A stretch of 64,000 bases of DNA from an uncultured Acidimicrobiales bacterium (GCA_938038815.1 CALHTF010000028.1:1-64000), one strand, 5' to 3'; positions 1 to 64,000 are shown, numbered from the stretch's first letter. Program-made: numbers and translations. Notes: generated from the letters alone by a model not told the origin.

Positions 1-1
1 C

Positions 2-427
2 GACCCGCAGATGCTCGGCATCGGCCCCGTCCCCCAGGGCGTCTTCGACCGCTACCTCTGCACCTCCACACTCGTGGGTGCGGTGTTTGATGGCGACGGG
101 CAGAACCTGTGGCTCGGAAGAACCAAACGGCTCGCCACCCGAGCCCAGCTCACCGGACTACGAGCCCGCGATAAAGGCTGCGTCCTGTGCGCCGCACCCC
201 ACAACAAATGCCAAGCCCATCATCTACGGCCCTACAACGCCCCCATCGGTGGGCGCACCAACATCGACGAACTCGCACTCGTCTGCTCGGACTGCCATCA
301 CCTCATCCACGACACCAAACAAACCCTCCACAAAAACGACCACGGCGTCTGGACACTGCGGCCCGCAACCCCCGACGAAATCGCCCCCACCCGACCCAAA
401 GACACACCCCACCCAAAGCGAGAGTGA
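2..427 (+). CDS. HNH endonuclease, 13E12/DUF222 type (5' truncated by window edge)
   Basis: The reading frame is already open at the first base, so this is only the C-terminal part of the gene. It carries the typical end of the actinobacterial 13E12 repeat/DUF222 HNH proteins. A Cys pair (CVLC) is followed by QAHHLRPY, then a conserved NIDELALVCSDCHHLIHD segment that supplies the second Cys pair and the last His. These residues form a zinc-supported HNH nuclease fold that would cut DNA. Such genes occur in many copies in actinobacterial genomes, often on or near mobile DNA, and their biological role is unclear. The tail after the HNH is Pro/Thr-rich. The family call is firm; the substrate is unknown. 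Confidence 0.85.
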   Translation, partial: DPQMLGIGPVPQGVFDRYLCTSTLVGAVFDGDGQNLWLGRTKRLATRAQLTGLRARDKGCVLCAAPHNKCQAHHLRPYNAPIGGRTNIDELALVCSDCHHLIHDTKQTLHKNDHGVWTLRPATPDEIAPTRPKDTPHPKRE

Positions 428-605
428 ATCGCCCGCTCCCGACCCGGCTCCCCCCAGCCTCTTGGCCAGCACGCACCGACCAACCCGTGACTGGCCCATC
501 GAACGTGCCACTCGATCCCGCCTGACATGGTCACGCGGGCTACTTGGCGTTGAGCGCTCTGCGGCTGGTCGCGAACCCGTCCGTGCCCCGCCGAGTTTTC
601 CGGAC

Positions 606-1319
606 CTACAAGCGACCGGTTGATTGTGCCGCACCGAATACACCGATGCGCTCCATGCCATTGGCCATGGCGACCGCCTCTAGCTGCGACGACACGTCCA
701 ACTTTCGCAAGACCGATTTCACTTGGGTTCGCACGGTGCTCTCGGCAACAAAACCCTGCTCGGCGATCGACCGGACGTTGTGGCCGTCGCATAGCAGCCG
801 TAGCACCACCTGCTCCCGTTCGGTCAGGGTCGAAAACTTCGACACTTGCTGACGCCGATGGTCTTCGACCTGCCGGTAATTCGTTTGTGCCTGAGCCCGA
901 TGGGTGACCGCCGTGAGCACCTCGCCACGCACCGTTGCCTCAACGGCGCGCACCAGATCCTTGATCGGACGGCCTTTGGAAATCACGGTCGATGCTCCAG
1001 AAGCGATACATGCATCCCAATGCATCGAGTCGTCGCTACCGGTGTACACGACGCAGTCGATACCCGCTTTGGTCAACCACCGCACGAAGCGGACCCCGGC
1101 GTCGCGGTCGCTACCCATGGTCACATCGACCACCGCTACCTCAGCTGCCGGCACGTCGAGGGTGGCCCAGTCTCGCTCATCGATCTCCAACTGAGGCTGA
1201 GGGTCGAATGTGAACGCGCAAAGACCGATCTCGGCGATTGCCGCGCAAACGCCGCTCGACACAAGGGGGTGATCATCGATCACGACCACCCGAGTGTTGT
1301 TCGCACCTGGCCGATACAT
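606..1319 (-). CDS. LuxR/NarL-family response regulator
   Basis: This 237-residue DNA-binding response regulator has an N-terminal receiver domain with the acidic pair D15-D16, phospho-acceptor D65 in VAVVDVTMG, a Thr at about 93 and Lys115 in VISKG. A C-terminal LuxR-type helix-turn-helix (about 162-218) begins LTEREQVVLRLL and includes ESTVRTQVKSVLRKL. It should be phosphorylated by the histidine kinase encoded immediately upstream on the same strand: the kinase stop codon abuts this start with no gap, so the two are co-transcribed. The receiver keeps all catalytic residues. Its targets are not visible, but the pair lies divergent from the Tad pilus locus at 3111, which is a plausible target. 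Confidence 0.9.
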   Translation of the reverse strand: MYRPGANNTRVVVIDDHPLVSSGVCAAIAEIGLCAFTFDPQPQLEIDERDWATLDVPAAEVAVVDVTMGSDRDAGVRFVRWLTKAGIDCVVYTGSDDSMHWDACIASGASTVISKGRPIKDLVRAVEATVRGEVLTAVTHRAQAQTNYRQVEDHRRQQVSKFSTLTEREQVVLRLLCDGHNVRSIAEQGFVAESTVRTQVKSVLRKLDVSSQLEAVAMANGMERIGVFGAAQSTGRL

Positions 1320-2843
1320 CTAGCCCGACACCGCCTGTGCTGGAACCAGATCGGACTCGATCGGTGACAGGAGGGGAACCGACAGGTCAACGCTGTCCGG
1401 GTCGGGCAGCGACACCCGAAAGCGAGCACCCACGCAGTTTGGCGGTAGCGGGATCACGTCGATGGTTCCGCCAAGAGCCTCGATTGCCTCACGCGATCGC
1501 GTCAGGCCTTGCCCGGTGTGCTCGGTCGGGTGTGCGCTTACCCCTGGCGCAAAAATTACGTCGTGAACCGCCTCGTTTACCCCGATTCCATCGTCGGAAA
1601 CGGTGATGTCGATCCAACCCGAACGCTGCCGTTTCACCTCAACGGCGACGAGCGAAGCGCGCCCGTGCTCCACGGCATTGTCCACCAAGTTCTGCACCAC
1701 CCAGGCCAGCACGTCGGGCGATGCCACGACCTCGGCCGATAAGTCCCCACGAAGTTCGACCCTGGTGCCGAGCTCTCGCCGACAGCGCAGGAACGGATAC
1801 ACGGTCTGGGCCACCTGAATTCGGTCCGGACGTTCGATTTCGGCGAGCGCCACCATCCGTCGCAGCCGTGCGAACTCCGACGTTGTCGCCGCGGCGAGGT
1901 CGACGAGTTCCTCGGTGGACATCTGGGCGGCGTTCACCCGCATCGTGATCAAGGCACCCTCGATCGCGGCGAGCGCAGCACGCCGGTCATGGGTCGCCGC
2001 TCCGACCCGGGCCTGAACGACCGACGCCGCAAGCTCGGCTTCGCGCGCCGCAACGCATTGACAGATATACGCTTGTCGAACCTCGGTAAGCGCAGCCAAC
2101 AGCACACCGACCAACCCGACCAGCAACAACATGATGGCTGCCGTCGTGCGAGCCTGCGATGCCGAGGAACTCGCGATGAGCATTTCCGCAGTTGCTAAGG
2201 CCACCAGGAGCACACCGATGGCGTAAGAAGCGGGGCGGCCGGTGGTTCCTCGATGCACAAATCGGACCCCGGCACCCAAGCACAAGACTACAAAGACCAG
2301 CACGAGCGGGGCACCCAGAAACGGCGACAAGGCACTGCACCCAACGACCGCGGCAGCGACTCGCCACCGGGGCTCGCGGATCGACCAGAACACATGGACA
2401 GCGCCGACCAGTGCGGCAAATGCGACCAGCATGGCCTGCGCCTGCTCAGTCGAGGAAGATTCGCTGAACCGGTGCACAAAGATGCGCAACGCGGCCGAGC
2501 CAAAAACCAGAGCCGTCACGCCGACCGCCGCCACGGCCATCGCTTTGTCGCGTTCGAGGTTTGACGCCAACAACAGAACCAGAAGCACCACCACGCTGAG
2601 TGCCAGTGCCAAGGTCGACAAGGTTCCCTGTACCGCGAGGTGAGCGAAGAACCTTCCCATGCCGCTGGCATCGTTCAGGCTCACCGCAGCGATGCTCCAC
2701 GCCAGAATGGTCACCGAGGGTAAAGCGAACCAAAACCCCGAACTGCCCGAGCGAGCGCGAGGCACCCGCTGAGAATTCCAACGCCCGCCCAACGGTTTTC
2801 CCAAACCGTTTGCGAGGCTCACTGCCGCCGTTTCGATACTCAT
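1320..2843 (-). CDS. Membrane sensor histidine kinase
   Basis: This is a 507-residue kinase with about seven or eight predicted membrane segments between residues 36 and 255, so sensing probably occurs in or at the membrane. A linker leads to a dimerisation region with the likely phospho-acceptor H285 in THDRRAALAAIE. The C-terminal HATPase domain has an N box NLVDNAVEH, a G1 box SDDGIGV and a G2 box GQGL. A purine-rich GGGAAG lies just before the ATG. It abuts the response regulator gene at 606-1319 and forms a two-component system with it. The sensory domain matches no ligand-binding family I recognise, so the signal is unknown. Confidence 0.87.
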   Translation of the reverse strand: MSIETAAVSLANGLGKPLGGRWNSQRVPRARSGSSGFWFALPSVTILAWSIAAVSLNDASGMGRFFAHLAVQGTLSTLALALSVVVLLVLLLASNLERDKAMAVAAVGVTALVFGSAALRIFVHRFSESSSTEQAQAMLVAFAALVGAVHVFWSIREPRWRVAAAVVGCSALSPFLGAPLVLVFVVLCLGAGVRFVHRGTTGRPASYAIGVLLVALATAEMLIASSSASQARTTAAIMLLLVGLVGVLLAALTEVRQAYICQCVAAREAELAASVVQARVGAATHDRRAALAAIEGALITMRVNAAQMSTEELVDLAAATTSEFARLRRMVALAEIERPDRIQVAQTVYPFLRCRRELGTRVELRGDLSAEVVASPDVLAWVVQNLVDNAVEHGRASLVAVEVKRQRSGWIDITVSDDGIGVNEAVHDVIFAPGVSAHPTEHTGQGLTRSREAIEALGGTIDVIPLPPNCVGARFRVSLPDPDSVDLSVPLLSPIESDLVPAQAVSG

Positions 2844-2869
2844 CTATTGCTTCCCGCCCGGAAGTACCT

Positions 2870-2890
2870 TGCACATCCCGCCGATGTGCA
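2870..2890. promoter_or_regulatory. 7-bp inverted repeat upstream of the kinase gene
   Basis: The arms TGCACAT and ATGTGCA are separated by 7 nt and lie 27-47 nt upstream of the histidine kinase start. They sit in the 267-nt region shared with the divergent pilin gene. The dyad could bind the LuxR-type regulator of this locus. This is inference from position and symmetry only. The rest of 2844-3110 shows no gene and no clear sigma-factor consensus. Confidence 0.3.
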
Positions 2891-3110
2891 CATGCCCACA
2901 GTGGCCCAAAACCGAACGCGTCTCAAGAACAAGACCAGAAAAGCCCGAACGTCGGTCCAACTGGGCAGAACCAATGTTCCAAACCGCGATTGGCGGCCAA
3001 CTTCGAGGCCTGTCGCGAGCATTTACCCAATTTAGTGGATTCGGTCCGACGTCGACCTGCGGTTCTCTGAGGCAGCACACCAAAACCGATTTACCAAAAG
3101 GAAAACACTT

Positions 3111-3290
3111 ATGAAGTACATCGTCGAAATTCTGAACCAGCGCATCGAGAGCCGGGACGACCGAGGAGCAACTGCGGTTGAGTACGGAATGCTCGTGGCG
3201 CTCATCGCGGCAGTGATCGTCGCTGTGGTGACGACTCTGGGAACCCAGATTCAGACCGCATTCCAGACCATCGTCGACGCACTGCCATAA
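3111..3290 (+). CDS. Flp-type pilin (major pilin candidate)
   Basis: This 59-residue protein has the layout of a Flp/Fap pilin: a short basic leader ending in RDDRG, then ATAVEYGMLVALIAAVIVAV, a hydrophobic helix with Glu at position +5 of the mature protein. A TadV-type prepilin peptidase would cleave after the Gly. The ATG follows AAAAGGAAAAC, a good ribosome-binding site. It is the first gene of the Tad locus and is followed by a perfect hairpin. That arrangement suits a highly expressed structural subunit with attenuated read-through into the machinery genes. The class call is confident; that it is the main filament subunit is inferred from position. No prepilin peptidase gene lies in the window. 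Confidence 0.88.
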   Translation: MKYIVEILNQRIESRDDRGATAVEYGMLVALIAAVIVAVVTTLGTQIQTAFQTIVDALP

Positions 3291-3305
3291 CCCGTGCGCA
3301 CGTTT

Positions 3306-3337
3306 CGTGGGTGGCTGGCCAAGGCCAGCCACCCACG
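3306..3337 (+). terminator. Perfect 15-bp hairpin between the two pilin genes
   Basis: CGTGGGTGGCTGGCC is followed after 2 nt by its exact reverse complement. A realistic folded form has a 13-bp stem and 6-nt loop. No T-run follows, so it may be an attenuator or mRNA-stabilising 3' structure rather than a full terminator. Its place directly after the first pilin gene fits differential expression of pilin over downstream genes. Confidence 0.6.
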
Positions 3338-3387
3338 AGGCCAGCTTCTTCACAATTTGACGGCGAATTTCACCACAGGCGGCAACG

Positions 3388-3543
3388 ATGAACAACTACG
3401 ACCCATCACCTATCGAGCTAGAGCGAGGCGCAGCGAGCGCCGAGTACGCGCTACTCGTCGTGTTCATCGCCGCAATAATTGTCACGTTGATTACGACCCT
3501 CGGTATCGATACCGAGGAGCTGTTCTCCCGGATCACGTTCTGA
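3388..3543 (+). CDS. Second small Flp-like pilin
   Basis: This 51-residue protein has a short hydrophilic leader with LERG, then AASAEYALLVVFIAAIIVTL, again the Gly / Glu+5 / Tyr pattern of Flp prepilins. It is shorter than the first pilin and its C-terminal tail is acidic (DTEELFSRITF). Its stop codon overlaps the start of the TadE-like gene (TGATG), so the two are translationally coupled. It may be a minor or tip pilin. The class is well supported by the cleavage-site motif and hydrophobic helix; the minor-subunit role is inference. Confidence 0.8.
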   Translation: MNNYDPSPIELERGAASAEYALLVVFIAAIIVTLITTLGIDTEELFSRITF

Positions 3544-3962
3544 TGCGCAGCACCACGAACCACGAATCCGACCAACTCGCCCGCTGCTGCGAAGAACCAC
3601 GCAGCAGCGACCGCGGCGCCGCCATGGTGGAGTTTGCTCTACTCCTCCCGGTGCTCGTACTTATTCTGTTCGGCACGATCGAACTTGGCCGGGCGTACAA
3701 CGCCAAGAGCACCCTTACCCACGCGGCGCGAGAGAGCGTCCGGGTGCTCGCCCTCGATACAGGCGACCCACAAGCCGCGGCGGTGGCCGCTGCACCATCG
3801 CTTACGGGGGCGATTGGGTTCAGCAGCACCGGTGGGACTCCTTGTACCCCAGGCGACCCGGTATCGGTGACCCTTTCCTACGACGTGAACTACACCATTC
3901 CGCTGTTCGGCGAGGGAACCATCACCTTGACCGACACGGCAACCATGAGGTGCGGCGCATGA
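3543..3962 (+). CDS. tadE: TadE-like minor pseudopilin
   Basis: This 139-residue protein has a leader ending SSDRG, then AAMVEFALLLPVLVLILFGT, a TadE/TadF-type N-terminal hydrophobic helix with the conserved Glu. The motif TIELGRAYNAKSTLTHAARES is characteristic of the TadE family (PF07811). The mature domain has two Cys that could form a disulfide. The start is fixed by the TGATG overlap with the preceding pilin gene; a longer in-frame extension upstream would run through that pilin. TadE proteins are cleaved by the prepilin peptidase and help assemble Flp pili. Confidence 0.85.
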   Translation: MRSTTNHESDQLARCCEEPRSSDRGAAMVEFALLLPVLVLILFGTIELGRAYNAKSTLTHAARESVRVLALDTGDPQAAAVAAAPSLTGAIGFSSTGGTPCTPGDPVSVTLSYDVNYTIPLFGEGTITLTDTATMRCGA

Positions 3963-5041
3963 GCCAGATAGCTATGTCGACACGAAACGCCGAATCCAAG
4001 ACCACCTCAGACGATCGCGGCGCGACCGCAGTGCTGGTTGCCTTCCTGATCGTTGTCCTCGTCGGCATCGCCGCGTATGTCATCGACGTTTCGGCCCTTC
4101 ACCAAGAACGGCGCGAGCTCCAGAACGGCGCCGATGCCGCCGCGCTGGCCGTGGCCTGGGACTGCGCCCTCGACGCCAACTGTGGTGATGAGTACGCAAC
4201 TGCCGACAGTTATGTCGACGCCAACGCCAACGACCTCGACAGCAATGTGCTGCCCGGCAACATCACCTTCCCAGCCGCCAACCAGGTGACGGTGAAGGCG
4301 ACGACCGCCGACAACGACGGCGATGACGTCGACGGTGACAACACCACCGTCGACTTCTATTTCGCTCCGATCTTTGGCGCGAACGGCGCAACCGTCTCCG
4401 CGGAGGCAACCGCCGCATGGGGCGTTCCGAACTCCGCCACGACCTTCCCAATCACCATCTCGCTCTGCGAGTGGGACGACTTCCTTGCCACCAACGGAGG
4501 ATTCAGTCAGGGTCCGCCATTCTCCGGTGCTCCATGGGTCCTTGAGTTTCTCACGAGCAACAACCAAGGCAACCCAAACGCTGGCCCAGGTGATTGCGCA
4601 GCTGTCGCGGGCCAAGACACCGACGGCGACAACCGTCTCGAGGGTGGCTTTGGCTGGCTACAAAACTCCAACTGCGAGGCCCAGATCACGGCCGACGGTT
4701 GGATTGGTTCCAAACCCGGAAACGGTGTTCCCAACGGATGTGACCTATCGGGCGATCTGCTGGGCCAGACCATCATGATTCCGATCTTCGACGACGTCTG
4801 GGACACGAAAGACCCAGGTGCCGCACCGTGTACCGGGCCCGGCGACAAGTGCTACCACATCTACGGTTTCGCGGCGTTCTACGTCGACGGCTTCCGCTTT
4901 CCCGGCAATTCCACAAATCCCCCATGCAACCCACCCAAGACGTGCCTGGGCGGCTATTTCACCAACTTCGTGTTCTCGAACCCCGGCGGCACCGTCGGCG
5001 GACCCGAACTCGGCGCCAATGTCGTCTACTTGATCGGCTGA
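3959..5041 (+). CDS. TadG-like pilus protein
   Basis: This is a 360-residue protein with an N-terminal DDRGATAVLVAFLIVVLVGI segment of the TadE/TadG type (putative Flp pilus-assembly TadG N-terminal domain). It continues into ALHQERRELQNGADAAALA, the usual TadG motif. The long extracytoplasmic part is rich in Asp, Asn, Gly and Cys and ends in VVYLIG. The ATG overlaps the TadE stop (ATGA). TadG proteins are thought to anchor or cap the pilus at the envelope. Roughly eight Cys in the exported part suggest disulfides. The N-terminal family assignment is good; the C-terminal domain is not recognised. Confidence 0.82.
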   Translation: MSQIAMSTRNAESKTTSDDRGATAVLVAFLIVVLVGIAAYVIDVSALHQERRELQNGADAAALAVAWDCALDANCGDEYATADSYVDANANDLDSNVLPGNITFPAANQVTVKATTADNDGDDVDGDNTTVDFYFAPIFGANGATVSAEATAAWGVPNSATTFPITISLCEWDDFLATNGGFSQGPPFSGAPWVLEFLTSNNQGNPNAGPGDCAAVAGQDTDGDNRLEGGFGWLQNSNCEAQITADGWIGSKPGNGVPNGCDLSGDLLGQTIMIPIFDDVWDTKDPGAAPCTGPGDKCYHIYGFAAFYVDGFRFPGNSTNPPCNPPKTCLGGYFTNFVFSNPGGTVGGPELGANVVYLIG

Positions 5042-5118
5042 CCCGCCCAGCCGCTTGACGGCATCGCTTTCCCTGACAACCACACCCACTCCCCCACCTC
5101 ACCAAAGGCCTTCGCCTC

Positions 5119-5166
5119 ATGAAAAACACCACACCCGAAACACTCGCTAGGAGGATCACCCAATGA
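5119..5166 (+). CDS. Possible 15-residue leader peptide coupled to cpaB
   Basis: A short frame begins at an ATG and ends with TGA overlapping the cpaB start codon (ATGA). Its codons contain the cpaB ribosome-binding site AGGAGG. The peptide is hydrophilic and basic and matches no known family. It may be fortuitous. The overlap is of the same kind that links the other genes of this operon, which is why it is listed. Confidence 0.25.
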   Translation: MKNTTPETLARRITQ

Positions 5167-6233
5167 CCAGGAAACGATTGTTTGGCTTCATGACATCGCT
5201 CGCCCTCGCTATCGCTGGCACCGCAGTGTTGGCGGCGTACGTCAATAGCGCCGAGGACCGGGCACTCGCCGGTGAGGAAATCGTTGAGGTGCTGGTGATC
5301 GACAAGCTGATCAAGGCCGGCGCTACCGCCGAAGAGGTTGCGGCCGCGTCTCGTATCGAACGAGTACCTACCAAGGTTCGCGCCGATACCGCAGTCGCCA
5401 CGGTCGACGGGCTCAGCGGCCAAGTCTCCGCGGTGGATCTGCTCCCCGGCGAGCAGATCCTGACCAACCGCTTTGTGACGGCCGCCGCGTTCGAAGAAGC
5501 GGAATCGACGCTCACGGCGATTCCACCCGGCTATCACGAGATCACGATCGCGCTCGAAGCCCAGCGAGCGGTGGGTGGCGAACTTCGTCCCGGTGATTCG
5601 GTCGGCGTCATCTCCTCATTTGACGCCATGCCCACCAACGGATCGGCCGCCGTGCGTTGGGTCGATGCCAACCGACTTCGTGAAGCACTTGAGCTAGGCG
5701 TCGACCTCAACACGATCGCTGCCTGGTTCGGGACCGAAGCAGCAGACGAGGCAACCGAAGGACCAGAAGAGGAAGACGGCACCGGCTTTACCGACCAAGT
5801 CATCGTCGACGACCAAGAGGCGTTCCTCCAGGCCGCCGAGCTGGTGATTTCGCTCAACGGAGACCTGCCGTTCGATGCTCGCCAGACCCCAGCGGTTACC
5901 CACCTACTCGTCCACAAGGTCCTCGTGACTCGGGTGCAACACGAAGAGGTGCCAGAAGTTGATGAGGACGAAGAGCGAAACACCGACCTCGCTCCGTCCG
6001 GCCGGCTGTTGGTAACGCTCGCCGTGCCGGTCGAGGACATCGAATCGGTCGTCTTTAGCGCCGAATTCGGGCGCATCTGGCTATCGGCCGAACCCGATGA
6101 GGCACCAGAAAGCGGCACACGCGTCGTCAACCGGGAAAACGTCTACGAACAAGACGCCGACGATTCATTCACGCCGGCCGAAGACGAATCGGTTTCGTTC
6201 TCTGCCCAAACCCGAGAGGCGGTCGGTGAATGA
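5163..6233 (+). CDS. cpaB: CpaB/RcpC-type Flp pilus assembly protein (SAF domain)
   Basis: This 356-residue protein has one N-terminal membrane helix (about residues 7-25). An SAF-like domain follows with VEVLVIDKLIKAGATAEE and VDLLPGEQILTNRFV. The CpaB/RcpC core (about 115-310) includes ALEAQRAVGGELRPGDSVGV and VTLAVPVEDIESVVFSAEFG. The C-terminus is strongly acidic. CpaB proteins are periplasmic or cell-wall-facing parts of the Tad apparatus. AGGAGG lies 8 nt before the ATG. The stop overlaps the next gene by 4 nt. In diderms the partner is the secretin RcpA/CpaC; none is present here, as expected for a monoderm. Confidence 0.87.
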   Translation: MTRKRLFGFMTSLALAIAGTAVLAAYVNSAEDRALAGEEIVEVLVIDKLIKAGATAEEVAAASRIERVPTKVRADTAVATVDGLSGQVSAVDLLPGEQILTNRFVTAAAFEEAESTLTAIPPGYHEITIALEAQRAVGGELRPGDSVGVISSFDAMPTNGSAAVRWVDANRLREALELGVDLNTIAAWFGTEAADEATEGPEEEDGTGFTDQVIVDDQEAFLQAAELVISLNGDLPFDARQTPAVTHLLVHKVLVTRVQHEEVPEVDEDEERNTDLAPSGRLLVTLAVPVEDIESVVFSAEFGRIWLSAEPDEAPESGTRVVNRENVYEQDADDSFTPAEDESVSFSAQTREAVGE

Positions 6234-7432
6234 GCGACTCACCAGACACGATCAATCTCGTCGTCGCCTCGCGCGACACTGCTACTCAGGACCGCAGCAA
6301 AGACATCTTCGACCGGTCGAACATGGTTATTCATCCGGCGGCCGACCTGCTTGACCTTGGTTCGGTCGATACGGTCGCCGGGCGGCTGGCGGGCCTCGAC
6401 CCGCATGTGGTGTTACTCGGACCAGATCTCGGCATCGACGAATCACTCTCGTTAGTTGCCGAGCTCGAATCCGTATGCCCCGCAGCGAGTGTCATCTTGG
6501 TCGGCGAACCCGACGCGGATCTGTTTCGCGATGCGCTACATGCCGGGGCGACCGATGTGATCGCTCCCGACGCCGACGACACCACGTGGGCGTTCAGCGT
6601 CGACCGGGCTATCGCGACCACCCAGCGGCTGCTCGACCTGAATGGTCGATCGGACGTCATCGCCACCGAGCAGTCGACCGCTCAGGTGATCACCGTCCTT
6701 TCTCCCAAAGGGGGCTCGGGCAAAACCACGGTGAGCACCAACCTCGCGGTGACCTTGGCCCGCTCGCACCCCGGTGACGTGGTGTTGGTAGACCTCGATC
6801 TGCAATTTGGCGACGTCGCTCATGCACTGCGGGTGATCCCCGAATTCACCTTGGCCGACGCAACCTCGGCCACCGCCGACAGCACCGCACTCAAGTCCTT
6901 CCTCACCAGTCGAGAGTCGTTGTATGTGCTTTGCGCACCCCAACAACCAGAAGATGCCGATGACATTTCGGCCGAGGTCGTGCGTTCGGTGCTCCAACAG
7001 CTCCACAAGAGCTTCTCGATCATCGTCGTCGACACACCAGCCGGGCTCGACGAAACAACACTCGAAGCGATCGATCAAGCAACCGACCTCGTCTTTGTCA
7101 CGTCGACCGATGTGCCAAGCGTTCGAGCGGTCCAGAAAGAACTCGACATTCTCGATCGGATGGGCGTTGAAAAACCGACGCGCCACCTAGTCATGAACCG
7201 GTCGAACGCCAAGGTTGGGCTCGATATCAACGACATCACGCTCACAACCGGCCTCGACATCAACGCTCAGGTACCGAGTAATCGGCAGGTCCCGATCGCC
7301 ATGAATCGCGGGATTCCCATCGTGGAGCTCGATGCCAAGAGCCCGCCGGCGAGAAACATCATTGGCTTGGCGGACCAGTTGGCGGGAACCACGCCAAAGA
7401 AGTCATCAATGCTGCGAGGATTCCGACGATGA
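6230..7432 (+). CDS. cpaE: CpaE/TadZ-like ATPase (receiver-like domain plus ParA/MinD fold)
   Basis: In this 400-residue protein, residues 1-130 form a degenerate receiver-like domain (DPHVVLLGPDLG, GATDVIAP), as is usual in CpaE. A ParA/MinD-type ATPase follows with the deviant Walker A LSPKGGSGKTTVSTNLA, VVLVDLDLQFGDVA, and IIVVDTPAGLDETTLEAID. CpaE/TadZ proteins localise the Tad machine, often at a pole. The gene overlaps both neighbours by 4 nt (ATGA), so expression is tightly coupled. Assignment to the family is firm; polar localisation here is inferred from the family. Confidence 0.88.
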   Translation: MSDSPDTINLVVASRDTATQDRSKDIFDRSNMVIHPAADLLDLGSVDTVAGRLAGLDPHVVLLGPDLGIDESLSLVAELESVCPAASVILVGEPDADLFRDALHAGATDVIAPDADDTTWAFSVDRAIATTQRLLDLNGRSDVIATEQSTAQVITVLSPKGGSGKTTVSTNLAVTLARSHPGDVVLVDLDLQFGDVAHALRVIPEFTLADATSATADSTALKSFLTSRESLYVLCAPQQPEDADDISAEVVRSVLQQLHKSFSIIVVDTPAGLDETTLEAIDQATDLVFVTSTDVPSVRAVQKELDILDRMGVEKPTRHLVMNRSNAKVGLDINDITLTTGLDINAQVPSNRQVPIAMNRGIPIVELDAKSPPARNIIGLADQLAGTTPKKSSMLRGFRR

Positions 7433-8820
7433 GTCTCAAAGACCGACTGGGGCAACCCCAACACGTCGAATCGATCACATCGCTTCGAGCGTCTAACTCA
7501 TCCGCGCTGCGATCGGCACCAACCGCCACCGACGCGATCCGCAGCGTGCGCGAACGGGCGCAGGAATCACTGTTTGCTCGACTGGGAGCCCGGCTCTATG
7601 ACCCGACGCTCACCGCCGATCAGCTGCACACGATGGTCACCGCCGAACTCCAATGGCTGTTCGAAAACGGCGACCTGCCACTGTCGGAAACCGAGCGGTC
7701 CCAGCTGGTGGAAAGCGTCACCCAAGACGTCATGGGTTACGGACCAATCGAGTCGATGCTTGCCGACCCGGCGATCACCGAGATCATGGTAAACGGCAAC
7801 GAGAACATCTTTGTAGAACGATCGGGTCAGCTCGAACCGACCATGTCGCGGTTCGTGTCCGATGAGCATCTTCGCCGGGTTATCGACCGAATTGTGTCCG
7901 CCGTCGGCCGACGGATCGACGAATCGTCGCCCATGGTCGATGCCCGACTACCCGATGGGTCTCGCGTCAACGCCATCGTTCCACCGCTCGCGGTCGACGG
8001 CCCTTCGCTCACCATCCGGAAGTTCTCACAACGCCCATTCAGCGTCGATGACCTCATCGGCTTCGGCACCCTGACCCCCCGTATTGCCGACTTCATCGAA
8101 GCATGCGTCGAAGCCAAAGTATCGATTCTGGTAAGCGGCGGTACCGGTTCGGGCAAGACCACGCTCTTGAATGTCGTGTCCGACTACATCCCCAGCACCG
8201 AACGCTTAGTTTCCATCGAGGACTCGGTCGAACTGCGGTTAAAGCAGTCAAACATCGTGCGGCTTGAAAGTCGCCCTGCCAACATCGAGGGGGAAGGCGA
8301 GGTCACGATCCGTCACCTCGTGCGCAACGCCTTGCGCATGCGACCCGACCGAATCATCGTCGGCGAGGTTCGAGGCAGCGAAGCACTCGACATGCTGCAA
8401 GCGATGAATACCGGCCACGAAGGGTCGCTGACCACCTTGCACGCCAACTCGCCCCGCGATGCGCTGTCTCGACTCGAAACCATGGTTCTTATGGCCGGCA
8501 TGGAACTCCCGCTCACCGCGGTGCGCGAGCAAATCGCATCCGCAGTCGATCTACTCGTCCACACCATGCGGCTCAGCGACGGCAGCCGGCGGGTCATCTC
8601 CATAACCGATGTGTCCGGCATGGAAGGCGACATCATTCAGTTGAACGACTTGTTCGCCTTTGACTTCGGCGCCGGGCGCGACGATGAGGGCCGCTACCAG
8701 GGATCGATTCATCCCACGGGGTTGCGGCCGTCGTTCACCGAAAAGCTCGAGAACGCCGGAATCCATCTGCCCATGGAGGTCTTTGGGATTCAGGCAAACG
8801 GGAAGCGGCGGTCCTCATGA
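7429..8820 (+). CDS. cpaF: CpaF/TadA secretion ATPase
   Basis: This 463-residue hexameric type II/IV secretion ATPase powers Flp pilus extension. Visible landmarks are the N-terminal region with [20 protein letters not shown], Walker [17 protein letters not shown], the Asp box [18 protein letters not shown], Walker [20 protein letters not shown], and the His box [14 protein letters not shown]. All are intact. The length is normal for CpaF. The start overlaps the cpaE stop and its own stop overlaps the vWA-TadB gene. It acts on the cytoplasmic face of the membrane with the TadB and TadC platform proteins encoded next. Confidence 0.94.
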
Positions 8821-10781
8821 TTCCAGAGCGTCTCGTCGCCACCTTAGGACTTGCGGTAACGCTTCTCGCAGCGCTGTTGTTCGTTACCGCCAGTCCGGTT
8901 TCGTCTCAGGAAACCAGTGCTGACCGCCAGTTAGAAGTCAACCAACTCGACACCACCGGGTCGCCTGAACTTTCGGCGATCGTGACCGCACCGGCAAGTG
9001 CCCTTGGCCTCGACGAGTCAACGTTGCGATTTACCGTCAACGAAGAGGGCGAGCCGGTAGACGTAGTGGTTTCTTCTCTCGGAGGCGAGAACCTTGAGGT
9101 CGTTCTGCTGATCGATACATCGGGTTCGATGAACGGCGCGGCGATGGACAACGCCCGAACCGCGGCGCTCGAGTTTCTCGACATCATGCCCGCAACCGTC
9201 CCCATCTCGGTTCGCGGTTTCGGTGCTCGAGCGCAAACGGCGACCGAGTTCACCACCGACCGCGAGGTACTCCGCCCAGCAATCGCGGCACTCACGCCCT
9301 CGGGCGAAACCGCGTTGTACGACGCCCTGATCGCAACGGCTGAGGACTTCGGTGGCCGAGCCGCCGACCGACGAGTCGCGTTTGTGGTCACCGACGGCGG
9401 CGACACCGTGAGCACGGCGACCGCAGAGCAAGCAATCGAAGCCCTTGAGGCCCAATCGGTTGAGGTCAATGCCGTCTCGCTGCTCACGAGTGAATCCGAT
9501 CCCCTCACGCTCGCAGCAATCGCCGACCAGCGAGGCGGGGCTGTCGTGTCGGCAACCGATCCAGTCGGGCTTTCCGAGGCGTACAACGAGGTCGCCGCCC
9601 TGCTCGTCAATCGCTACGAACTGACGTGGACGACGCCCAACGGCGGACCAACGAAGGTCGAAATCCGGCTGCTTGCGCCCGATGGTTGGCACCGTTTCAA
9701 CCGCACGGTCGCGCTGCCTGCGCTGCCGGTCATCGAACCAGAGTCGTCGGTGAGCCCGACCACGCCCGACAACCAGGTTGCCCATGCACCGAGTGCGTTG
9801 ACTTCGACCCTGGTGCCGGAGTCAACCTCCGCGCGTCTCGCGCTGGTCGGACTCGGCTTGTTGTTCACCGCAATGCTTGTCGCGACCGCCACGGCGTTGC
9901 TTTCACCTCCCCGTGATCGCCAACTTTCCCAGGAGTTCTCGCACCAACGGCTCCCCGAACGTTTCGGCCCCGGAGTCGGCTTTAGCGCCCCGATGCAACG
10001 ACTCATCGCCTGGTTCGACCGGCGATTTCAGACCCGAGCGAGCGGCAGCATGCTCAGTTTGATGCTCGATCGAGCAGGCGTTCGCTGGGCAGCGGCGGAG
10101 GTCGCTGCGGCGACCTCGGCCGCGACGTTGGTGATCGTCATCGTCGGGCTTTCATTCGGGTCAGTACTTGCCGGCATCGCGTTCGCTGGCTCGCTGTGGT
10201 TCCTCGTCTGGGCGGTGCTGCGGATCCTCACAAACCGTCGCCAAGGTGCCTTTGCCGATCAGCTCGATACCACGCTGGTAATGCTCGCCGGAACCTTGCG
10301 GGCCGGCTACGGAATTAACCAGGCACTCGACACCGTCGCCACCGAAACCGACGCGCCGACCAATGAAGAGTTCCAGCGAGCGCTAACCGAAGTTCGGTTG
10401 GGCAAGAGCTTGCCCCAGGGGCTGATGGGCATCGCTGACCGAGTCGAGAGCGAAGACTTCCTGTGGGCGGTCCAGGCGATCGAGATCAATGCCGAAATCG
10501 GCGGCAATCTTGCCGAAGTCCTAGAAAACGTCGCCAGCACGATCCGGGCGCGAACCACCGTGAAACGCAAGATCACTGCGCTGAGCGCCGAGGGTCGCAT
10601 CAGTGCGGTGGTGCTTTACATTCTCCCGTTCCTGATGTTCGGGTGGATCCGCCTCACCAACCCCAACTACCTGTCCGAAATGACCGGCAGTACCGCAGGT
10701 TTCTACATGCTTGCTCTCGCCGCGTTCCTACTGGTGCTCGGTGGCGTCTGGCTCAAGCGCATCGTCACCATCGAATATTAG
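8817..10781 (+). CDS. von Willebrand A domain fused to TadB pilus platform protein
   Basis: This 654-residue fusion begins with a signal sequence (about 1-30). A von Willebrand A domain (about 93-270) follows with an intact metal-ion-dependent adhesion site: DTSGS at 100-104, Thr165 in GETALYD and Asp193 in VTDGGD. After a Ser/Thr/Pro linker and a membrane helix (about 345-368), residues 410-654 form a TadB/type II secretion F domain. That part has MLAGTLRAGYGINQALD, EINAEIGGNLAEVLENVA and hydrophobic segments at both ends. The vWA part should lie outside the membrane, tethered to the assembly platform. TadB alone is about 300 residues. Overlaps with cpaF by 4 nt confirm the start. Confidence 0.88.
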   Translation: MIPERLVATLGLAVTLLAALLFVTASPVSSQETSADRQLEVNQLDTTGSPELSAIVTAPASALGLDESTLRFTVNEEGEPVDVVVSSLGGENLEVVLLIDTSGSMNGAAMDNARTAALEFLDIMPATVPISVRGFGARAQTATEFTTDREVLRPAIAALTPSGETALYDALIATAEDFGGRAADRRVAFVVTDGGDTVSTATAEQAIEALEAQSVEVNAVSLLTSESDPLTLAAIADQRGGAVVSATDPVGLSEAYNEVAALLVNRYELTWTTPNGGPTKVEIRLLAPDGWHRFNRTVALPALPVIEPESSVSPTTPDNQVAHAPSALTSTLVPESTSARLALVGLGLLFTAMLVATATALLSPPRDRQLSQEFSHQRLPERFGPGVGFSAPMQRLIAWFDRRFQTRASGSMLSLMLDRAGVRWAAAEVAAATSAATLVIVIVGLSFGSVLAGIAFAGSLWFLVWAVLRILTNRRQGAFADQLDTTLVMLAGTLRAGYGINQALDTVATETDAPTNEEFQRALTEVRLGKSLPQGLMGIADRVESEDFLWAVQAIEINAEIGGNLAEVLENVASTIRARTTVKRKITALSAEGRISAVVLYILPFLMFGWIRLTNPNYLSEMTGSTAGFYMLALAAFLLVLGGVWLKRIVTIEY

Positions 10782-10790
10782 GAGTCCACC

Positions 10791-11693
10791 ATGCCGCTCT
10801 ACGTTCTTGCCGCCTGCTTCGCCGTCGCACTCTCGATACCCGTCATGGGCGTCGCGTTTTCTGCCGCCCGCCACGACCGCATGGTGCGCAGAAACCTGCG
10901 AGTCGATCAACGCCGAACCGGCGCGTTGATCATGCCGCAGCCCGAAACCTCGCTGTTGGCTGGCTGGGCTGAGTGGCTCGCCACCAAGGTTCGGCCCTAT
11001 ACCCCCGCCGCATATGTCGACCATCTCGATCGACGGATCAGCCTTGGCGGCCTTAACCACCGCCTTACCGTCGACCGACTCCTTGCGGTCAAGGTCGCTC
11101 TGGCCGTCGGAGTTCTACTCTTCGCTCTTCTGCAAGCTGCGGCGGGAAGCGTCAGTTGGTTGTTCTTGGGGGTCGTGACCTCGCTGTTGGTCTTTATGAT
11201 TCCCGACCTAGCGCTCGACAGTCGCGGCCAGCGACGCCAGACCGCGATTGAACGGCAGCTACCCGACGTGCTCGACCAGCTCACCATCAGTGTCGAGGCC
11301 GGACTCGGCTTCGACGGAGCACTCAAACGGGTGGTCGACACCACCGAAGGGCCGCTCTCCGAAGAATTCACTCGAACCCTGCAAGATATCCAGTTCGGTA
11401 TGCCCCGAACCGATGCGATCCAATCGCTCATCGACCGCACCGATGTTCTTGACCTACGAATATTTGGCTCGGCGCTCAACCAAGCCAGCAAGTACGGAGT
11501 GCCTCTGGCTCATGTGATGAGGGTTCAGGCTGCCGACTTGCGGGAAAAGCGCCAGTTTCGAGCCGAGGAACAAGCGGCAAAGGTGCCAGTAAAGATGTCG
11601 ATGCCCCTCGTGCTGTGCATCTTGCCGGTGTTGTTCATTGTGCTGATGGGACCAGCGGTCATCCGACTGTCTGGCACCGGATTTGGAGGCTGA
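10791..11693 (+). CDS. tadC: TadC pilus assembly platform protein
   Basis: This is a 300-residue type II secretion F-domain protein. It has an N-terminal membrane segment, paired helices near 100-145 and a C-terminal segment PLVLCILPVLFIVLMGPAVI. The F-domain core includes LPDVLDQLTISVEAGLGFDGAL and EFTRTLQDIQFGMPRTDAIQ. An AGGAG lies 6 nt before the ATG. It follows the TadB fusion by 9 nt. TadB and TadC together form the inner-membrane platform on which the CpaF ATPase acts. Length and motifs are typical. Confidence 0.9.
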   Translation: MPLYVLAACFAVALSIPVMGVAFSAARHDRMVRRNLRVDQRRTGALIMPQPETSLLAGWAEWLATKVRPYTPAAYVDHLDRRISLGGLNHRLTVDRLLAVKVALAVGVLLFALLQAAAGSVSWLFLGVVTSLLVFMIPDLALDSRGQRRQTAIERQLPDVLDQLTISVEAGLGFDGALKRVVDTTEGPLSEEFTRTLQDIQFGMPRTDAIQSLIDRTDVLDLRIFGSALNQASKYGVPLAHVMRVQAADLREKRQFRAEEQAAKVPVKMSMPLVLCILPVLFIVLMGPAVIRLSGTGFGG

Positions 11694-11695
11694 CC

Positions 11696-12715
11696 ATGAC
11701 CATCGCTGACCTTCCACGAAGCGACACCCCTACCCAAGGGCGCACGCTTTCCGATGTCCTCGGTGACGCACAGTCGCTATCGGTCGTGCGTTCAAACAGC
11801 TCGACGATCGCGACGTCGTTTGACCCGCTCGACACGGTTCTCGGCGGTGGGCTTCGCCGCCATGACATGACGATAATCGGTGGGCGACCGGGTGTTGGGA
11901 AGACCGTGGCTGGCCTCCAGTGGGCCCGAGCCGCGGCCATCGATGGCGCTACCGCCATCGTGATCAGCTACGAGCACGATCCGGCGACCATCCTTGGTCG
12001 ACTCTTCGCCATGGAGGTTGGATTGCTCGGCGCCGGCGGCAGCGATCGAAACCGCCCGGACGAACTCACCCATCTCGTGCGCCAGGTCATGGCCGAAGGG
12101 TGGAGCCTGAACGACGACGTAGGCCGACACCCCATCGTCCGAGCTGCTCTTGCCAGGCTCGAAACCTACGCTGACAACCTCTTGCTGGTCCCCGGGTCGA
12201 CCAGACACACCGATCTCGACATGATCGACCAACTACTAACCGAGCATGCGACCGACCGAACACTCCTGGTTGTCGATTACATCCAGAAAGTCCCCGTGTT
12301 TGTCGACACCGTCAACGAGAACGATCGATTGCGCGTGGTCGCGGAGGGACTGAAACAACTAGCGATCGACCACCCCGTGTCGCTGCTGGCGGTGGCGGCC
12401 GCCAACGAGAGTGGACTGAACCAAAAGCGGGTCCGGCTCGAGAGTCTTCGAGGAGCCCAAAGCATCGGCTACGAATGCGACGTGTTGATGATGCTCAACT
12501 CCAAGTGGAGCGCCGTGTCGAGAAAGCACATCACCTTCGACCTGAACAATGCGGAGAACTTCAAGAAGTACGTGGTCTTCAGCGTCGAAAAGAACCGGAC
12601 CGGCCCGGACAATATCGATCTCGAATTTGAGAAAGTGTTCGAGCACTACCACTTCAAGCCGCGCGGCCAGTTTGTTTCGGAGCGACTGATCGACGGCTCG
12701 ATCGTGCTCGATTAG
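11696..12715 (+). CDS. DnaB-like RecA-fold ATPase in the Tad operon
   Basis: This 339-residue protein resembles the C-terminal motor of DnaB (superfamily 4 helicases) and lacks the DnaB N-terminal primase-binding domain. Visible motifs are Walker A GGRPGVGKT (62-70), ISYEHD (90-95) at the place of the DnaB FSLEM glutamate, Walker B LLVVDYIQ (190-197), the H4-like SLRGAQSIGYECD (250-262) and SVEKNRTGP (296-304), matching the DnaB KQRNGP segment. The ATG is 2 nt after the tadC stop, so it belongs to the pilus operon. No role for a DnaB-type ATPase in Tad pili is known to me. It could act on DNA or serve as an unrelated hexameric motor or regulator. The fold is certain, the function open. Confidence 0.8.
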   Translation: MTIADLPRSDTPTQGRTLSDVLGDAQSLSVVRSNSSTIATSFDPLDTVLGGGLRRHDMTIIGGRPGVGKTVAGLQWARAAAIDGATAIVISYEHDPATILGRLFAMEVGLLGAGGSDRNRPDELTHLVRQVMAEGWSLNDDVGRHPIVRAALARLETYADNLLLVPGSTRHTDLDMIDQLLTEHATDRTLLVVDYIQKVPVFVDTVNENDRLRVVAEGLKQLAIDHPVSLLAVAAANESGLNQKRVRLESLRGAQSIGYECDVLMMLNSKWSAVSRKHITFDLNNAENFKKYVVFSVEKNRTGPDNIDLEFEKVFEHYHFKPRGQFVSERLIDGSIVLD

Positions 12716-12752
12716 ACCACGTTCTTGCGCATTGAAGCAAGACGACGTCGGG

Positions 12753-12811
12753 AAATTCGGGCGAATGCCACCGGTTCTCGCCGAGATCCGGTGGCTGGGC
12801 TTCGCGAATTT
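12753..12811 (+). terminator. Long imperfect hairpin after the Tad operon
   Basis: An imperfect dyad runs from AAATTCG at the left to CGAATTT at the right, with inner arms CCACCGG and CCGGTGG. It lies 37 nt after the stop of the DnaB-like gene and just before the end of the convergent gene at 12849. It probably acts as a terminator in both directions. There is no clear T-run. Confidence 0.5.
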
Positions 12812-12848
12812 GTAGCGTCACATGCCAACGGTAGCGACCGGCGGGCCG

Positions 12849-13298
12849 CTAGGAGCTGGAATTGTTGGCCACGGTGTCGCGATCGACCGACTCGACGATG
12901 CGGCCGAGGAAACCGGGCCGCTCCCGGCTCGCGGCTCGCGCACCGAGCAGCGCGCCAACCAGTGCGAACAACACCGCCTCGGGCCAGGCGGGGCCCTCGT
13001 GCAAGAAGTTCGGGCCCTCCATGTTTCCGGCGACGAGGATTCCCACGGTCACCGCGAGGGTCAACACCGCCGCACCCGCTCCCCCACGAACGGCATCGGC
13101 CAACGGCCGAACCCCCTGGGTTCGCAGACTGAGCGGCCACACCAGGCCACCAATAAGGGGCGCAAAGTGGTAGTGCAACGTTGGGTTACGGGCCGACAAG
13201 AACACCCACACGCCACAGACCAGGGTGGTCAACAACGCCCCGCGTCGATGGGTGGCTTTGTTGAAGGATTCAGGGTTGAAGGATTCAGGCTCGGTCAT
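12849..13298 (-). CDS. Small membrane protein of unknown function
   Basis: This 149-residue protein has about four hydrophobic segments: RGALLTTLVCGVWVFLSA, the Pro-containing FAPLIGGLVWPLSL, AAVLTLAVTVGILVAG, and AVLFALVGALLGARAA. A hydrophilic tail follows. The pattern is that of a small four-helix membrane protein. I know no family for it. The start is the ATG giving MTEPESFNPESFN, which encodes a 15-nt tandem duplication (ESFNP/ESFN). A longer upstream frame would run antisense through 13411-14246 and has no coding character. It is divergent from the next gene. Confidence 0.6.
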   Translation of the reverse strand: MTEPESFNPESFNKATHRRGALLTTLVCGVWVFLSARNPTLHYHFAPLIGGLVWPLSLRTQGVRPLADAVRGGAGAAVLTLAVTVGILVAGNMEGPNFLHEGPAWPEAVLFALVGALLGARAASRERPGFLGRIVESVDRDTVANNSSS

Positions 13299-13410
13299 CG
13301 GTTTCGGGAACCCAGCCGGTGGGCACCTCATTCCGAGGTACCCAAAACCTGCTCGCGATCTGCACGATTCCTTTGCTTTCTCGCTACCAACGTTTCTTAG
13401 CGTCAAAACA

Positions 13411-13833
13411 ATGGGCAACGAGCAACCGATTGACGACCTCTCCGACGATGAATTCCCCGGCCACAACTTCCTCGTCGAGGAGATCGAGCCCGCCGAACCG
13501 CCAGGGTGGTTACGGGCCCCGTCGCTTCGGACCTTGGCGGCAGTGGCTATGGGTGGGGTTTCGTTCGACCTGGTATTCCGTGCCCCGATCGGCCTGGTCA
13601 CCGCCTTTTGCCTTGCGCTCGTGATCGCCAGCGCTGCGGTAGCGCGATGGGCGACCCAGCGGTCAGCCAGAGTGGCGCTGGCCGGCGCAACCGTTTTGGC
13701 CGTGCTGCTCATGTGGCGAGCTTCGTGGTGGTTGGTGCCCCTCAATATCTTGGCCGCACTGGGACTCGTGATGCTTGCCTCGGAGTTGCGCGACGAACCG
13801 AGAGCGGTGCCTCGAGCTCTTGGTCGGCTCTGA
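13411..13833 (+). CDS. N-terminal part of a split DUF4153/DUF4173-like membrane protein
   Basis: This 140-residue product has an acidic N-terminus and about four membrane segments (for example GVSFDLVFRAPIGLVTAFCLALV and AGATVLAVLLMWRASWWLVP). It ends at a TGA. The same reading frame reopens directly after the TGA and continues without another stop to 14940, where the rest of a DUF4153/DUF4173-type protein follows. I therefore read this as the first quarter of one gene of about 509 codons broken by a nonsense codon, or by a sequencing error. If translated as is, it would be a short membrane fragment. Confidence 0.6.
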   Translation: MGNEQPIDDLSDDEFPGHNFLVEEIEPAEPPGWLRAPSLRTLAAVAMGGVSFDLVFRAPIGLVTAFCLALVIASAAVARWATQRSARVALAGATVLAVLLMWRASWWLVPLNILAALGLVMLASELRDEPRAVPRALGRL

Positions 13834-13875
13834 CGGCCATATCCAGCAATCTTCGGGCTGATTGGTTGGCCTCGT

Positions 13876-14940
13876 TTGCTTCGCGACGCCGCCGAATCGG
13901 TAACGGCCCGGCTTTCGGAGCGTGCGGAGCGGCGGGCGACTGCCGGAAGCCCGGCCGCGACCGCACGGGGTCTGTTCATCACCCTTCCGGTTATGGCCAT
14001 CCTGTTTTTGCTTTTGTTGTCTTCCGATGCGTTCTTCGCCGGGCTCTTCACCCTCCCGACCTCTCCCGGCGACCTTCCGTCACACGTCATGTTGTTTCTG
14101 CTTGGAGCGGTCGGAGCGGCCATCTTGATCACCCGGGGGCTACGCGCACCGGTCGAGTCGCCGCTGCTGCTTCCCCTTCGCCTGCGCGGGGCGGAGGTTG
14201 CGATGCTGTTCGGCGGAACGACCTTTGTGTATGGGCTGTTTGTCACGGTCCAGGTCGTCGCTGCGCTGGCGGGTGATGCCTATGTACAACAGACGTCGGG
14301 CCTCACGGTTGCCGAGTACGCCCGCAGCGGCTTCTTCCAATTGCTCGCCGCGGCAGCGTTTACGTTCGGCGTTCTGATAGCCGGCAAACGATTCACCGGG
14401 GACGTATCGTCGAGGGCTCAGCGGGTCATCTCGATGCTCGGCCAGGCCACCATCGTGCTCACGCTTGTTACGGTCGGCGTCGCCATTCGGCGGCTCTTTC
14501 TCTACGAAGCATCCTTTGGGCTGACGATGCTGCGGCTCTTTACGATCGTCTTTGCGGTCTGGATCGGCGTGGTCTTCCTGCTCACCTCAGCTCACCTCCA
14601 CGATCGTTTGCCGGTCGAGCATCTCACGGCCATTTTGACCACCGCCTTCGTGGCGCTCGTCGCCATGAACGTCGCGAACCCCGAAGCCATCGTCGCCGAA
14701 CGAAACATCGAACGATTCGCCGGCACCGGCAAACTCGACGTGCAGTACCTCACCTCCGAACTCGGGCCCGATGCCGTCCCCGTCCTGGTCAAGAACAAAG
14801 AGGCGTTGCGATCGGCCTGCGATCGAAGCGGTCGCCCCGACAACCAGCGACTGCACTACAACCACAGCCGAATACAGGCCTTCGAACTTCTCGACGCCGC
14901 TTGCGAACCCGGTTGGGGCTCTGGCTGGATATTCGACTGA
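13876..14940 (+). CDS. C-terminal part of a split DUF4153/DUF4173-like membrane protein
   Basis: This stretch has about six or seven membrane segments, a DAFFAGLF-like motif near the front and FRLLRLFTI-like text (LRLFTIVFAVWIGVVFLL) near the end. A soluble C-terminal domain follows with VANPEAIVAERNIERF and YLTSELGPDAVPVL, typical of the DUF4153/DUF4173 family. The only available start is a TTG at 13876 without a ribosome-binding site. It is in frame with 13411-13833, separated by one TGA and 14 codons. It probably is the rest of the same gene. The family's function is not known; the membrane location is clear. Confidence 0.6.
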   Translation: MLRDAAESVTARLSERAERRATAGSPAATARGLFITLPVMAILFLLLLSSDAFFAGLFTLPTSPGDLPSHVMLFLLGAVGAAILITRGLRAPVESPLLLPLRLRGAEVAMLFGGTTFVYGLFVTVQVVAALAGDAYVQQTSGLTVAEYARSGFFQLLAAAAFTFGVLIAGKRFTGDVSSRAQRVISMLGQATIVLTLVTVGVAIRRLFLYEASFGLTMLRLFTIVFAVWIGVVFLLTSAHLHDRLPVEHLTAILTTAFVALVAMNVANPEAIVAERNIERFAGTGKLDVQYLTSELGPDAVPVLVKNKEALRSACDRSGRPDNQRLHYNHSRIQAFELLDAACEPGWGSGWIFD

Positions 14941-14977
14941 CGCCCAGCCGTATTCGAAGCCCGCTACCACCAACTAC

Positions 14978-15135
14978 GAGGTTGGTGTCCTAGAATGGAC
15001 CGGTTACCCAGACGAAGTCCGGTTTGATCCCGGCACTGTCCCGCAACGGTAAGACCGCTCTCGCCTCGGCGAGGGTGGTGAGTCCGGTCGAGCTGGTTGA
15101 CCAGAACCGAAAACCCTCGAGGCAGGGGTTGGTTC
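14978..15135 (+). ncRNA. Cobalamin riboswitch
   Basis: The 5' leader of the btuF operon contains the conserved cobalamin aptamer core. GAAGTCCGGT is followed by GGCACTGTCCCGCAACGGTAA, then after a variable hairpin (CTCGCCTCGGCGAG) by GAGTCCGG and AGCTGGTTGACC. These match the central CCCGCAAC-GGTAA and the B12-box region of the Rfam Cobalamin family. An inverted repeat AACCC/GGGTT after the aptamer could be part of the expression platform. GAAAGGA before the ATG at 15188 is the ribosome-binding site. Bound adenosylcobalamin is expected to lower expression of the uptake and salvage genes. Exact ends are approximate. Confidence 0.88.
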
Positions 15136-15187
15136 GACCGGCTTCCGTCGTTCGAGCGAGACCGTCCTCGTACGAAAGGAAACCCCG

Positions 15188-16156
15188 ATGAAACTTGTAC
15201 GAATCGTTGCGGCACTTGTTGCTGCAGCACTGCTAGCCGCCGCGTGCGGCAGCAGTTCTGAAACCGGATCGACGCCGCTTACCGGCGACCCGGCCCCAAC
15301 CGAGACCACAGCGCCCGCAACCGAAGCGCCGGCCACCACCGCCGCCATGGAAGAAGAAGCCATGGAAGAAGAAACCATGGAGGACGACGGCGAAATGCGC
15401 ATCGTTTCGCTTTCGCCGACCGCAACCGAGATGCTGTTCGCTATCGGTGCTGGCGACCTGGTGGTTGCCGCCGATGCCTTCTCGAACTACCCGGCCGATG
15501 CTCCTACCACCGACCTCTCGGGCTTTGATCCCAACGCCGAAGCCACCCTCGCTTTCGAGCCGACCATGATCGTTTCGGCCGGCACTCCGCCCGAGTTCGC
15601 CGAAGCCATGACCGCCGCAGGCGTGGAGATGGTCGACCTGTTCGCCGCCGTGACCCTCGACGACACCTACGCCCAGATCGAACAGCTCGGCGCCAAGACC
15701 GGCCACATCGCCGAAGCCGCCGAACTGGTCGGCCAGATGCAGACCGACGTCGCCGCCCTCACCGAACAAGCCAGCGGAACCGGCACCTACTACCACGAAC
15801 TCGACGACACCCTCTTCTCGGTAACGTCGTCGACCTTCATCGGCGAGGTCTACTCCCTGGCTGGCCTCACCAACGCTGCCGACCCGGCCGATCCCGACGG
15901 TGAGTCGTTCGGTTACCCGCAGCTTTCGGCCGAGTTCTTGGTCGACGCCGACCCGGACCTCATCTTCTTGGCCGACACCAAGTGCTGTGGTCAGACCGCC
16001 GAGACCGTCTCGGCCCGCCCGGGCTGGGATGCCCTCACCGCAGTCCAGGAAGGTCGAATCTTCGAACTCGACGACGACATCGCCAGCCGATGGGGTCCGC
16101 GAGTCGTCGACTTTCTCCGGGTCATCGTCGAAGCAACCGCGACGATCCCTGCGTAA
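15188..16156 (+). CDS. btuF: Corrinoid ABC transporter substrate-binding lipoprotein (BtuF-like)
   Basis: This is a 322-residue lipoprotein with lipobox LLAAAC (Cys20). A Thr/Pro/Ala linker and an unusual Met/Glu-rich stretch (about 54-69) precede the type III periplasmic-binding fold. The fold begins MRIVSLSPTATEMLFAIGAG and contains FEPTMIVSAG and LVDADPDLIFLAD. The FeB12/BtuF family call is supported by the riboswitch directly upstream and the btuC, btuD and cobalamin genes downstream. A Cys pair (KCCGQ) near residue 272 is seen in some actinobacterial relatives. It binds corrinoid outside the membrane and delivers it to BtuCD. Confidence 0.9.
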   Translation: MKLVRIVAALVAAALLAAACGSSSETGSTPLTGDPAPTETTAPATEAPATTAAMEEEAMEEETMEDDGEMRIVSLSPTATEMLFAIGAGDLVVAADAFSNYPADAPTTDLSGFDPNAEATLAFEPTMIVSAGTPPEFAEAMTAAGVEMVDLFAAVTLDDTYAQIEQLGAKTGHIAEAAELVGQMQTDVAALTEQASGTGTYYHELDDTLFSVTSSTFIGEVYSLAGLTNAADPADPDGESFGYPQLSAEFLVDADPDLIFLADTKCCGQTAETVSARPGWDALTAVQEGRIFELDDDIASRWGPRVVDFLRVIVEATATIPA

Positions 16157-16172
16157 CCGCTAAAACTCAAGT

Positions 16173-17207
16173 GTGATGCACGACCGCGGCAAGGCCGGAT
16201 GGATATCCGCTGGTCTTGTCGCGGTCGCGTTTTCGGCCGTGCTTTCGCTCTCGATCGGTGCGGTCTCGATCAGCCCGGTGGCGGTGTTCGCCGAACTTCT
16301 CGACCGACTCCCCTTCATCTCCATCGACTCCGGTCTCGACCGATTCGGAACGGCGATCGTCTGGGATGTGCGGGCCCCTCGGGTCGTGCTGAGCTTGTTG
16401 GTTGGCGCGATGCTGTCGGGTTCGGGTGCCGCATATCAGGGCGTCTTTCGCAACCCGCTCGCCGACCCGTATCTGCTCGGCGTTGCGGCCGGCGCCGGAC
16501 TCGGCGTCACGCTGATGATCGTCTCGGGGGCTAGCGACGGCATCGGCCCCTTCGACCCGGTACCGCTCGCTGCGTTTGTGGGGGCACTCGGTGCGGTGAC
16601 CGCGGCCGGCGTACTCGGCTCACGAGTCGGGGCCGCTGGCTCGACCACCACGCTGATCCTCGCCGGGGTCGCCGTCGCCAGCTTTCTCACCGCCGCCCAG
16701 ACCTACGTGCAGCAACGAAACGCCGACACCCTGCGCCAGGTGTACGTCTGGATCCTCGGTCGCCTCGCCGGCACCTGGGACAGCGTGCTGCTGGTACTCC
16801 CCTACGCGGTCGTGTGCCTCGGTGTTATCTGGTGGTTCGCCGGGGCGCTCGACGTGCTCGCCGTCGGCGACGACGAGGCATCATCGCTCGGCCTCAACCC
16901 TCGTCGCACCCGAGCTTGGGTGTTGCTGGCCGCCAGCCTGGCCGCGGCGGCCGCCGTTTCGGTCAGCGGCCTCATCGGCTTCGTCGGACTCATCGTCCCC
17001 CACGCCGTGCGGTCACTCGCCGGGGTGAGCAACCGACTCGTGGTGCCCCTTTCGATCCTGTTCGGCGCCGCATTTCTCGCCCTCGCCGACATCGCCGCCC
17101 GCACAATCCAATCACCGGCCGAACTGCCGATCGGCGTGGTCACCGCGTTTGTCGGCGCACCGTTCTTCTTGATGATTCTGCGGTCGCAGTCGGGGCGGAT
17201 CTCGTGA
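16173..17207 (+). CDS. btuC: Corrinoid ABC transporter permease (BtuC-like, FecCD family)
   Basis: This 344-residue FecCD-type permease has about ten membrane helices. Conserved text includes RAPRVVLSLLVGAMLSGSGA, the NPLADPYLLGVAAGAGLG motif, GLIGFVGLIVPHAVR and LPIGVVTAFVGAPFFL. A GTG at 16173 and an ATG at 16176 are both possible starts. The stop overlaps the ATPase start (GTGA). Family members also carry siderophores; the riboswitch and surrounding cobalamin genes point to corrinoids. Confidence 0.9.
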   Translation: MMHDRGKAGWISAGLVAVAFSAVLSLSIGAVSISPVAVFAELLDRLPFISIDSGLDRFGTAIVWDVRAPRVVLSLLVGAMLSGSGAAYQGVFRNPLADPYLLGVAAGAGLGVTLMIVSGASDGIGPFDPVPLAAFVGALGAVTAAGVLGSRVGAAGSTTTLILAGVAVASFLTAAQTYVQQRNADTLRQVYVWILGRLAGTWDSVLLVLPYAVVCLGVIWWFAGALDVLAVGDDEASSLGLNPRRTRAWVLLAASLAAAAAVSVSGLIGFVGLIVPHAVRSLAGVSNRLVVPLSILFGAAFLALADIAARTIQSPAELPIGVVTAFVGAPFFLMILRSQSGRIS

Positions 17208-18007
17208 CCGGCCCGCAAATCTCGTTCGACAACGTTGGCGTCACCGTCGGCTCGACGACCCTATTGCGCGACATCAGCGTGACGGTCGGCGGCGGTTCGT
17301 GGATGTCGATCATCGGCCCCAACGGCGCGGGCAAGACCACCTTGCTGCGGTGTTTGGCCGGGCTTGTGAAACACTCGGGCACGATCTCGGTGGGTAACGA
17401 CCACAACGCGCACCTGACGAGCCGCGACCGAGCCAAGCTGGTGGCACTAGTTCCGCAAACTCCGGTCGTCCCGCCAGGGATCTTGGTCTACAGCTATGTG
17501 CTCCTCGGGCGCACGCCGCACCAAGGCATGCGCTTCTCCGCCTCGGCCGACGACCAACGAGTGGTCGACGAAACGCTCGACCGACTCGACCTCACCCGCT
17601 TCGCCGACCGCCAACTCGAAACCCTCTCGGGCGGCGAACGCCAGCGGGTGGTGCTCGCCCGCGCACTGGTGCAGTCGACGCAGGTTCTGGTGCTCGACGA
17701 GCCCACCACCGGCCTCGACATTGGCCACCAGTTCGACGTGCTCGAGTTGGTTGCCGAACTCGGCGCCGAACGAGGCCTCACCATCATCAGCACCCTGCAC
17801 GACCTATCGATCGCCGGCCAGTTCAGCGACCGCCTGGCGTTGTTGTCGGGCGGCAACTTGGTCGCCAGCGGCAACCCAAGCGACGTCCTTACCACCGAGA
17901 ACCTGGCCGCCCACTACAACATCGACGCCGACGTACAGCACAACAATGGCGAGGTCAGCATCAACGTGCGCCGCCGCGCTGCAACCGCCCAAACGGAGAC
18001 ACCATGA
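17204..18007 (+). CDS. btuD: Corrinoid ABC transporter ATPase (BtuD-like)
   Basis: This 267-residue ABC ATPase has Walker A IIGPNGAGKTTLL, Q-loop LVALVPQTP, signature LSGGERQRVVLARAL, Walker B VLVLDEPTTGLD and H-loop TLHD. All are intact. The start is a GTG overlapping the btuC stop. An upstream in-frame extension overlaps btuC and is not coding. It powers corrinoid import with BtuC and BtuF. The last 30 residues form a short tail after the ABC domain. Confidence 0.91.
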   Translation: MTGPQISFDNVGVTVGSTTLLRDISVTVGGGSWMSIIGPNGAGKTTLLRCLAGLVKHSGTISVGNDHNAHLTSRDRAKLVALVPQTPVVPPGILVYSYVLLGRTPHQGMRFSASADDQRVVDETLDRLDLTRFADRQLETLSGGERQRVVLARALVQSTQVLVLDEPTTGLDIGHQFDVLELVAELGAERGLTIISTLHDLSIAGQFSDRLALLSGGNLVASGNPSDVLTTENLAAHYNIDADVQHNNGEVSINVRRRAATAQTETP

Positions 18008-18582
18008 ATGACGAACCAGTAAGCGAACCTCAGTCCGAAGACCCACGCCCCGACAACCTGCGGCGAGCGACATCGCTCGTGCTGGTTCATACCGGTCACG
18101 GCAAGGGGAAGTCGTCGGCCGCATTCGGCACCCTGATGCGCGCCGTTGCCCGCGACTGGCCGGTCGCCGTCGTGCAATTCCTCAAGTCGGGCAACTGGAA
18201 CACCGGCGAAGAGAAGGTCGCTCGCCAACTCGGTGTCGACTGGTGGACCATCGGCGAAGGGTTCAGCTGGGATAGCGACGACCTCACCGAAGACGAGGCC
18301 GTTGCCCAAGCCGCTCGCGACAAGGCGTTCGAGCTGCTGGCCGCTGGCGAACACAAGCTGGTGATCCTCGACGAAATCACCTACCCGATGAACTGGGGAT
18401 GGATCGACATCGACGGCGTGGTCGAAGCGGTCGCCAACCGCGAAGCCAACACCAACGTTGTGCTCACCGGCCGCGATATGCCCGAGCCGGTGATCGAGAT
18501 CGCCGACACCGCAACCGAGATGGTCAACATCAAACACGCTTACGAAAAAGGCATTCGCGCCAAGCGAGGCATCGACTACTAG
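18004..18582 (+). CDS. cobO: Cob(I)yrinic acid a,c-diamide adenosyltransferase
   Basis: This is a 192-residue CobO/BtuR/CobA-type adenosyltransferase. The P-loop is HTGHGKGKSSAAFG, followed by AVVQFLKSGNW and GEEKV. Later come LVILDEITYPMNWGWID and VVLTGRDMPEPVIEIADTATEM. It transfers the adenosyl group of ATP to reduced corrinoids in the cytoplasm, making imported corrinoid usable. The ATG overlaps the btuD stop, and the stop abuts the cobU start. Length and motifs are typical. Confidence 0.93.
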   Translation: MNDEPVSEPQSEDPRPDNLRRATSLVLVHTGHGKGKSSAAFGTLMRAVARDWPVAVVQFLKSGNWNTGEEKVARQLGVDWWTIGEGFSWDSDDLTEDEAVAQAARDKAFELLAAGEHKLVILDEITYPMNWGWIDIDGVVEAVANREANTNVVLTGRDMPEPVIEIADTATEMVNIKHAYEKGIRAKRGIDY

Positions 18583-19131
18583 ATGACCACATCACCCCCA
18601 ACCAAGACCTTCTTCCTCGGTGGAGCCCGATCGGGCAAGTCCCGCTTGGCCGAGGAACTCTCGGCCTCGATCGGGGCACCCGTGTCGGTGGTTGTCACCG
18701 CCGAGCCGATCGACGACGAGATGGCCACCCGCATTGCCCGACACCGCTCCGACCGCCCCGCCGACTGGGCGACGATCGAAGCTCCGTACGACCTTGCCGG
18801 TGCTATCGCTTCGGTGCCGGCCGACCACACACTGCTGGTCGACTGCATCACTATCTGGTTGTCGAACCTGATCGTTCGAGGCGACGACGATCAGACGGTC
18901 GCATCCTCGGCCGAAGCGATGATCCGTGCATTGCTCGCCCATGCGGGAAACGTGGTCGTGGTCTCGAACGAAACCGGCCTCGGTCTGGTGCCGCCCGACC
19001 CGATGTCGCGCCGATTTCGCGACGCCCAGGGGCGCATCAACCAACAACTCGCCACTCAACTCGACCGGGCCTTCTTCGTTGCCGCCGGTCAACTCCTCCC
19101 CCTTCAGTCGCCGGAAGATGGGTTGTCATGA
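18583..19131 (+). CDS. cobU: Adenosylcobinamide kinase / adenosylcobinamide-phosphate guanylyltransferase
   Basis: This 182-residue CobU/CobP enzyme has P-loop LGGARSGKSRLAEEL, the DEMATRIARHRSDRP segment with the guanylylated-His region, LLVDCITIWLSNL, and VSNETGLGLVPPDPMSRRFRD. It phosphorylates adenosylcobinamide and attaches GMP, activating the corrinoid for lower-ligand attachment. The start follows the cobO stop immediately; the stop overlaps cobT by 4 nt. Motifs are complete. Confidence 0.93.
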   Translation: MTTSPPTKTFFLGGARSGKSRLAEELSASIGAPVSVVVTAEPIDDEMATRIARHRSDRPADWATIEAPYDLAGAIASVPADHTLLVDCITIWLSNLIVRGDDDQTVASSAEAMIRALLAHAGNVVVVSNETGLGLVPPDPMSRRFRDAQGRINQQLATQLDRAFFVAAGQLLPLQSPEDGLS

Positions 19132-20132
19132 CCCAAGCGGCGCTCGACGCAATCACCGCTTCGGCGGCCGTGGTGCCATCGGCCACCCACCGCGATGCGG
19201 TGACCGAGCGGGCGGCCAACGTCCTGCGGCCCGCTGGTGCCTTCGCCCAACTCGACAACCACGCCGCCTGGCTGGCGGGTTGGCAGCGCACCGAACGCCC
19301 CACCGTTGAGCGACCCGAGGTACTGGTCTTTGGTGCCGACCATGGGGTGACGGCCAAAGGGGTGAGCGCCTACCCGGCCGATGTTACCGGTGCCATGGTT
19401 TCGGCCATCGAAGCTGAGGTCGCCACCTGCACGGCCTTGGCGAAAGCCACCGGCGCCCGCCTTCGGTTTCTCGACGTGGGGGTCGGCCGCCCCACCGCCG
19501 ACCTGACCGAGTCCGACGCCCTCGATCCCGACCGGTTTAACGAGGCGTGGTCGGCAGGAGCTGCGGCGGTGGCCGACAGTGAGGCCGATGTGCTTATTCT
19601 CGGCGAGCTCGGAATCGGCAACACCACCGCCGCTTCGGCCGTGGTGGCCGCCACTCTTGGCGGCCCAGCCGCCGACTGGGTTGGCCGCGGCACGGGTGTC
19701 GACGATGATGGCCTGGCCCGCAAGGTCGGCGCCGTGGAAGCGGGCCTGCACCGCATCGGTACCGACTGTGCTCCGCTCGACATTCTTCGCCGGGTCGGTG
19801 GCGCCGAGCTCGTTGCCATGGCTGGCGCAGCGGTCGAAGCTCGACGCCGATCGATCCCGCTCGTGCTCGACGGGTTCATCGCCACCGCAGCACTGATGCC
19901 GCTGCACGCCCGGCACCCCGGCTTCCTCGATCACAGCATCGCCGGGCACTGCTCGGCCGAACCCGGCCACCGGCGACTCCTCGCAACCCTTGGTAAGGAG
20001 CCCCTTCTCCAGCTCGACCTTCGGTTGGGCGAAGCGAGCGGCGCACTGGTGGCGCTGCCGATCCTTCGGGCCGCCGTGACCTCGGTCGTCGACGTCGCCA
20101 CCTTTTCCGAAGTCGGACTCGGCCCCGCGTAG
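19128..20132 (+). CDS. cobT: Nicotinate-nucleotide-dimethylbenzimidazole phosphoribosyltransferase
   Basis: This 334-residue CobT activates the lower-ligand base as alpha-ribazole phosphate. Motifs are FGADHGVTAKGVSAYPADVT, the GELGIGNTTAASAVVAATL substrate loop, GRGTGVDDDGLARKVGAVEAGL, and the C-terminal LDLRLGEASGALVALPILRAAV with the catalytic Glu region. The ATG at 19128 overlaps cobU (ATGA); a much longer in-frame extension upstream runs antiparallel to the logic of cobO/cobU and is rejected. The enzyme acts in the cytoplasm just before CobS. Confidence 0.93.
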   Translation: MTQAALDAITASAAVVPSATHRDAVTERAANVLRPAGAFAQLDNHAAWLAGWQRTERPTVERPEVLVFGADHGVTAKGVSAYPADVTGAMVSAIEAEVATCTALAKATGARLRFLDVGVGRPTADLTESDALDPDRFNEAWSAGAAAVADSEADVLILGELGIGNTTAASAVVAATLGGPAADWVGRGTGVDDDGLARKVGAVEAGLHRIGTDCAPLDILRRVGGAELVAMAGAAVEARRRSIPLVLDGFIATAALMPLHARHPGFLDHSIAGHCSAEPGHRRLLATLGKEPLLQLDLRLGEASGALVALPILRAAVTSVVDVATFSEVGLGPA

Positions 20133-20134
20133 CC

Positions 20135-20866
20135 ATGTCGTCGTTCCGTCACGCCTGGGCCTTCCTCACCCGTTTGCCGGGCGGCAGCCATCCCGACGAC
20201 CAACAAGGCCTCACCGCTGCGGTGCCATGGTTTCCGATGGTCGGTCTCGTGATCGGGGCCATCGCTGCCGGGGTGTTCGTTGGCCTCAGCGAATTCGTGT
20301 CACCACTCATCGCCGCCAGCCTGACCTTTGCGCTGACGGCGCTCCTCACGGGCGGGTTCCACGAAGATGGGCTGGCCGATTCACTCGACGGCTTGGCCGG
20401 CGGTTGGACCCCCGAACAACGACTCGAAATCCTAAAGGACTCCCGCCACGGCACGTTCGGGGTGCTCGCCTTGGTATTCATCACCCTCATCAAGGTGTCG
20501 GCGCTCGCCGAATTGAGCGGCCAAGACGCCGCACTCACCCTGATTGCCGCCCACTGCGCCGGGCGCGCCGGTGCCGTCGCCCTCATGGGTCTCGCCCCGC
20601 AAGCAGCAGCCGATGGGCTCGGCGCCGACTACTCCCGCACCCTCAGGCCACTGCCAACCGTTCTCGGCACCGCCATCGGCGTTGTTGCCCTGATCGTCGC
20701 GTTCGGCGTCGAGGCACCAATGGCGATCGGTGCGGTCGCCGTCGGCGTCGCCCTCGTTGGCTGGTGGGCGCACCGCAAGATCGGCGGCGTAAGCGGCGAC
20801 CTGCTCGGCGCCGCCGAACAAGTAGGCGAAGCCCTCATCCTCATTACCGCCGCCGCAACGCTATAA
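20135..20866 (+). CDS. cobS: Adenosylcobinamide-GDP ribazoletransferase (cobalamin synthase)
   Basis: This is a 243-residue integral membrane protein with about six helices. The signature region is GGFHEDGLADSLDGLAGGWT followed by ILKDSRHGTFG, which carries the metal-binding Asp and His residues of CobS. It joins activated cobinamide-GDP with alpha-ribazole to complete cobalamin. It is the last gene of the riboswitch-controlled operon, 2 nt after cobT. Its stop directly abuts the stop of the convergent rsgA, leaving no room for a separate terminator. Confidence 0.92.
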   Translation: MSSFRHAWAFLTRLPGGSHPDDQQGLTAAVPWFPMVGLVIGAIAAGVFVGLSEFVSPLIAASLTFALTALLTGGFHEDGLADSLDGLAGGWTPEQRLEILKDSRHGTFGVLALVFITLIKVSALAELSGQDAALTLIAAHCAGRAGAVALMGLAPQAAADGLGADYSRTLRPLPTVLGTAIGVVALIVAFGVEAPMAIGAVAVGVALVGWWAHRKIGGVSGDLLGAAEQVGEALILITAAATL

Positions 20867-21958
20867 CTAGCGACCCTTGCGCCGCCGATTGTTGCGGCGC
20901 TCGGCCTTGCGTTCCCGCTCAACCTGTTGATCGGCTTGTTCCTGTAGCTCGGCGATCATGCCCCGGAACCGGTCGAGCCGACGCTCATCGAGTTCGTCGG
21001 CCTCGACCGCCGCCACGACGGCGCACCCGGGTTCGGCTCCATGAGCACAGTCGTTGAACTTGCAGTTGTCGCCGAGCTCCATCACGTCGCCAAACACGCG
21101 GACCAAAGCATCCTCGGCATCCCACAACCCAACGGCCCGAATACCGGGGGTGTCGACCATCATGGCGCCCGACCCGAGCAACAAAAGGTCGCGGGTGATC
21201 GTGGTGTGGCGGCCCTTGGCATCGCTGCCGCGGACCTCAGCGGTCTCTTGGATCTCGTCGCCCAACAAGGCGTTGACCAAGGTCGACTTTCCGGCCCCCG
21301 ATTCGCCGAGCAGCGCCGTGGTGGTACCGGGGCGAAGCCAAGCGGCGAGTGCGTCTAGACCAGCGCCCGATTTCGCGCTCGTAAGACAAACCGCCACATC
21401 GGGAGCAACGGCACCGATCACGCCTCGAAGTTCTTGGGCAACGGTGTCGCCTTCGCCCTCGGCATCGAGGTCGGCTTTGGTGAGCACCACCACCGGCTCG
21501 GCGCCGCTGTCCCACGCCAGGACCAAGAATCGTTCGAGCCGACCCGGCCGGAGCGGCCGGTCGAGGCCGTGCACCAGGAACGCCGAGTCGATGTTGGCCG
21601 CCAAGACCTGAACCACCACCTGTTCCGACGGGTCGCGGCGGGCCAAGGTCGACGTTCGGGGCAGGATCGAGGCGATCACGGCACCACTGTCGGTTTCGCC
21701 CACCAACACCCAGTCGCCGGTTACGGGCGCCAACTCGTCCTGGGACCGCAATGAATCCGACGCCACCCGTTCGAGGCCCTCGGTGGTCACGACGTCGCAC
21801 TCCCCCCGCTCGACCCGAATGATCCGGCCGAGCCGCATCGGCGCATCAGCGAACTTTGCCGCCTCTTCCAGGTGGGCCTCGCCGCTGGCGGTCCAGTGGT
21901 CAGAGAGTCCGTAGGTTTCGATCGAATAGGGGGCGTTCTCGCCAGATTGTGGGGTCAT
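20867..21958 (-). CDS. rsgA: Ribosome small-subunit biogenesis GTPase RsgA
   Basis: This 363-residue circularly permuted GTPase has an OB-fold front (GDWVLVGE, ASILPRTSTLARRD), then G4 VLTKADLD, G1 LGESGAGKSTLVNALLG and G3 VDTPGIRAVGL. The C-terminal zinc motif is NCKFNDCAHGAEPGCAV. The order G4-G1-G3 is diagnostic. It helps late maturation of the 30S subunit. The tail is basic (RKAERRNNRRRKGR). GGAG precedes the ATG. It is divergent from the molybdoenzyme gene with a 62-nt gap. Confidence 0.94.
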   Translation of the reverse strand: MTPQSGENAPYSIETYGLSDHWTASGEAHLEEAAKFADAPMRLGRIIRVERGECDVVTTEGLERVASDSLRSQDELAPVTGDWVLVGETDSGAVIASILPRTSTLARRDPSEQVVVQVLAANIDSAFLVHGLDRPLRPGRLERFLVLAWDSGAEPVVVLTKADLDAEGEGDTVAQELRGVIGAVAPDVAVCLTSAKSGAGLDALAAWLRPGTTTALLGESGAGKSTLVNALLGDEIQETAEVRGSDAKGRHTTITRDLLLLGSGAMMVDTPGIRAVGLWDAEDALVRVFGDVMELGDNCKFNDCAHGAEPGCAVVAAVEADELDERRLDRFRGMIAELQEQADQQVERERKAERRNNRRRKGR

Positions 21959-22020
21959 CTAGGGCTCCATCTTCGCGCATGAAATGGGAACTTCTTCTCT
22001 CTTGGGTACGTTGACCATGT

Positions 22021-23628
22021 ATGAGCTCTACTGACACCCCTGCCGAAACCGGCACTTTGGCGCCGCTACGCGCCCTCGCCGGGGCAATCAGCGCTGCGAT
22101 GGCGCTCGCGATCGGCGAGCTGTTCGACGGCTTCAGCACAGAGATTCCCTCGCTCGTTATCTCGGCCGGCGATTGGGTGATCGATGTCGCGCCCGGCCAG
22201 GTAGAACGGTCGGCGATCGACACCCTCGGCACCGCCGACAAGCCGGCGCTCGTTATTGGCACGGTCATTCTCACCCTGCTCATCGGCGCGTTGATGGGAA
22301 AGTTCTCGAGCCGCCACAAGGCGGTAGCTCCCACGGTGTTTACGGTTTTCGGACTCATTGGCTGGTGGTTCCTCGCCCGTAACCCGCTCGCTACCTCGGG
22401 AATCAATTGGCTCGTGGCCCTCGTCGCCGCGGCGGGTGGGTTCGCAACGTTCAAGGTCCTCACCGCCGCCCTGGCACCTCGCACCGCGAAGCGATTCGAC
22501 CCCACCCAGGGCGGCATTATCGAAACCCCTATCGAGTCGCCCGCCGCAGCGCATGCGAGCCGCCGCTCGTTCTTTGGCTGGGCCGGAGCGGCGGGCGCCG
22601 GAGCGTTGGCGTTCACCGGACTGGGTCGAATGCTGCGCAATCGCGGCAACTTCGACCAGGCCCGCGACGCGATCGAAATCAACTCAGCAACCGACGTGGC
22701 CGAGGTGTCGGCGAGTATCGAGAACTTCGACAACATCGAAGGCCTCAGCAGCTACATCACCGACAACTCTGGTTCGAACTTTTACCGGATCGATAGCGCC
22801 CTCACGATTCCCCAGATCAACCCGGACGACTGGTCGCTCAAGATCACCGGCATGGTCGACAACCCGATCGAGTTCACCCTCGCCGACCTCCAATCGATGG
22901 AACAGGTCGACCAGACGGTCACCATTTCGTGTGTGTCGAACCCGGTCGGTGGAGAGTTGGTCGGCAACGCGGTCTGGACCGGTATCCCACTCACCCGACT
23001 GCTTGAGATCGCCCAGGTTCAAGAGGGTGCGACCCAACTCGTCGGGAAGTCAGCCGACGGTTGGACCGCCGGATTCCCGCCCAGCGTTCTCGACGACGGA
23101 CGCAGCGCCCTGCTCGCTATCGGCATGAACGGGATCCCGCTTCCGGAACGCCACGGTTTCCCGGCTCGCCTGGTCATCGCTGGCTTGTACGGCTACGTGT
23201 CGGCGACCAAGTGGATCACCGAGATCAACATGACCACTTGGGAAGACTTCGACGGCTACTGGATTCCCCGAGGCTGGTCGAAAGAAGGACCGATCAAGAC
23301 GACGTCGCGCATCGACGTGCCGAGCCACGCTTCCGAACTCCCCCAGGGCACCCAGACCGTTGCCGGTGTTGCGTGGGCTCCGACCCGGGGACTCAGCAAA
23401 GTCGAGGTACGGATCGACGACGGCGAGTGGCAAGAGGCGCAACTCGCCGAAGCGGTAAGCAACGAAACCTGGGTTCAGTGGAAACTCGACTGGGATGCCC
23501 CCGTCGGCGACCACGTCATCCGGGTCCGGGCCTACGACGGCAACGGCGACATCCAACCCGAAGGCCCAAAACGAGTAGACCCCGACGGCGCCGAAGGCTG
23601 GCACGCAGTAGTAGTCCGCATCGCCTAA
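22021..23628 (+). CDS. Membrane-anchored sulfite-oxidase-family molybdoenzyme
   Basis: This 535-residue protein has about three or four N-terminal helices (15-150), then a twin-arginine-like RRSFFGWAG (181-189) with a hydrophobic stretch. An oxidoreductase molybdopterin-binding domain (about 255-415) follows, with VTISCVSNPVGG where Cys304 should bind molybdenum. A C-terminal Mo-co dimerisation/Ig-like domain (about 430-535) is also present. The catalytic domain probably faces outward. The family oxidises sulfite or reduces oxidised substrates; the substrate is unknown. moaC, moaA and moeA in this window could provide the cofactor. A perfect hairpin follows the stop. Confidence 0.88.
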   Translation: MSSTDTPAETGTLAPLRALAGAISAAMALAIGELFDGFSTEIPSLVISAGDWVIDVAPGQVERSAIDTLGTADKPALVIGTVILTLLIGALMGKFSSRHKAVAPTVFTVFGLIGWWFLARNPLATSGINWLVALVAAAGGFATFKVLTAALAPRTAKRFDPTQGGIIETPIESPAAAHASRRSFFGWAGAAGAGALAFTGLGRMLRNRGNFDQARDAIEINSATDVAEVSASIENFDNIEGLSSYITDNSGSNFYRIDSALTIPQINPDDWSLKITGMVDNPIEFTLADLQSMEQVDQTVTISCVSNPVGGELVGNAVWTGIPLTRLLEIAQVQEGATQLVGKSADGWTAGFPPSVLDDGRSALLAIGMNGIPLPERHGFPARLVIAGLYGYVSATKWITEINMTTWEDFDGYWIPRGWSKEGPIKTTSRIDVPSHASELPQGTQTVAGVAWAPTRGLSKVEVRIDDGEWQEAQLAEAVSNETWVQWKLDWDAPVGDHVIRVRAYDGNGDIQPEGPKRVDPDGAEGWHAVVVRIA

Positions 23629-23645
23629 CGCTCCCAATCACGCTT

Positions 23646-23695
23646 GAACTCGGATGCAAAACTGCCGTTAGAGCATCACCTTTGCATCCGAGTTC
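23646..23695 (+). terminator. Perfect 15-bp inverted repeat after the molybdoenzyme gene
   Basis: GAACTCGGATGCAAA and TTTGCATCCGAGTTC are exact reverse complements separated by 20 nt. They lie 17 nt after the stop at 23628, with GCTTTC following. This is a likely terminator. The large loop is unusual and may contain a smaller fold. Confidence 0.55.
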
Positions 23696-23753
23696 GCTTT
23701 CAACCCCTGGGCCGGCGTCCTAGCGTTCGAAACCGACAGGTAACCTAAGAGAC

Positions 23754-23777
23754 ATGCTTCTTGGGTCGACTATCTAG
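23754..23777 (+). CDS. Possible 7-codon upstream ORF before the dehydrogenase gene
   Basis: TAACCT, a plausible -10 box, is followed 7 nt later by an ATG opening a 7-codon frame. The frame ends in TAG one nucleotide before the GTG of the dehydrogenase gene. It may be chance. If transcribed leaderlessly it would couple translation to the next gene by reinitiation. Confidence 0.2.
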   Translation: MLLGSTI

Positions 23778-23778
23778 A

Positions 23779-24741
23779 GTGCGCGCTCTCGTCTTTACCC
23801 GACCGTCGACCTTGGAGTTACGCTACGTCGACGAACCGGTTGCAGGCGACGGCGAAGTAGTCATCGAGGTCGAAGCCACCGGCGTGGGTGGCGGCGAGAT
23901 CTACCAACTGCACCACCCGGGCGACCGCGAGTTTCCCAGCATCATGGGCCACGGCATCGCGGGTACCGACGATCAGGGCCGCCGAGTAGCGGTCGACCCC
24001 GTCACCTCGTGTGAAACCTGCACCGCGTGTCTCGATGGCCGCCGGCAGCACTGCTCGATCCGCAAGATCATCGGCATCCACTCCAACGGCGGGTTCGCCG
24101 AGCGGTGCGCCGTTCCGGCCGCCAACCTGGTGGCGCTCCCCGACTCGCTCACGTGGGAGCAAACCGCGTTCATCGAACCGTTCGCCAATGCCGTCCACGC
24201 CTGGCACGTCGGCGAAGCCACCGCCGATATGAGTGTCGGCCTCATCGGTGCGGGCGCCATCGGACTCGGCGTGGTTGCCCAAGCAGTGGTTGCCGGCGCT
24301 GGAGTGATCGAGGTTGCCGAACAATCCGAAAGCCGAGCCGACGTGGCGACCGCAATGGGTGCCACCAAAGTGGGGGCCACCCTTACCGGCCACCACGACA
24401 TCGTGTTCGATGCCGTCGGCACCCCACGGTCTCGGGCGGCGGCCGTAAGCCACACCGCTACCGGCGGCACCGTTGTGCTGCTGGGGCTCGAAAGCGAAAC
24501 CCCGGGCTTTGATGCCAACGAGGTCGTGCGCAGAGAACTGCGGCTCCAAGCCTCGTACGTGTACCAGAACGCCGAGTTCGCCGAAGCGATCGAACTCGCT
24601 GGTCAGACCGAGTCTGACTGGATCGCTAGCTTCGGGTTCGATGGCCTACAGGACGTCATCGACGATTTCAGCGTGGGCGACTACTCGATCGTCCGGGCCG
24701 CGCTGCGACCCGGACTGCAATCCACGGTTACTGAACGGTGA
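23779..24741 (+). CDS. Zinc-type medium-chain dehydrogenase/reductase with altered catalytic site
   Basis: This 320-residue MDR-family protein has the structural-zinc loop intact (Cys78, 81, 84 and 92). Its Rossmann motif is GLIGAGAIGLGVVAQAVV. The catalytic-zinc positions are altered: GVGGGE stands where most relatives have a Cys (GxCGxD), and MGHGIAG stands where GHE is expected. It may therefore lack catalytic zinc or use a different mechanism. The GTG at 23779 gives the usual VRALVF beginning; a TTG at 23761 is an alternative. It overlaps the convergent gene's 3' end by 14 nt. The substrate is unknown. Confidence 0.82.
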   Translation: MRALVFTRPSTLELRYVDEPVAGDGEVVIEVEATGVGGGEIYQLHHPGDREFPSIMGHGIAGTDDQGRRVAVDPVTSCETCTACLDGRRQHCSIRKIIGIHSNGGFAERCAVPAANLVALPDSLTWEQTAFIEPFANAVHAWHVGEATADMSVGLIGAGAIGLGVVAQAVVAGAGVIEVAEQSESRADVATAMGATKVGATLTGHHDIVFDAVGTPRSRAAAVSHTATGGTVVLLGLESETPGFDANEVVRRELRLQASYVYQNAEFAEAIELAGQTESDWIASFGFDGLQDVIDDFSVGDYSIVRAALRPGLQSTVTER

Positions 24742-27700
24742 CAATCGCCTGAGCGTAGTTGAGGGTCACCTTGCCGACTGAGTCAACAGTGCGTGAGCGC
24801 ACGTAGTAGCGGCCCGGCTCGAGTTCGACGGAGTTGAAGCTCCAGTCGGTAAAGGTTCCGCCACCGTTGGTAATGAATGCGTCGATCCACTGGGGTGTGC
24901 CAATCGTTCCGTCCGCCCGCTGGCCGACGTTTACCTCCACCCGGCGAATCAACAGTTGAACTCGATCGATACCAATGTCGTCGAATGCGCGCCCGCCTGC
25001 GGAAATGATCGGGCCGGTGACTTCGTCTTGGACCGGCGAGTTCATCTCGATGGTCGGGTCAGCGTCGCCGGGGTACACGGCCAAGGTTGCGTATGCTCCG
25101 CCACCGATTCGGTCGTACTGACCGGCGTTGTCGATTGCGTGAACGATCACCCGGTAGGTGCTGTTTGGCATGAAGACGTCGGGCAGCGTGAAGCCGGTCG
25201 ATGGTGCACCGGGGTTGTCGAGGATCGCCTCGATCAGTTCGAAGCCGGCGCCGAAGGTGCCGTCGCTATGCAACCACGTGCGGTTGTTGTAGTCGTAGAT
25301 CTGTACATCGACTCGGGCCACACCGTTGTCGTCGGTGGCGGTTCCGGTGATGGTGACCTCGTTTGAGGCGAAATCCTGCTTGTAACCACGGGGGTCGATC
25401 AGCTGGGTATCGGGGCGGTCGTCGCCCGGAGCACCGAAGTCGACAAACGCGCGAGGCCGATCGGCCGGGGCCGTTACCGAGTCGTTCATGTCGGCCGCGT
25501 AGGCGTTGACCCGGTAGTAACCCTGGGGCAGGTTGTCGATGGTGTAGGACCACGTGGTGTTCGTGGCGCCTTGGTCATCGACCGGAACCCATACCCATGC
25601 GGCGTTTCCGAAGAAGCCGTTGTTCTGCGGACCTTGACGGCTCACCGTGTCGCTAACCAGGACACGTACCCGCTTCACGCCGGTGTCGTCGCTTGCCGTA
25701 CCGGTGATGGTCACCGGACCAGGGTTGCCGACCAGCACATCGGTGGGCGACGTAATGGTGATTCCCGGAAGTTCGTTGTTGGGGAACACGGCAACGGTGG
25801 TGCGGGTGGTGCTGGGGTCTTCGACACCGTCGATATCGACCGACTTGGCGACCACTCGCCAGTTGCCGTCGGGCAACGTTTGTACGTGGGTCCACCCGGT
25901 TTCGAGTGCGTTGGGTGCGGTGAGGGTTGCCGGGTACGACCGGAACTGCTCGCCCAGTACGTTGCCGGGTTGTAGCCACTGCTTGGCATCGACGTCGTAG
26001 TACGCAACGGTCACACCGGCTACGCCTGCGTCATCGCTCGCCACACCGTTGGTGGTGAGGGTGTTGCCCGAAAGGATCGGCGCTCCGTCAAAGCCTGTTT
26101 CGGGAGGGAGCTGGGTGAAGGTCTTCACTTCGAACCGGATGGTCGAAGCCGAGGAGTCTTTCACTCCGTTGGCGTCGATGGTCTTGGCCCGAACTCGGTA
26201 GGTACCGGGTTCGAGGTTGGCGATCTGGGCCCAGTTCGAGGTGGTAGCACCGGGCGATTCGAGGCTGACCGGCACACTGCTCCAACCAGCGCCGAAGGTG
26301 TTGTCTTGGCGCATCCACTGTTTGGTTTCGAGGTTCTGAACGGTCACCTGCACACCAGAGACACCCTGGCCGGCGGTGGCGACGCCTTCGAAGCGAACCG
26401 GTTCGACCGAGTCGAGGATGTCGGCTGCTCGAGGCGAAACGAGGAAGGTTTCGGGGGCGTCGGCGACCTGTTCGGTCGAGTTGAGATCGAAGAAGCCTTG
26501 GCGGCCGATGTCGGCGCCGCCGATGAGTGCACCGTCGTGGCCGACGAGCAGGCCGCGGTCGACAACTCGAACAGCGGTTACGCCGTGGAAGCCGTTGGCG
26601 CCGGGGCTCCAGTTGAGCGACTTACCGGTGGAGATGTTGAGGGCACCGATCTGCTCGCGGCGCACAACCTCGTCGCCCAACACCGCGGGGCCAAGGCCCT
26701 GGCCGAAGCCGTAGTTCTCGTCGGGGTCACCGGGGAAGGGGTCGGTGGAGCCGGGGGCTTCTTGGTACTGGAAGTGGCCTCCCACGTAGACGGCGGCGTC
26801 GGAGATATCGACCGAGTAGATGCTGTCGAACATGCGCGAGACCCATTCGGCCTGTACGCCTGCGCCACCCGCGGTCGGGAACTTCACGGCCGAGTCGTTG
26901 GTCGGCGGACGATCGCCACCCGACGAGACCACGACGAGGTACGAACCGTCGGGCGAAAGGGCGGCGTCGGAGATGCGGAGCTGGCCGCCGATGTCGGGGA
27001 GAACGTCTTCGTAGTGGTTGGTCGACCACGGGCGAAGCACCGCAGTGTCGGCCGAGATGTCGAACAGGGCAACAGCGGTGCGTGGTTGTCCGCCGATGAA
27101 CCGGGCGCTGTGCAGCGACAGCAACTGGGTTCCGTCTTCGCTGACGTCGAGGGCCTTCACGCCCATGAAGCCACCGGCGCCTACCGGTCCGGACAGCGGG
27201 TAGTCGAAGGTGTTGTCGACCTTGCCGGTCGTGGCATCGACGGCGGCCAAGCGGCTGCGGGTTTTGCCGGCGATGCTGGCGAAGTTTCCGCCCACGTAAA
27301 GGGCGTTGTCGTCGGCATCGAGCGCCAAGGCCAGAACCTCGGCCGATGCATTGGCCTTGAACGCTGTGACGAGATTGCCGGAGAGGTCGAGCTTGGCGAC
27401 CTTGCGGCGGGTGGTGCCGTCGATGGTGTTGAACAATCCTCCGATGTAGAACGACTGGCCATCGGCTGCTGGTTCGATGATGTTCACGGGGCGGTCGACA
27501 ACGGGACGGAAGTTCTGGTTGAACTCGCCGGTGTTCACGTCGTAGGCCATCAAGAAGCTCTGCACGATCGGCAGGCCGGTTCCGGTCGAGACGGTGGTGA
27601 AGTCGCCAGCGACGATGATCGTGTCGCCGACCTGGGCCATGTCGAGAACGGCACCGTCGAGAACGCGCGGTGTGTCGGTGCGGGGCGTCGACGGTACGAG

Positions 27701-27814
27701 GGTTCCGTGGGCGGCAACGGCGGACGCGTCGTCACGCTTTACAACCATGAGGGTGGTCAGACTGGCGAGCAGGGCCAGGACCAGAACGAATACCGGAAGT
27801 CGACGAGCAGTCAT
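24728..27814 (-). CDS. Large secreted beta-propeller protein with five C-terminal Ig-like repeats
   Basis: This 1028-residue exported protein starts at MTARRLPVFVLVLALLASL, a signal or anchor helix. Residues about 45-470 look like a beta-propeller of the DUF5122/delta-60 type, with blades such as ALALDADDNALYVGGNFASI followed by LAAVDATTGK. Residues about 490-1028 hold five tandem repeats of about 85-105 residues. Each has a GVxxVxVxxYD-like start, a W in the middle and a YRVxAxxxDxxG end, like bacterial Ig-type surface modules. No cell-wall sorting signal is seen. It is probably secreted or surface-associated. An in-frame upstream extension to 27955 lacks a good start. An AGAGAG lies upstream of the ATG. 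Confidence 0.8.
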   Translation of the reverse strand: MTARRLPVFVLVLALLASLTTLMVVKRDDASAVAAHGTLVPSTPRTDTPRVLDGAVLDMAQVGDTIIVAGDFTTVSTGTGLPIVQSFLMAYDVNTGEFNQNFRPVVDRPVNIIEPAADGQSFYIGGLFNTIDGTTRRKVAKLDLSGNLVTAFKANASAEVLALALDADDNALYVGGNFASIAGKTRSRLAAVDATTGKVDNTFDYPLSGPVGAGGFMGVKALDVSEDGTQLLSLHSARFIGGQPRTAVALFDISADTAVLRPWSTNHYEDVLPDIGGQLRISDAALSPDGSYLVVVSSGGDRPPTNDSAVKFPTAGGAGVQAEWVSRMFDSIYSVDISDAAVYVGGHFQYQEAPGSTDPFPGDPDENYGFGQGLGPAVLGDEVVRREQIGALNISTGKSLNWSPGANGFHGVTAVRVVDRGLLVGHDGALIGGADIGRQGFFDLNSTEQVADAPETFLVSPRAADILDSVEPVRFEGVATAGQGVSGVQVTVQNLETKQWMRQDNTFGAGWSSVPVSLESPGATTSNWAQIANLEPGTYRVRAKTIDANGVKDSSASTIRFEVKTFTQLPPETGFDGAPILSGNTLTTNGVASDDAGVAGVTVAYYDVDAKQWLQPGNVLGEQFRSYPATLTAPNALETGWTHVQTLPDGNWRVVAKSVDIDGVEDPSTTRTTVAVFPNNELPGITITSPTDVLVGNPGPVTITGTASDDTGVKRVRVLVSDTVSRQGPQNNGFFGNAAWVWVPVDDQGATNTTWSYTIDNLPQGYYRVNAYAADMNDSVTAPADRPRAFVDFGAPGDDRPDTQLIDPRGYKQDFASNEVTITGTATDDNGVARVDVQIYDYNNRTWLHSDGTFGAGFELIEAILDNPGAPSTGFTLPDVFMPNSTYRVIVHAIDNAGQYDRIGGGAYATLAVYPGDADPTIEMNSPVQDEVTGPIISAGGRAFDDIGIDRVQLLIRRVEVNVGQRADGTIGTPQWIDAFITNGGGTFTDWSFNSVELEPGRYYVRSRTVDSVGKVTLNYAQAIVTVQ

Positions 27815-27964
27815 AAATAACACTCTCTGTGGGGATATTGCTACCCAAAGTAACGTCCGGTTTTCCGCTGGTCTGTAGGTAAAGCGACCCGTCTGATCCG
27901 ATTTGGCCCGAATTTTTGGGCATTTCCTAGGCCGTTTGGCCCAATTTCGGGCCACACTGCATGC

Positions 27965-29065
27965 ATGGCCCGGCTGATCGCAATCGCCTTACCCGGCGGA
28001 CCTCGTTTCGTTCACGAACTCGAATTGGCGTGGTCCGATGGCGACGCCGTGCTGCCGATCGACCCACGACTGCCCGAACCGGCAGCCGGAGCACTCATCG
28101 CCGCCATGGGTCCGTCGATCATCGTCGACCAACAAGGGCGTCACAGCCGGCCCGATGGCCGGTCGATACCTGATGGCGATGCACTGGTGGTCGCCACCTC
28201 GGGCACGACGGGCACACCAAAGGGTGTGGTGCTGACCCACGAGGCGGTTGCGGCTTCAGCGCATGCAACCTCGGCCGCCATCGGCGTCGACCCCTCGACC
28301 GACATGTGGATCGGTTGTCTGCCCGTCGCTCACATCGGCGGCCTGTCGGTCGTGACCCGGGCGATGATCACCAAGACCCGCCTCGAAGTCGTTGCGTCGC
28401 CCGATCCCGAACTTCTCGCCGAACCCATTTCCGAGGGCGGCAACCTCATCTCGCTGGTCCCCGCGGCACTCGACCGAGTCGACCCCACCCGGTTCAAGGC
28501 GATTCTGCTCGGCGGTTCGGCGATCCCCTCGGACCGGCCATCGAACAGTATGGCCACGTACGGGATGACCGAAACCGGCAGCGGCGTGGTCTACGACGGC
28601 AAGGCGCTCGATGGGGTCGAGGTCAAAATCGTCGACGACGAGATCTGGCTGCGCGGACCAATGTTGTGCCGGGCTTACCGCGACGGCACTACACCCATCG
28701 ACGACGACGGCTGGCTGGCAACCGGCGATCTTGGTTCGTTCGACAACCACACCCTGCAGGTATTTGGCCGGGCCGACGACACGATTGTCACCGGCGGCGA
28801 GAAGGTTTACCCAGCCGCGGTCGAAAAGCTACTGCGGGCGCACCCGTCGGTCGGCGACGTCGCCGTGGTTGGCCGACCTCACCACAAGTGGGGTTCGGCG
28901 GTAACCGCCCTCGTACAGGTGCGAGGCGACATCCCGCCGACCCTCGACGACCTGCGTGACCTGGTGAAAGCCGGCCTACCCGCCTACGCCGCCCCGCACG
29001 GACTCGAGGTGGTCGACGACTTCCCTCGTACCGCTTTGGGAAAGATCGCTCGCCACGCCCTTTAA
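27965..29065 (+). CDS. menE: o-Succinylbenzoate-CoA ligase
   Basis: This is a 366-residue adenylate-forming ligase, on the short side as is usual for MenE. The AMP-binding motif is VVATSGTTGTPKGVVLTHEA. Later motifs are the YGMTETGSG adenine-binding segment, GWLATGDLG, and VTGGEKVYPAAVEKLL, with the catalytic C-terminal Lys in TALGKIARH. It activates o-succinylbenzoate with CoA in menaquinone synthesis. Assignment over other ligases rests on the neighbouring menC, menH, menD and menF. It is convergent with menC and their stop codons overlap (TTAA). Confidence 0.9.
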   Translation: MARLIAIALPGGPRFVHELELAWSDGDAVLPIDPRLPEPAAGALIAAMGPSIIVDQQGRHSRPDGRSIPDGDALVVATSGTTGTPKGVVLTHEAVAASAHATSAAIGVDPSTDMWIGCLPVAHIGGLSVVTRAMITKTRLEVVASPDPELLAEPISEGGNLISLVPAALDRVDPTRFKAILLGGSAIPSDRPSNSMATYGMTETGSGVVYDGKALDGVEVKIVDDEIWLRGPMLCRAYRDGTTPIDDDGWLATGDLGSFDNHTLQVFGRADDTIVTGGEKVYPAAVEKLLRAHPSVGDVAVVGRPHHKWGSAVTALVQVRGDIPPTLDDLRDLVKAGLPAYAAPHGLEVVDDFPRTALGKIARHAL

Positions 29066-30057
29066 GGGAGAACCGGCACCACGCCCAGGCCGGGGCCAAC
29101 GGGAACCCGGAGCATCCCGCGCTCGAGAACGCCGCCCGGTGCTATGTCGGCGACAAAACGCGACGACGTCGCGAGCCCACTCCCCGGTTGCTCCGGGTTG
29201 CCCACATGAAGTGCGGCGGCCACATGCGAGGCGGCGGCCACGCCGACGGCCGACTCGAGAAACGAGGTGACGACGATGCGACGCTGCTGGCCCAAAGCCA
29301 CGAGCGAACGGAAACCTCCGAGCGCCGACGGCTTCACTACCAGCACCGGCAGATCGACCGCCTCAAGATCGGCCGTTGCGATCTCGGCCAACGATTCGTC
29401 GGCGCCGATGTCGATGCCGACCTTGGGTTGAAGGGCGGCAAGTGCGTCGACTCCCCCACCGATTGGTTCTTCGATGAACTCAATGTCGAGCGACTCGACC
29501 GCCGCGCAGAACTCGACTGCCTGGGGCTCGGTCCACGCCCGGTTCGCGTCGAGCCGAATCACCGCGTTGGGCGCGACCGACCGTACGGCGCGAACCCGGT
29601 CGACATCGTTGCGGGTTGTCCCGACCTTGATCTTGAGCACGGCGAAGCCTTCGGCGATCGCCAGCGATGCCGCGTGCCCAAGGTCGTTCGGGTCGAGGTG
29701 ATCGAGCAGGGCATTTACCGGTACTGACGGCGGCGCGCCGTTGGCGAACAGGTTCGCTACCGAAACGCCGGCTCGTTGGGCTTCGATATCGAGCAACGCC
29801 ATCTCGACCGCCGCCTTTGCGGCACCGCCGACAGGTGGTTCACCGCCCGAGGCCCAGGTGTCGAGTTGGTGTCGCACCGTCGCCAGGTCGGGGCCAGGCC
29901 AACTGGGCAGCGGGGCAGCCTCACCCCAGCCGGTTGTTCCGTCGACGTCGACCACCTCGACCAGCAAGACCTCTCGACGCCGGGTTGTGCCGGCACCCGT
30001 CACGAGGGGTTGCGCCAACTCGAGTTCGACCGGATGAATGCGGATCCTGCTCGTCAT
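29062..30057 (-). CDS. menC: o-Succinylbenzoate synthase
   Basis: This 331-residue enolase-superfamily enzyme has the first catalytic Lys in AVLKIKVG. Metal ligands fall in RLDANRAW, FIEEPIGG and IGADESL, and the second catalytic Lys is in LVVKPSALGGF. It dehydrates SHCHC to o-succinylbenzoate. Its start overlaps the menH stop by 4 nt, placing it last in a merR-menF-menD-menH-menC transcript. It is convergent with menE. Confidence 0.92.
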   Translation of the reverse strand: MTSRIRIHPVELELAQPLVTGAGTTRRREVLLVEVVDVDGTTGWGEAAPLPSWPGPDLATVRHQLDTWASGGEPPVGGAAKAAVEMALLDIEAQRAGVSVANLFANGAPPSVPVNALLDHLDPNDLGHAASLAIAEGFAVLKIKVGTTRNDVDRVRAVRSVAPNAVIRLDANRAWTEPQAVEFCAAVESLDIEFIEEPIGGGVDALAALQPKVGIDIGADESLAEIATADLEAVDLPVLVVKPSALGGFRSLVALGQQRRIVVTSFLESAVGVAAASHVAAALHVGNPEQPGSGLATSSRFVADIAPGGVLERGMLRVPVGPGLGVVPVLP

Positions 30058-30842
30058 GATGCGAGAAACCGTTCGATCGCATGGGCGACGACTTCGGGGC
30101 GCTCGCTATGAGCAGCATGGCCGGCAGACTCAACCGACTCGAACGAGGCGTCGGGCATGATGGCGGCTAGCCGTGTACCGGTAGCGCAGTACTTCTCGTC
30201 GAGCGCGCCGGCGAGCCACAGGGTTGGCAATGAAAGACCTGGCAAGTGTTCGCCGAGGGGTGGCATTGCACCGGTGCCGGTTCGGCGCAGGCTGTTGGCG
30301 AGACCAAGTGGATCGCTGGAACATCGTTGAGCCGCCGTCTGCGCCAACCACTCCGGGCCGAGCGCTCGAAGCGACCCAAAGAGCGGCAGGGCGAGCCATC
30401 GCTCGACAAAGGTTGGCAGTCCGTCGTGTTCGATCGAGTCGGCCAACGCCTCATCGGACTTCAGGCGAGCCGCTCGTTCGCTGGGGTCCGCTAAACCGGC
30501 CGATGCTCCAAGAAGTGTCAGGCGGCGAATCCGGTCGGGTCGGGTCACAGCAGCGCTCAATGCAACTCGACCGCCCATCGAGTACCCGAACAGGTCGACA
30601 ACCTCGGCGTCGAGCGCCGACCACAGCTGCGTGACCACCGCCGACATGTCGTAGTGCGCCAGCTCGGCTGGAGCCGGAGAGTTGCCGTGTCCAACGAGGT
30701 CGACGGTGATGACCTCACGGGTTTGGCGCAGGTACGTCACCAGCGGCTCCATCGCCGCGCCCGACCCGGTAAAGCCGTGCAAGACAACAAGGGGCACCTC
30801 GCCGCCGGTGCCGCCTCGCTCTGTGGCCAAGTCGATAGTCAT
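30054..30842 (-). CDS. menH: 2-Succinyl-6-hydroxy-2,4-cyclohexadiene-1-carboxylate synthase (alpha/beta hydrolase)
   Basis: This 262-residue alpha/beta hydrolase has the early VVLHGFTGSG oxyanion motif and nucleophile elbow DLFGYSMGGRVALS. A late Asp/His pair is present in LAGALDEKY and ESAGHAAHSERP. The fold alone is not specific. The location between menD and menC, with 4-nt overlaps on both sides, makes MenH the best reading. It removes pyruvate from the MenD product. Confidence 0.87.
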   Translation of the reverse strand: MTIDLATERGGTGGEVPLVVLHGFTGSGAAMEPLVTYLRQTREVITVDLVGHGNSPAPAELAHYDMSAVVTQLWSALDAEVVDLFGYSMGGRVALSAAVTRPDRIRRLTLLGASAGLADPSERAARLKSDEALADSIEHDGLPTFVERWLALPLFGSLRALGPEWLAQTAAQRCSSDPLGLANSLRRTGTGAMPPLGEHLPGLSLPTLWLAGALDEKYCATGTRLAAIMPDASFESVESAGHAAHSERPEVVAHAIERFLAS

Positions 30843-32536
30843 GCTGCGCCGGCGGACACCGCTGCGGAGATTGCGGCATCGATCGATCGCCGGGCTTCCA
30901 GGTTGGTCTCGTGATCGATCACCACCTCGATCACCTTCACACCTGGTCCGCCGAGGGTCTGCGTCAGCTCAGCCGCCGACTCGGCCCGCACGAACTCAAT
31001 ACCTTCGAAGCCGCCGAGCGGGGTCAGGTCGGTGCCGTGGGGTGTGTGGAACAGTTCATGGAACCGAACCGAGTCGCCGTGATCGGCGATCGGCAACATC
31101 GAGAAGATTCCGCCACCGTCGTCGTTCACGAGAACGATCGTGAGGTCGACCCCGGCTCGTACGGCGGCGAGCAGGCTAGACAGGTCGTGCAGGAACGCTA
31201 TGTCGCCAATCAGCAGGGTGACCGGCCCGATGTCGGCCGCCGCGATCCCTGCTGCGGTAGCGATTTGGCCATCGATGCCGCTCGCCCCGCGGCTCGCGTG
31301 CACCCGCACGTCGGACCGCGGCGACCCGTACCGATCGAGATCTCGCACCGACATACTGTTGGCCACCACGAGGTGTGCCCCGCCAGCAAGGCTGGAGGCC
31401 ACCGTGCGGGCGACCGACGGGCCGCACGCGTCGGGTAGAGCCACCGAGGTGAGTACCGATTCGACTTGGCGGTCTACAACCTTCCACTGGTCGAGCCATG
31501 CCAAGTCGACCGGGCCAGCGATATCGCCGACCGTTCGTTGCAGGTCGGCCGGTGTACAGAAAATGGCGGTGGCGTCGATCGGCCCGGAGTCGAGCCACGG
31601 TGCTGGTGGGTCGATGAGCAAGATTCGTTGGGCATCGTGGTGTTCCGCCCAGTTCAAAAACCCGGGACCGGTTGGTGTGGCGCCGGCAAAGATCACCACT
31701 TCAGGGACAAGCGACTCCCGAGCGGCTGAGTCGTGAACGATTCGATCGCCAAACGAAATCAGGTTGGCAGCTTCGTCCGAACGGTCGAGGCGAAGTTGAG
31801 ACGTTGCTTCGGCAAGGATTGGCCAACCGACCGCCTGGGCATAGTTGCAAAGCGCGTCCGACCAGGCAGGGTCATCGAGCGGACCGACCACCAGCGCACC
31901 CCGCCGACCAGCGGCCGCAGCCAATGCCGCCACGACGTTCCCCTCGGCGGGGGTGGCCTGTGGTTCGACCGCCCCAACGTCGACCACCGGCACGGCGCCG
32001 ACCGGTTCGAGCGGCTTCCGGAATGGCCAGTTGACCTGCACCGGACCCACCTGTGGAGCACCGACCGCAGCAAGCACGCCGACGGCGGCACTGCGAGCAT
32101 CGTCGGCCGAGCTTGTGCCACCGACCGGCATCTCGACATAGCTGCGCACGTACCGCCCAAACATCTCGACCTGGTCGATCGTTTGGTTCGAGCCCCAGCC
32201 GCCGCGCAGTTCGGGCGGACGATCGGCGCTCAACACGATGAGCGGTACACCGGTTCGGCTCGCCTCGATCACCGCCGGGTAGTAGTTGGCGACCGCGGTG
32301 CCAGAGGTGCAGACCAAAGCGACAGGCGAACGGGTTGCTTTGGCGAGCCCCAGGGCAAAGAACCCGGCCGTGCGCTCGTCGAGTTGCATCCAATGCCGAA
32401 GTGCCGGTTGTGCGGCGGCCGCAATGGTCAGTGGGGTCGATCGGCTACCGGGCGACAACACCACGTGGCGCACTCCCCCTCGGGCGAGTTCGGCGAGGAA
32501 CGCTGCGACTTCGTCGTACACGGGGTCGCCAGGCAT
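30839..32536 (-). CDS. menD: 2-Succinyl-5-enolpyruvyl-6-hydroxy-3-cyclohexene-1-carboxylate synthase
   Basis: This 565-residue thiamine-diphosphate enzyme has VVLSPGSRSTPLTIA near the front and DERTAGFFALGLAKAT with the cofactor-activating Glu. The C-terminal ThDP/Mg motif spans LLIGDIAFLHDL to LVNDDGGGIFSMLP. It joins isochorismate and 2-oxoglutarate. It overlaps menH by 4 nt and follows menF after 2 nt. Length and motifs are typical. Confidence 0.95.
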   Translation of the reverse strand: MPGDPVYDEVAAFLAELARGGVRHVVLSPGSRSTPLTIAAAAQPALRHWMQLDERTAGFFALGLAKATRSPVALVCTSGTAVANYYPAVIEASRTGVPLIVLSADRPPELRGGWGSNQTIDQVEMFGRYVRSYVEMPVGGTSSADDARSAAVGVLAAVGAPQVGPVQVNWPFRKPLEPVGAVPVVDVGAVEPQATPAEGNVVAALAAAAGRRGALVVGPLDDPAWSDALCNYAQAVGWPILAEATSQLRLDRSDEAANLISFGDRIVHDSAARESLVPEVVIFAGATPTGPGFLNWAEHHDAQRILLIDPPAPWLDSGPIDATAIFCTPADLQRTVGDIAGPVDLAWLDQWKVVDRQVESVLTSVALPDACGPSVARTVASSLAGGAHLVVANSMSVRDLDRYGSPRSDVRVHASRGASGIDGQIATAAGIAAADIGPVTLLIGDIAFLHDLSSLLAAVRAGVDLTIVLVNDDGGGIFSMLPIADHGDSVRFHELFHTPHGTDLTPLGGFEGIEFVRAESAAELTQTLGGPGVKVIEVVIDHETNLEARRSIDAAISAAVSAGAA

Positions 32537-32538
32537 GG

Positions 32539-33852
32539 CTACGGGCGATCGATCAGCAGACCAACACCGAGTGCGTTGAGCATGGGCCGAAGTTTGGTCA
32601 CCGTCTCGTGCAGCTCGGAGTCAGGGTCCGATCCTTCAACGATGCCGCAGCCCGCATAGAGGTGCGCGCCGTCGGCGTCGACGAGGCCTGATCGCAGCGC
32701 AACCCGAAACTCGGCCTCGCCGGCCAGACCAACCCAACCAACCGGACCGGCGTACCAGCCCCGGTTGATGCCTTCGTTCTGTTCAATCCACTGGGTGGCC
32801 ACCTCGTTTGAGCCGGCCACCGCAGGCGTGGGGTGCAGGGCGCCGACGATCTCGATCGGGTCGATCGCTGCCTCAGAGGCCTGGACCGAGATCGGGGTGT
32901 AGAGATGTTGGATGCTGCGCAGCTTCAAGACTTCGGGGTCGGCCGGGTGTTGCGGCGCCAAGCCCAACGATTCGAGCCGCGAAGTGATGGCCTCGACCAC
33001 GAAGCGATGCTCGGCCCGCTCCTTGGGGCTGGTGAACAGCTCGTGGGCGAAACGGGCGTCGTCGTCAGCTGCGGCCCCTCGAGGCTTCGATCCAGCCAGC
33101 GCCGCCGTGCGCACGTGGCCAGGGCGAACCGAAACCAGACGTTCGGGCGATGCTCCAAGGAAGGTTTCGTCGCCCGCCGCAATGGCGAACGTTGCGCACT
33201 CGGGGAACGAGTCGCGGAGCCTCGAAACCACGAGTGCGGCGTCGACCGTTGCCGGGAACGACAACATCCGAGCGCTGACCACCTTTTCGAACCGGCGCTC
33301 GCCGATCGCCTTCAGACTGCGCTCGACCAGATCGGTGTAGGCCGGGCAGGTGGTGGCATCGAGATCGTCGGGCGCATCGTGGGTGCTGGCTCGACGCGCC
33401 GAGGTATCGATCACCGACTCGAGTGGTTGATCGCCGACAACGATCGCCCGAACACCGTCGAGATCTTTGATCACCAGGACCTCGGGCAGAACCAAACGGC
33501 CCGCACCGAAGTTGCTCCACGGTGGCCCGTGGGGTGATGGTTCGGCCGAGAACGCGAAACCGCCCACCAGCCGAGGCAAGTCCTTGACGGCAAGCGCGGC
33601 CACATCGGCCGGTGCCAAGCTCTCGGCCACGATCCGGCGTGCCATCGCAAGCGACTCGAACCGGTCGGTCGGGTCGTCGGCTGCGGTGAAGATCTGCTCC
33701 GCGCCGATGGCCGCGAACTCAAGGTCCTCGTTGGGGTGGGCCCAGAACATGCGATGTTCGGCATCGCTGTTGGCGAAGACGTCGAGTGGGTCGGTGGCGA
33801 TATCAAGGTGCTCGACTCGAATGGCCAGCGGTTTGCTTGGAGCGAGGGTCAC
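32539..33852 (-). CDS. menF: Isochorismate synthase
   Basis: This 437-residue chorismate-binding enzyme includes PSPHGPPWSNFGAGRLVLPE in the N-terminal half and FLGASPERLVSV. GALHPTPAVAGSNEVA, GWYAGPVGWV and LYAGCGIVEGSDPDSEL are the usual C-terminal motifs of isochorismate synthases. It converts chorismate to isochorismate at the first committed step of menaquinone synthesis. The GTG start overlaps the merR stop (GTGA). Entry into siderophore synthesis is possible for this family, but the adjacent men genes argue against it. Confidence 0.92.
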   Translation of the reverse strand: MTLAPSKPLAIRVEHLDIATDPLDVFANSDAEHRMFWAHPNEDLEFAAIGAEQIFTAADDPTDRFESLAMARRIVAESLAPADVAALAVKDLPRLVGGFAFSAEPSPHGPPWSNFGAGRLVLPEVLVIKDLDGVRAIVVGDQPLESVIDTSARRASTHDAPDDLDATTCPAYTDLVERSLKAIGERRFEKVVSARMLSFPATVDAALVVSRLRDSFPECATFAIAAGDETFLGASPERLVSVRPGHVRTAALAGSKPRGAAADDDARFAHELFTSPKERAEHRFVVEAITSRLESLGLAPQHPADPEVLKLRSIQHLYTPISVQASEAAIDPIEIVGALHPTPAVAGSNEVATQWIEQNEGINRGWYAGPVGWVGLAGEAEFRVALRSGLVDADGAHLYAGCGIVEGSDPDSELHETVTKLRPMLNALGVGLLIDRP

Positions 33853-34535
33853 GACTCGCCACCTGCCCGCTTAAGGGCCCGGTTTACCAGGGTGGTCTCG
33901 AAGTGTTTGGCCACCAGGGCCGAAACCTGCGGGACGATTCGTTGCACTTCGTCGGCGGCCAAGTCACGGTCGGGTGCGGTACTCGACGCAAAGAGTTCGA
34001 TGGCATCGTCGACCAGTTGTTCAACGTGTTGGGCATGGCGAACCGCGAGCTTCGCCAACTCGGGGATCGGCAACCCGGCATCGAGCAGTGCGGCGGCCGA
34101 TGACAGCATCTCTACCGCGCTGGCGTCGAAGTCGGTTGCGTCGGGGGCGCCGAGCAGCCCTACCGAGATTGCCAGGTCGACCGGACCAGCGGCGAGACCC
34201 GAGAGCGCAATGAGTTCGTCGCGAGTGACCCGTTTGGAGCTGTCGTGCTGATTCTGTAGCGCTGCCAGCAGCGGGTCGGCGCTGGTCGATTGAAGATCGG
34301 CTATCTGGCTGAGCGTGAACCCGCTGCCGGCGAGGCGCTTGATCTCGGTGAGACGGTCGACATGGGACTGGTCATACCAGCCAATGCGCCCCTCTCGTTC
34401 GGGGTGATGCAGCACGCCTTGCTTTTGGTAGTACCGAATCGTGTCGACCGAGGTCTCCGTTAGCACCGCCAGCGCGTCGACCCGGTACCGCTCAGAAACG
34501 GCGGTCGAGGCAACAGAGGAAGGGGTGGGGGCCAC
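33849..34535 (-). CDS. MerR-family transcriptional regulator heading the menaquinone operon
   Basis: This 228-residue regulator has an N-terminal MerR winged helix (about 16-85): VLTETSVDTIRYYQKQGVLH, then RIGWYDQSHVDRLTEIKRLA and GFTLSQIADLQ. The C-terminal 140 residues are helical, with no Cys cluster for metals and no recognised ligand domain. The GTG start is 7 nt from a TACAAT -10 box, so the mRNA is probably leaderless. A GAGTT/AACTC dyad lies between the -35 and -10 boxes, the usual site of MerR action. It overlaps menF by 4 nt and is likely to control itself and the men genes. Confidence 0.85.
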   Translation of the reverse strand: MAPTPSSVASTAVSERYRVDALAVLTETSVDTIRYYQKQGVLHHPEREGRIGWYDQSHVDRLTEIKRLAGSGFTLSQIADLQSTSADPLLAALQNQHDSSKRVTRDELIALSGLAAGPVDLAISVGLLGAPDATDFDASAVEMLSSAAALLDAGLPIPELAKLAVRHAQHVEQLVDDAIELFASSTAPDRDLAADEVQRIVPQVSALVAKHFETTLVNRALKRAGGES

Positions 34536-34541
34536 ACTTCT

Positions 34542-34570
34542 ATTGTAAGAGTTTTAACTCCAAGAGTAAA
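34542..34570 (-). promoter_or_regulatory. merR-men operon promoter with internal dyad
   Basis: On the minus strand TTTACT (34570-34565) and TACAAT (34547-34542) are spaced by 17 nt. The spacer holds the dyad GAGTT-AA-AACTC, and ACTCTT occurs twice. The GTG start is 7 nt after the -10, so the transcript probably begins at the start codon. This is an inferred MerR operator. Confidence 0.6.
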
Positions 34571-34597
34571 GACTCCAACAGTATGCCCGTTGTCACA

Positions 34598-34632
34598 AGT
34601 AAGAACGCGGGGTCTGACCCCGCGTTCTTACT
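34598..34632 (-). terminator. Perfect 16-bp hairpin after the acyl-CoA dehydrogenase gene
   Basis: AGTAAGAACGCGGGGT and its exact reverse complement flank the loop CTG. The hairpin lies 13 nt beyond the stop of the acyl-CoA dehydrogenase gene, upstream of the merR promoter. It probably terminates the dehydrogenase transcript and insulates the men operon. No T-run follows. Confidence 0.6.
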
Positions 34633-34644
34633 TTGGGTTGATTG

Positions 34645-35910
34645 TTAGGCCTGGTATTTGGCGATTTCTGCTCGGCCTACGACCATGTGGTGGACTTCGT
34701 CGGGGCCGTCGGCGAGGCGCAGAGTGCGCTGGCCGGTGTACATCTGGGCCAGCGGGGTCCACTGCGAAACACCGGTGGCGCCGTGCATCTGGATTGCCTG
34801 GTCGATGATCTGGCAGACCCGTTCGGGCACCATGGCCTTCACGGCCGAGACCCACACCTTGGCGTCTTGCATCGGCAATTCGTCCATCGCCTTGGCGGCC
34901 CGCAGCACCATGAGGCGCATCGCTTCGATCTCGATACGAGCCCGGGCGATGATCTCGGTGTTACCACCCAGCTTCACCAATGGCTTGCCGAACGCTTCGC
35001 GGCTGAGGCCCCGGGTGATCATCAGTTCGAGCGCCCTCTCGGCCGCGCCGATCGAACGCATGCAGTGGTGGATTCGACCCGGGCCGAGGCGAAGCTGCGA
35101 AATTTCGAAGCCCCGGCCTTCGCCGAGCAACATGTTCGATGCCGGAACCCGCACGTCGGTAAGGCGAAGGTGCATGTGACCGTGGGGCGCATCGTCCTCG
35201 CCAAACACGTGCATCGGGCCAAGGATCTCAAGGCCCGGGGTGTCGAGCGGAACCAGGATCTGGGATTGCTGAAGGTGAGGTGCCGCGTCGGGGTTGGTGC
35301 GAACCATGAGGATCATGATCTTGCAGCGAGGATCGCCAGCGCCAGAGATGTAGTACTTCTCGCCGTTGATGACCCACTCTTCGCCGTCGAGCACCGCTTC
35401 GCACCGCACGTTCTTGGCGTCGGAGCTAGCCACGTCGGGCTCGGTCATGCCGAAGCACGAACGAATTTCACCGGCGAGCAGCGGCTTGAGCCACATTTCC
35501 TTCTGCTCAGGGGTGCCGACCCGTTCGAGGACTTCCATGTTGCCGGTGTCGGGAGCGCTGCAGTTGAGCGACTCCGAGGCCAGCGGATACCGGCCAAGAA
35601 TCTGAGCGATGTAGGCGTAGTCGAGGTTGGAGAGACCTTCGCCGGACTCAGCGTCGGGCAGGAAGAAGTTCCACAGACCAGCGGCCTTCGCCTTGGCCTT
35701 GGCGCCCTCGAGCAACTCGAGCTGGCCAGGGGCATACGACCAGCGGTCGGCCCGGCCTTCGCCCAGCTTGAAGAACTCCTCTTGGATGGGTTCAACCTCG
35801 GCCGCGATGAAGTCTTCAACCGCTTTCACCAACGGACGGACCTCTTGCGACATGGCGAGTTGGTACATCTCGCCGCCAAGATCATCGTCGTTTAGTGGGT
35901 TAGCCGGCAT
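34645..35910 (-). CDS. Acyl-CoA dehydrogenase family protein (ACAD10/11-like)
   Basis: This 421-residue flavoprotein carries the FAD-binding segment SCFGMTEPDVASSDA and a substrate-binding core with EWVINGEKYYISGAGDPRC. The C-terminal helical domain has GLSREAFGKPL, QMHGATGVSQWTPLA and RTLRLADGPDEVHHMVVGR. The LADGPDEVH ending is typical of ACAD10/11-type enzymes, which prefer long or branched acyl-CoAs; the substrate here is not known. The start at MPANPLND is chosen because GAGGAG lies 8 nt before it. An in-frame extension of 25 codons upstream has no such signal. Confidence 0.9.
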   Translation of the reverse strand: MPANPLNDDDLGGEMYQLAMSQEVRPLVKAVEDFIAAEVEPIQEEFFKLGEGRADRWSYAPGQLELLEGAKAKAKAAGLWNFFLPDAESGEGLSNLDYAYIAQILGRYPLASESLNCSAPDTGNMEVLERVGTPEQKEMWLKPLLAGEIRSCFGMTEPDVASSDAKNVRCEAVLDGEEWVINGEKYYISGAGDPRCKIMILMVRTNPDAAPHLQQSQILVPLDTPGLEILGPMHVFGEDDAPHGHMHLRLTDVRVPASNMLLGEGRGFEISQLRLGPGRIHHCMRSIGAAERALELMITRGLSREAFGKPLVKLGGNTEIIARARIEIEAMRLMVLRAAKAMDELPMQDAKVWVSAVKAMVPERVCQIIDQAIQMHGATGVSQWTPLAQMYTGQRTLRLADGPDEVHHMVVGRAEIAKYQA

Positions 35911-36030
35911 GGTTGAGCTCCTCGGATTTGTGTGACTACCGAAGTTAGCGGGCAACGGTTCGTCGTCACCATTTTGCGGGGACATTTGCCGGAAGGTTGC
36001 GCCGCTGTTTCCCCTGCCTTGGCGACAGAC

Positions 36031-36873
36031 CTAGGGCGAGAACCGAAAATCGATGGTGTTGCCCGCCGGGTCCAGCACCAAGGCGGTGTCGCCGATGTTC
36101 GACCACACCGACGATGACGAGCACCAGAACCGGGTCTGGCCGTCTTCATCGCCGCAGGTCGAGTACAGCCTGACCCGGTCGCCCGGCGCCAGCACTCCCC
36201 CATCGAACTCGTAAAGGTTGCTGGTCGACTCGTCGCGCACGGCCCAGCCGGCCAGCGAGACCTCAACGGTCGAGATGTTCTCGAGCTCGATAAATTCGCC
36301 CGCCCCCGGTTGGCTATCGCTGCCGGCCGGGTCGGGCACAAACGCCGAGATTCCCAGTAGCTGAAGCCCCACGCCACAGAGGTCGGGGTTCCACACGCCA
36401 AGGTTCGCATCGGAGGCCCGGAGCGCTGCTTCGTGGTGGATCGAGGTCGACCCGCCGAGCGGAAGCACCAGCCCAAGTTCGACAAGTTGGGTCGAGATGT
36501 CTTGCCCGTCGGCTCGGATTTCGCCCAGCAGGCGCCCAAAGCGGTCGCGTGGTTCTTCAAGGTCGAGGTCGACGGTGAGCGCCTTGCCCGCCAGCAGTTC
36601 GCCGAGACGGTCGGTCGCCAGCTGCCCCCCGCACTCGCGTTTCTCGGGAGCGTTTACGCCACGCAGCCGAAACTCCTCGATGGTGCCGCCGATGCCGAGT
36701 TCGAGCGAGTCGCCGTCGATCACCCGCGCCAGGGTTGCCTCGGTTTCGGCGAAGCTCTCAGGTGGCAGGTCGGTGGGCTCGTCGGGGTCGTCGTCGAACA
36801 ACAACGAACAGCCGCTGGCCACCAAGCAAACGGCCAGCAGAGCGAGGATTCGACGCAACGGTGCAGCAAACAC
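36031..36873 (-). CDS. Lipoprotein with thermonuclease and lamin-tail domains
   Basis: This is a 280-residue lipoprotein with lipobox VASGC (Cys22). Residues about 46-165 form a staphylococcal-nuclease-type domain: ARVIDGDSLEL with the Ca-binding Asp, RLRGVNAPEKRECGG with the catalytic Arg and Glu, and DRFGRLLGEI with the second Arg. Residues about 180-280 resemble a lamin-tail domain (GEFIELENIS, LAGWAVRDESTSNLYEF, WSNIGDTALVLDPAGNTIDF). It should be an extracellular, membrane-tethered nuclease. A GTG is the start. The neighbours do not suggest a pathway. Confidence 0.85.
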   Translation of the reverse strand: MFAAPLRRILALLAVCLVASGCSLLFDDDPDEPTDLPPESFAETEATLARVIDGDSLELGIGGTIEEFRLRGVNAPEKRECGGQLATDRLGELLAGKALTVDLDLEEPRDRFGRLLGEIRADGQDISTQLVELGLVLPLGGSTSIHHEAALRASDANLGVWNPDLCGVGLQLLGISAFVPDPAGSDSQPGAGEFIELENISTVEVSLAGWAVRDESTSNLYEFDGGVLAPGDRVRLYSTCGDEDGQTRFWCSSSSVWSNIGDTALVLDPAGNTIDFRFSP

Positions 36874-36924
36874 GGCGGCCAGTCTCGCGCGACTTACTGC
36901 GCCAACTGGGCCACCGACGCAGAT

Positions 36925-38115
36925 CTATCGGCTCGTGGCCGAGCACACGGCCCGAGCGCCGTTGCCTTGCACCGAAGCTTGACTGAGCACGCCTTCAGAG
37001 TCCTCGATCAAGCAGGTGGCCGTACCGGCGCCCTCGACCTCGGCGGTGAGGGAAAGCTCGTACCCGACCGGCACCTCGATGAAGCGCTGGTAGGTAGGGA
37101 TCTCTTGAAACTCTTCGGTGCCGTTGAACTCGTTAGTCAGGGTGACCGTCACCACCGCCGCCGTGCCGCCCACCTCATAGGAGACCCGTTGAGCGCTCTC
37201 GCCCATTACCTGGGTATTGGTCTCGTTGGTCGCCACTTTGACGATCGACACCCCGGCCAACAACATCATGAAGGCGGCGGCGCCCGCGACGAGTTGTTTC
37301 GACGAGCGCAGGTCGATCATGTTGCCCGATGCGGGGATCTCGTCGAGCCCGCGCTCTTCCCGGGTAATCGCTGCCTTGAATCGCTCGGGCCAAATCGTGT
37401 CTTCCGAGGAGATGGCTCCGTCGAAGCGGGCGCCAAGGGTTTGGGCACCGCTGAGATCGGCGCCGCGCAGGTCAGCGCCGCTGAAGTCGGCGTTGCGAAG
37501 GTCGGCGTGGGCGAGATCGGCCGAGCGAAGGTCGGCGAACGTGAAGTGCGACCCAGTCAGGTCGGCGTTGGCGAAGCTGGCGTATACAAACTCACCGTGG
37601 TCGGCTTCGACCCACGTCATGTTGGCGCCACCGAAGTCGGCGTAGCCGGCCATCGCTCCGGCAAAGGAAGAGCTGGCAAGGTCGGCCCCGGCGAAGTCGA
37701 CGCCCATGAGACGCGTGCTTCGGAACGACGCGTTTTGCGCGACGGTTCCGGCCAAGATGTTGCCGGTGAGGTCGAGCCGGCCGAAGTCGCGCTCAGACAT
37801 CTGCTCGCCGACGGTCAGACGAAGTTGGGTGTCGCGGTCGGCTTGTTGACGATCGAAAAGCAACATCGACCACTGGGCGATTGCGCACATGACGCCGGCC
37901 ACCAGGAGCGCCGGCCCGAGCACCCGGGCGAAGCCTCCACCTCGCACCGTGAAGAAGAGTCCGAACTCGATAAGAATCACGACAGCCACGACGGGGCCGA
38001 CGAACCGACTGGACAACGCTTCGGCGATTCGAGGACCACCAAAGACCCGAGCGCGGCTGATTTGACGCTGCACCTGCCACTTCAGTTGGGCTTGGTAATC
38101 GTCGAATGGACTCAC
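36925..38115 (-). CDS. Membrane protein with pentapeptide-repeat domain
   Basis: This 396-residue protein has two N-terminal membrane helices (about 38-80). Residues about 110-240 are pentapeptide repeats of the A(D/N)LxX type (for example FAGADLASSS and SADLAHADLRNADFSGADLR), giving a right-handed beta-helix. A third helix (about 277-295) is followed by an exported C-terminal domain of about 100 residues with two Cys. The pentapeptide part should be cytoplasmic. Function is unknown; the arrangement suggests a scaffold or a sensor across the membrane. The GTG start is the first in frame. Confidence 0.75.
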   Translation of the reverse strand: MSPFDDYQAQLKWQVQRQISRARVFGGPRIAEALSSRFVGPVVAVVILIEFGLFFTVRGGGFARVLGPALLVAGVMCAIAQWSMLLFDRQQADRDTQLRLTVGEQMSERDFGRLDLTGNILAGTVAQNASFRSTRLMGVDFAGADLASSSFAGAMAGYADFGGANMTWVEADHGEFVYASFANADLTGSHFTFADLRSADLAHADLRNADFSGADLRGADLSGAQTLGARFDGAISSEDTIWPERFKAAITREERGLDEIPASGNMIDLRSSKQLVAGAAAFMMLLAGVSIVKVATNETNTQVMGESAQRVSYEVGGTAAVVTVTLTNEFNGTEEFQEIPTYQRFIEVPVGYELSLTAEVEGAGTATCLIEDSEGVLSQASVQGNGARAVCSATSR

Positions 38116-38221
38116 GGCCTTCTATCGGCCTCACGAGGCGAAAATCGACTTTTTGGCGATGCCCACTTCGTCAGGGGCGAGCCGAGTTGCTATCAATGGT
38201 TCTAGGGACAGAGGGGATCAA

Positions 38222-38620
38222 ATGCGTCAAGCAGAGATACTTGTCGAAGGCTTGCTACACCCCAACGAGGTCGCGCAGTTCACTGCGTTGTGCACCGAGA
38301 CTGCGGCGGACGACTTCAAAGGCGAGTGGCTTCGCGTGCGAGCTCACGTGGCCTGGGTTGCTGAGCAGGGGGTCAACGACTCTCGGGTCGACATCGTCAC
38401 CGCCAAACGAATCGCCAAGCTGCTCGACGAACTCATGCGCGACGTGTACTCCTACGACGACGAACAGCGGGCCCTGTTGCGGGGCGCGATCGAGTACTTC
38501 GTGCTGGTGGGCGACAACGACAACGACTTGTTGTCGTTGGGCTTCGACGACGATGCGATGGTCACCAACTTGGTCGCCAAGGCTCTGGGCCGCAGCGACC
38601 TCCAGGTGCACCTCACCTAA
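38222..38620 (+). CDS. Small alpha-helical protein, possibly YkvA/DUF1232-like
   Basis: This is a 132-residue acidic, helical protein with no signal or membrane segment. The stretch LLRGAIEYFVLVGDNDNDLL followed by LGFDDDAMV resembles the DUF1232/YkvA pattern (A-x-x-Y-F-x-x-P-x-D ... G-x-x-D-D), but the Pro is missing and the similarity is weak. The start is ATG 38222, supported by GAGGGG just upstream; the frame is open further back without such support. The function is unknown. Confidence 0.6.
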   Translation: MRQAEILVEGLLHPNEVAQFTALCTETAADDFKGEWLRVRAHVAWVAEQGVNDSRVDIVTAKRIAKLLDELMRDVYSYDDEQRALLRGAIEYFVLVGDNDNDLLSLGFDDDAMVTNLVAKALGRSDLQVHLT

Positions 38621-38621
38621 C

Positions 38622-38768
38622 CTACGGGATCTCGCTACTGGCAGAATCCGAGCGCGTGTAGCTCGTCGGCCAAGGCTGCGAGGACCACCAAATGAGCGCG
38701 CCAAAGAACACCAACCACCGGCCGGGCCGGCTCGGCGCGTTAGACGGATCGATCTCGGAGTTCGCCAT
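38622..38768 (-). CDS. Possible 48-residue membrane peptide downstream of xylB
   Basis: A short frame starts inside the 3' end of xylB (29-nt overlap) and encodes one likely membrane helix, RWLVFFGALIWW, between polar ends. The codons look plausible for this genome but there is no strong ribosome-binding site. It may be a coupled small protein or chance. The rest of 38621-38739 shows nothing else. Confidence 0.25.
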   Translation of the reverse strand: MANSEIDPSNAPSRPGRWLVFFGALIWWSSQPWPTSYTRSDSASSEIP

Positions 38769-40191
38769 AGCGGGCTCGTAGATCGGCGACCTGTTCGGCG
38801 GTGACGTCGGGCGACGGGGCGACCACCTCGCCATCGCCCAAGCCCCACCGCTCGGCCACTGCCTCAAGCGAGTCACCAGAAACCAATGCCGCAGCCTGCA
38901 CCCCGGCGCCGGTAGCCACAACCTCGTCTTCGAACGGCACCGTCACCTCGCGTTGGGAGAGGTCGGCCATGATCTGGCGATAGGCATCGGACTTCGCTCC
39001 CCCGCCAACCAACAACAGTCGACCGGTGATCGAAACGCCCGCCGCTCCAAGTGCTTCGAGCCCGTCGAGCATGGCGTGAACCACGCCCTCAAATCCGGCG
39101 CGAGCCATTTGGCCGCGACTGGTCGTGGGCCGAAGGCCGACCATCTCGCCCGACGCGTTGGGCCGGTTGGGGGTCCGCTCGCCATCGAAGTACGGCAGCA
39201 TGATTACGCCTCCGGCCCCAAGGTCTGCGGCGAGGGCCAGCGTGTTGAGCTGCTCGTGGTCGACATCGAGCCAGGATCGAACGGCCTCGGTCACTTTGGT
39301 GGCGTTAAGCGTGCACACCAACGGCAAGAAGCGGCCGGTTGCGTCGGCGAACCCCGCCACCGCGCCGGTCGAGTCGGCGGTGGGCACTTCGGAGACCCCG
39401 TAAATAGTGCCGGAGGTCCCGAGCGAGATCACTACGTCCTCAGGCCGAAGACCCAAGCCCAAGGCGGCACCCATGTTGTCGCCCGAACCCGGGCCAACGA
39501 TCACCGTTTCGGCGAGGCCGAGCGCGGCCGCAGCGTCGGCGGTCAAGGTGCCGGCGGAGTCGAGTGGACCCAGCACTTCGGGCACCATCGCCGGATCGAT
39601 ACCGATCCGTTCGAGCAGGTCGTCGTCGTAGTCGCCGATGGTGGGCGACCACCAACCGGTTCCCGATACATCGCCTCGATCGGTGACCGAGCGTCCGCAG
39701 AGGCGGAAGGTGAGATAGTCGTGCGGCAGCATCACCTTGGCGATGCGGGCGAAGGATTCCGGTTCGTGTTCGGCCAACCAAGCGACCTTGGTGATGGTGA
39801 ACGCCGCGACCGGTACGCTGCCGCAGGCGTCGGCCCAGGCACCAGCGCCGAGGTCGTCGACCATTGCGGCAGCTTCTTCGGCCGACTCGGTGTCGTTCCA
39901 GAGCTTGGCCGGGCGAACCACCTGATCGTCACCGTCGAGCACCACCATGCCATGCTGCTGTCCAGCGACCGAGATGGCGACCACGTCGTGTCGGACATCG
40001 CCGAGCTGGCCAACCGCCTCGACCAACGCAGCCCACCATTCGGCCGGGTCTTGTTCGCTACGAGGCGGCTCGGTGGGCGCGTGCGACGCTCGACCGACAC
40101 CCACCACTTCGCCGGTGGCGACCCGTCGGGCCTCAACCTTTGTCGACTGGGTGCTGCTATCGACGCCTAGGACTACTGGATCGTTGCTCAC
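38740..40191 (-). CDS. xylB: Xylulokinase
   Basis: This is a 483-residue FGGY-family sugar kinase. It has the N-terminal GVDSSTQSTKVEARRV phosphate motif, AGQQHGMVVLD (characteristic of xylulokinases), LTFRLCGRSVTDRGDVSGTGWW, GPGSGDNMGAALGLGL, and the C-terminal LLVGGGAKSDAYRQIMADL. It phosphorylates D-xylulose. No xylose isomerase or sugar transporter gene is near, so the physiological substrate could differ. The GTG start lies 7 nt after a TAAAAC -10 box. Confidence 0.9.
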   Translation of the reverse strand: MSNDPVVLGVDSSTQSTKVEARRVATGEVVGVGRASHAPTEPPRSEQDPAEWWAALVEAVGQLGDVRHDVVAISVAGQQHGMVVLDGDDQVVRPAKLWNDTESAEEAAAMVDDLGAGAWADACGSVPVAAFTITKVAWLAEHEPESFARIAKVMLPHDYLTFRLCGRSVTDRGDVSGTGWWSPTIGDYDDDLLERIGIDPAMVPEVLGPLDSAGTLTADAAAALGLAETVIVGPGSGDNMGAALGLGLRPEDVVISLGTSGTIYGVSEVPTADSTGAVAGFADATGRFLPLVCTLNATKVTEAVRSWLDVDHEQLNTLALAADLGAGGVIMLPYFDGERTPNRPNASGEMVGLRPTTSRGQMARAGFEGVVHAMLDGLEALGAAGVSITGRLLLVGGGAKSDAYRQIMADLSQREVTVPFEDEVVATGAGVQAAALVSGDSLEAVAERWGLGDGEVVAPSPDVTAEQVADLRARYGELRDRSV

Positions 40192-40197
40192 CGAGGC

Positions 40198-40203
40198 GTT
40201 TTA
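40198..40203 (-). promoter_or_regulatory. -10 box of xylB (leaderless type)
   Basis: TAAAAC on the minus strand is followed by 6 nt and the GTG start of xylB. The spacing places the transcript start at the start codon. The -35 is weak (TTGCAG at 19 nt). Confidence 0.45.
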
Positions 40204-40251
40204 CCGCGTCGCGTCGCAGGGTCTGCAACCGGATCGAATCAGCACGACCGG

Positions 40252-41775
40252 CTAGCAGTGACGACGGACCGAGCCGACGTACCCGAGACCCTTAAAGTCA
40301 CCGAATCGGCGGGTCTTGCCACACTCGACGATCAGCGCATCGCTAAACGGTGTACCGGCGCCGTAGGAGACGCTGGCCACGCCATTGGACCTGAGGCCGG
40401 TCATCAGGTCCTCGACGTCGTCGCCCTCGAGGTTGACCACCTTGATCGCCTTGAGCCGGGGGCCGCCGTCGAGCTGGGGCAGTGGCTTAAAGCGGGTCGA
40501 ACCGCTCCACGAAACGAAGGTCTGCTTGGCCTTGTTCTTGCGGAAGATCACGTCGGTGACACCATCGCCGTTGAGATCGGCGAAGCGGAGCTTCTTCACA
40601 CCCTTGCGCAGGTTGTTGATCACCACGGTGCTGCCGTCGAGATTCTCGATCTTCCACTCGCCCTTGGTAACCCACAACAGTTCGTCAGCTCGGTCGCCGT
40701 CGAAGTTTCCGATGCGCACGTTCTTGACGTCTTCGGGCGCCACCAGCTGTCGTCGCTCGCCGATTTTCGGCACGTACCAAATGCCGTTGTGGCGGATGAT
40801 GTCGGGTTTGTTATCGCCGTCAAAGTCAGCCGACGGAACCGCTACTGGGCCGAGTTGATTGCGCTGGCCAAGCCAGTTGTCGAGCCACCCGGCGACATCG
40901 CCTCGGGGGCTGCCGTTGCGACCGTTGCCGCCTCGGTACCAAAGCGCCACATACCGTCCGCCGTTGTTGGCCGACTCGAGACCTTGGAAGATACCCACCT
41001 GCACTCGGGTGCCGTTGGCGTCGTACCAGTAGGCCGGGCCACCCGAGTCGCCGCTGCGAACCCCGGTGCCGTTGGCGCCTTTGAGACACATGCGGTGCAC
41101 GTCGCCACCGACCCAGCCGCCGGTGCCGCTCGGGCACGGGAACGCCGCACCGTTCGATCGGCCTTCTTGCATGATGTTGGAGAAGTTGCTGGTGGCCGAG
41201 GTCTTGCCGTAGCCAAAGACGTGAAACTCCTGCTCGGCGAGGAACGAGGTGAGTCGGCTGGTGTTCATCGACCAGTCGGTCACGAGCTTCACGGGGCGAG
41301 CGATGTGTGACGGAACGGGTTCGGTGAGTCGCACGAGCATGATGTCGACGTCGCCGGGAATCGAGTATTCGTAAGCCTTAGCGGCCAACTTCGGATTGTT
41401 GGAATCCTTGCCGAACAGCACATTGATGCCCTCGGGAAGCACGTGGCGAACGTCGTAGAACCGGTCGGGAAGCTCCCAATCGTCGAAGCCGCTTCGCGGC
41501 GGGTGCGGCGGCGGGTTCGGGATGTCGTGGCGCACGCAGTGTTCCGCGGTCAGCACGAGGTTCGGCGCCACCAACGAGCCGCTGCATGTCGAGCCTCGGG
41601 TCGTGACCCGCACCGTCGTGTGGTTGAACGTGGTGTCAGCGGCGTCGCTGCCACCTTCGATTGCGCCCGCCGGAGCGGCCAGTCCAGCGACCGACAGGCT
41701 GCTCGCCACCAGCAAAAGCACCAAAAGCGCCATGGCCGTGCGGCCGCGCCGATAGAGGGGGGAGGGAAGATCCAT
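40252..41775 (-). CDS. Secreted trypsin-like serine protease with FG-GAP repeats
   Basis: This 507-residue exported protein has a basic N-terminus, a hydrophobic segment (AMALLVLLLVASSLSVAGLA) and a likely signal-peptidase site near APAGAIEGG. The trypsin-type domain (about 40-290) has the catalytic His in LTAEHC, Asp in GDVDIMLVRL and Ser in GVRSGDSGGPAYW. Residues about 325-480 contain FG-GAP/VCBS-type calcium loops: ADFDGDNKPD, GNFDGDRADEL and ADLNGDGVTD. It should act outside the cell. The start is the ATG after GGAGG. The 14-residue upstream extension is less likely. Confidence 0.87.
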   Translation of the reverse strand: MDLPSPLYRRGRTAMALLVLLLVASSLSVAGLAAPAGAIEGGSDAADTTFNHTTVRVTTRGSTCSGSLVAPNLVLTAEHCVRHDIPNPPPHPPRSGFDDWELPDRFYDVRHVLPEGINVLFGKDSNNPKLAAKAYEYSIPGDVDIMLVRLTEPVPSHIARPVKLVTDWSMNTSRLTSFLAEQEFHVFGYGKTSATSNFSNIMQEGRSNGAAFPCPSGTGGWVGGDVHRMCLKGANGTGVRSGDSGGPAYWYDANGTRVQVGIFQGLESANNGGRYVALWYRGGNGRNGSPRGDVAGWLDNWLGQRNQLGPVAVPSADFDGDNKPDIIRHNGIWYVPKIGERRQLVAPEDVKNVRIGNFDGDRADELLWVTKGEWKIENLDGSTVVINNLRKGVKKLRFADLNGDGVTDVIFRKNKAKQTFVSWSGSTRFKPLPQLDGGPRLKAIKVVNLEGDDVEDLMTGLRSNGVASVSYGAGTPFSDALIVECGKTRRFGDFKGLGYVGSVRRHC

Positions 41776-41926
41776 AGCCTCCAGAAGTACCAGTTCGAAT
41801 GACCTATGCCAAGGCATGACCTCGCACGGAGCGTCACCATCCCAGCACCAAGAGTAACCAAACGCGTCCGCGGGAGGATTTCGTCACGCTAAGCACCCTT
41901 CTCGCCGCTCTACGTCCACCAAACGC

Positions 41927-42010
41927 GCACCACGACTCAGAGTCACGGGACAACGCACCACGACTCAGAGTCACGGGACAACGCACCACGACTCTGAGTC
42001 ATGGCACACG
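41927..42010. repeat. Three tandem 28-bp direct repeats with internal dyad
   Basis: Three head-to-tail 28-bp units begin GCACCACGACT. The first two are identical; the third differs at a few positions, including an inversion-symmetric change (GACTCAGAGTC to GACTCTGAGTC). Each unit contains the near-palindrome GACTC-x-GAGTC. They lie in the 290-nt space between the protease gene and tRNA-Ala. There are no spacers, so this is not a CRISPR array. It could be a protein-binding array. Nothing else is seen in 41776-41926. Confidence 0.85.
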
Positions 42011-42021
42011 AAAAACACGAA

Positions 42022-42047
42022 GAGTCTGGCGTTGCAACGCCAGACTC
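42022..42047 (-). terminator. Terminator of tRNA-Ala
   Basis: GAGTCTGGCGTTG and its exact complement form a 26-nt perfect palindrome 18 nt beyond the tRNA 3' end. On the minus strand it is followed by TTCGTGTTTTTCG, a U-rich tail. This is the clearest intrinsic terminator in the window. Confidence 0.75.
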
Positions 42048-42064
42048 CTGAGTTGAGTGAGTGA

Positions 42065-42139
<75 letters not shown>

Positions 42140-42191
42140 GTAAAGGGAGCCTCACCCTACCTATGGGAACGCTCGGGCGCTAGCCACGGGA

Positions 42192-42197
42192 TAGAAC
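42192..42197 (+). promoter_or_regulatory. -10 box of the deiodinase-like gene (leaderless type)
   Basis: TAGAAC is followed by 6 nt and the GTG start at 42204. The same spacing is seen at merR, xylB, moeA, plsY and fmdB. No clear -35. Confidence 0.45.
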
Positions 42198-42203
42198 TGT
42201 GGG

Positions 42204-42932
42204 GTGAGTCTTTACGAGCATCCGTACCCGTCGGCCGAGCTGGCGGCCAAGCACCCATTTATCCCGCTCGACTTCGAGCGCCGGCCCGAACCTGAGATGT
42301 TGGCACGGGCCCAACAACTGCACGACGAACTCGACCAACGGCGCAGCGTCCGGATGTTCTCGCCCGACCCGGTGCCTGCCGAACTTATCGAACTCGCCGT
42401 GTCGACCGCCGCGACCGCTCCGTCGGGGGCCCACAAACAGCCGTGGCGATTCGTGGCGATCCAGGACCCCCAGATCAAGGCCGCCATCCAACAAGCAGCC
42501 GAAGAAGAAGAACGGGTCAACTACCTCGAGAACCGGTTGAACGAAGAATGGCAAGAAGCCTTAGCCCCGCTCGGTACCGATCATCACAAAGAGTTCTTGT
42601 CGGTCGCCCCGTGGATCGTCGTGCTATTCGAAGAGCGCTACGAAGTTCGAGATGTCGACGGCGAGCCCGAACGGCGCAAGAACTACTACGTCAAAGAAAG
42701 TGTTGGTATGGCCGCCGGCATGTTCATCACCGCGCTGCACCACATGGGCCTCGCGACCCTCCCCCACACTCCGTCGCCTATGGCATTCCTGTCACAGGTC
42801 CTCGAACGCCCCGAGAACGAACGGCCCTTTGCGTTGTTTCCCGTCGGCTATCCCCTCGATGGCGTGCAGGTTCCCGACCTCAGTCGCAAACCGCTGTCCG
42901 ACGTGCTGGTGCGTGTCGGGTCGACCAGTTAG
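42204..42932 (+). CDS. Iodotyrosine-deiodinase-like nitroreductase-family flavoprotein
   Basis: This 242-residue FMN enzyme of the nitroreductase superfamily matches the iodotyrosine deiodinase branch along its whole length. RRSVRMFSPDPV and TAPSGAHKQPW (72-81) bind FMN, EEEERVNY (100-107) carries Glu103 and Tyr107, and HHKEFL carries Lys129. NYYVKESVGMAAGMF, LERPENERPFALFPVGYP and VPDLSRKPL follow. Glu, Tyr and Lys at these positions form the substrate lid that grips the zwitterion of halotyrosine in animal IYD. It could reductively dehalogenate halotyrosines or related phenols; the substrate is inferred. The GTG start follows a -10 box by 7 nt. It is convergent with the next gene and their stops overlap. 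Confidence 0.85.
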   Translation: MSLYEHPYPSAELAAKHPFIPLDFERRPEPEMLARAQQLHDELDQRRSVRMFSPDPVPAELIELAVSTAATAPSGAHKQPWRFVAIQDPQIKAAIQQAAEEEERVNYLENRLNEEWQEALAPLGTDHHKEFLSVAPWIVVLFEERYEVRDVDGEPERRKNYYVKESVGMAAGMFITALHHMGLATLPHTPSPMAFLSQVLERPENERPFALFPVGYPLDGVQVPDLSRKPLSDVLVRVGSTS

Positions 42933-44257
42933 GCCGACGACTCGGCGTTCTTCGGGAGCCAAATGTTAAACAGCGATCCTTCACCGAGCTTGCTCTCGAC
43001 AGTGATCGATCCGTTGTGGCGTTCGAGGATCCGACGACAGATCGCCAAGCCCATACCCGATCCCTCGTACTCGGCCGATGAGTGCAGTCGCTGAAAAGGC
43101 TCGAACACTTTCTGGGCGAACCGTTCCTCAAAACCAATGCCGTTGTCGCGAACCGAAATTCGGTGCCACAGCTCGTCGCGGTCGTCGGCGGCTATCTCAA
43201 TTTCTAGCCGCTTGCCCGGCTGACGGTATTTTATTGCGTTCTCGACCAGGGCGGAGAACAGCTGCTCGAACTGGCCACCGTCGACGGTCAGCGCTGGTAG
43301 ATCGGTGGCGATCGTTAGCGCACCTTCTACCTGTTCAAGACCCCGAGCGTGGGCCGCAACGGCCTCGTTTACAAGTACGGCGATGTCGACGGGTTCCGGG
43401 TGGATCGATTTTGAGTTCACGCGCGAGAACCGCAGCAGGTCGTTTACCAATACCTGCATCCGATGCGAAGCATGGCGCATCCGCTTGAGGTTGTGGAGCG
43501 ACTCCCCCGTCAACCGGTCTCCGGCCTTGGTCTCGAGTCGATCGCCGAACGCTTGGATCTTGCGCAGCGGCTCCTGCAGATCGTGCGACGCCACATGCGC
43601 GAAATCTTCGAGATCGCGGTTGCTCTCGATCAGCCGACCGGTTGCGGCCTCGAGTTCCACATGCTGGTCCGAAACCTGCTTGAGAACCCGACACTTTTCG
43701 ATCCCGAAGGCGAGCACTTGGGCAGCTCGTTCGAGCAACTGCACTCGGCGGGTCTCGACCAGCACGTCGCCCATCGAATACAGCGCGAGAACCCCGATCG
43801 GCACCTCGGTCTTGGCCGCAAACAGGAGGGCCTCGTTCACGTCGAGCTTGCGAATTTGCTCGACGATGGCCACGTACTCCTTCGACAGCGGAACGTCGGG
43901 AATCTGGTTGTCGTTGATGACCATGGTCGAGTTGGTTCGCAGGCAGTGCCCCTCAAACGATCCCTCGGCGCTGATCGCAAGCTCGTTGAGGAGTCGCTTG
44001 ATGCCGGCCGCCTCGGCTGGCGGCAAACCGTCGGGGCTGGCATCGACTAGGTGGCTCCACGCCGGCACCAACAGCTGTTGGTCGGCCTCGAATCGGCGGA
44101 AGACCATGCCGCCGCTCGCGTTCATGCCCTCGAGCAAGTTGAGCACCGCCTCGATCAAGGCGTCCTCGTCGTGGTGGGTGTTCACCAGGTGCACGACATC
44201 GAGGAAGATCTGTAGGTCCTCTGCTTTGGTCGAGTGAGCACTCGTGGTTGTTTTCAC
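42929..44257 (-). CDS. GAF-domain histidine kinase with intact phospho-acceptor
   Basis: This 442-residue soluble kinase has an N-terminal GAF domain (about 13-190), then a coiled linker (195-215). A HisKA domain has the acceptor H225 in HVASHDLQEPLRKI. The HATPase domain (about 320-437) has an N box with NAIKYRQPGK, VRDNGIGFEERF and YEGSGMGLAICRRI. The layout resembles phytochrome-like cytosolic kinases, but the GAF has no evident bilin Cys. It overlaps the upstream paralogue at 44254 by 4 nt, so the two are co-made. No response regulator gene is adjacent. Confidence 0.9.
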   Translation of the reverse strand: MKTTTSAHSTKAEDLQIFLDVVHLVNTHHDEDALIEAVLNLLEGMNASGGMVFRRFEADQQLLVPAWSHLVDASPDGLPPAEAAGIKRLLNELAISAEGSFEGHCLRTNSTMVINDNQIPDVPLSKEYVAIVEQIRKLDVNEALLFAAKTEVPIGVLALYSMGDVLVETRRVQLLERAAQVLAFGIEKCRVLKQVSDQHVELEAATGRLIESNRDLEDFAHVASHDLQEPLRKIQAFGDRLETKAGDRLTGESLHNLKRMRHASHRMQVLVNDLLRFSRVNSKSIHPEPVDIAVLVNEAVAAHARGLEQVEGALTIATDLPALTVDGGQFEQLFSALVENAIKYRQPGKRLEIEIAADDRDELWHRISVRDNGIGFEERFAQKVFEPFQRLHSSAEYEGSGMGLAICRRILERHNGSITVESKLGEGSLFNIWLPKNAESSA

Positions 44258-45591
44258 GACTGCCCCTCGATCAGTGCGGGGGTAATGGCGGTCGGGTGCG
44301 ACGGGGCAGGGGTCGCACGCGCTGGGACCGGGAGGTGCACGACGAAGGTCGCCCCTTCACCCGCTTTGCTATATGCGGTGAGCTTTCCGCCGTGGCGAAC
44401 CGCGATCCGCTTACATACCGACAGGCCAATCCCCGACCCGCTGTACTCGGCCACCCCATGGAGGCGCTGAAACGGACGGAAGATCTTGTCGAGAAACTTG
44501 CCGTCGAACCCAATACCGTTATCGGACACCGTCACCTCATACACCGTGCTGGTGGTGTTCGCTAGGCCAACGATGATGCGGGGTTCAACGCCCTCGGCCC
44601 GGAACTTGATGGCGTTGCCCACCAAGTTCTGCAACAGCTGCCGAAGCTGGGTAGGACTGCCAGACACGGTGGGCAGTTCGCCAATCTTCACCGACGCTCC
44701 AGATTCGGCGATCGCAACTTCCAAGTCGCTCAATACGTCGGCCATCACCAACTCGAGATCGACCATCTCGTGGGACACGTCGGCGGTGTGCACACTCGAG
44801 AACGTGAGCAGGTCGTTGATAAGCCGCTGCATGCGATCGCTTGCGCTGTGTATCCGGTCGAGGTAGTCGAGTTCGCGTTCGGCGAGCTGACCGACCGCGG
44901 TCTTTTCGAGTCGGTCGCCGAAGGTGATGATCTTGCGTAGGGGGTCCTGAAGATCACGGGACGCCATTTCGGCAAAGTTCTGAAAGTCGTTGTTGCTCGC
45001 TTGGAGCTTCTGGTGCACTGCGGTCATCTCGTCGAGTTGCCGCGCTGCCTCGTCGACCAGGGTGAGCTTTTCGAGGGTCATCGCCACTACCGACCCAAGA
45101 ACCTCTAGAGCGTCGATGTAGCCGCGGGCCAGGCCCTGCTGTCGGTCGCCAATGACCCAGGTCGCACCGATCAGGTTCTGGGTTCCGCGAAGCGGCAGCG
45201 TGATGAGATCCACATCGCTTTCGCTGGTCCGGTCCGCCATCGAACGGGCCCACACCTCGGGGTCGGTACCTTCGGGTGCCAGTGGCGGATTGTCGAACCG
45301 GCAGATCAAGCGTTCGCCGGTTCGGGCCGAGTGATGCGGCGGAATGAAGGCGCCGAAGAGATCGAGGCGGGTTGGAGGGGCACCGTTTTGCACTACCCAG
45401 ACCGACTCGACGCCGTCGATTGTCGTCATGACCCCCGACCGGACCACACCATCGAGTGAGCACAGAAACGCACACGTCTGTTCGAGCACCGCGTCGCGGT
45501 CGGCCAATGGCGCGATGTCAAAGATCAGCTCTTCGACTCGAGCGAGCACCGAGTCGGGGTCGACAACCCCCTGATGGTCCATGGTCGTCAT
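44254..45591 (-). CDS. GAF-domain histidine kinase paralogue lacking the acceptor His
   Basis: This 445-residue paralogue of the downstream kinase has the same order: GAF-like sensor (about 10-175), coiled linker, HisKA and HATPase. At the phospho-acceptor position it has Arg212 (EMASRDLQDPLRKI) instead of His; the codon is CGT. The HATPase motifs are intact (NLVGNAIKFR, VSDNGIGFDGKF, YSGSGIGLSVCKRI). It should bind ATP but cannot phosphorylate itself. It may pair with the kinase at 42929 as a heterodimer and transphosphorylate H225, or act as a regulator of it. Coupling by a 4-nt overlap fits that idea. Confidence 0.88.
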   Translation of the reverse strand: MTTMDHQGVVDPDSVLARVEELIFDIAPLADRDAVLEQTCAFLCSLDGVVRSGVMTTIDGVESVWVVQNGAPPTRLDLFGAFIPPHHSARTGERLICRFDNPPLAPEGTDPEVWARSMADRTSESDVDLITLPLRGTQNLIGATWVIGDRQQGLARGYIDALEVLGSVVAMTLEKLTLVDEAARQLDEMTAVHQKLQASNNDFQNFAEMASRDLQDPLRKIITFGDRLEKTAVGQLAERELDYLDRIHSASDRMQRLINDLLTFSSVHTADVSHEMVDLELVMADVLSDLEVAIAESGASVKIGELPTVSGSPTQLRQLLQNLVGNAIKFRAEGVEPRIIVGLANTTSTVYEVTVSDNGIGFDGKFLDKIFRPFQRLHGVAEYSGSGIGLSVCKRIAVRHGGKLTAYSKAGEGATFVVHLPVPARATPAPSHPTAITPALIEGQS

Positions 45592-45651
45592 ATCGGCGAT
45601 TCACGCCGAGTTTTTACCCAGCCGAACGTACGAACGGGCTGCGAACCAGGA

Positions 45652-46146
45652 TTAGCTGATCTTGCGGTACTGACCGAGCTCGACCGACTCGTCGGCGGCG
45701 GCGATCGGGTTCACCACGCTGCGGCGCTGAGGAAGCTGGGTAACAACCGCTTGCCGCTCGGCCTGGAATCGACCACGACGCAACATCATGACCCCGAACC
45801 CAAGAGCGAGGGCGTCGATGGCGAGGTGGGCATAGAGCGCATACCGGCCAAACATGGTGGTTGCGACCAGGAAAAACAGGGCGAGAGCAATGAGCGAACC
45901 GAGCACGTCGCGCCGGCGACGGGCGGCGGCAGCGGCCGACGGCGGCATCAACGGCTCGCCTTTGGGCTGGCCGTTTGTTGCGATTGGACTACCGGTCGGA
46001 CGTTCGAGACGCGACAGTTGATCGCCGAAACCACCCACCGTGGTGCGGGCAGGACGCGAGGTGAGTTGTGGAATACGCTGGATCAGCGGTGGAACAAGCA
46101 CCACTGCCCACAAAATCCCCAAAATCAACAAGGCCAAGAAGGTCAC
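45652..46146 (-). CDS. Actinobacterial membrane protein of unknown function
   Basis: This 164-residue protein starts with a membrane helix (LALLILGILWAVVLVPPLI), followed by an Arg-rich loop with LTSRPARTTVGGFGDQLSRL. Two more helices follow (VLGSLIALALFFLVATTMFG and YAHLAIDALALGFGVMML). The helix-loop-two-helix plan with a long cytoplasmic loop recurs in actinobacterial hypothetical proteins near molybdenum-cofactor and uridylyltransferase genes. The function is unknown. The start is GTG with AGGAG about 11 nt upstream. Confidence 0.7.
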   Translation of the reverse strand: MTFLALLILGILWAVVLVPPLIQRIPQLTSRPARTTVGGFGDQLSRLERPTGSPIATNGQPKGEPLMPPSAAAAARRRRDVLGSLIALALFFLVATTMFGRYALYAHLAIDALALGFGVMMLRRGRFQAERQAVVTQLPQRRSVVNPIAAADESVELGQYRKIS

Positions 46147-46207
46147 TTCTCTCGTAACTCCTACGTGTGATTGGGATAGTACGGCGGATCGCGCTCAGAG
46201 TGGTGGA

Positions 46208-46228
46208 TATCGCGCGAACCGCGCGATA
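46208..46228 (-). terminator. Hairpin in the gap downstream of moaC
   Basis: TATCGCGCG and CGCGCGATA flank a 3-nt loop, forming a perfect 9-bp stem. It lies in the 199-nt gap between the membrane protein gene and moaC, about 120 nt after the moaC stop. It is a plausible terminator without a T-run. The rest of the gap shows a TACTAT -10-like box upstream of 46146 and nothing more. Confidence 0.4.
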
Positions 46229-46345
46229 CGGGGAAGGCCGAAAAAGTGACCGGCCCGAGCGAATGCTCAGGCCCCCTCCAAGAACATTACAGTTCTACTA
46301 CGAACGACCTCGCCGAGTAAGTCAGGAGGCTCGATTTCTTGCCAC

Positions 46346-46906
46346 TTACTCCCCAAGGGTTTCTGCAGCAACAGAAGCAACATCGTCCCCATCGTTCCCG
46401 GGGGTCTCGGTAGCTTCACCGGCATCGGCCTCGCGCTTGAAGGTTCCGGACTTGCCGCCCGTCTTCTCCCAAAGGGCAACGTCGCTGATAACCATGGCCT
46501 TGTCCATCGACTTCGCCATGTCGTAAATCGTCAGCGCGGCAACCGTGGTAGCGGTGAGGGCTTCCATCTCCACGCCGGTGCGGTCAAGGGTTTCGACCGT
46601 CGACTCGACCTCGATGAAGTCGTCCTCGATCGTGAAGTTCACGTTTACCGCACCGATCATCAACGGGTGACACAGCGGAATGAGGTCCGACGTTCGTTTC
46701 GCGGCCTGGATCCCGGCCACTCGAGCCACGGCGAGCACGTCGCCCTTGTTCATCGAACCCCGAGCGATGGCGGTTGCGGTCTCGGACTCCATGTACACCC
46801 GACCCCGGGCGATGGCACGGCGATGAGTTGGGTCCTTCGGCGTAACGTCGACCATGCGGGCCCGGCCAGATGCGTCGAGATGAGTAAAGCCTGCGTGATC
46901 GGACAT
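46346..46906 (-). CDS. moaC: Cyclic pyranopterin monophosphate synthase
   Basis: This 186-residue protein is about 160 residues of MoaC plus a short acidic C-terminal tail. Motifs are [51 protein letters not shown] with the conserved Cys/His, [20 protein letters not shown] and the Lys in GGKSG. It makes cyclic pyranopterin from the MoaA product in molybdenum-cofactor synthesis. It lies 46 nt downstream of moaA on the same strand. Confidence 0.94.
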
Positions 46907-46913
46907 GGCTACG

Positions 46914-46919
46914 ACTGTA
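46914..46919 (-). promoter_or_regulatory. -10 box of moaC (near-leaderless type)
   Basis: TACAGT on the minus strand is followed by 7 nt and the moaC ATG, in the short gap after moaA. It would allow moaC to be transcribed separately. Confidence 0.35.
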
Positions 46920-46952
46920 GAGCCAACCCCCCAGGGCTGGACACCCGAGCAA

Positions 46953-47936
46953 CTAGCCGCCGATTTGGCTCATGCTCCGGTTCGGCCGGATGAACGTGAC
47001 CTGCCCGATGTTGTGACCAGCCCACTTGGCCAACACACCCTCTTCGAGCTTGGCGGCGATGACATCGTCGGACGAGCCATCGCGCAGCAGCGCCCGCAAG
47101 TCGAACTCGTCGACCGCAAAGAGGCAATTACGGAACTGGCCATCAGCGGTGAGGCGAACTCGGTCGCAGGTGTCGCAGAACGACTGGGTGACACTGGCGA
47201 CCACACCAAACTCGCCCTGGCCATCGAGATAACGGAACCGGGTCGCCGGCGCCGAACTGCGTTGAATCGGCTCGACCGGATAGGTGGCACTGATTTTTTC
47301 GATGATCTCGGTTTGGGTAACCACCGTCTCGTTCGACCAACGCCCTTCAGCATCGAGCGGCATAAATTCGATGAACCGAACCATCACGCCTTTGTCGCGG
47401 CCAAAGGCAGCGAAGTCGAGCAGTTCGTCGTCGTTGATGCCTCGCATCATGACGGCGTTGATTTTGACTGGGTCGAAACCGGCAGCCACCGCGGCGTCGA
47501 TACCGTCGAGCACCTTGGCGAGGTCGTCGCGACGGGTGAGCTCGACAAAGCGGTCGCGGTCGAAGGAGTCGAGGGAGATGTTGATCCGCTTGAGGCCCGC
47601 ATCTTTGAGCGTCTGGGCTTGCCCGGCGAGCGTTGCGCCGTTGGTGGTGAGCGCCAGGTCGACCCCGAGATTCGCCAGCTTCTCGATAAGCACCGGAAGC
47701 TTGGCCCGAATGGTGGGTTCGCCGCCGGTCAGACGAATACTGTCGACCCCATAGCGCTCGACCATGATGCTGGCGATGCGTTCGATCTCTTCAAAGGTCA
47801 ATAGCTCTTCACGAGCGGTCCACTTCATACCCTCGGCAGGCATGCAGTACTGACAGCGGAAATTGCAGCGGTCGGTTACCGAAATCCGCAGATCGCGGTG
47901 CACCCGCCCAAACGTGTCGATTAGCTGTTTGCCCAC
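46953..47936 (-). CDS. moaA: GTP 3',8-cyclase
   Basis: This 327-residue radical-SAM enzyme has the N-terminal cluster motif CNFRCQYC in [16 protein letters not shown]. The C-terminal cluster Cys residues are in [11 protein letters not shown] and FRNCLF, and the protein ends in Gly-Gly (MSQIGG), which MoaA needs for activity. It makes the first pterin intermediate of molybdenum cofactor from GTP. The GTG start is 8 nt after a TACTCT box. Confidence 0.95.
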
Positions 47937-47943
47937 GAACCAG

Positions 47944-47949
47944 AGAGTA
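47944..47949 (-). promoter_or_regulatory. -10 box of moaA (near-leaderless type)
   Basis: TACTCT on the minus strand is followed by 7 nt and the moaA GTG. It sits in the 45-nt gap downstream of moeA, whose 3' end is at 47982. Confidence 0.35.
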
Positions 47950-47981
47950 CTCGTGTCAGATCGCTACACACGACCCCAATT

Positions 47982-49187
47982 TCAGGCGTCGAGCAAGATG
48001 ACGGTGATGGTGTCGCCGACCACGGCGCCGTCACCATCGGGCAACACGGCGAGCGCATTGGCATCGGCCATGGCCCGCAGCTGGTGCGACCCCTGCCCGC
48101 CGGCCGATTTCACCCGGTAGGCGCCGTCGCGGTACTCGACTGCGGTTCGGGCAAAGTGGGTCTTGCCGTCGGCGTGGCGCTTGAGATCACCTTCGACAAC
48201 CGCCTGCACCCACGGGCGATCCTGTACCGAGTGACCCGCCATCTTGCGCAGCGCCGGCCGAGCGAAAAGTTCGTACGAAACCATCGACGACACCGGGTTT
48301 CCGGGCAGGCCAAACACGGGCATCTCGCCCACGAAACCAAAGGCCATTGGCTTGGCGGGCTTGATGGCGATCTGCATCCAGCGCATCTCGCCGATCTCGT
48401 CGAGCACCACCTTCACAAAGTCGAAGGCGCCCATGCTCACTCCCCCGCTACTGAGCAAGGCGTCGCATGTTTCGGTGGCGCCTTGGATCACCGCGGTGAG
48501 CGACTCCTTATCGTCGCGAACCAACCCGAGATCGACCGGTTCGAAACCGCTCTCGTCGAGCAAGGCGAGCAGGGTACGGCGGTTCGAATCGCGAATCTGG
48601 CCATGTTCGAGTGGCTGGCTTGGATCGTCGATCAGCTCGTCGCCGGTCGAGATCACGCCCACTCGGGGTCGGGGCCCGGCCAGCACGTCGGCAACACCGA
48701 GGCTCGATAGCACGCCGAGGTGACCAGGGGTGAGCACCGTGCCAGCCGGAAACACCAGGTCGCCGGGCTCGATATCTTCGCCAGCCGACCGAATGTGATT
48801 GCCCACCGGAACCGCCTCGGCGATCTCGACCGTTGCACCGTCGTCGGACAGCTCGGTGAGTTCGACCATGATTACTGCGTCGGCGCCCGGCGGCATCGGT
48901 GCACCGGTCATGATCCGGGCCGCCTGGCCCCGTCCGACGGCGATATCGCCCTTGTCGCCAGCCGCAATGGTGCCGACCACCTCGAGGGTTCGGGGTGCCG
49001 AGTCGGTGTCGCCGGCCTGAACCGCGAAACCGTCCATAGCGGTATTGGCAAACGGCGGCACCGCCCCGACCGAGGCAACATCCTCGGCCAGCACAAGACC
49101 CAACGCGGAGGCAGTCGCGACCCGGGCGGACGGCAGCGCCGAAACGGATCCGATTACAAATTCTCGGGCTTCTTCGAGAGGAATCAT
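47982..49187 (-). CDS. moeA: Molybdopterin molybdenumtransferase
   Basis: This 401-residue MoeA begins with MIPLEEAREFVIG and has the VPPFANTAMDGFAV segment, GQAARIMTGAPMPPGADAV, VISTGDELID, LLSSGGVSMGAFDFVK, and FGLPGNPVSSMVSYELF. All are expected. It inserts molybdate into adenylated molybdopterin in the cytoplasm. It lies in a cluster with moaA and moaC. The ATG is 7 nt after a TAAGGT -10 box, so it may be leaderless. Confidence 0.95.
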   Translation of the reverse strand: MIPLEEAREFVIGSVSALPSARVATASALGLVLAEDVASVGAVPPFANTAMDGFAVQAGDTDSAPRTLEVVGTIAAGDKGDIAVGRGQAARIMTGAPMPPGADAVIMVELTELSDDGATVEIAEAVPVGNHIRSAGEDIEPGDLVFPAGTVLTPGHLGVLSSLGVADVLAGPRPRVGVISTGDELIDDPSQPLEHGQIRDSNRRTLLALLDESGFEPVDLGLVRDDKESLTAVIQGATETCDALLSSGGVSMGAFDFVKVVLDEIGEMRWMQIAIKPAKPMAFGFVGEMPVFGLPGNPVSSMVSYELFARPALRKMAGHSVQDRPWVQAVVEGDLKRHADGKTHFARTAVEYRDGAYRVKSAGGQGSHQLRAMADANALAVLPDGDGAVVGDTITVILLDA

Positions 49188-49193
49188 CGCCCG

Positions 49194-49199
49194 ACCTTA
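49194..49199 (-). promoter_or_regulatory. -10 box of moeA (leaderless type)
   Basis: TAAGGT on the minus strand is followed by 6 nt and the moeA ATG, in the 18-nt gap after the pyrophosphorylase gene. Confidence 0.4.
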
Positions 49200-49205
49200 C
49201 CGGGA

Positions 49206-50639
49206 TTAGCCGTTGAGCTTGGTGCCGTCCGGGCCGAGCGCTGTCGGGCCATCAAGAGCAAACCCCTCGGGCAGCTTGGCCGCTAACTCGTCCGCATCGA
49301 GCGCAAACCGCGGGTCGATCTCAAGATCGACCGGCGCGCCGTCGCCGTCGCTCGGCACCGGCACCCCAGCCGCCTCAAACCAGCGGCGGTACAGGTCGTT
49401 CATCAACACGCGCGCCGACTCGGGCGAGTTCGAGCCCTCGGCGTTCTTGATCGGACAGAACTCATCGTCTCGAGCAGCTTCCATCGTGATGCTGGCCGAA
49501 GCCATCGGAAGAGCGTCGAACAAAAAGGCCTCAAACTTGATGGCGTTGGGTTCGTCGGGGGTGACCACGTCGCCGGCGGCATTGAGATGGGTGATCTTCT
49601 TGTGTGCCCGGTGAAACGGCAGCTGAAGTCGACCCTCGGTAAGGCGCAGCGCAAAGGCAACATCGATGCAGTGCACGGCGATCGAACCCGCCCAGTAGGT
49701 GAGCGAACCATCGTCGTTACACATCTCGGCCAGCTCGTCGGGAAGGTCGCTGTACTCGACCATGCCGGTGGTGCCGTCGATCTTGGCGACCAAGCCCATT
49801 TTCTCGCCAGGCGATTCTTTCCGCACGGCGGTGTTCGACATTTCGGCACCGGCGAGCGAGTGATAACCCAAGAACTCCGGGCGGCACATGCGCACCTTGG
49901 GGTTGTCGACCTGGAAGCTAAAGATGGTGGTGATTCCGGCCGCCGCCATCTCTTCGAGCGCTCCGCTCTTACGCAGTGCGCTGAACATTCCACCGTGACC
50001 GTCGGCGGCCGAGGCAAGACTGTCGGTGCTGGCCCGCAGGAGCGCTCCGGTCGTGGCATCGACGGCGGGCAGCGTGCCCTGCACCACAAAGGTGATACTT
50101 GCGGGGTCGAGACCAAAGTGGTCCTCGGCCGCGAAACTTGCCTTGGTGACCGCATCGTTCTGGGGCGAGGTGAGGATGTACCAGGGAAGATCGCAGCCGT
50201 AGCGATCGCGAACCGCAGCGATTTTGGCGGCGTGTTGAGCGAACAGGGTGCGGCCGGTGATCGGCGCATAGGGGTAGTCGCCCTTTGGGCCCTCGAACCC
50301 CAGGCGCGATCCCTGCCCGCCGGCCAGCAGGAAGGCGGCCACTTTGCCCGACCGCAGCAGCGCTTCGCCCGCTTCTCGGGCGGCGACCTCGGCGGCCCGG
50401 GCGGCATCGTCGGCGGGAAGAGGAATGGTCTCGGCTTCGGTTACCTCGCCTAGCGGTTTTTCGGCGTGGTCGCTCTTGACGAACTGGTCGATCAAATCGC
50501 CAACCAACTCCAAGTCGAGCGCGTGCACCTGGTCGGCGAGGTTCTGCTGTTCAGCACCTTCGAGTTGGCCAAGCGCAGTTGCCAGATCGTTTTGGCCGGC
50601 GGCTTGGAGCGCTTCGATAGCGGTAGCGACAGAACTCAT
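49206..50639 (-). CDS. UDPGP-type UDP-sugar pyrophosphorylase (UAP-like)
   Basis: This 477-residue nucleotidyltransferase is of the eukaryote-like UDPGP family. The UTP-binding loop is LAGGQGSRLGFEGPKG, followed by ITGRTLFAQHAAKI and WYILTSPQNDAVTKASF. Later come the GGMFSALRKSGALEEM region, FSFQVDNPKV and the Lys-bearing HRAHKKITHL. Its size and motifs are closest to UDP-N-acetylhexosamine pyrophosphorylases (UAP1), although UTP-glucose-1-phosphate activity cannot be excluded. It supplies UDP-sugar for cell-envelope polymers. I chose the ATG giving MSSVATAIEALQ; an ATG 17 codons upstream is possible. Confidence 0.85.
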   Translation of the reverse strand: MSSVATAIEALQAAGQNDLATALGQLEGAEQQNLADQVHALDLELVGDLIDQFVKSDHAEKPLGEVTEAETIPLPADDAARAAEVAAREAGEALLRSGKVAAFLLAGGQGSRLGFEGPKGDYPYAPITGRTLFAQHAAKIAAVRDRYGCDLPWYILTSPQNDAVTKASFAAEDHFGLDPASITFVVQGTLPAVDATTGALLRASTDSLASAADGHGGMFSALRKSGALEEMAAAGITTIFSFQVDNPKVRMCRPEFLGYHSLAGAEMSNTAVRKESPGEKMGLVAKIDGTTGMVEYSDLPDELAEMCNDDGSLTYWAGSIAVHCIDVAFALRLTEGRLQLPFHRAHKKITHLNAAGDVVTPDEPNAIKFEAFLFDALPMASASITMEAARDDEFCPIKNAEGSNSPESARVLMNDLYRRWFEAAGVPVPSDGDGAPVDLEIDPRFALDADELAAKLPEGFALDGPTALGPDGTKLNG

Positions 50640-50725
50640 GGGGGACCTCATTGCATGGGGGGCGCGGGAAAGAGACAGACACTGCTTCAATCGGCGATCC
50701 TAGGGCGCTCTTTAACCCGGCGCGA

Positions 50726-51322
50726 CTACCGACCTGTTCGACTCAGCGAGTGCTCTTTGCGGCTCACCAAGCGAACAATGTTGCTGGTGTGACGGGCGAT
50801 GACCAGCGCGATCATGGCGACCGTAACCACGACCTCCCACAGCGGACGATCGGTCAAGTACACCAGCACACCCAGCGCCACCGCGGTGACCATCGAGGCC
50901 ACCGAGGCCTTCTTGCCGAGTCGGGCGATAGCGAAGAAGGCCACCAGCAAACCCAAGCCAATAAGGGGGAACATGGCGAACACCCCGCCGCCCGCGGTGG
51001 CAGCGCCCTTGCCGCCCTTGAAGTGGCGGTACGCCGGGAAGATATGGCCCAAGGTGGCCGCAACCCAGCCAACCGCCGCGAGCGGACGTCCGCTGAGCGC
51101 CAGGCCAGCGAGCACCGGCAATAGACCCTTTAAAATGTCGATCGCAAACACGATCGCACCCGCCCGTTTACCGGCGATACGCAGCACATTCGATGCCCCA
51201 GGATTGCCCGAACCTTCATGTTCGGGGTCGTGACCGGTCCAGTACGCCACCAAATGGGCGCTGGGGAACGTGCCGACGAGGTAGGCGGCGACTGCCATTG
51301 CAACGGCAGCGAGAAGAGTCAC
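50726..51322 (-). CDS. plsY: Acyl-phosphate:glycerol-3-phosphate acyltransferase
   Basis: This is a 198-residue membrane protein with five or more helices. The PlsY motifs are GTFPSAHLVAYW, EGSGNPGASNVLR (glycerol-phosphate binding), KGGKGAATAGG and the late HTSNIVRL. It makes lysophosphatidate from acyl-phosphate, the first step of phospholipid synthesis. The GTG start is 7 nt from a TAAAGT -10 box; the divergent fmdB promoter lies back to back in the same 45-nt gap. Confidence 0.93.
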   Translation of the reverse strand: MTLLAAVAMAVAAYLVGTFPSAHLVAYWTGHDPEHEGSGNPGASNVLRIAGKRAGAIVFAIDILKGLLPVLAGLALSGRPLAAVGWVAATLGHIFPAYRHFKGGKGAATAGGGVFAMFPLIGLGLLVAFFAIARLGKKASVASMVTAVALGVLVYLTDRPLWEVVVTVAMIALVIARHTSNIVRLVSRKEHSLSRTGR

Positions 51323-51328
51323 ACGCTC

Positions 51329-51334
51329 ACTTTA
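51329..51334 (-). promoter_or_regulatory. -10 box of plsY (leaderless type)
   Basis: TAAAGT on the minus strand is followed by 6 nt and the plsY GTG. Its -35 region overlaps the -10 of the divergent fmdB promoter. Confidence 0.5.
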
Positions 51335-51355
51335 GAAGCTTTGACGCCCGCCCCC

Positions 51356-51361
51356 TAGAAT
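51356..51361 (+). promoter_or_regulatory. -10 box of fmdB-like gene (leaderless type)
   Basis: TAGAAT is followed by 6 nt and the GTG start at 51368, the mirror of the plsY promoter. The 45-nt gap leaves no room for a 5' leader on either gene. Confidence 0.5.
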
Positions 51362-51367
51362 TGTTTC

Positions 51368-51775
51368 GTGCCAACCTACGAATACTCCTGCGATACCTGC
51401 GGCAGCGCCTTCGACTGGGAACAGTCATTTAGCGAAGACACGCTGACCAAATGCCCCGGAAAACGCAAAGGCGGCCCGGCCACCGAAGCGTGCTCGTCAC
51501 CAGGCAAAGGCAAAGTGAATAAGGTATTTAGCGCCGTCGGCATTTCGTTCAAGGGCGACGGCTTCTACAAGAACGATCACGGCGCAGGCGCCCAGAGCAA
51601 GAAGGCCAGTGAGGCCTCGTCGTCGTCGAGTTCGACCAGCACCTCGACGTCTACCGACAGCTCCTCGGACACCAAGTCCGAAACCACGTCGGAAACCAAG
51701 TCCGAAACCAAGTCCGAAAAGAAAACCGAGAAGAAGGCCGACAAGAAGAAGGCGTCGGCCAAGGCCAAGAAGTAG
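51368..51775 (+). CDS. FmdB-family zinc-ribbon protein with Ser/Lys-rich tail
   Basis: In this 135-residue protein, residues 1-70 form the FmdB zinc ribbon: MPTYEYSCDTCG followed by Cys in TKCPG and EACSS, then KVFSAVGISFKGDGFYKND. Residues about 75-135 are low-complexity, first a Ser/Thr run, then repeats of KSE, then Lys-rich text. The tail will be disordered and shifts from polar to strongly basic. FmdB proteins are small putative regulators of unknown target. The next gene is a SAF-domain protein, a neighbour pair common in actinobacteria. Confidence 0.85.
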   Translation: MPTYEYSCDTCGSAFDWEQSFSEDTLTKCPGKRKGGPATEACSSPGKGKVNKVFSAVGISFKGDGFYKNDHGAGAQSKKASEASSSSSSTSTSTSTDSSSDTKSETTSETKSETKSEKKTEKKADKKKASAKAKK

Positions 51776-51868
51776 CTCCTCGGCACTCGCCGCCCACGCG
51801 GCCCTCGACATTGTTGCGACGCTTCGTCGCCTCCCGCTCCCCTGCGATCACCATCCCACGGGAGCATC

Positions 51869-52384
51869 ATGCCCACATCACCTTCTCGCCCCTCTCACTC
51901 TTCTCGACGACCGCCGATCCGTCGGCCACAAGCCCGACCCGCCGGTCGACCGTTCGCTCGGCTCCGCCGTTTCTTTGGCCGTCACCTGACGGCATTTCGC
52001 CTGGGCGCCGGAGCGGTTGCGCTCGTTGCCGGACTATCGCTTTCGCCTGACCCGAGCACCCGACCCGACCCACAGGTCACCGAACCGGTCGCTGGCCCAG
52101 ACGGTATCGACCCGGTGCTCTCGGACAGCCGGGTCGCGGTGGCCATCGCTCGCACCGCGTCGACCCCCGAACTCGCGCCCGGCGATCTCGTCCACGCAAT
52201 CGTCGTGACCGACCCGTTGATCGCCGGCGAAACCCGGCCACCCACCATCGCCATCCGCGACATCGTGGTGTTGGCGCACGACGAAGCCTCCACCACCATC
52301 GCGGTCGACGAAGCCCAAGCTCCATCGCTTGTCCAGGCAACCCTCGACGGGTCGGTCGTGCTCGCCCGCACCAACGGCGGTTGA
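51869..52384 (+). CDS. SAF-domain membrane protein
   Basis: This 171-residue protein has an Arg/Pro-rich N-terminus (about 1-38) and a membrane helix (FRLGAGAVALVAGLSLS). An exported region follows with a SAF-like core: VAVAIARTASTPELAPGDLVHAIVV and IRDIVVLAHD, ending VQATLDGSVVLARTNGG. It resembles the small SAF/CpaB-like proteins encoded beside fmdB in actinobacteria, distinct from the Tad-locus CpaB at 5163. GGGAG lies before the ATG. The insertion sequence begins 14 nt after its stop, so the gene appears complete. Confidence 0.7.
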   Translation: MPTSPSRPSHSSRRPPIRRPQARPAGRPFARLRRFFGRHLTAFRLGAGAVALVAGLSLSPDPSTRPDPQVTEPVAGPDGIDPVLSDSRVAVAIARTASTPELAPGDLVHAIVVTDPLIAGETRPPTIAIRDIVVLAHDEASTTIAVDEAQAPSLVQATLDGSVVLARTNGG

Positions 52385-52398
52385 ATCCGGGTTCTGAT

Positions 52399-53461
52399 CG
52401 CGCTTGACCCGCTCTGAGCGGGTTGTGCAACTGACGGAGCTCCGTTACAGACGGGGCTCTGTTGGTTGTGTTGTTTTCTGTAGTAGTCGTTCGTACGGCG
52501 TGTGTCCATCGAGACCGCCGTGGGGTCGTTCGAAGTTGTAGTAGTTCTCCCATTCGTTGAGTCGTTGGTTGAACATTTCGGTGTCGTCGATGAGTTGTCC
52601 GTCGAGGAGTCTGTAGAACTCTTCTGCGTCGATGCGGTGTGATCGTTCGACTTTGCCGTTAAGTCTTGGTGTGGCCGGTTTGATGTAGACGTGTTTGATG
52701 CCGCGGTCGAGTACGTGCCAGTGGAACTGTGAGCCGAATTCGGATCCGTTGTCTGTTTGGATGACGTCGATTCTGAAGGGCAGCTTTTGGGCGACGTAGT
52801 CGAGGAACTGGATAGCGGTTTTCTGGTTGTTCTTGTCGTAGATCTTGAGGACTCGTAGACGGGTGCAGTCGTCGATGGCGGTGAATTGGTAGTAGCGGGG
52901 TTTGCGTGCGCCCTCTAGCGGCGTAATGAATTTGACGTCCATTTGGACTCGGTGTCCGGGTTGTTGCTTCTCGTAGCGTTTCCAGCGTTTGCCTTGGGCC
53001 TGGTGTCGTTTGTTGGATGGCAGCCGGTTCATGTCGAGGCGTTTGAGTATTCGCCAGACCCCGGATTGGGAGATATCGATGTCGTGGTATCGCTTGAGGT
53101 ACATCGATATTTTGAGCGGTCCGAAGTGGTAGTGCTGGCGGAGGTGGACGACTTTGCCTATGACGTCTTCGGGGGTTGCGGTTGGGCTGTGGTGTGGCCT
53201 GCGGGATTTGTCTCGTAGTCCAGCTAGGCCTTGTTCTTCGTATCTGCGTCGCCATCGGTAGAACCGGTTTCGGCTGATGCCGTAGTAGCGGCATGTCGCG
53301 GCGACGTTGCCGGATACTTCTTCGGCGTGTCTGAGGATCGCGAGACGGTGTTTGGCTTGGCGTTGTAGTTCTTGTTCGTTCATGGAATCTCTCTATTCTC
53401 AGAGACTCCGACTGTCACGCGTGTCCGTCAGCTTTAGACCGCCTAGAGCGGGTCAAACGCG
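52399..53461 (-). mobile_element. IS481-family insertion sequence
   Basis: The element is about 1063 bp with imperfect terminal inverted repeats. The left end CGCGCTTGACCCGCTCT matches the right end CGCGTTTGACCCGCTCT (read inward), and similarity resumes further in with CTGACGGA, ACAG and CTCTG on both sides. CGCG on both flanks may be a target duplication or part of the repeats. One transposase gene fills it. It sits between the SAF gene and tldE, 14 nt from each stop codon. Confidence 0.8.
52445..53383 (-). CDS. IS481-family transposase
   Basis: This 312-residue transposase has an N-terminal helix-turn-helix (about 15-60) with YYGISRNRFYRWRRRYEEQG. The integrase-core domain has catalytic D149 (VQMDVKFI), D211 (IQTDNGSEFG) and E246 (LNGKVERSHR); the last two are 34 residues apart, as expected. 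The C-terminus has NFERPHGGLDGHTPYERL, typical of IS481/IS3-like enzymes. No stop or frameshift is present, so the element could be active. Confidence 0.93.
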   Translation of the reverse strand: MNEQELQRQAKHRLAILRHAEEVSGNVAATCRYYGISRNRFYRWRRRYEEQGLAGLRDKSRRPHHSPTATPEDVIGKVVHLRQHYHFGPLKISMYLKRYHDIDISQSGVWRILKRLDMNRLPSNKRHQAQGKRWKRYEKQQPGHRVQMDVKFITPLEGARKPRYYQFTAIDDCTRLRVLKIYDKNNQKTAIQFLDYVAQKLPFRIDVIQTDNGSEFGSQFHWHVLDRGIKHVYIKPATPRLNGKVERSHRIDAEEFYRLLDGQLIDDTEMFNQRLNEWENYYNFERPHGGLDGHTPYERLLQKTTQPTEPRL

Positions 53462-53475
53462 AAAATTTCGGGGGG

Positions 53476-54816
53476 TTAGCTGCCGGACATGGTTACGTCG
53501 GCGATCGACATGGTGACCCCGGTGGCCGACATGGGTAGCCATTCGGTGTCGTCGGCGATCGCCATGACGTCGAGCATCATGCGTTGCAGGGTCGACGCAA
53601 TGGTGACCTCGCGGATCGGCTCGGCGAGTTCGCCGTTGCGAATCCGTAGTCCCGAGGCACCGGTCGAGAAGTCGCCACTCGTTGGGTTTACGCCCGAGTG
53701 CAGGCCCGAAACCGAGGTGACCAACAAGCCGTTGTCGATACCGGCGATGAGGTCTTCGCGGCTGATCTCGCCGGGCTGAATCGAAACGGCCCGGGTTCCG
53801 ACGCCGGGGGTCGACTTGAAGCCGCCGCGCACCGCCGAGCCCGTCGACGCCGTTCCGGCCCGACGAGCGGTGTAACTGTTGTGCACAAAGCTCTTCAGTT
53901 CGCCAGCGTCGATGAGCAGGTTGCGCCGGGTGGCCAAACCTTCGCCATCGGTAGCGCTGGCGGTGAGTGCCCGGGGATCGGTCGGGTCGTCGACCAGGGT
54001 GATCTTGGTATCGGCCACCATCTCGCCGAGTCGGTCGGCAAAGGGCGACCGGCCCTTCAACACGCGCTCGCCGCTCAGCGTGCCAGCGATGATGCCGGTG
54101 AACTGGGCGGCCACGTACGGATCGAGCACCACGGTCAACCGCTCGCTCGGCGCCTGCTTGGCACCGAGCAGCTGGGTGGCCCGTTTTGCCGCGTCGGCGG
54201 CTGCCTTGTCGATATCGAGTTCGCTCAACTCGCGGCCAATAGCGTACCCGAACCCGTCTTGGGTGTCGTCGCCTTCGTTGGCGATAACACTCACCGACAC
54301 ATACGCCGTCGACTCTTTGGTGGTCGAGCGGATGCCGGCGGTCGTCGCAAACGCCGACTCGCCAAACCCGTCGTAGTAGTCGGCCGACTCGACGATGGAG
54401 ATTCGCGGGTCGCGCGCCTTCGCCGCCTTCTCGAGCTCGAGAGCCAGGTCGATCTTGGCGGTGGTCTCCACGGCGTTCACGTCGCGGAACAGGTCGAGCT
54501 CGACCGGCTTGACGCCATCGGGTTCGGCAAGGCCGAGGAACTCATCTTCGGTGCCGAACGACGCATTGTCACGAGCTTCGGTCAGCGTTTCGGTGAGCAC
54601 GTCGAAGTCGAGCGAACCGCAGTAGGCGAAGCCTTGGCGTTGATCGGCGATCACCCGGATACCCACGCCCTGAGACTCCGACGAGGTCAGCGATTCGATA
54701 TCGCCTTCGTACACCCGAATCTCGGTGTCGGTTCCCTTTACGGCAACAACTTCGAGTTGTTCGCCGTCTTGAGCGAGGGCCAACACGCGGTCGGCCAGGT
54801 CGAGAAGTTCGGTCAT
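53476..54816 (-). CDS. tldE: TldE/PmbA metalloprotease-family protein
   Basis: This 446-residue TldD/PmbA-family member lacks the HExxxH motif, as TldE does. Visible family text includes SSESQGVGIRVIADQRQGFAY, ARDNASFG, YYDGFGESAF and VLDPYVAAQFTGIIAGTLSGE. The C-terminal GVGTRAVSIQPGEISREDLI and GLLVTSVSGLHSGVNPTSGDF are also present. With TldD it forms a heterodimeric zinc protease that trims peptides such as modified natural products in other bacteria. No peptide-maturation genes are seen nearby. The start overlaps the tldD stop by 4 nt. Confidence 0.92.
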   Translation of the reverse strand: MTELLDLADRVLALAQDGEQLEVVAVKGTDTEIRVYEGDIESLTSSESQGVGIRVIADQRQGFAYCGSLDFDVLTETLTEARDNASFGTEDEFLGLAEPDGVKPVELDLFRDVNAVETTAKIDLALELEKAAKARDPRISIVESADYYDGFGESAFATTAGIRSTTKESTAYVSVSVIANEGDDTQDGFGYAIGRELSELDIDKAAADAAKRATQLLGAKQAPSERLTVVLDPYVAAQFTGIIAGTLSGERVLKGRSPFADRLGEMVADTKITLVDDPTDPRALTASATDGEGLATRRNLLIDAGELKSFVHNSYTARRAGTASTGSAVRGGFKSTPGVGTRAVSIQPGEISREDLIAGIDNGLLVTSVSGLHSGVNPTSGDFSTGASGLRIRNGELAEPIREVTIASTLQRMMLDVMAIADDTEWLPMSATGVTMSIADVTMSGS

Positions 54817-56204
54817 GCTGCGGTACCGCCGACGGTCAGCGCGGTTACCCGAAGGGTCGGTGTGCCGTCGCCCACCGGCACCCCTTGGCCGTCCTTGCCG
54901 CAGGTGCCCGGCGACCCCATAGCGAAGTCGTCGCCCAACATATCGATGCGGGTGAGGACCTCAGGGCCGTTGCCGATCAGGTTGCCTTCGCGCAGCGGCG
55001 AGGTGATCTTGCCGTCTTCGATCAGGTAGGCCTCGAGCATGCCGAACACAAAGTCGCCGGTGGTCGTGTTGACCTGTCCGCCACCCAACTGCGCCACGTA
55101 CACACCCTTCTCGGTGGCGGCGATGATGTCTTCGGGCTTGTCCGGACCGTTGGCGATATAGGTGTTGGTCATGCGCACCATCGGCAGGTGCTGGTAGCTC
55201 TGGCGGCGGCCGTTACCCGACGAGGGTCGCCCCTCTTTCACCGCTCGCAGGTGATCCCACATGTAGTCGGTAAGCACGCCCTCCTCGATCAAGGTGTTGG
55301 CTTGGGCGGGGCGACCTTCGTCGTCGATGGCGAACGCTCCCCATTCGGCGCTCATGGTGCCGTCGTCGATCAAGGTCACCAGGTCGGTGGCGACCTTCTC
55401 GCCCTTGCGCCCGGCGAACACCGAAGCAGATTTGGCGACCAGGTCGGCTTCGAGGCCATGACCACAGGCTTCGTGGAACAACACACCGCCGCCGCCGGGC
55501 CCGACCACAACCGGCATCGAGCCGCTCGGCGCAGCTACCGCATCGAGTTTGGTGATGGCCCGGTTGGCCGCCTTGCGAGCGATCTCGGCCACGTCGTACT
55601 GATCGAACAGCTCGAACCCAATGGTGTGGCCAACCGACTCACGGCCGGTCTGCATTCCGGTGTCGCCCATCGCGACACACCCGACCGAGAACAAGGTTTT
55701 CACCTGGTCGTCGCTCGCCAACAGACCGTTGCTGTTGGCCACCAGAATCTGGCGGCGGCTATCACCGTAGCGAGCCGACACCTGCGAGATAGCGGCACCG
55801 ACTTCCCGGGCAGCTTCGTCGGCCTTCTTCAACAACTCGACCTTGGTGACCTTGGGGACATCGCTGGGATACACGGCGATCTCGCTAGGCCGTGGCGCAT
55901 CTTGGCGGGTGAGCTCAACCTCGTTGGTGCCGCCTCCGCCGCCTCGGGCAGCCGATGCGGCGGCGCGGGCGGCTTCGGCCAAACCCGACTCCGACAGGTC
56001 GGCGGTGTGGGCGAAACCGGTCGTGTCGCCCACCACAACTCGAATCCCGGCGCCCCGGTCGCGACCCGAGGTCAGCTCTTCGATCTTGCCGTCGTCGAGG
56101 ACCGCCGACGACGACCGCTTGTCTTCGACAAACACTTCGGCGAAGTCGCCGCCGGTTTCGAGGGCCGTCGAGATGGTTTTTGCTGCTAGGGCTTCGTCGA
56201 TCAC
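54813..56204 (-). CDS. tldD: TldD metalloprotease
   Basis: This is a 463-residue TldD with the zinc motif HEACGH in VLFHEACGHGLEADLVAK. It also has GKIEELTSGRDRGAGIRVVV, LIDDGTMSAEWGAFAIDDEG, SYQHLPMVRMTNTYIANG and GVYVAQLGGGQVNTTTGDFVF. It is the catalytic partner of TldE encoded directly downstream. I place the start at the GTG giving VIDEALAAKTI; an extension of 26 codons upstream looks non-coding. It is divergent from the thioesterase gene at 56322. Confidence 0.92.
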   Translation of the reverse strand: MIDEALAAKTISTALETGGDFAEVFVEDKRSSSAVLDDGKIEELTSGRDRGAGIRVVVGDTTGFAHTADLSESGLAEAARAAASAARGGGGGTNEVELTRQDAPRPSEIAVYPSDVPKVTKVELLKKADEAAREVGAAISQVSARYGDSRRQILVANSNGLLASDDQVKTLFSVGCVAMGDTGMQTGRESVGHTIGFELFDQYDVAEIARKAANRAITKLDAVAAPSGSMPVVVGPGGGGVLFHEACGHGLEADLVAKSASVFAGRKGEKVATDLVTLIDDGTMSAEWGAFAIDDEGRPAQANTLIEEGVLTDYMWDHLRAVKEGRPSSGNGRRQSYQHLPMVRMTNTYIANGPDKPEDIIAATEKGVYVAQLGGGQVNTTTGDFVFGMLEAYLIEDGKITSPLREGNLIGNGPEVLTRIDMLGDDFAMGSPGTCGKDGQGVPVGDGTPTLRVTALTVGGTAA

Positions 56205-56308
56205 AGAGTCATTCCGTTTCGTGGGTTTCGGGCGCCGAACCGGGCTGCGTCTCGCGTCACGTGCCGCGAAACCACTGGCCAATACTGGCTCTTGGGCGCT
56301 GATCCGCT

Positions 56309-56314
56309 TACTGT
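56309..56314 (+). promoter_or_regulatory. -10 box of the thioesterase gene (near-leaderless type)
   Basis: TACTGT is followed by 7 nt and the GTG at 56322, in the 117-nt gap divergent from tldD. No clear -35 is seen. Confidence 0.35.
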
Positions 56315-56321
56315 ACCGCCC

Positions 56322-56708
56322 GTGCCCCTTGAAGTTGGACTGATTGGCCGGGCGACCCTCACCGTCGCCGAGCCCGACCTCGCCACGAGCCTCGGCTCAG
56401 GCGACGTACCGGCCCTCGGCACCCCGCGTTTGGTGGCCTTGGTCGAGGAGGCGTCGATGGCTGCGCTGAGCGGACATCTTGGCGACGACACCACCTCGGT
56501 CGGCATGCGAGTTCATGTCGACCATCTGCAACCGAGTGCGCTCGGTGCGGAGGTAGCCGCCGAAGCGGTGCTCGAACGTATCGACGGACGCCGCCTCACC
56601 TTTGCGGTAAGCGCGACCCAAAACGACCTTACGGTCGCCGAAGGTCAGATCATTCGGGTGGTCGTCGAAACCGGCCGCTTCCTCGAGAAGCTGACCGAAC
56701 GCGGTTAA
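56322..56708 (+). CDS. Hotdog-fold thioesterase, FlK-like
   Basis: This 128-residue protein of the hotdog fold resembles fluoroacetyl-CoA thioesterase-type enzymes. It has LGTPRLVALVEEASMAALSG, SVGMRVHVDHLQPSALGAEV, and LERIDGRRLTFAVSATQ followed by VAEGQIIRVVV. The substrate is probably a small acyl-CoA; FlK specificity for fluoroacetyl-CoA is rare and should not be assumed. The GTG start follows a -10 box by 8 nt. Its stop overlaps that of the convergent lipoprotein gene. Confidence 0.8.
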   Translation: MPLEVGLIGRATLTVAEPDLATSLGSGDVPALGTPRLVALVEEASMAALSGHLGDDTTSVGMRVHVDHLQPSALGAEVAAEAVLERIDGRRLTFAVSATQNDLTVAEGQIIRVVVETGRFLEKLTERG

Positions 56709-57673
56709 CCCTGCAGGAACCCGACCTCCGATGAGGAGATCGTGTTCGTCGGGTCGGGAAGATCGATCGAGACCGGGTCACCGAAACCACTGAAGGTCAT
56801 CGCGACCCAGTCGCCGGCTTCGTTCACGGTCATCTTGCGGAGCAAGCCGTCGTCACCGACCCAAGCTTCGACATCGGCAGTGCGCCCTTGTTCGGTCACT
56901 GAACCGACGTAGTGGGTTACGGTGACGCCGCCGATTTCGGTCGTGCCGACCTCTTTCACATCGCTGTTAAACGCACGCAGGTCCGACAACATCAGCTCCG
57001 GGCTGAGCTCGTCGACATCGAAGAGTGCTTCGTCAGCACCTTCGAGCGCGATCCACGGATCGCCGAGGCCTTCCGCTTCGGTCAGCGATGGCCACCGAAG
57101 CCATTCGCGGTCGCCGGCCGAGATCACAGTCATCGGGGTTGAAACCAGCTGCGCCATCAACGCGTCTTGCTTGCCGAGATCCGACATATCGATCTGGATC
57201 GCCGCAAACTCACCGTCGACCGCTCCTTGTCCGGTGATGTTCATCGACCGTGCGCCGTCGGCCACCTCGGCTTCAAAGCTGAAGAGGAACGAGTTTCGGG
57301 CCGCGGTCTGTTCAGCCACGAACGCCAAACGATCGGGAACATCGGCAATTACCGGAGCCGAGGACTCGAGGTCGCCGTCGGCGGGTTCAGGGGTGACGTC
57401 CGCCGGCGCTTCGCTGTCGGCGCCAGCATCGTTGGCGCTCGGGAACGGGCTCCAACCTTCCGGCAGGGTGGCCGGAGGCGCGTCTTCGGAACCCTCGATC
57501 TCTATGTCGTCGACAAATCCGATGGCGGCCGGAGCTCCGGCGGGGTTCGGCGGCGTGTTGGCGCACGCGGCGGCCACCAGCGTGAGGACGATGGCGGCCA
57601 GAAAGCCGGTGAGCAGGCGCGTTGCCCGTGACCGGTTTGGTGCGGGCGAGTTGATGTCCGTTGGGTTTTCCAT
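56705..57673 (-). CDS. Lipoprotein, LppX/LolA-like fold suspected
   Basis: This 322-residue lipoprotein has the lipobox LVAAAC (Cys37). An acidic, Pro-rich linker (about 50-110) follows. The remaining 200 residues have the beta-rich pattern of LppX/LprG or LolA-type lipid carriers (SFLFSFEAEVADGARSM, GAVDGEFAAIQIDMSDLG, VEAWVGDDGLLRKMTVNEAG). It probably handles lipids or reports envelope state, but no direct evidence is visible. The start is the ATG 9 nt after AGGAGG. A longer in-frame stretch of 45 codons upstream lacks such a signal. Confidence 0.75.
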   Translation of the reverse strand: MENPTDINSPAPNRSRATRLLTGFLAAIVLTLVAAACANTPPNPAGAPAAIGFVDDIEIEGSEDAPPATLPEGWSPFPSANDAGADSEAPADVTPEPADGDLESSAPVIADVPDRLAFVAEQTAARNSFLFSFEAEVADGARSMNITGQGAVDGEFAAIQIDMSDLGKQDALMAQLVSTPMTVISAGDREWLRWPSLTEAEGLGDPWIALEGADEALFDVDELSPELMLSDLRAFNSDVKEVGTTEIGGVTVTHYVGSVTEQGRTADVEAWVGDDGLLRKMTVNEAGDWVAMTFSGFGDPVSIDLPDPTNTISSSEVGFLQG

Positions 57674-57887
57674 ACCGAGGGCCTCCTGAGCCCGATCGAC
57701 AGCGCGGAGAGCGGCGCGAGTAGTTGTGCTCAAAAGATCGGCGGTTTTCCGGTCGACCTTGAATGCCCTGTCACCGAATCTCAGCGCCACTAGGGTTTCG
57801 ACCGTCACACCACACCAAAACCACGGGACCAGCGGCCTTTATGCGCGGCGAAATCGGCGAGCGAATCCACAGCGAGAGGACACCCAC

Positions 57888-58706
57888 GTGGGGGTAGCAG
57901 CCGACCTCGCGGACCCGCCGCACGACACCTCGTCGCCCTCTCACGCCGGTTCAAAGCTGCGCTGGTACTACGAGATCGCCCTGGTGGTCGGCTTCTATGT
58001 CATCTATTCGATGGTGCGGAACCTGTTTGGTTCGGCCGCCGTCGACCCCGAGGTCGCCTACGACAACGCGATTCGGGTCATCGACATCGAAAAGGCCGTG
58101 GGACTATTTCTCGAGGAACGAATCCAAGGCTGGTTCGCCGACAACGAACTGTTCTTCCAGTTCTGGAACATCTTCTACGGCACCCTCCATTTCGGCGTGA
58201 CGATCTTTTGTTTCGTATACCTGTACCGGAAGGTCCCGCACCGCTACGCCCGGTGGCGCACCACGTTCGCTGCCACCACGGCGTTGGCGTTGATTGGTTT
58301 CTCGACCTTTCCGCTGATGCCGCCTCGACTGTTGAACATCGGTGGCGAATTTGGTGGCGCCCGCTTTGGCGGCGACGCCTACAACTTTGTCGACACGGTC
58401 GCCCAGTACGGCGGCCTGTGGTCGTTTGACTCGGGCACGATGCAGTCGATCTCCAACCAGTACGCCGCGATGCCATCGCTGCATCTCGCCTGGGCGGCCT
58501 GGTGCGCGGTCACCGTGGCACCGCATCTCGGCAACCGAATCGCCCGCTACAGCCTCTGGTCGTACCCGGTTTTGACCCTCTTCGCGATCGTCGTAACCGC
58601 CAACCACTACTGGATCGATGCCGTTGGCGGACTCCTCGCCCTCGCCGCGGGCTTCGGTGTGGCCGTCGTGCTGCACCGAATCCTCACAAATCCCCCGGTC
58701 GCTTGA
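57888..58706 (+). CDS. PAP2-superfamily membrane phosphatase/transferase
   Basis: This 272-residue integral membrane protein has about six helices. PAP2-type motifs are KVPHRYARWR, the central AMPSLHLAWAAW and ANHYWIDAVGGLL with the catalytic His. The layout is that of the actinobacterial PAP2_3 group related to inositol-phosphotransferases such as Aur1. It could dephosphorylate a lipid phosphate or transfer a phospho-headgroup. The GTG start has AGAGGA 8 nt upstream. Of the 214-nt divergent gap before it, I see no other gene. Confidence 0.83.
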   Translation: MGVAADLADPPHDTSSPSHAGSKLRWYYEIALVVGFYVIYSMVRNLFGSAAVDPEVAYDNAIRVIDIEKAVGLFLEERIQGWFADNELFFQFWNIFYGTLHFGVTIFCFVYLYRKVPHRYARWRTTFAATTALALIGFSTFPLMPPRLLNIGGEFGGARFGGDAYNFVDTVAQYGGLWSFDSGTMQSISNQYAAMPSLHLAWAAWCAVTVAPHLGNRIARYSLWSYPVLTLFAIVVTANHYWIDAVGGLLALAAGFGVAVVLHRILTNPPVA

Positions 58707-58784
58707 CACAAGCCCGAGCCACCGAGGGTTATACGATGATCTCTAACTCACATTCGTCGAGATCCGGGTAACACCAAAGCCGAC

Positions 58785-60620
58785 ATGGCCAAGCTCCTAG
58801 ACACCATCGCAAGTCCAGAGGACATTCGTCGCCTCGACTACGCCCAGCTCGACCAATTGGCTAGCGAAATGCGCGAGTTCATCGTCGACGCAGCCTCCAA
58901 GGCCAGTGGCCACCTCGGCTCAAACCTCGGCGTGGTCGAGCTCACCATGGCACTGCACCGGGTGTTCGATTCGCCTCGCGACATCCTGCTCTGGGACACC
59001 GGGCACCAGGCGTACGTGCACAAGATGATCACCGGCCGCACCGCCGAGTTCGAGAAGCTTCGGGCCCAAGGCGGCTTGTCGGGTTATCCGAGCCGAGAAG
59101 AATCCGAACACGACTGGATCGAAAACAGCCACGCCTCGACCGTTCTGTCCTACGCCCACGGTCTGGCCACTGCCCAGGAATCGCCGCACGGCGAAGGGCG
59201 TCGCATCATTGCGGTGATCGGCGATGGCTCGATGACCGGCGGCATGGCATTTGAGGGCCTCAACAACCTCGGCCATTCCGGACGCAACGTAACCATCGTG
59301 CTCAACGACAACGGTCGCTCCTATGCGCCCACCGTGTCGATGTTGTCGGACAGCTTGGTGCGGATCCGGTCGAACCCGACCTACATGCGCCGCCAAGCCC
59401 GGATGGAACGCATCGCCCAGAACGTTCCGTGGGTCGGCGAACAGCTCGAGCGCGGCATCGGCGCCACCAAGGCCGCCATTCGCGAGATGTGGGAGCCGCC
59501 AGCGTTCTTTGAGAACCTCGGTGTTCGGTACTTCGGACCATTCGACGGCCACGATGTCGAAGGCCTCGAACAGGCGCTCACCAACGCCAAGAGCTTCGAA
59601 GGCCCAACCGTGGTTCATGTGCTCACCCAGAAGGGTCGCGGTTACGCACCGGCTGAAGCCGATCCGATCAAGAACATGCACGACATGGGATCGGTAAAGC
59701 CCGAGAGCTACACCGCGGCGTTTACCGAAGCCCTCATCAAGCAAGCCGAGAACCACCCCGAGTTGGTGGCCATCACCGCCGCCATGCCCGACTCGACCGG
59801 CCTGCTGCCATTCAGCGAGCGCTTCCCCGAGCGCTGCTTCGATGTTGGCATCGCCGAGCAACACGCCGTCACCTCCGCCGCTGGTATGGCGATGGGCGGG
59901 CTCCGACCGGTCGTGGCCGTGTACTCGACCTTCCTGACCCGAGCGATCGACCAAGTAAACCTCGACGTTGGCCTCCACGGCCTGCCGGTCATCTTCTGTC
60001 TCGACCGCGCAGGCATCACCGGCCCCGACGGTCCGTCGCATCACGGCGTGCTCGACATGGTGCTGCTGTCGAAGGTGCCCGACATGACCATCTTTGCTCC
60101 GAGCAGCTACCAAGAACTCCAGGTCATGCTCGAAGACGCGGTCGCCCTTTGTGATGGCCCCGCAGCGCTGCGCTGGGCTCGAGGTGCCGCCGAGGTTGTA
60201 CCCGAACACGAAGTTGGCAGCGGCTTGCTCGCCCGGAAAGCCCGCCAAGGCGGCTCCGACGTGTGTCTCATCGGCGTCGGCAAGATGTTGAAGTATTGTC
60301 TGCAGGCAGCCGAAGAGTTGGCGACTGAAGGCATCGAGGCCACGGTTTGGGACCCACGGGTCGTCAAACCTCTCGACTCGGCGATGATTGCCGACGCGAC
60401 CGAGCACCGCTTCGTCATCACCGTCGAAGACGGCATGCGTAACGGCGGCATCGGCGATGCAGTCCGCGACCTCATCTCTGAATCTGGCTGCGCTACCCGC
60501 ACCCGGGTTCTTGGTGTGCCCGATACCTACGTGCCCCACGGCAACCCCGACGCCATCATGGCCGAACTCGGACTCGACGCTGTTGGCGTTGCCGGCGAGG
60601 TGCGTAATCTCCTCGGCTGA
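58785..60620 (+). CDS. dxs: 1-Deoxy-D-xylulose-5-phosphate synthase
   Basis: This 611-residue thiamine-diphosphate enzyme shows GHLGSNLGVVELTMALH and LLWDTGHQAYVHKMITGR in the front. GDGSMTGGMAFEGLN binds ThDP/Mg, and FFENLGVRYFGPFDGHD follows. The transketolase-type middle domain has DVGIAEQHAVTSAAGMA, and the C-terminus has CLDRAGITGPDGPSHHGVLD. It makes DXP, the entry to MEP-pathway isoprenoids, which also feed the menaquinone side chain. The length is typical. Confidence 0.95.
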   Translation: MAKLLDTIASPEDIRRLDYAQLDQLASEMREFIVDAASKASGHLGSNLGVVELTMALHRVFDSPRDILLWDTGHQAYVHKMITGRTAEFEKLRAQGGLSGYPSREESEHDWIENSHASTVLSYAHGLATAQESPHGEGRRIIAVIGDGSMTGGMAFEGLNNLGHSGRNVTIVLNDNGRSYAPTVSMLSDSLVRIRSNPTYMRRQARMERIAQNVPWVGEQLERGIGATKAAIREMWEPPAFFENLGVRYFGPFDGHDVEGLEQALTNAKSFEGPTVVHVLTQKGRGYAPAEADPIKNMHDMGSVKPESYTAAFTEALIKQAENHPELVAITAAMPDSTGLLPFSERFPERCFDVGIAEQHAVTSAAGMAMGGLRPVVAVYSTFLTRAIDQVNLDVGLHGLPVIFCLDRAGITGPDGPSHHGVLDMVLLSKVPDMTIFAPSSYQELQVMLEDAVALCDGPAALRWARGAAEVVPEHEVGSGLLARKARQGGSDVCLIGVGKMLKYCLQAAEELATEGIEATVWDPRVVKPLDSAMIADATEHRFVITVEDGMRNGGIGDAVRDLISESGCATRTRVLGVPDTYVPHGNPDAIMAELGLDAVGVAGEVRNLLG

Positions 60621-60654
60621 GGCTGTTCAGCCCAACCCACCCGATCCTCAAGCT

Positions 60655-61299
60655 TTGCCCGTCGCACTCTTTGATCTCGACGGCACCTTGACCGATCCAC
60701 GGGTCGGCATCGTCGCCTGTCTCGAAGCCGGCATGGCCTCCGTCGGACTCGACCCCGCCGACCACGGCGATCTCGCCCGGTTCATCGGCCCGCCGCTACA
60801 GGAAACGTTCGCCTCGTTCGGACTTGAGCCGTCCGCGGTCGACCAGGCAATCCAGTCGTACCGCGAACGGTTCGCCACCCACGGCATGTTCGAGAACGAG
60901 GTGTACCCCGGTGTGGTCGAACTGTTGCGCACCTTGCACGAGGCGGGGTGGGTGCTGGCGGTCGCCACGTCAAAACCCGAACTGTTTGCGGTCCGCATCC
61001 TGATGCACTTCGGGTTAGCCGAGTGGTTTGCCGGCGTTGCTGGGGCAACCATGGACGGCTCGCGCCGCTCGAAGGCCGACGTGGTGGCCCACGCGCTCGA
61101 ACTCGTTGGTCACCCCGACCCAACCACCGTGGTCATGATCGGCGACCGCAGCCACGACATCGTCGGCGCCCGGGCCCACAACGTTCGAGCGATCGGGGTC
61201 ACCTGGGGATACGGCGGACTCGACGAACTCATCGCCGCCGACGCCTGGCGCCTTGCCAACAGCCCCGAAGAAATCCCCGAGCTACTCGGCGCAAGCTAG
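60655..61299 (+). CDS. HAD-family phosphatase (Gph-like)
   Basis: This 214-residue HAD hydrolase has motif I FDLDGTLTD near the start, motif II VLAVATSKPE, motif III Lys in RRSKADVV, and motif IV MIGDRSHDIVGA. A helical cap lies between motifs I and II. It resembles phosphoglycolate phosphatases; the substrate is unknown. The TTG at 60655 is the best start since no ATG or GTG precedes the FDLDGT motif in frame after the dxs stop. It follows dxs by 34 nt and is likely co-transcribed. Confidence 0.85.
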   Translation: MPVALFDLDGTLTDPRVGIVACLEAGMASVGLDPADHGDLARFIGPPLQETFASFGLEPSAVDQAIQSYRERFATHGMFENEVYPGVVELLRTLHEAGWVLAVATSKPELFAVRILMHFGLAEWFAGVAGATMDGSRRSKADVVAHALELVGHPDPTTVVMIGDRSHDIVGARAHNVRAIGVTWGYGGLDELIAADAWRLANSPEEIPELLGAS

Positions 61300-61307
61300 C
61301 GCTGCTG

Positions 61308-63986
61308 TTACTCCAGCGCCGACAGGATTTCGTCGCCGTAGTTCTCGAGTTTGGCGCTACCGACACCCTTTACCTGGGCGAGCTCGGCCAGGTTGGTCGG
61401 GTACGCAGCAGCGATTGCCTTGAGTACCTTGTCGTGGAAGATGATGAACGGCGCAACCTTGTCGAGGCGCGACCGCTGCAACCGCCACGCTCGCAACGAC
61501 TCGAACACGTCTTCGTTATAGACGAGCACCTCACCGGCGGCCGGGGCGCCGGTCGACGACTTCTTTTTGGTAGCCGCCTTTTCGGCTCGAGACTTCTTGG
61601 TGGGCGCTTCGATCGCACTCTTGTTGCCCTGCAACTCGTCGAGGAACTGCGAGGGTGAACCTTTGTCGGCGACAACGGTGGTGGTTTCGGACGACCGGGT
61701 GATCGCTACGTGAAAGACCCGGCGTTCCTCTTCGACCTCGGCGAGGCGATGCGGGAACGTCGACTGCTCGGCACCGATCACGATCACGTGCGGCCATTCG
61801 AGGCCCTTGACCCGGTGCACGGTCGACAACAACACACCGCTTCCCTCTTCGCTGGTGGGAGCTTCGAGCGATTGCCGCAACCAGAGCTCGAACTGGCGAG
61901 GGTCGGGTTGGAGTTCGGCCAGCTGCCGCAACGTGGTGAGATCGTCGAGGTGGGTCGACCGGTCGGCGTTGCCGCGCGACTCATCCAGGGTGGTGAGCGC
62001 CGTGCCCAAGCCCACCGTGTCGCGAATGTGGTCGATGATCTCCACGGTGGTGGCGCCGTTGCGGATTCGGCGGGCAGTTCCGGCCACGTCGCTCACCCAA
62101 CCACGAATCTTCTCTGGGTCGCGCCCGGTCAGCCGGTTGGCGAGTCGTTCGTGGGCCACCAAGTCGCGGTGCTCGGACATCCACTCGACAACTTTTCGAG
62201 ACATGCCTCGCGACGGCCGTCGGGCGGTGTCGGCAATATCGCGAGCCGAGATCGATCCGCTATCGGACCCGACCCGTATCCAGGCCAGGGCCGCTCGGAT
62301 GCCGGTTCGGTCGAGCAGCTTGGAGTCGACCGCTCCCACGACCGGGATGCCGGCTTCGCGCAACACGATTTGAGGCACCGCAAGAGTGACATTGACCCGA
62401 GCCAGCACAACGAGATCGCTCGGTTGCGCACCGGCGTCGAGGCGAGATTCAACGGCGTTGCGTAACGTGTCGACCACGTCGTCGACAACGTTGAGTTCGA
62501 TGTCGGTTTCGGCCGCCGACCGGTGATCGGCCGACCGGATGACCTTGGCGACCCGCTCTTCGTTGAAACCCAGGAGCTTGCCAGCGGCGTCAACCACGCC
62601 GGGAGCACAGCGGTAGTTGACCTCAAGGGCGTGCGACTTTGCCTGAGGGAAGAAGAAGTCGTAGTCGATCAGCCACCGCGGCGATGCGCCGGTAAAGCCG
62701 TAGATGGTTTGGTCATCGTCGCCGACGCCAAACACGTCGGCCCGAGGGCCGGCCAGCAACCGCACCAACAACAGGTGGGCCGGAGTGAGGTCTTGAAACT
62801 CGTCGACCAGCATGACCTGGCAGGTCTGTTGGGCGTGCCGTCGGGCCACCGGGTCGGCGAGTAAGACCTCGATCGCCCGGTAGATCTGTTCGTCGAAATC
62901 GACCACATCGTTTTCGAGCAAGTACTGGCGGTAGCGGTCGAAGACGTCGGCAAATCCATCGACATCGCCACCGAAGTCGGTCTCGACATCGACCGGGTCG
63001 ACCAACCCCAATCGGGCCGACGTAAGCGCTTCGATCCACACCGCTACCGGATCGGTGTTGGCCCGGCGAGGCAACTCGACGATGCGGTCGAGGATCTGGC
63101 GTACATCGCGTTCGGTGATGGTGCGGACCCGGCGCCGGCGCTCGGCCATGACAAAGCCGTCGGTGCCGTTGAGGATCGAAAGCGCCAGTGCGTTCAGCGT
63201 GCGAATCCGCAAATTCGACAGATCCGGGGTGCGTTCGACCATCTCGAGCTGCGCCCGCTTGTTAAACGCCACCAACGTGATCGCCGAGACGGGAACATCC
63301 CAGTTGTACAGAAGGTGCCGGGCCCGTTCGGTGAGCACTCGGGTCTTGCCTGATCCGGCGGGTGCAATGATGCGGGCCGCTCCCCCGGTGTGGCCGACCG
63401 CCGCCAGCTGGTCAGGGGCGAGGTCGGCATCGGGCGCCGCGTCGCCCAGAGGTGTGAGCTGGTTAGCGCCGAGGGTCACGGCATGCACGACCGGAAGGTC
63501 GACCACGCTGGGCGACAAAGGTCCGCCGTCGAGCACCGCCTCGGTGCCGTCGGGCAACACGATGTCGGCCGGCGAATCGGCGGGCGCAGCGGTGGCGCCC
63601 AACTCGAGGGCTTTGGTCATGAGCGGCGATACCAGTTCGCCGCCCCGTAACTCGACCCCGTTGGCCCACAACAAGAACGCCAGCCGTTCGAGCTCGAAGG
63701 TAAACCCAGGCCCGGCCCGCCACGGTGGGGCCGACGACGCCTCGTTACCGTCGAACGAAACGTCGCCCACCAACTCGACCACAAACCGCTCGCGCCGGTG
63801 CCAGAACTCGTCGAGTTCGCGAACCGTTTCGGTGGGATCGGCAAGGATCTCGAGGTCGACCAGGTAGATGGGCGCGCCTTCCCAACCGGCGGGCATCGGA
63901 TCGCCTTCCCGCATCACCAACGTACGGCCGAGTGCGTCGGGGCCTGGCCCCATCGGCGAGGGGTCGAGCGCTGCGAGGTCGGTCAT
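61308..63986 (-). CDS. UvrD2-like superfamily 1 helicase with HRDC domain
   Basis: In this 892-residue helicase, residues about 1-190 form an N-terminal region I do not recognise. The UvrD/Rep core begins with DLAPDQLAAVGHTGG and Walker A IIAPAGSGKTRVL (208-215), then VMLVDEFQDLTP (motif II, about 388), GVGDDDQTIYGFTGA (motif III) and VHRVKGLEWPHVIVIGAE. The C-terminal HRDC domain (about 820-892) has VFESLRAWR and FIIFHDKVLKAIA, and VKGVGSAKLENYGDEIL. The order matches mycobacterial UvrD2, which is about 700 residues, so the front extension is extra. The ATG at 63986 lies 14 nt from the window edge, so a longer form cannot be excluded. Confidence 0.9.
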   Translation of the reverse strand: MTDLAALDPSPMGPGPDALGRTLVMREGDPMPAGWEGAPIYLVDLEILADPTETVRELDEFWHRRERFVVELVGDVSFDGNEASSAPPWRAGPGFTFELERLAFLLWANGVELRGGELVSPLMTKALELGATAAPADSPADIVLPDGTEAVLDGGPLSPSVVDLPVVHAVTLGANQLTPLGDAAPDADLAPDQLAAVGHTGGAARIIAPAGSGKTRVLTERARHLLYNWDVPVSAITLVAFNKRAQLEMVERTPDLSNLRIRTLNALALSILNGTDGFVMAERRRRVRTITERDVRQILDRIVELPRRANTDPVAVWIEALTSARLGLVDPVDVETDFGGDVDGFADVFDRYRQYLLENDVVDFDEQIYRAIEVLLADPVARRHAQQTCQVMLVDEFQDLTPAHLLLVRLLAGPRADVFGVGDDDQTIYGFTGASPRWLIDYDFFFPQAKSHALEVNYRCAPGVVDAAGKLLGFNEERVAKVIRSADHRSAAETDIELNVVDDVVDTLRNAVESRLDAGAQPSDLVVLARVNVTLAVPQIVLREAGIPVVGAVDSKLLDRTGIRAALAWIRVGSDSGSISARDIADTARRPSRGMSRKVVEWMSEHRDLVAHERLANRLTGRDPEKIRGWVSDVAGTARRIRNGATTVEIIDHIRDTVGLGTALTTLDESRGNADRSTHLDDLTTLRQLAELQPDPRQFELWLRQSLEAPTSEEGSGVLLSTVHRVKGLEWPHVIVIGAEQSTFPHRLAEVEEERRVFHVAITRSSETTTVVADKGSPSQFLDELQGNKSAIEAPTKKSRAEKAATKKKSSTGAPAAGEVLVYNEDVFESLRAWRLQRSRLDKVAPFIIFHDKVLKAIAAAYPTNLAELAQVKGVGSAKLENYGDEILSALE

Positions 63987-64000
63987 CGCCGGCCTCGACG

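Follow-up and report, generated by a model that had tools for sequence, protein, structure and literature searches.

Tandem sister histidine kinases with reciprocal residue losses in Acidimicrobiales: putative complementing halves of one enzyme

The window, by which we mean the whole 64,000-nucleotide stretch of DNA from an uncultured Acidimicrobiales bacterium that was analysed, carries two overlapping genes for sister sensor kinases on its minus strand, here called U and D. Gene U (44254..45591, minus strand; 445 aa) starts with ATG and encodes a His-less HisKA/HATPase protein, the proposed ATP-donor half of the pair, while gene D (42929..44257, minus strand; 442 aa) starts with GTG and encodes the His-bearing sister with a degenerate N-box, the proposed acceptor half. 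The genes share four nucleotides, GTGA (44254..44257, minus strand), in which D starts (GTG) and U stops (TGA). Directly before the U start on the minus strand lies a short perfect inverted repeat, CGGCG-tgaat-CGCCG (45594-45608), which could have an effect on U translation. Elsewhere on this strand, the interval between moaC and U (45652-46146) gives a weak match, far below cut-off, to the divisome protein SepX/GlpR, and a second HATPase-type match at 1395-1748 falls inside a 507-codon open frame without a HisKA match.

The initial annotation assigned a GAF-HisKA-HATPase architecture to both proteins. Pfam bears out the kinase part, with HisKA and HATPase_c scoring 41.4 and 91.9 bits in U and 39.3 and 93.3 bits in D, all above the curated cut-offs; as for the GAF part, GAF_2 is weak in D (just below cut-off) and no GAF model matches U of the window. 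The N-terminal sensor region of U (residues 1-180; 45052..45591, minus strand) is nevertheless GAF-related, as GAF_2 matches three of the ten U orthologues and the U profile aligns with the D profile over 413 columns. The remainder of U comprises DHp helix 1 with the H-box (residues 199-232; 44896..44997, minus strand), which is under lower constraint than in D, and the HATPase_c or CA domain (residues 312-423; 44323..44658, minus strand), which is under higher constraint. In D, Pfam places the HisKA/DHp region at residues 216-282 (43412..43612, minus strand); its HATPase_c/CA domain occupies residues 329-436 (42950..43273, minus strand) and is relaxed relative to that of U. Neither protein is missing a whole acceptor or catalytic domain, as both carry both. 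Receiver domains were found neither in U and D of the window nor in the other nine U proteins and the two other D proteins scanned. AlphaFold models of U and D are confident over the kinase modules (pLDDT mostly 80-97) and poor over the sensor regions, and the nearest solved kinase to U by sequence is 8f71, the kinase domain of the bacteriophytochrome RpBphP2.

The coordinates, reading frames and key residues first described for the pair proved correct. At the phospho-acceptor position U has Arg (codon 212, CGT; 44956..44958, minus strand) in the motif ASRDLQDP, and D has His (codon 225, CAC; 43583..43585, minus strand) in the motif ASHDLQEP. The ATP-binding motifs of U are intact, as had been stated, with N, G1, F and G2 boxes all present; the first N-box Asn is codon 322 (QNLVGNAIK; 44626..44628, minus strand). 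At the position of this Asn, D has Ala (codon 336, GCC; SALVENAIK; 43250..43252, minus strand). In a trans complex of CpxA the corresponding Asn, Asn356, meets the H+1 acid at the DHp-CA interface that joins the subunits, and the N356Y mutant is strongly kinase-deficient (PMC3904827).

Among 59 related genomes, each of the three congeners has the same pair, and contig C105 of the window's own genome holds a second one. An order-wide search of 397 genomes added one genome from another family (G226), whose genus yielded four further pairs, bringing the total to ten pairs in nine genomes, representing two genera and two families of one order. Class- and phylum-wide samples (395-396 genomes each, E <= 1e-65) contained no pairs beyond these. 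A scan of genome contigs returned distant relatives only, which were His-bearing wherever the site could be scored, and a scan of viral contigs added no His-less kinase. In each of the ten pairs the start of D overlaps the stop of U (ATGA, GTGA, TAATG or TGATG), an arrangement consistent with coupled translation of U and D.

Over the ten pairs, the acceptor His that is a hallmark of HisKA kinases is absent from every U and present in every D; it was replaced in none of 139 comparison kinases, these being the other fetched kinases in which phospho-site and N-box were both readable. A His at this position in close relatives, which would have told against the initial annotation, was thus not found in any orthologue of U. 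Homologous pairs do not retain Arg, however, since nine of the ten U proteins have Ser and the window alone has Arg. A functional role for the Arg itself was accordingly rejected, Ser being the usual state in U. The four other U genes of the window's genus use AGC or AGT for this Ser, placing the CGT of the window one base from AGT, and Arg212 seems to have replaced Ser recently. All the genomes are drafts, with the window Arg read from the assembly alone. Both N-box Asn residues are present in all ten U proteins, in QNLxGNAIK-like motifs, and the second Gly of the G1 box is changed in one of them only (that of G1026).

In D the picture is reversed. His, H+1 Asp, H+4 Glu and H+7 Arg are kept in all ten proteins, while a complete set of N (NxxxN), G1, F and G2 boxes fails in nine of them at the first N-box Asn, which has become Ala, Thr or Val. 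Because of this loss D is not the ordinary active kinase that it was first taken for. The same Asn is kept by 131 of the 139 comparison kinases, the other eight having His, Ser or Glu (Fisher p 3e-9, a value that overstates independence because the D proteins share one ancestor). Since this Asn is not universal among His-bearing kinases, D may retain some kinase activity. L071 4103-5308 and L171 2119-3672 encode kinases with an AAAHDLQEPLR H-box in which, as in DrBphP, the first N-box Asn is replaced by His, but which keep the H+1 Asp; L055 1021-2253 and L057 883-2253 encode His-bearing kinases with Ser at the Asn position. The sole D protein with an intact N-box Asn, encoded on C105 (L068 4282-5682), also has the longest D branch and may have kept or regained kinase activity of its own.

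This complementary pattern extends beyond the two defining sites. Mean identity over the H-box helix is 0.61 in U, 0.87 in D and 0.67 in unpaired relatives, while over the N-box region the corresponding values are 0.73, 0.41 and 0.60, and over the whole CA domain 0.60, 0.47 and 0.51. The CA domain of U is thus more conserved than those of both D and unpaired kinases, and no segment of the pair is better conserved than the phospho-acceptor helix of D. Compared column by column, with the two defining sites left out, the crossed constraint gives an interaction p of 2e-8, and it recurs within each genus alone (1e-4 and 1e-7). Among near-invariant residues, U has lost the His and H+4 Glu of the H-box and, in some proteins, its H+1 Asp, H+3 Gln and H+7 Arg as well; the corresponding losses in D are the Gln and Asn of the N-box and further positions in helix 2 and around the CA domain. 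All 20 genes are free of internal stops, and every dN/dS that could be computed is below 1, although some values are undefined and the remainder are rough because dS is near saturation.

In a tree of 53 kinase cores the ten U proteins form one clade (support 100/98), the ten D proteins another (100/97), and the two clades are sisters (91/90). Branching within U matches branching within D wherever D is resolved, which is explained by one tandem duplication whose two products were inherited together. Since all D proteins descend from this one duplication, the ten pairs do not represent separate inventions, and counts made over them are not independent. Within the window the pair lies after moaC-sepX. 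The proposition that it is ancestral at this locus is unsupported, as G001 and G002 have moaA-moaC-sepX with no pair after sepX in the stretch available, and the window pair looks like an additional or relocated copy. The pairs of C105, G001 and G002 share neighbours encoding poly-gamma-glutamate hydrolase, DsbD-like and thioredoxin-like proteins, which suggests that C105 is the older locus.

The genomic context also provides an indication of output. The initial annotation noted that no response regulator is adjacent to the pair, and none was found near it in the window; at the syntenic locus of the same genome, on C105, and in the three congeners (G001, G002 and G003), however, the pair is followed by a receiver protein of about 155 aa (154 aa on C105) and a receiver-PAS-GGDEF-EAL protein of about 690 aa (L068 1763-3847, L072 2382-4454, L074 2907-5012 and L073 8903-11014), the Pfam identification of both applying to the C105 (L068) copies. 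Having a receiver-PAS-GGDEF-EAL protein next to the pair in relatives makes c-di-GMP the likely output. The window's genome holds one close relative of the operon receiver, namely the C105 receiver itself, and we infer that the window pair probably uses the receiver encoded with its sister pair on C105. Beside the pairs of the second genus no receiver was recognised, in the open frames inspected and the neighbours scanned there.

We infer that U and D probably constitute an obligate heterodimeric histidine kinase made of complementing halves, in which the ATP domain of U would phosphorylate the His of D in trans. Tandem duplication of a GAF-HisKA-HATPase kinase would have been followed by reciprocal loss, the phospho-acceptor His and some of the H-box disappearing from U and the first N-box Asn from D; as each sister has lost a different half of one enzyme, the two are probably active only as a mixed pair. 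In the proposed heterodimer, U would place its ATP-loaded CA domain over His225 of D, forming the sole complete active site, and phosphorylated D would then hand its phosphate to a response regulator. The residues of this site are kept in all ten pairs, while the opposite site has decayed on both of its sides. With trans geometry, the kept sites would face each other, as would the decayed ones (the ATP domain of D and the His position of U), whereas a cis geometry would leave no complete site in nine of the ten pairs. The handedness of the DHp helix turn determines whether phosphorylation is cis or trans (PMC6798134), and PsBphP1, a related bacteriophytochrome, is described as left-handed (PMC11316798). 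The earlier proposal that U cannot autophosphorylate but keeps its ATP site, and could phosphorylate its partner in a heterodimer, gains strong support from the comparative evidence.

D on its own may have a different function. DrBphP uses its H+4 Glu and H+7 Arg for phosphatase activity and for binding the regulator (PMC8292422), and through the same two residues D alone may act as the phosphatase of its regulator. It is possible, and offered more tentatively than the heterodimer itself, that the pair is a heterodimer-only HisKA kinase working as a switch, with D alone dephosphorylating the regulator, U:D phosphorylating it, and the U/D ratio or separate sensor signals setting c-di-GMP.

Of the other ways to account for the pair, that in which U is a pseudokinase resembling DivL, binding D or another kinase and steering it allosterically with its ATP domain as sensor or switch while D phosphorylates itself, deserves most attention. 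Replacement of the His within an intact fold is the DivL pattern (PMC4211667; PMC9430884), the D model has DivL among its fold matches, and one D in ten keeps a full N-box. Yet the ATPase domain of DivL is reportedly unneeded (PMC9491836), while in the present pair U has the better conserved CA domain and D the weakened ATP side; we regard such a role for U as unlikely. It is less likely again that neither protein is a kinase in vivo, D being a dedicated phosphatase of the DrBphP kind and U its dimer partner or brake, with phosphate arriving from elsewhere. DrBphP has lost the same Asn (to His), lacks kinase activity and acts as a phosphatase through the H+4 Glu, which D keeps, but DrBphP has also lost the H+1 acid that all ten D proteins retain, and a purely phosphatase role for D would sit poorly with the phospho-acceptor helix of D being the pair's best conserved segment and with the strong constraint on the ATP site of U.

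Both remaining possibilities treat U as something other than a catalytic partner. The initial annotation had allowed that U might inhibit D, and as far as sequence goes, loss of the His together with an intact dimerisation helix is compatible with poisoning of an otherwise active D by a dominant-negative subunit. Degeneration of the D ATP site in nine of the ten pairs, which would leave little to inhibit, favours mutual dependence over plain inhibition; extra constraint on the CA domain of U would moreover be unnecessary for such a role, and we consider it very improbable. That U is simply decaying, with D the sole functional kinase, is hardly credible: the H-box of U does drift (two genomes have ASSELHQPLGQI) and the window Arg is apparently a recent change from Ser, but ten pairs are conserved with no internal stops and with dN/dS below 1 where computable, and the CA domain of U is the better conserved of the two. 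The HATPase domain of U is undamaged; damage there would likewise have told against the initial annotation.

Sensor histidine kinases are usually treated as homodimers. If the complementing-halves reading is correct, evolution seems to have run the classic two-mutant complementation and kept the result across two genera. The pair makes it possible to test directly how duplication turns a dimer into an obligate heterodimer, whether kinases of this group phosphorylate in cis or in trans, and whether, as predicted, splitting kinase from phosphatase permits switch-like signalling (PMC3591291). It also carries a warning that kinases judged inactive from their residues may be active when paired. Tandem HisKA pairs with reciprocal loss were not found reported in the openly accessible literature, in which the split kinase Rv0600c/Rv0601c received a passing mention only.

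The closest natural parallel is CheA3/CheA4 of Rhodobacter sphaeroides, in which acceptor and catalytic functions likewise lie on two proteins, the catalytic protein lacking the phospho-site and the acceptor protein lacking catalysis while also being a phosphatase (PMC3591291). That system belongs to the CheA family and is missing whole domains (PMC3591291), whereas U and D are full-length HisKA sensor kinases split by the loss of a few residues after tandem duplication. The segregation of the two functions on separate proteins is apparent in U and D at the level of sequence, and on that evidence the pair extends the known idea of a 'split histidine kinase' to tandem paralogues divided at the level of residues. 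EnvZ supplies the biochemical precedent, as H243A and G2-box mutants complement one another, the His-less subunit with good ATP binding phosphorylating in trans the His-bearing subunit with bad ATP binding (PMC4734776). The EnvZ mixtures were engineered, whereas U and D are natural and conserved in ten pairs, their trans scheme being proposed from residue patterns; the EnvZ mutant subunit cannot bind ATP (PMC4734776), whereas D has lost just one residue of the N-box. DrBphP resembles D in being of the HisKA family, losing the N-box Asn (to His) and keeping the H+4 Glu and H+7 Arg, and is a phosphatase without kinase activity, but it is a single protein that has also lost the H+1 acid and has no described partner supplying an ATP domain (PMC8292422). 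DivL of Caulobacter is a HisKA kinase with the phospho-acceptor replaced, as in U (PMC4211667; PMC9430884), and a separately encoded regulator of CckA whose ATPase domain is reportedly dispensable (PMC9491836); U, by contrast, stands in tandem with its sister and has its CA domain as the conserved part. RetS and GacS of Pseudomonas are two sensor kinases that act on one another through heterodimers (PMC5992135; PMC12189002), as proposed for U and D; however, both are hybrid kinases and RetS inhibits GacS, whereas U and D are without receiver domains and their losses are reciprocal.
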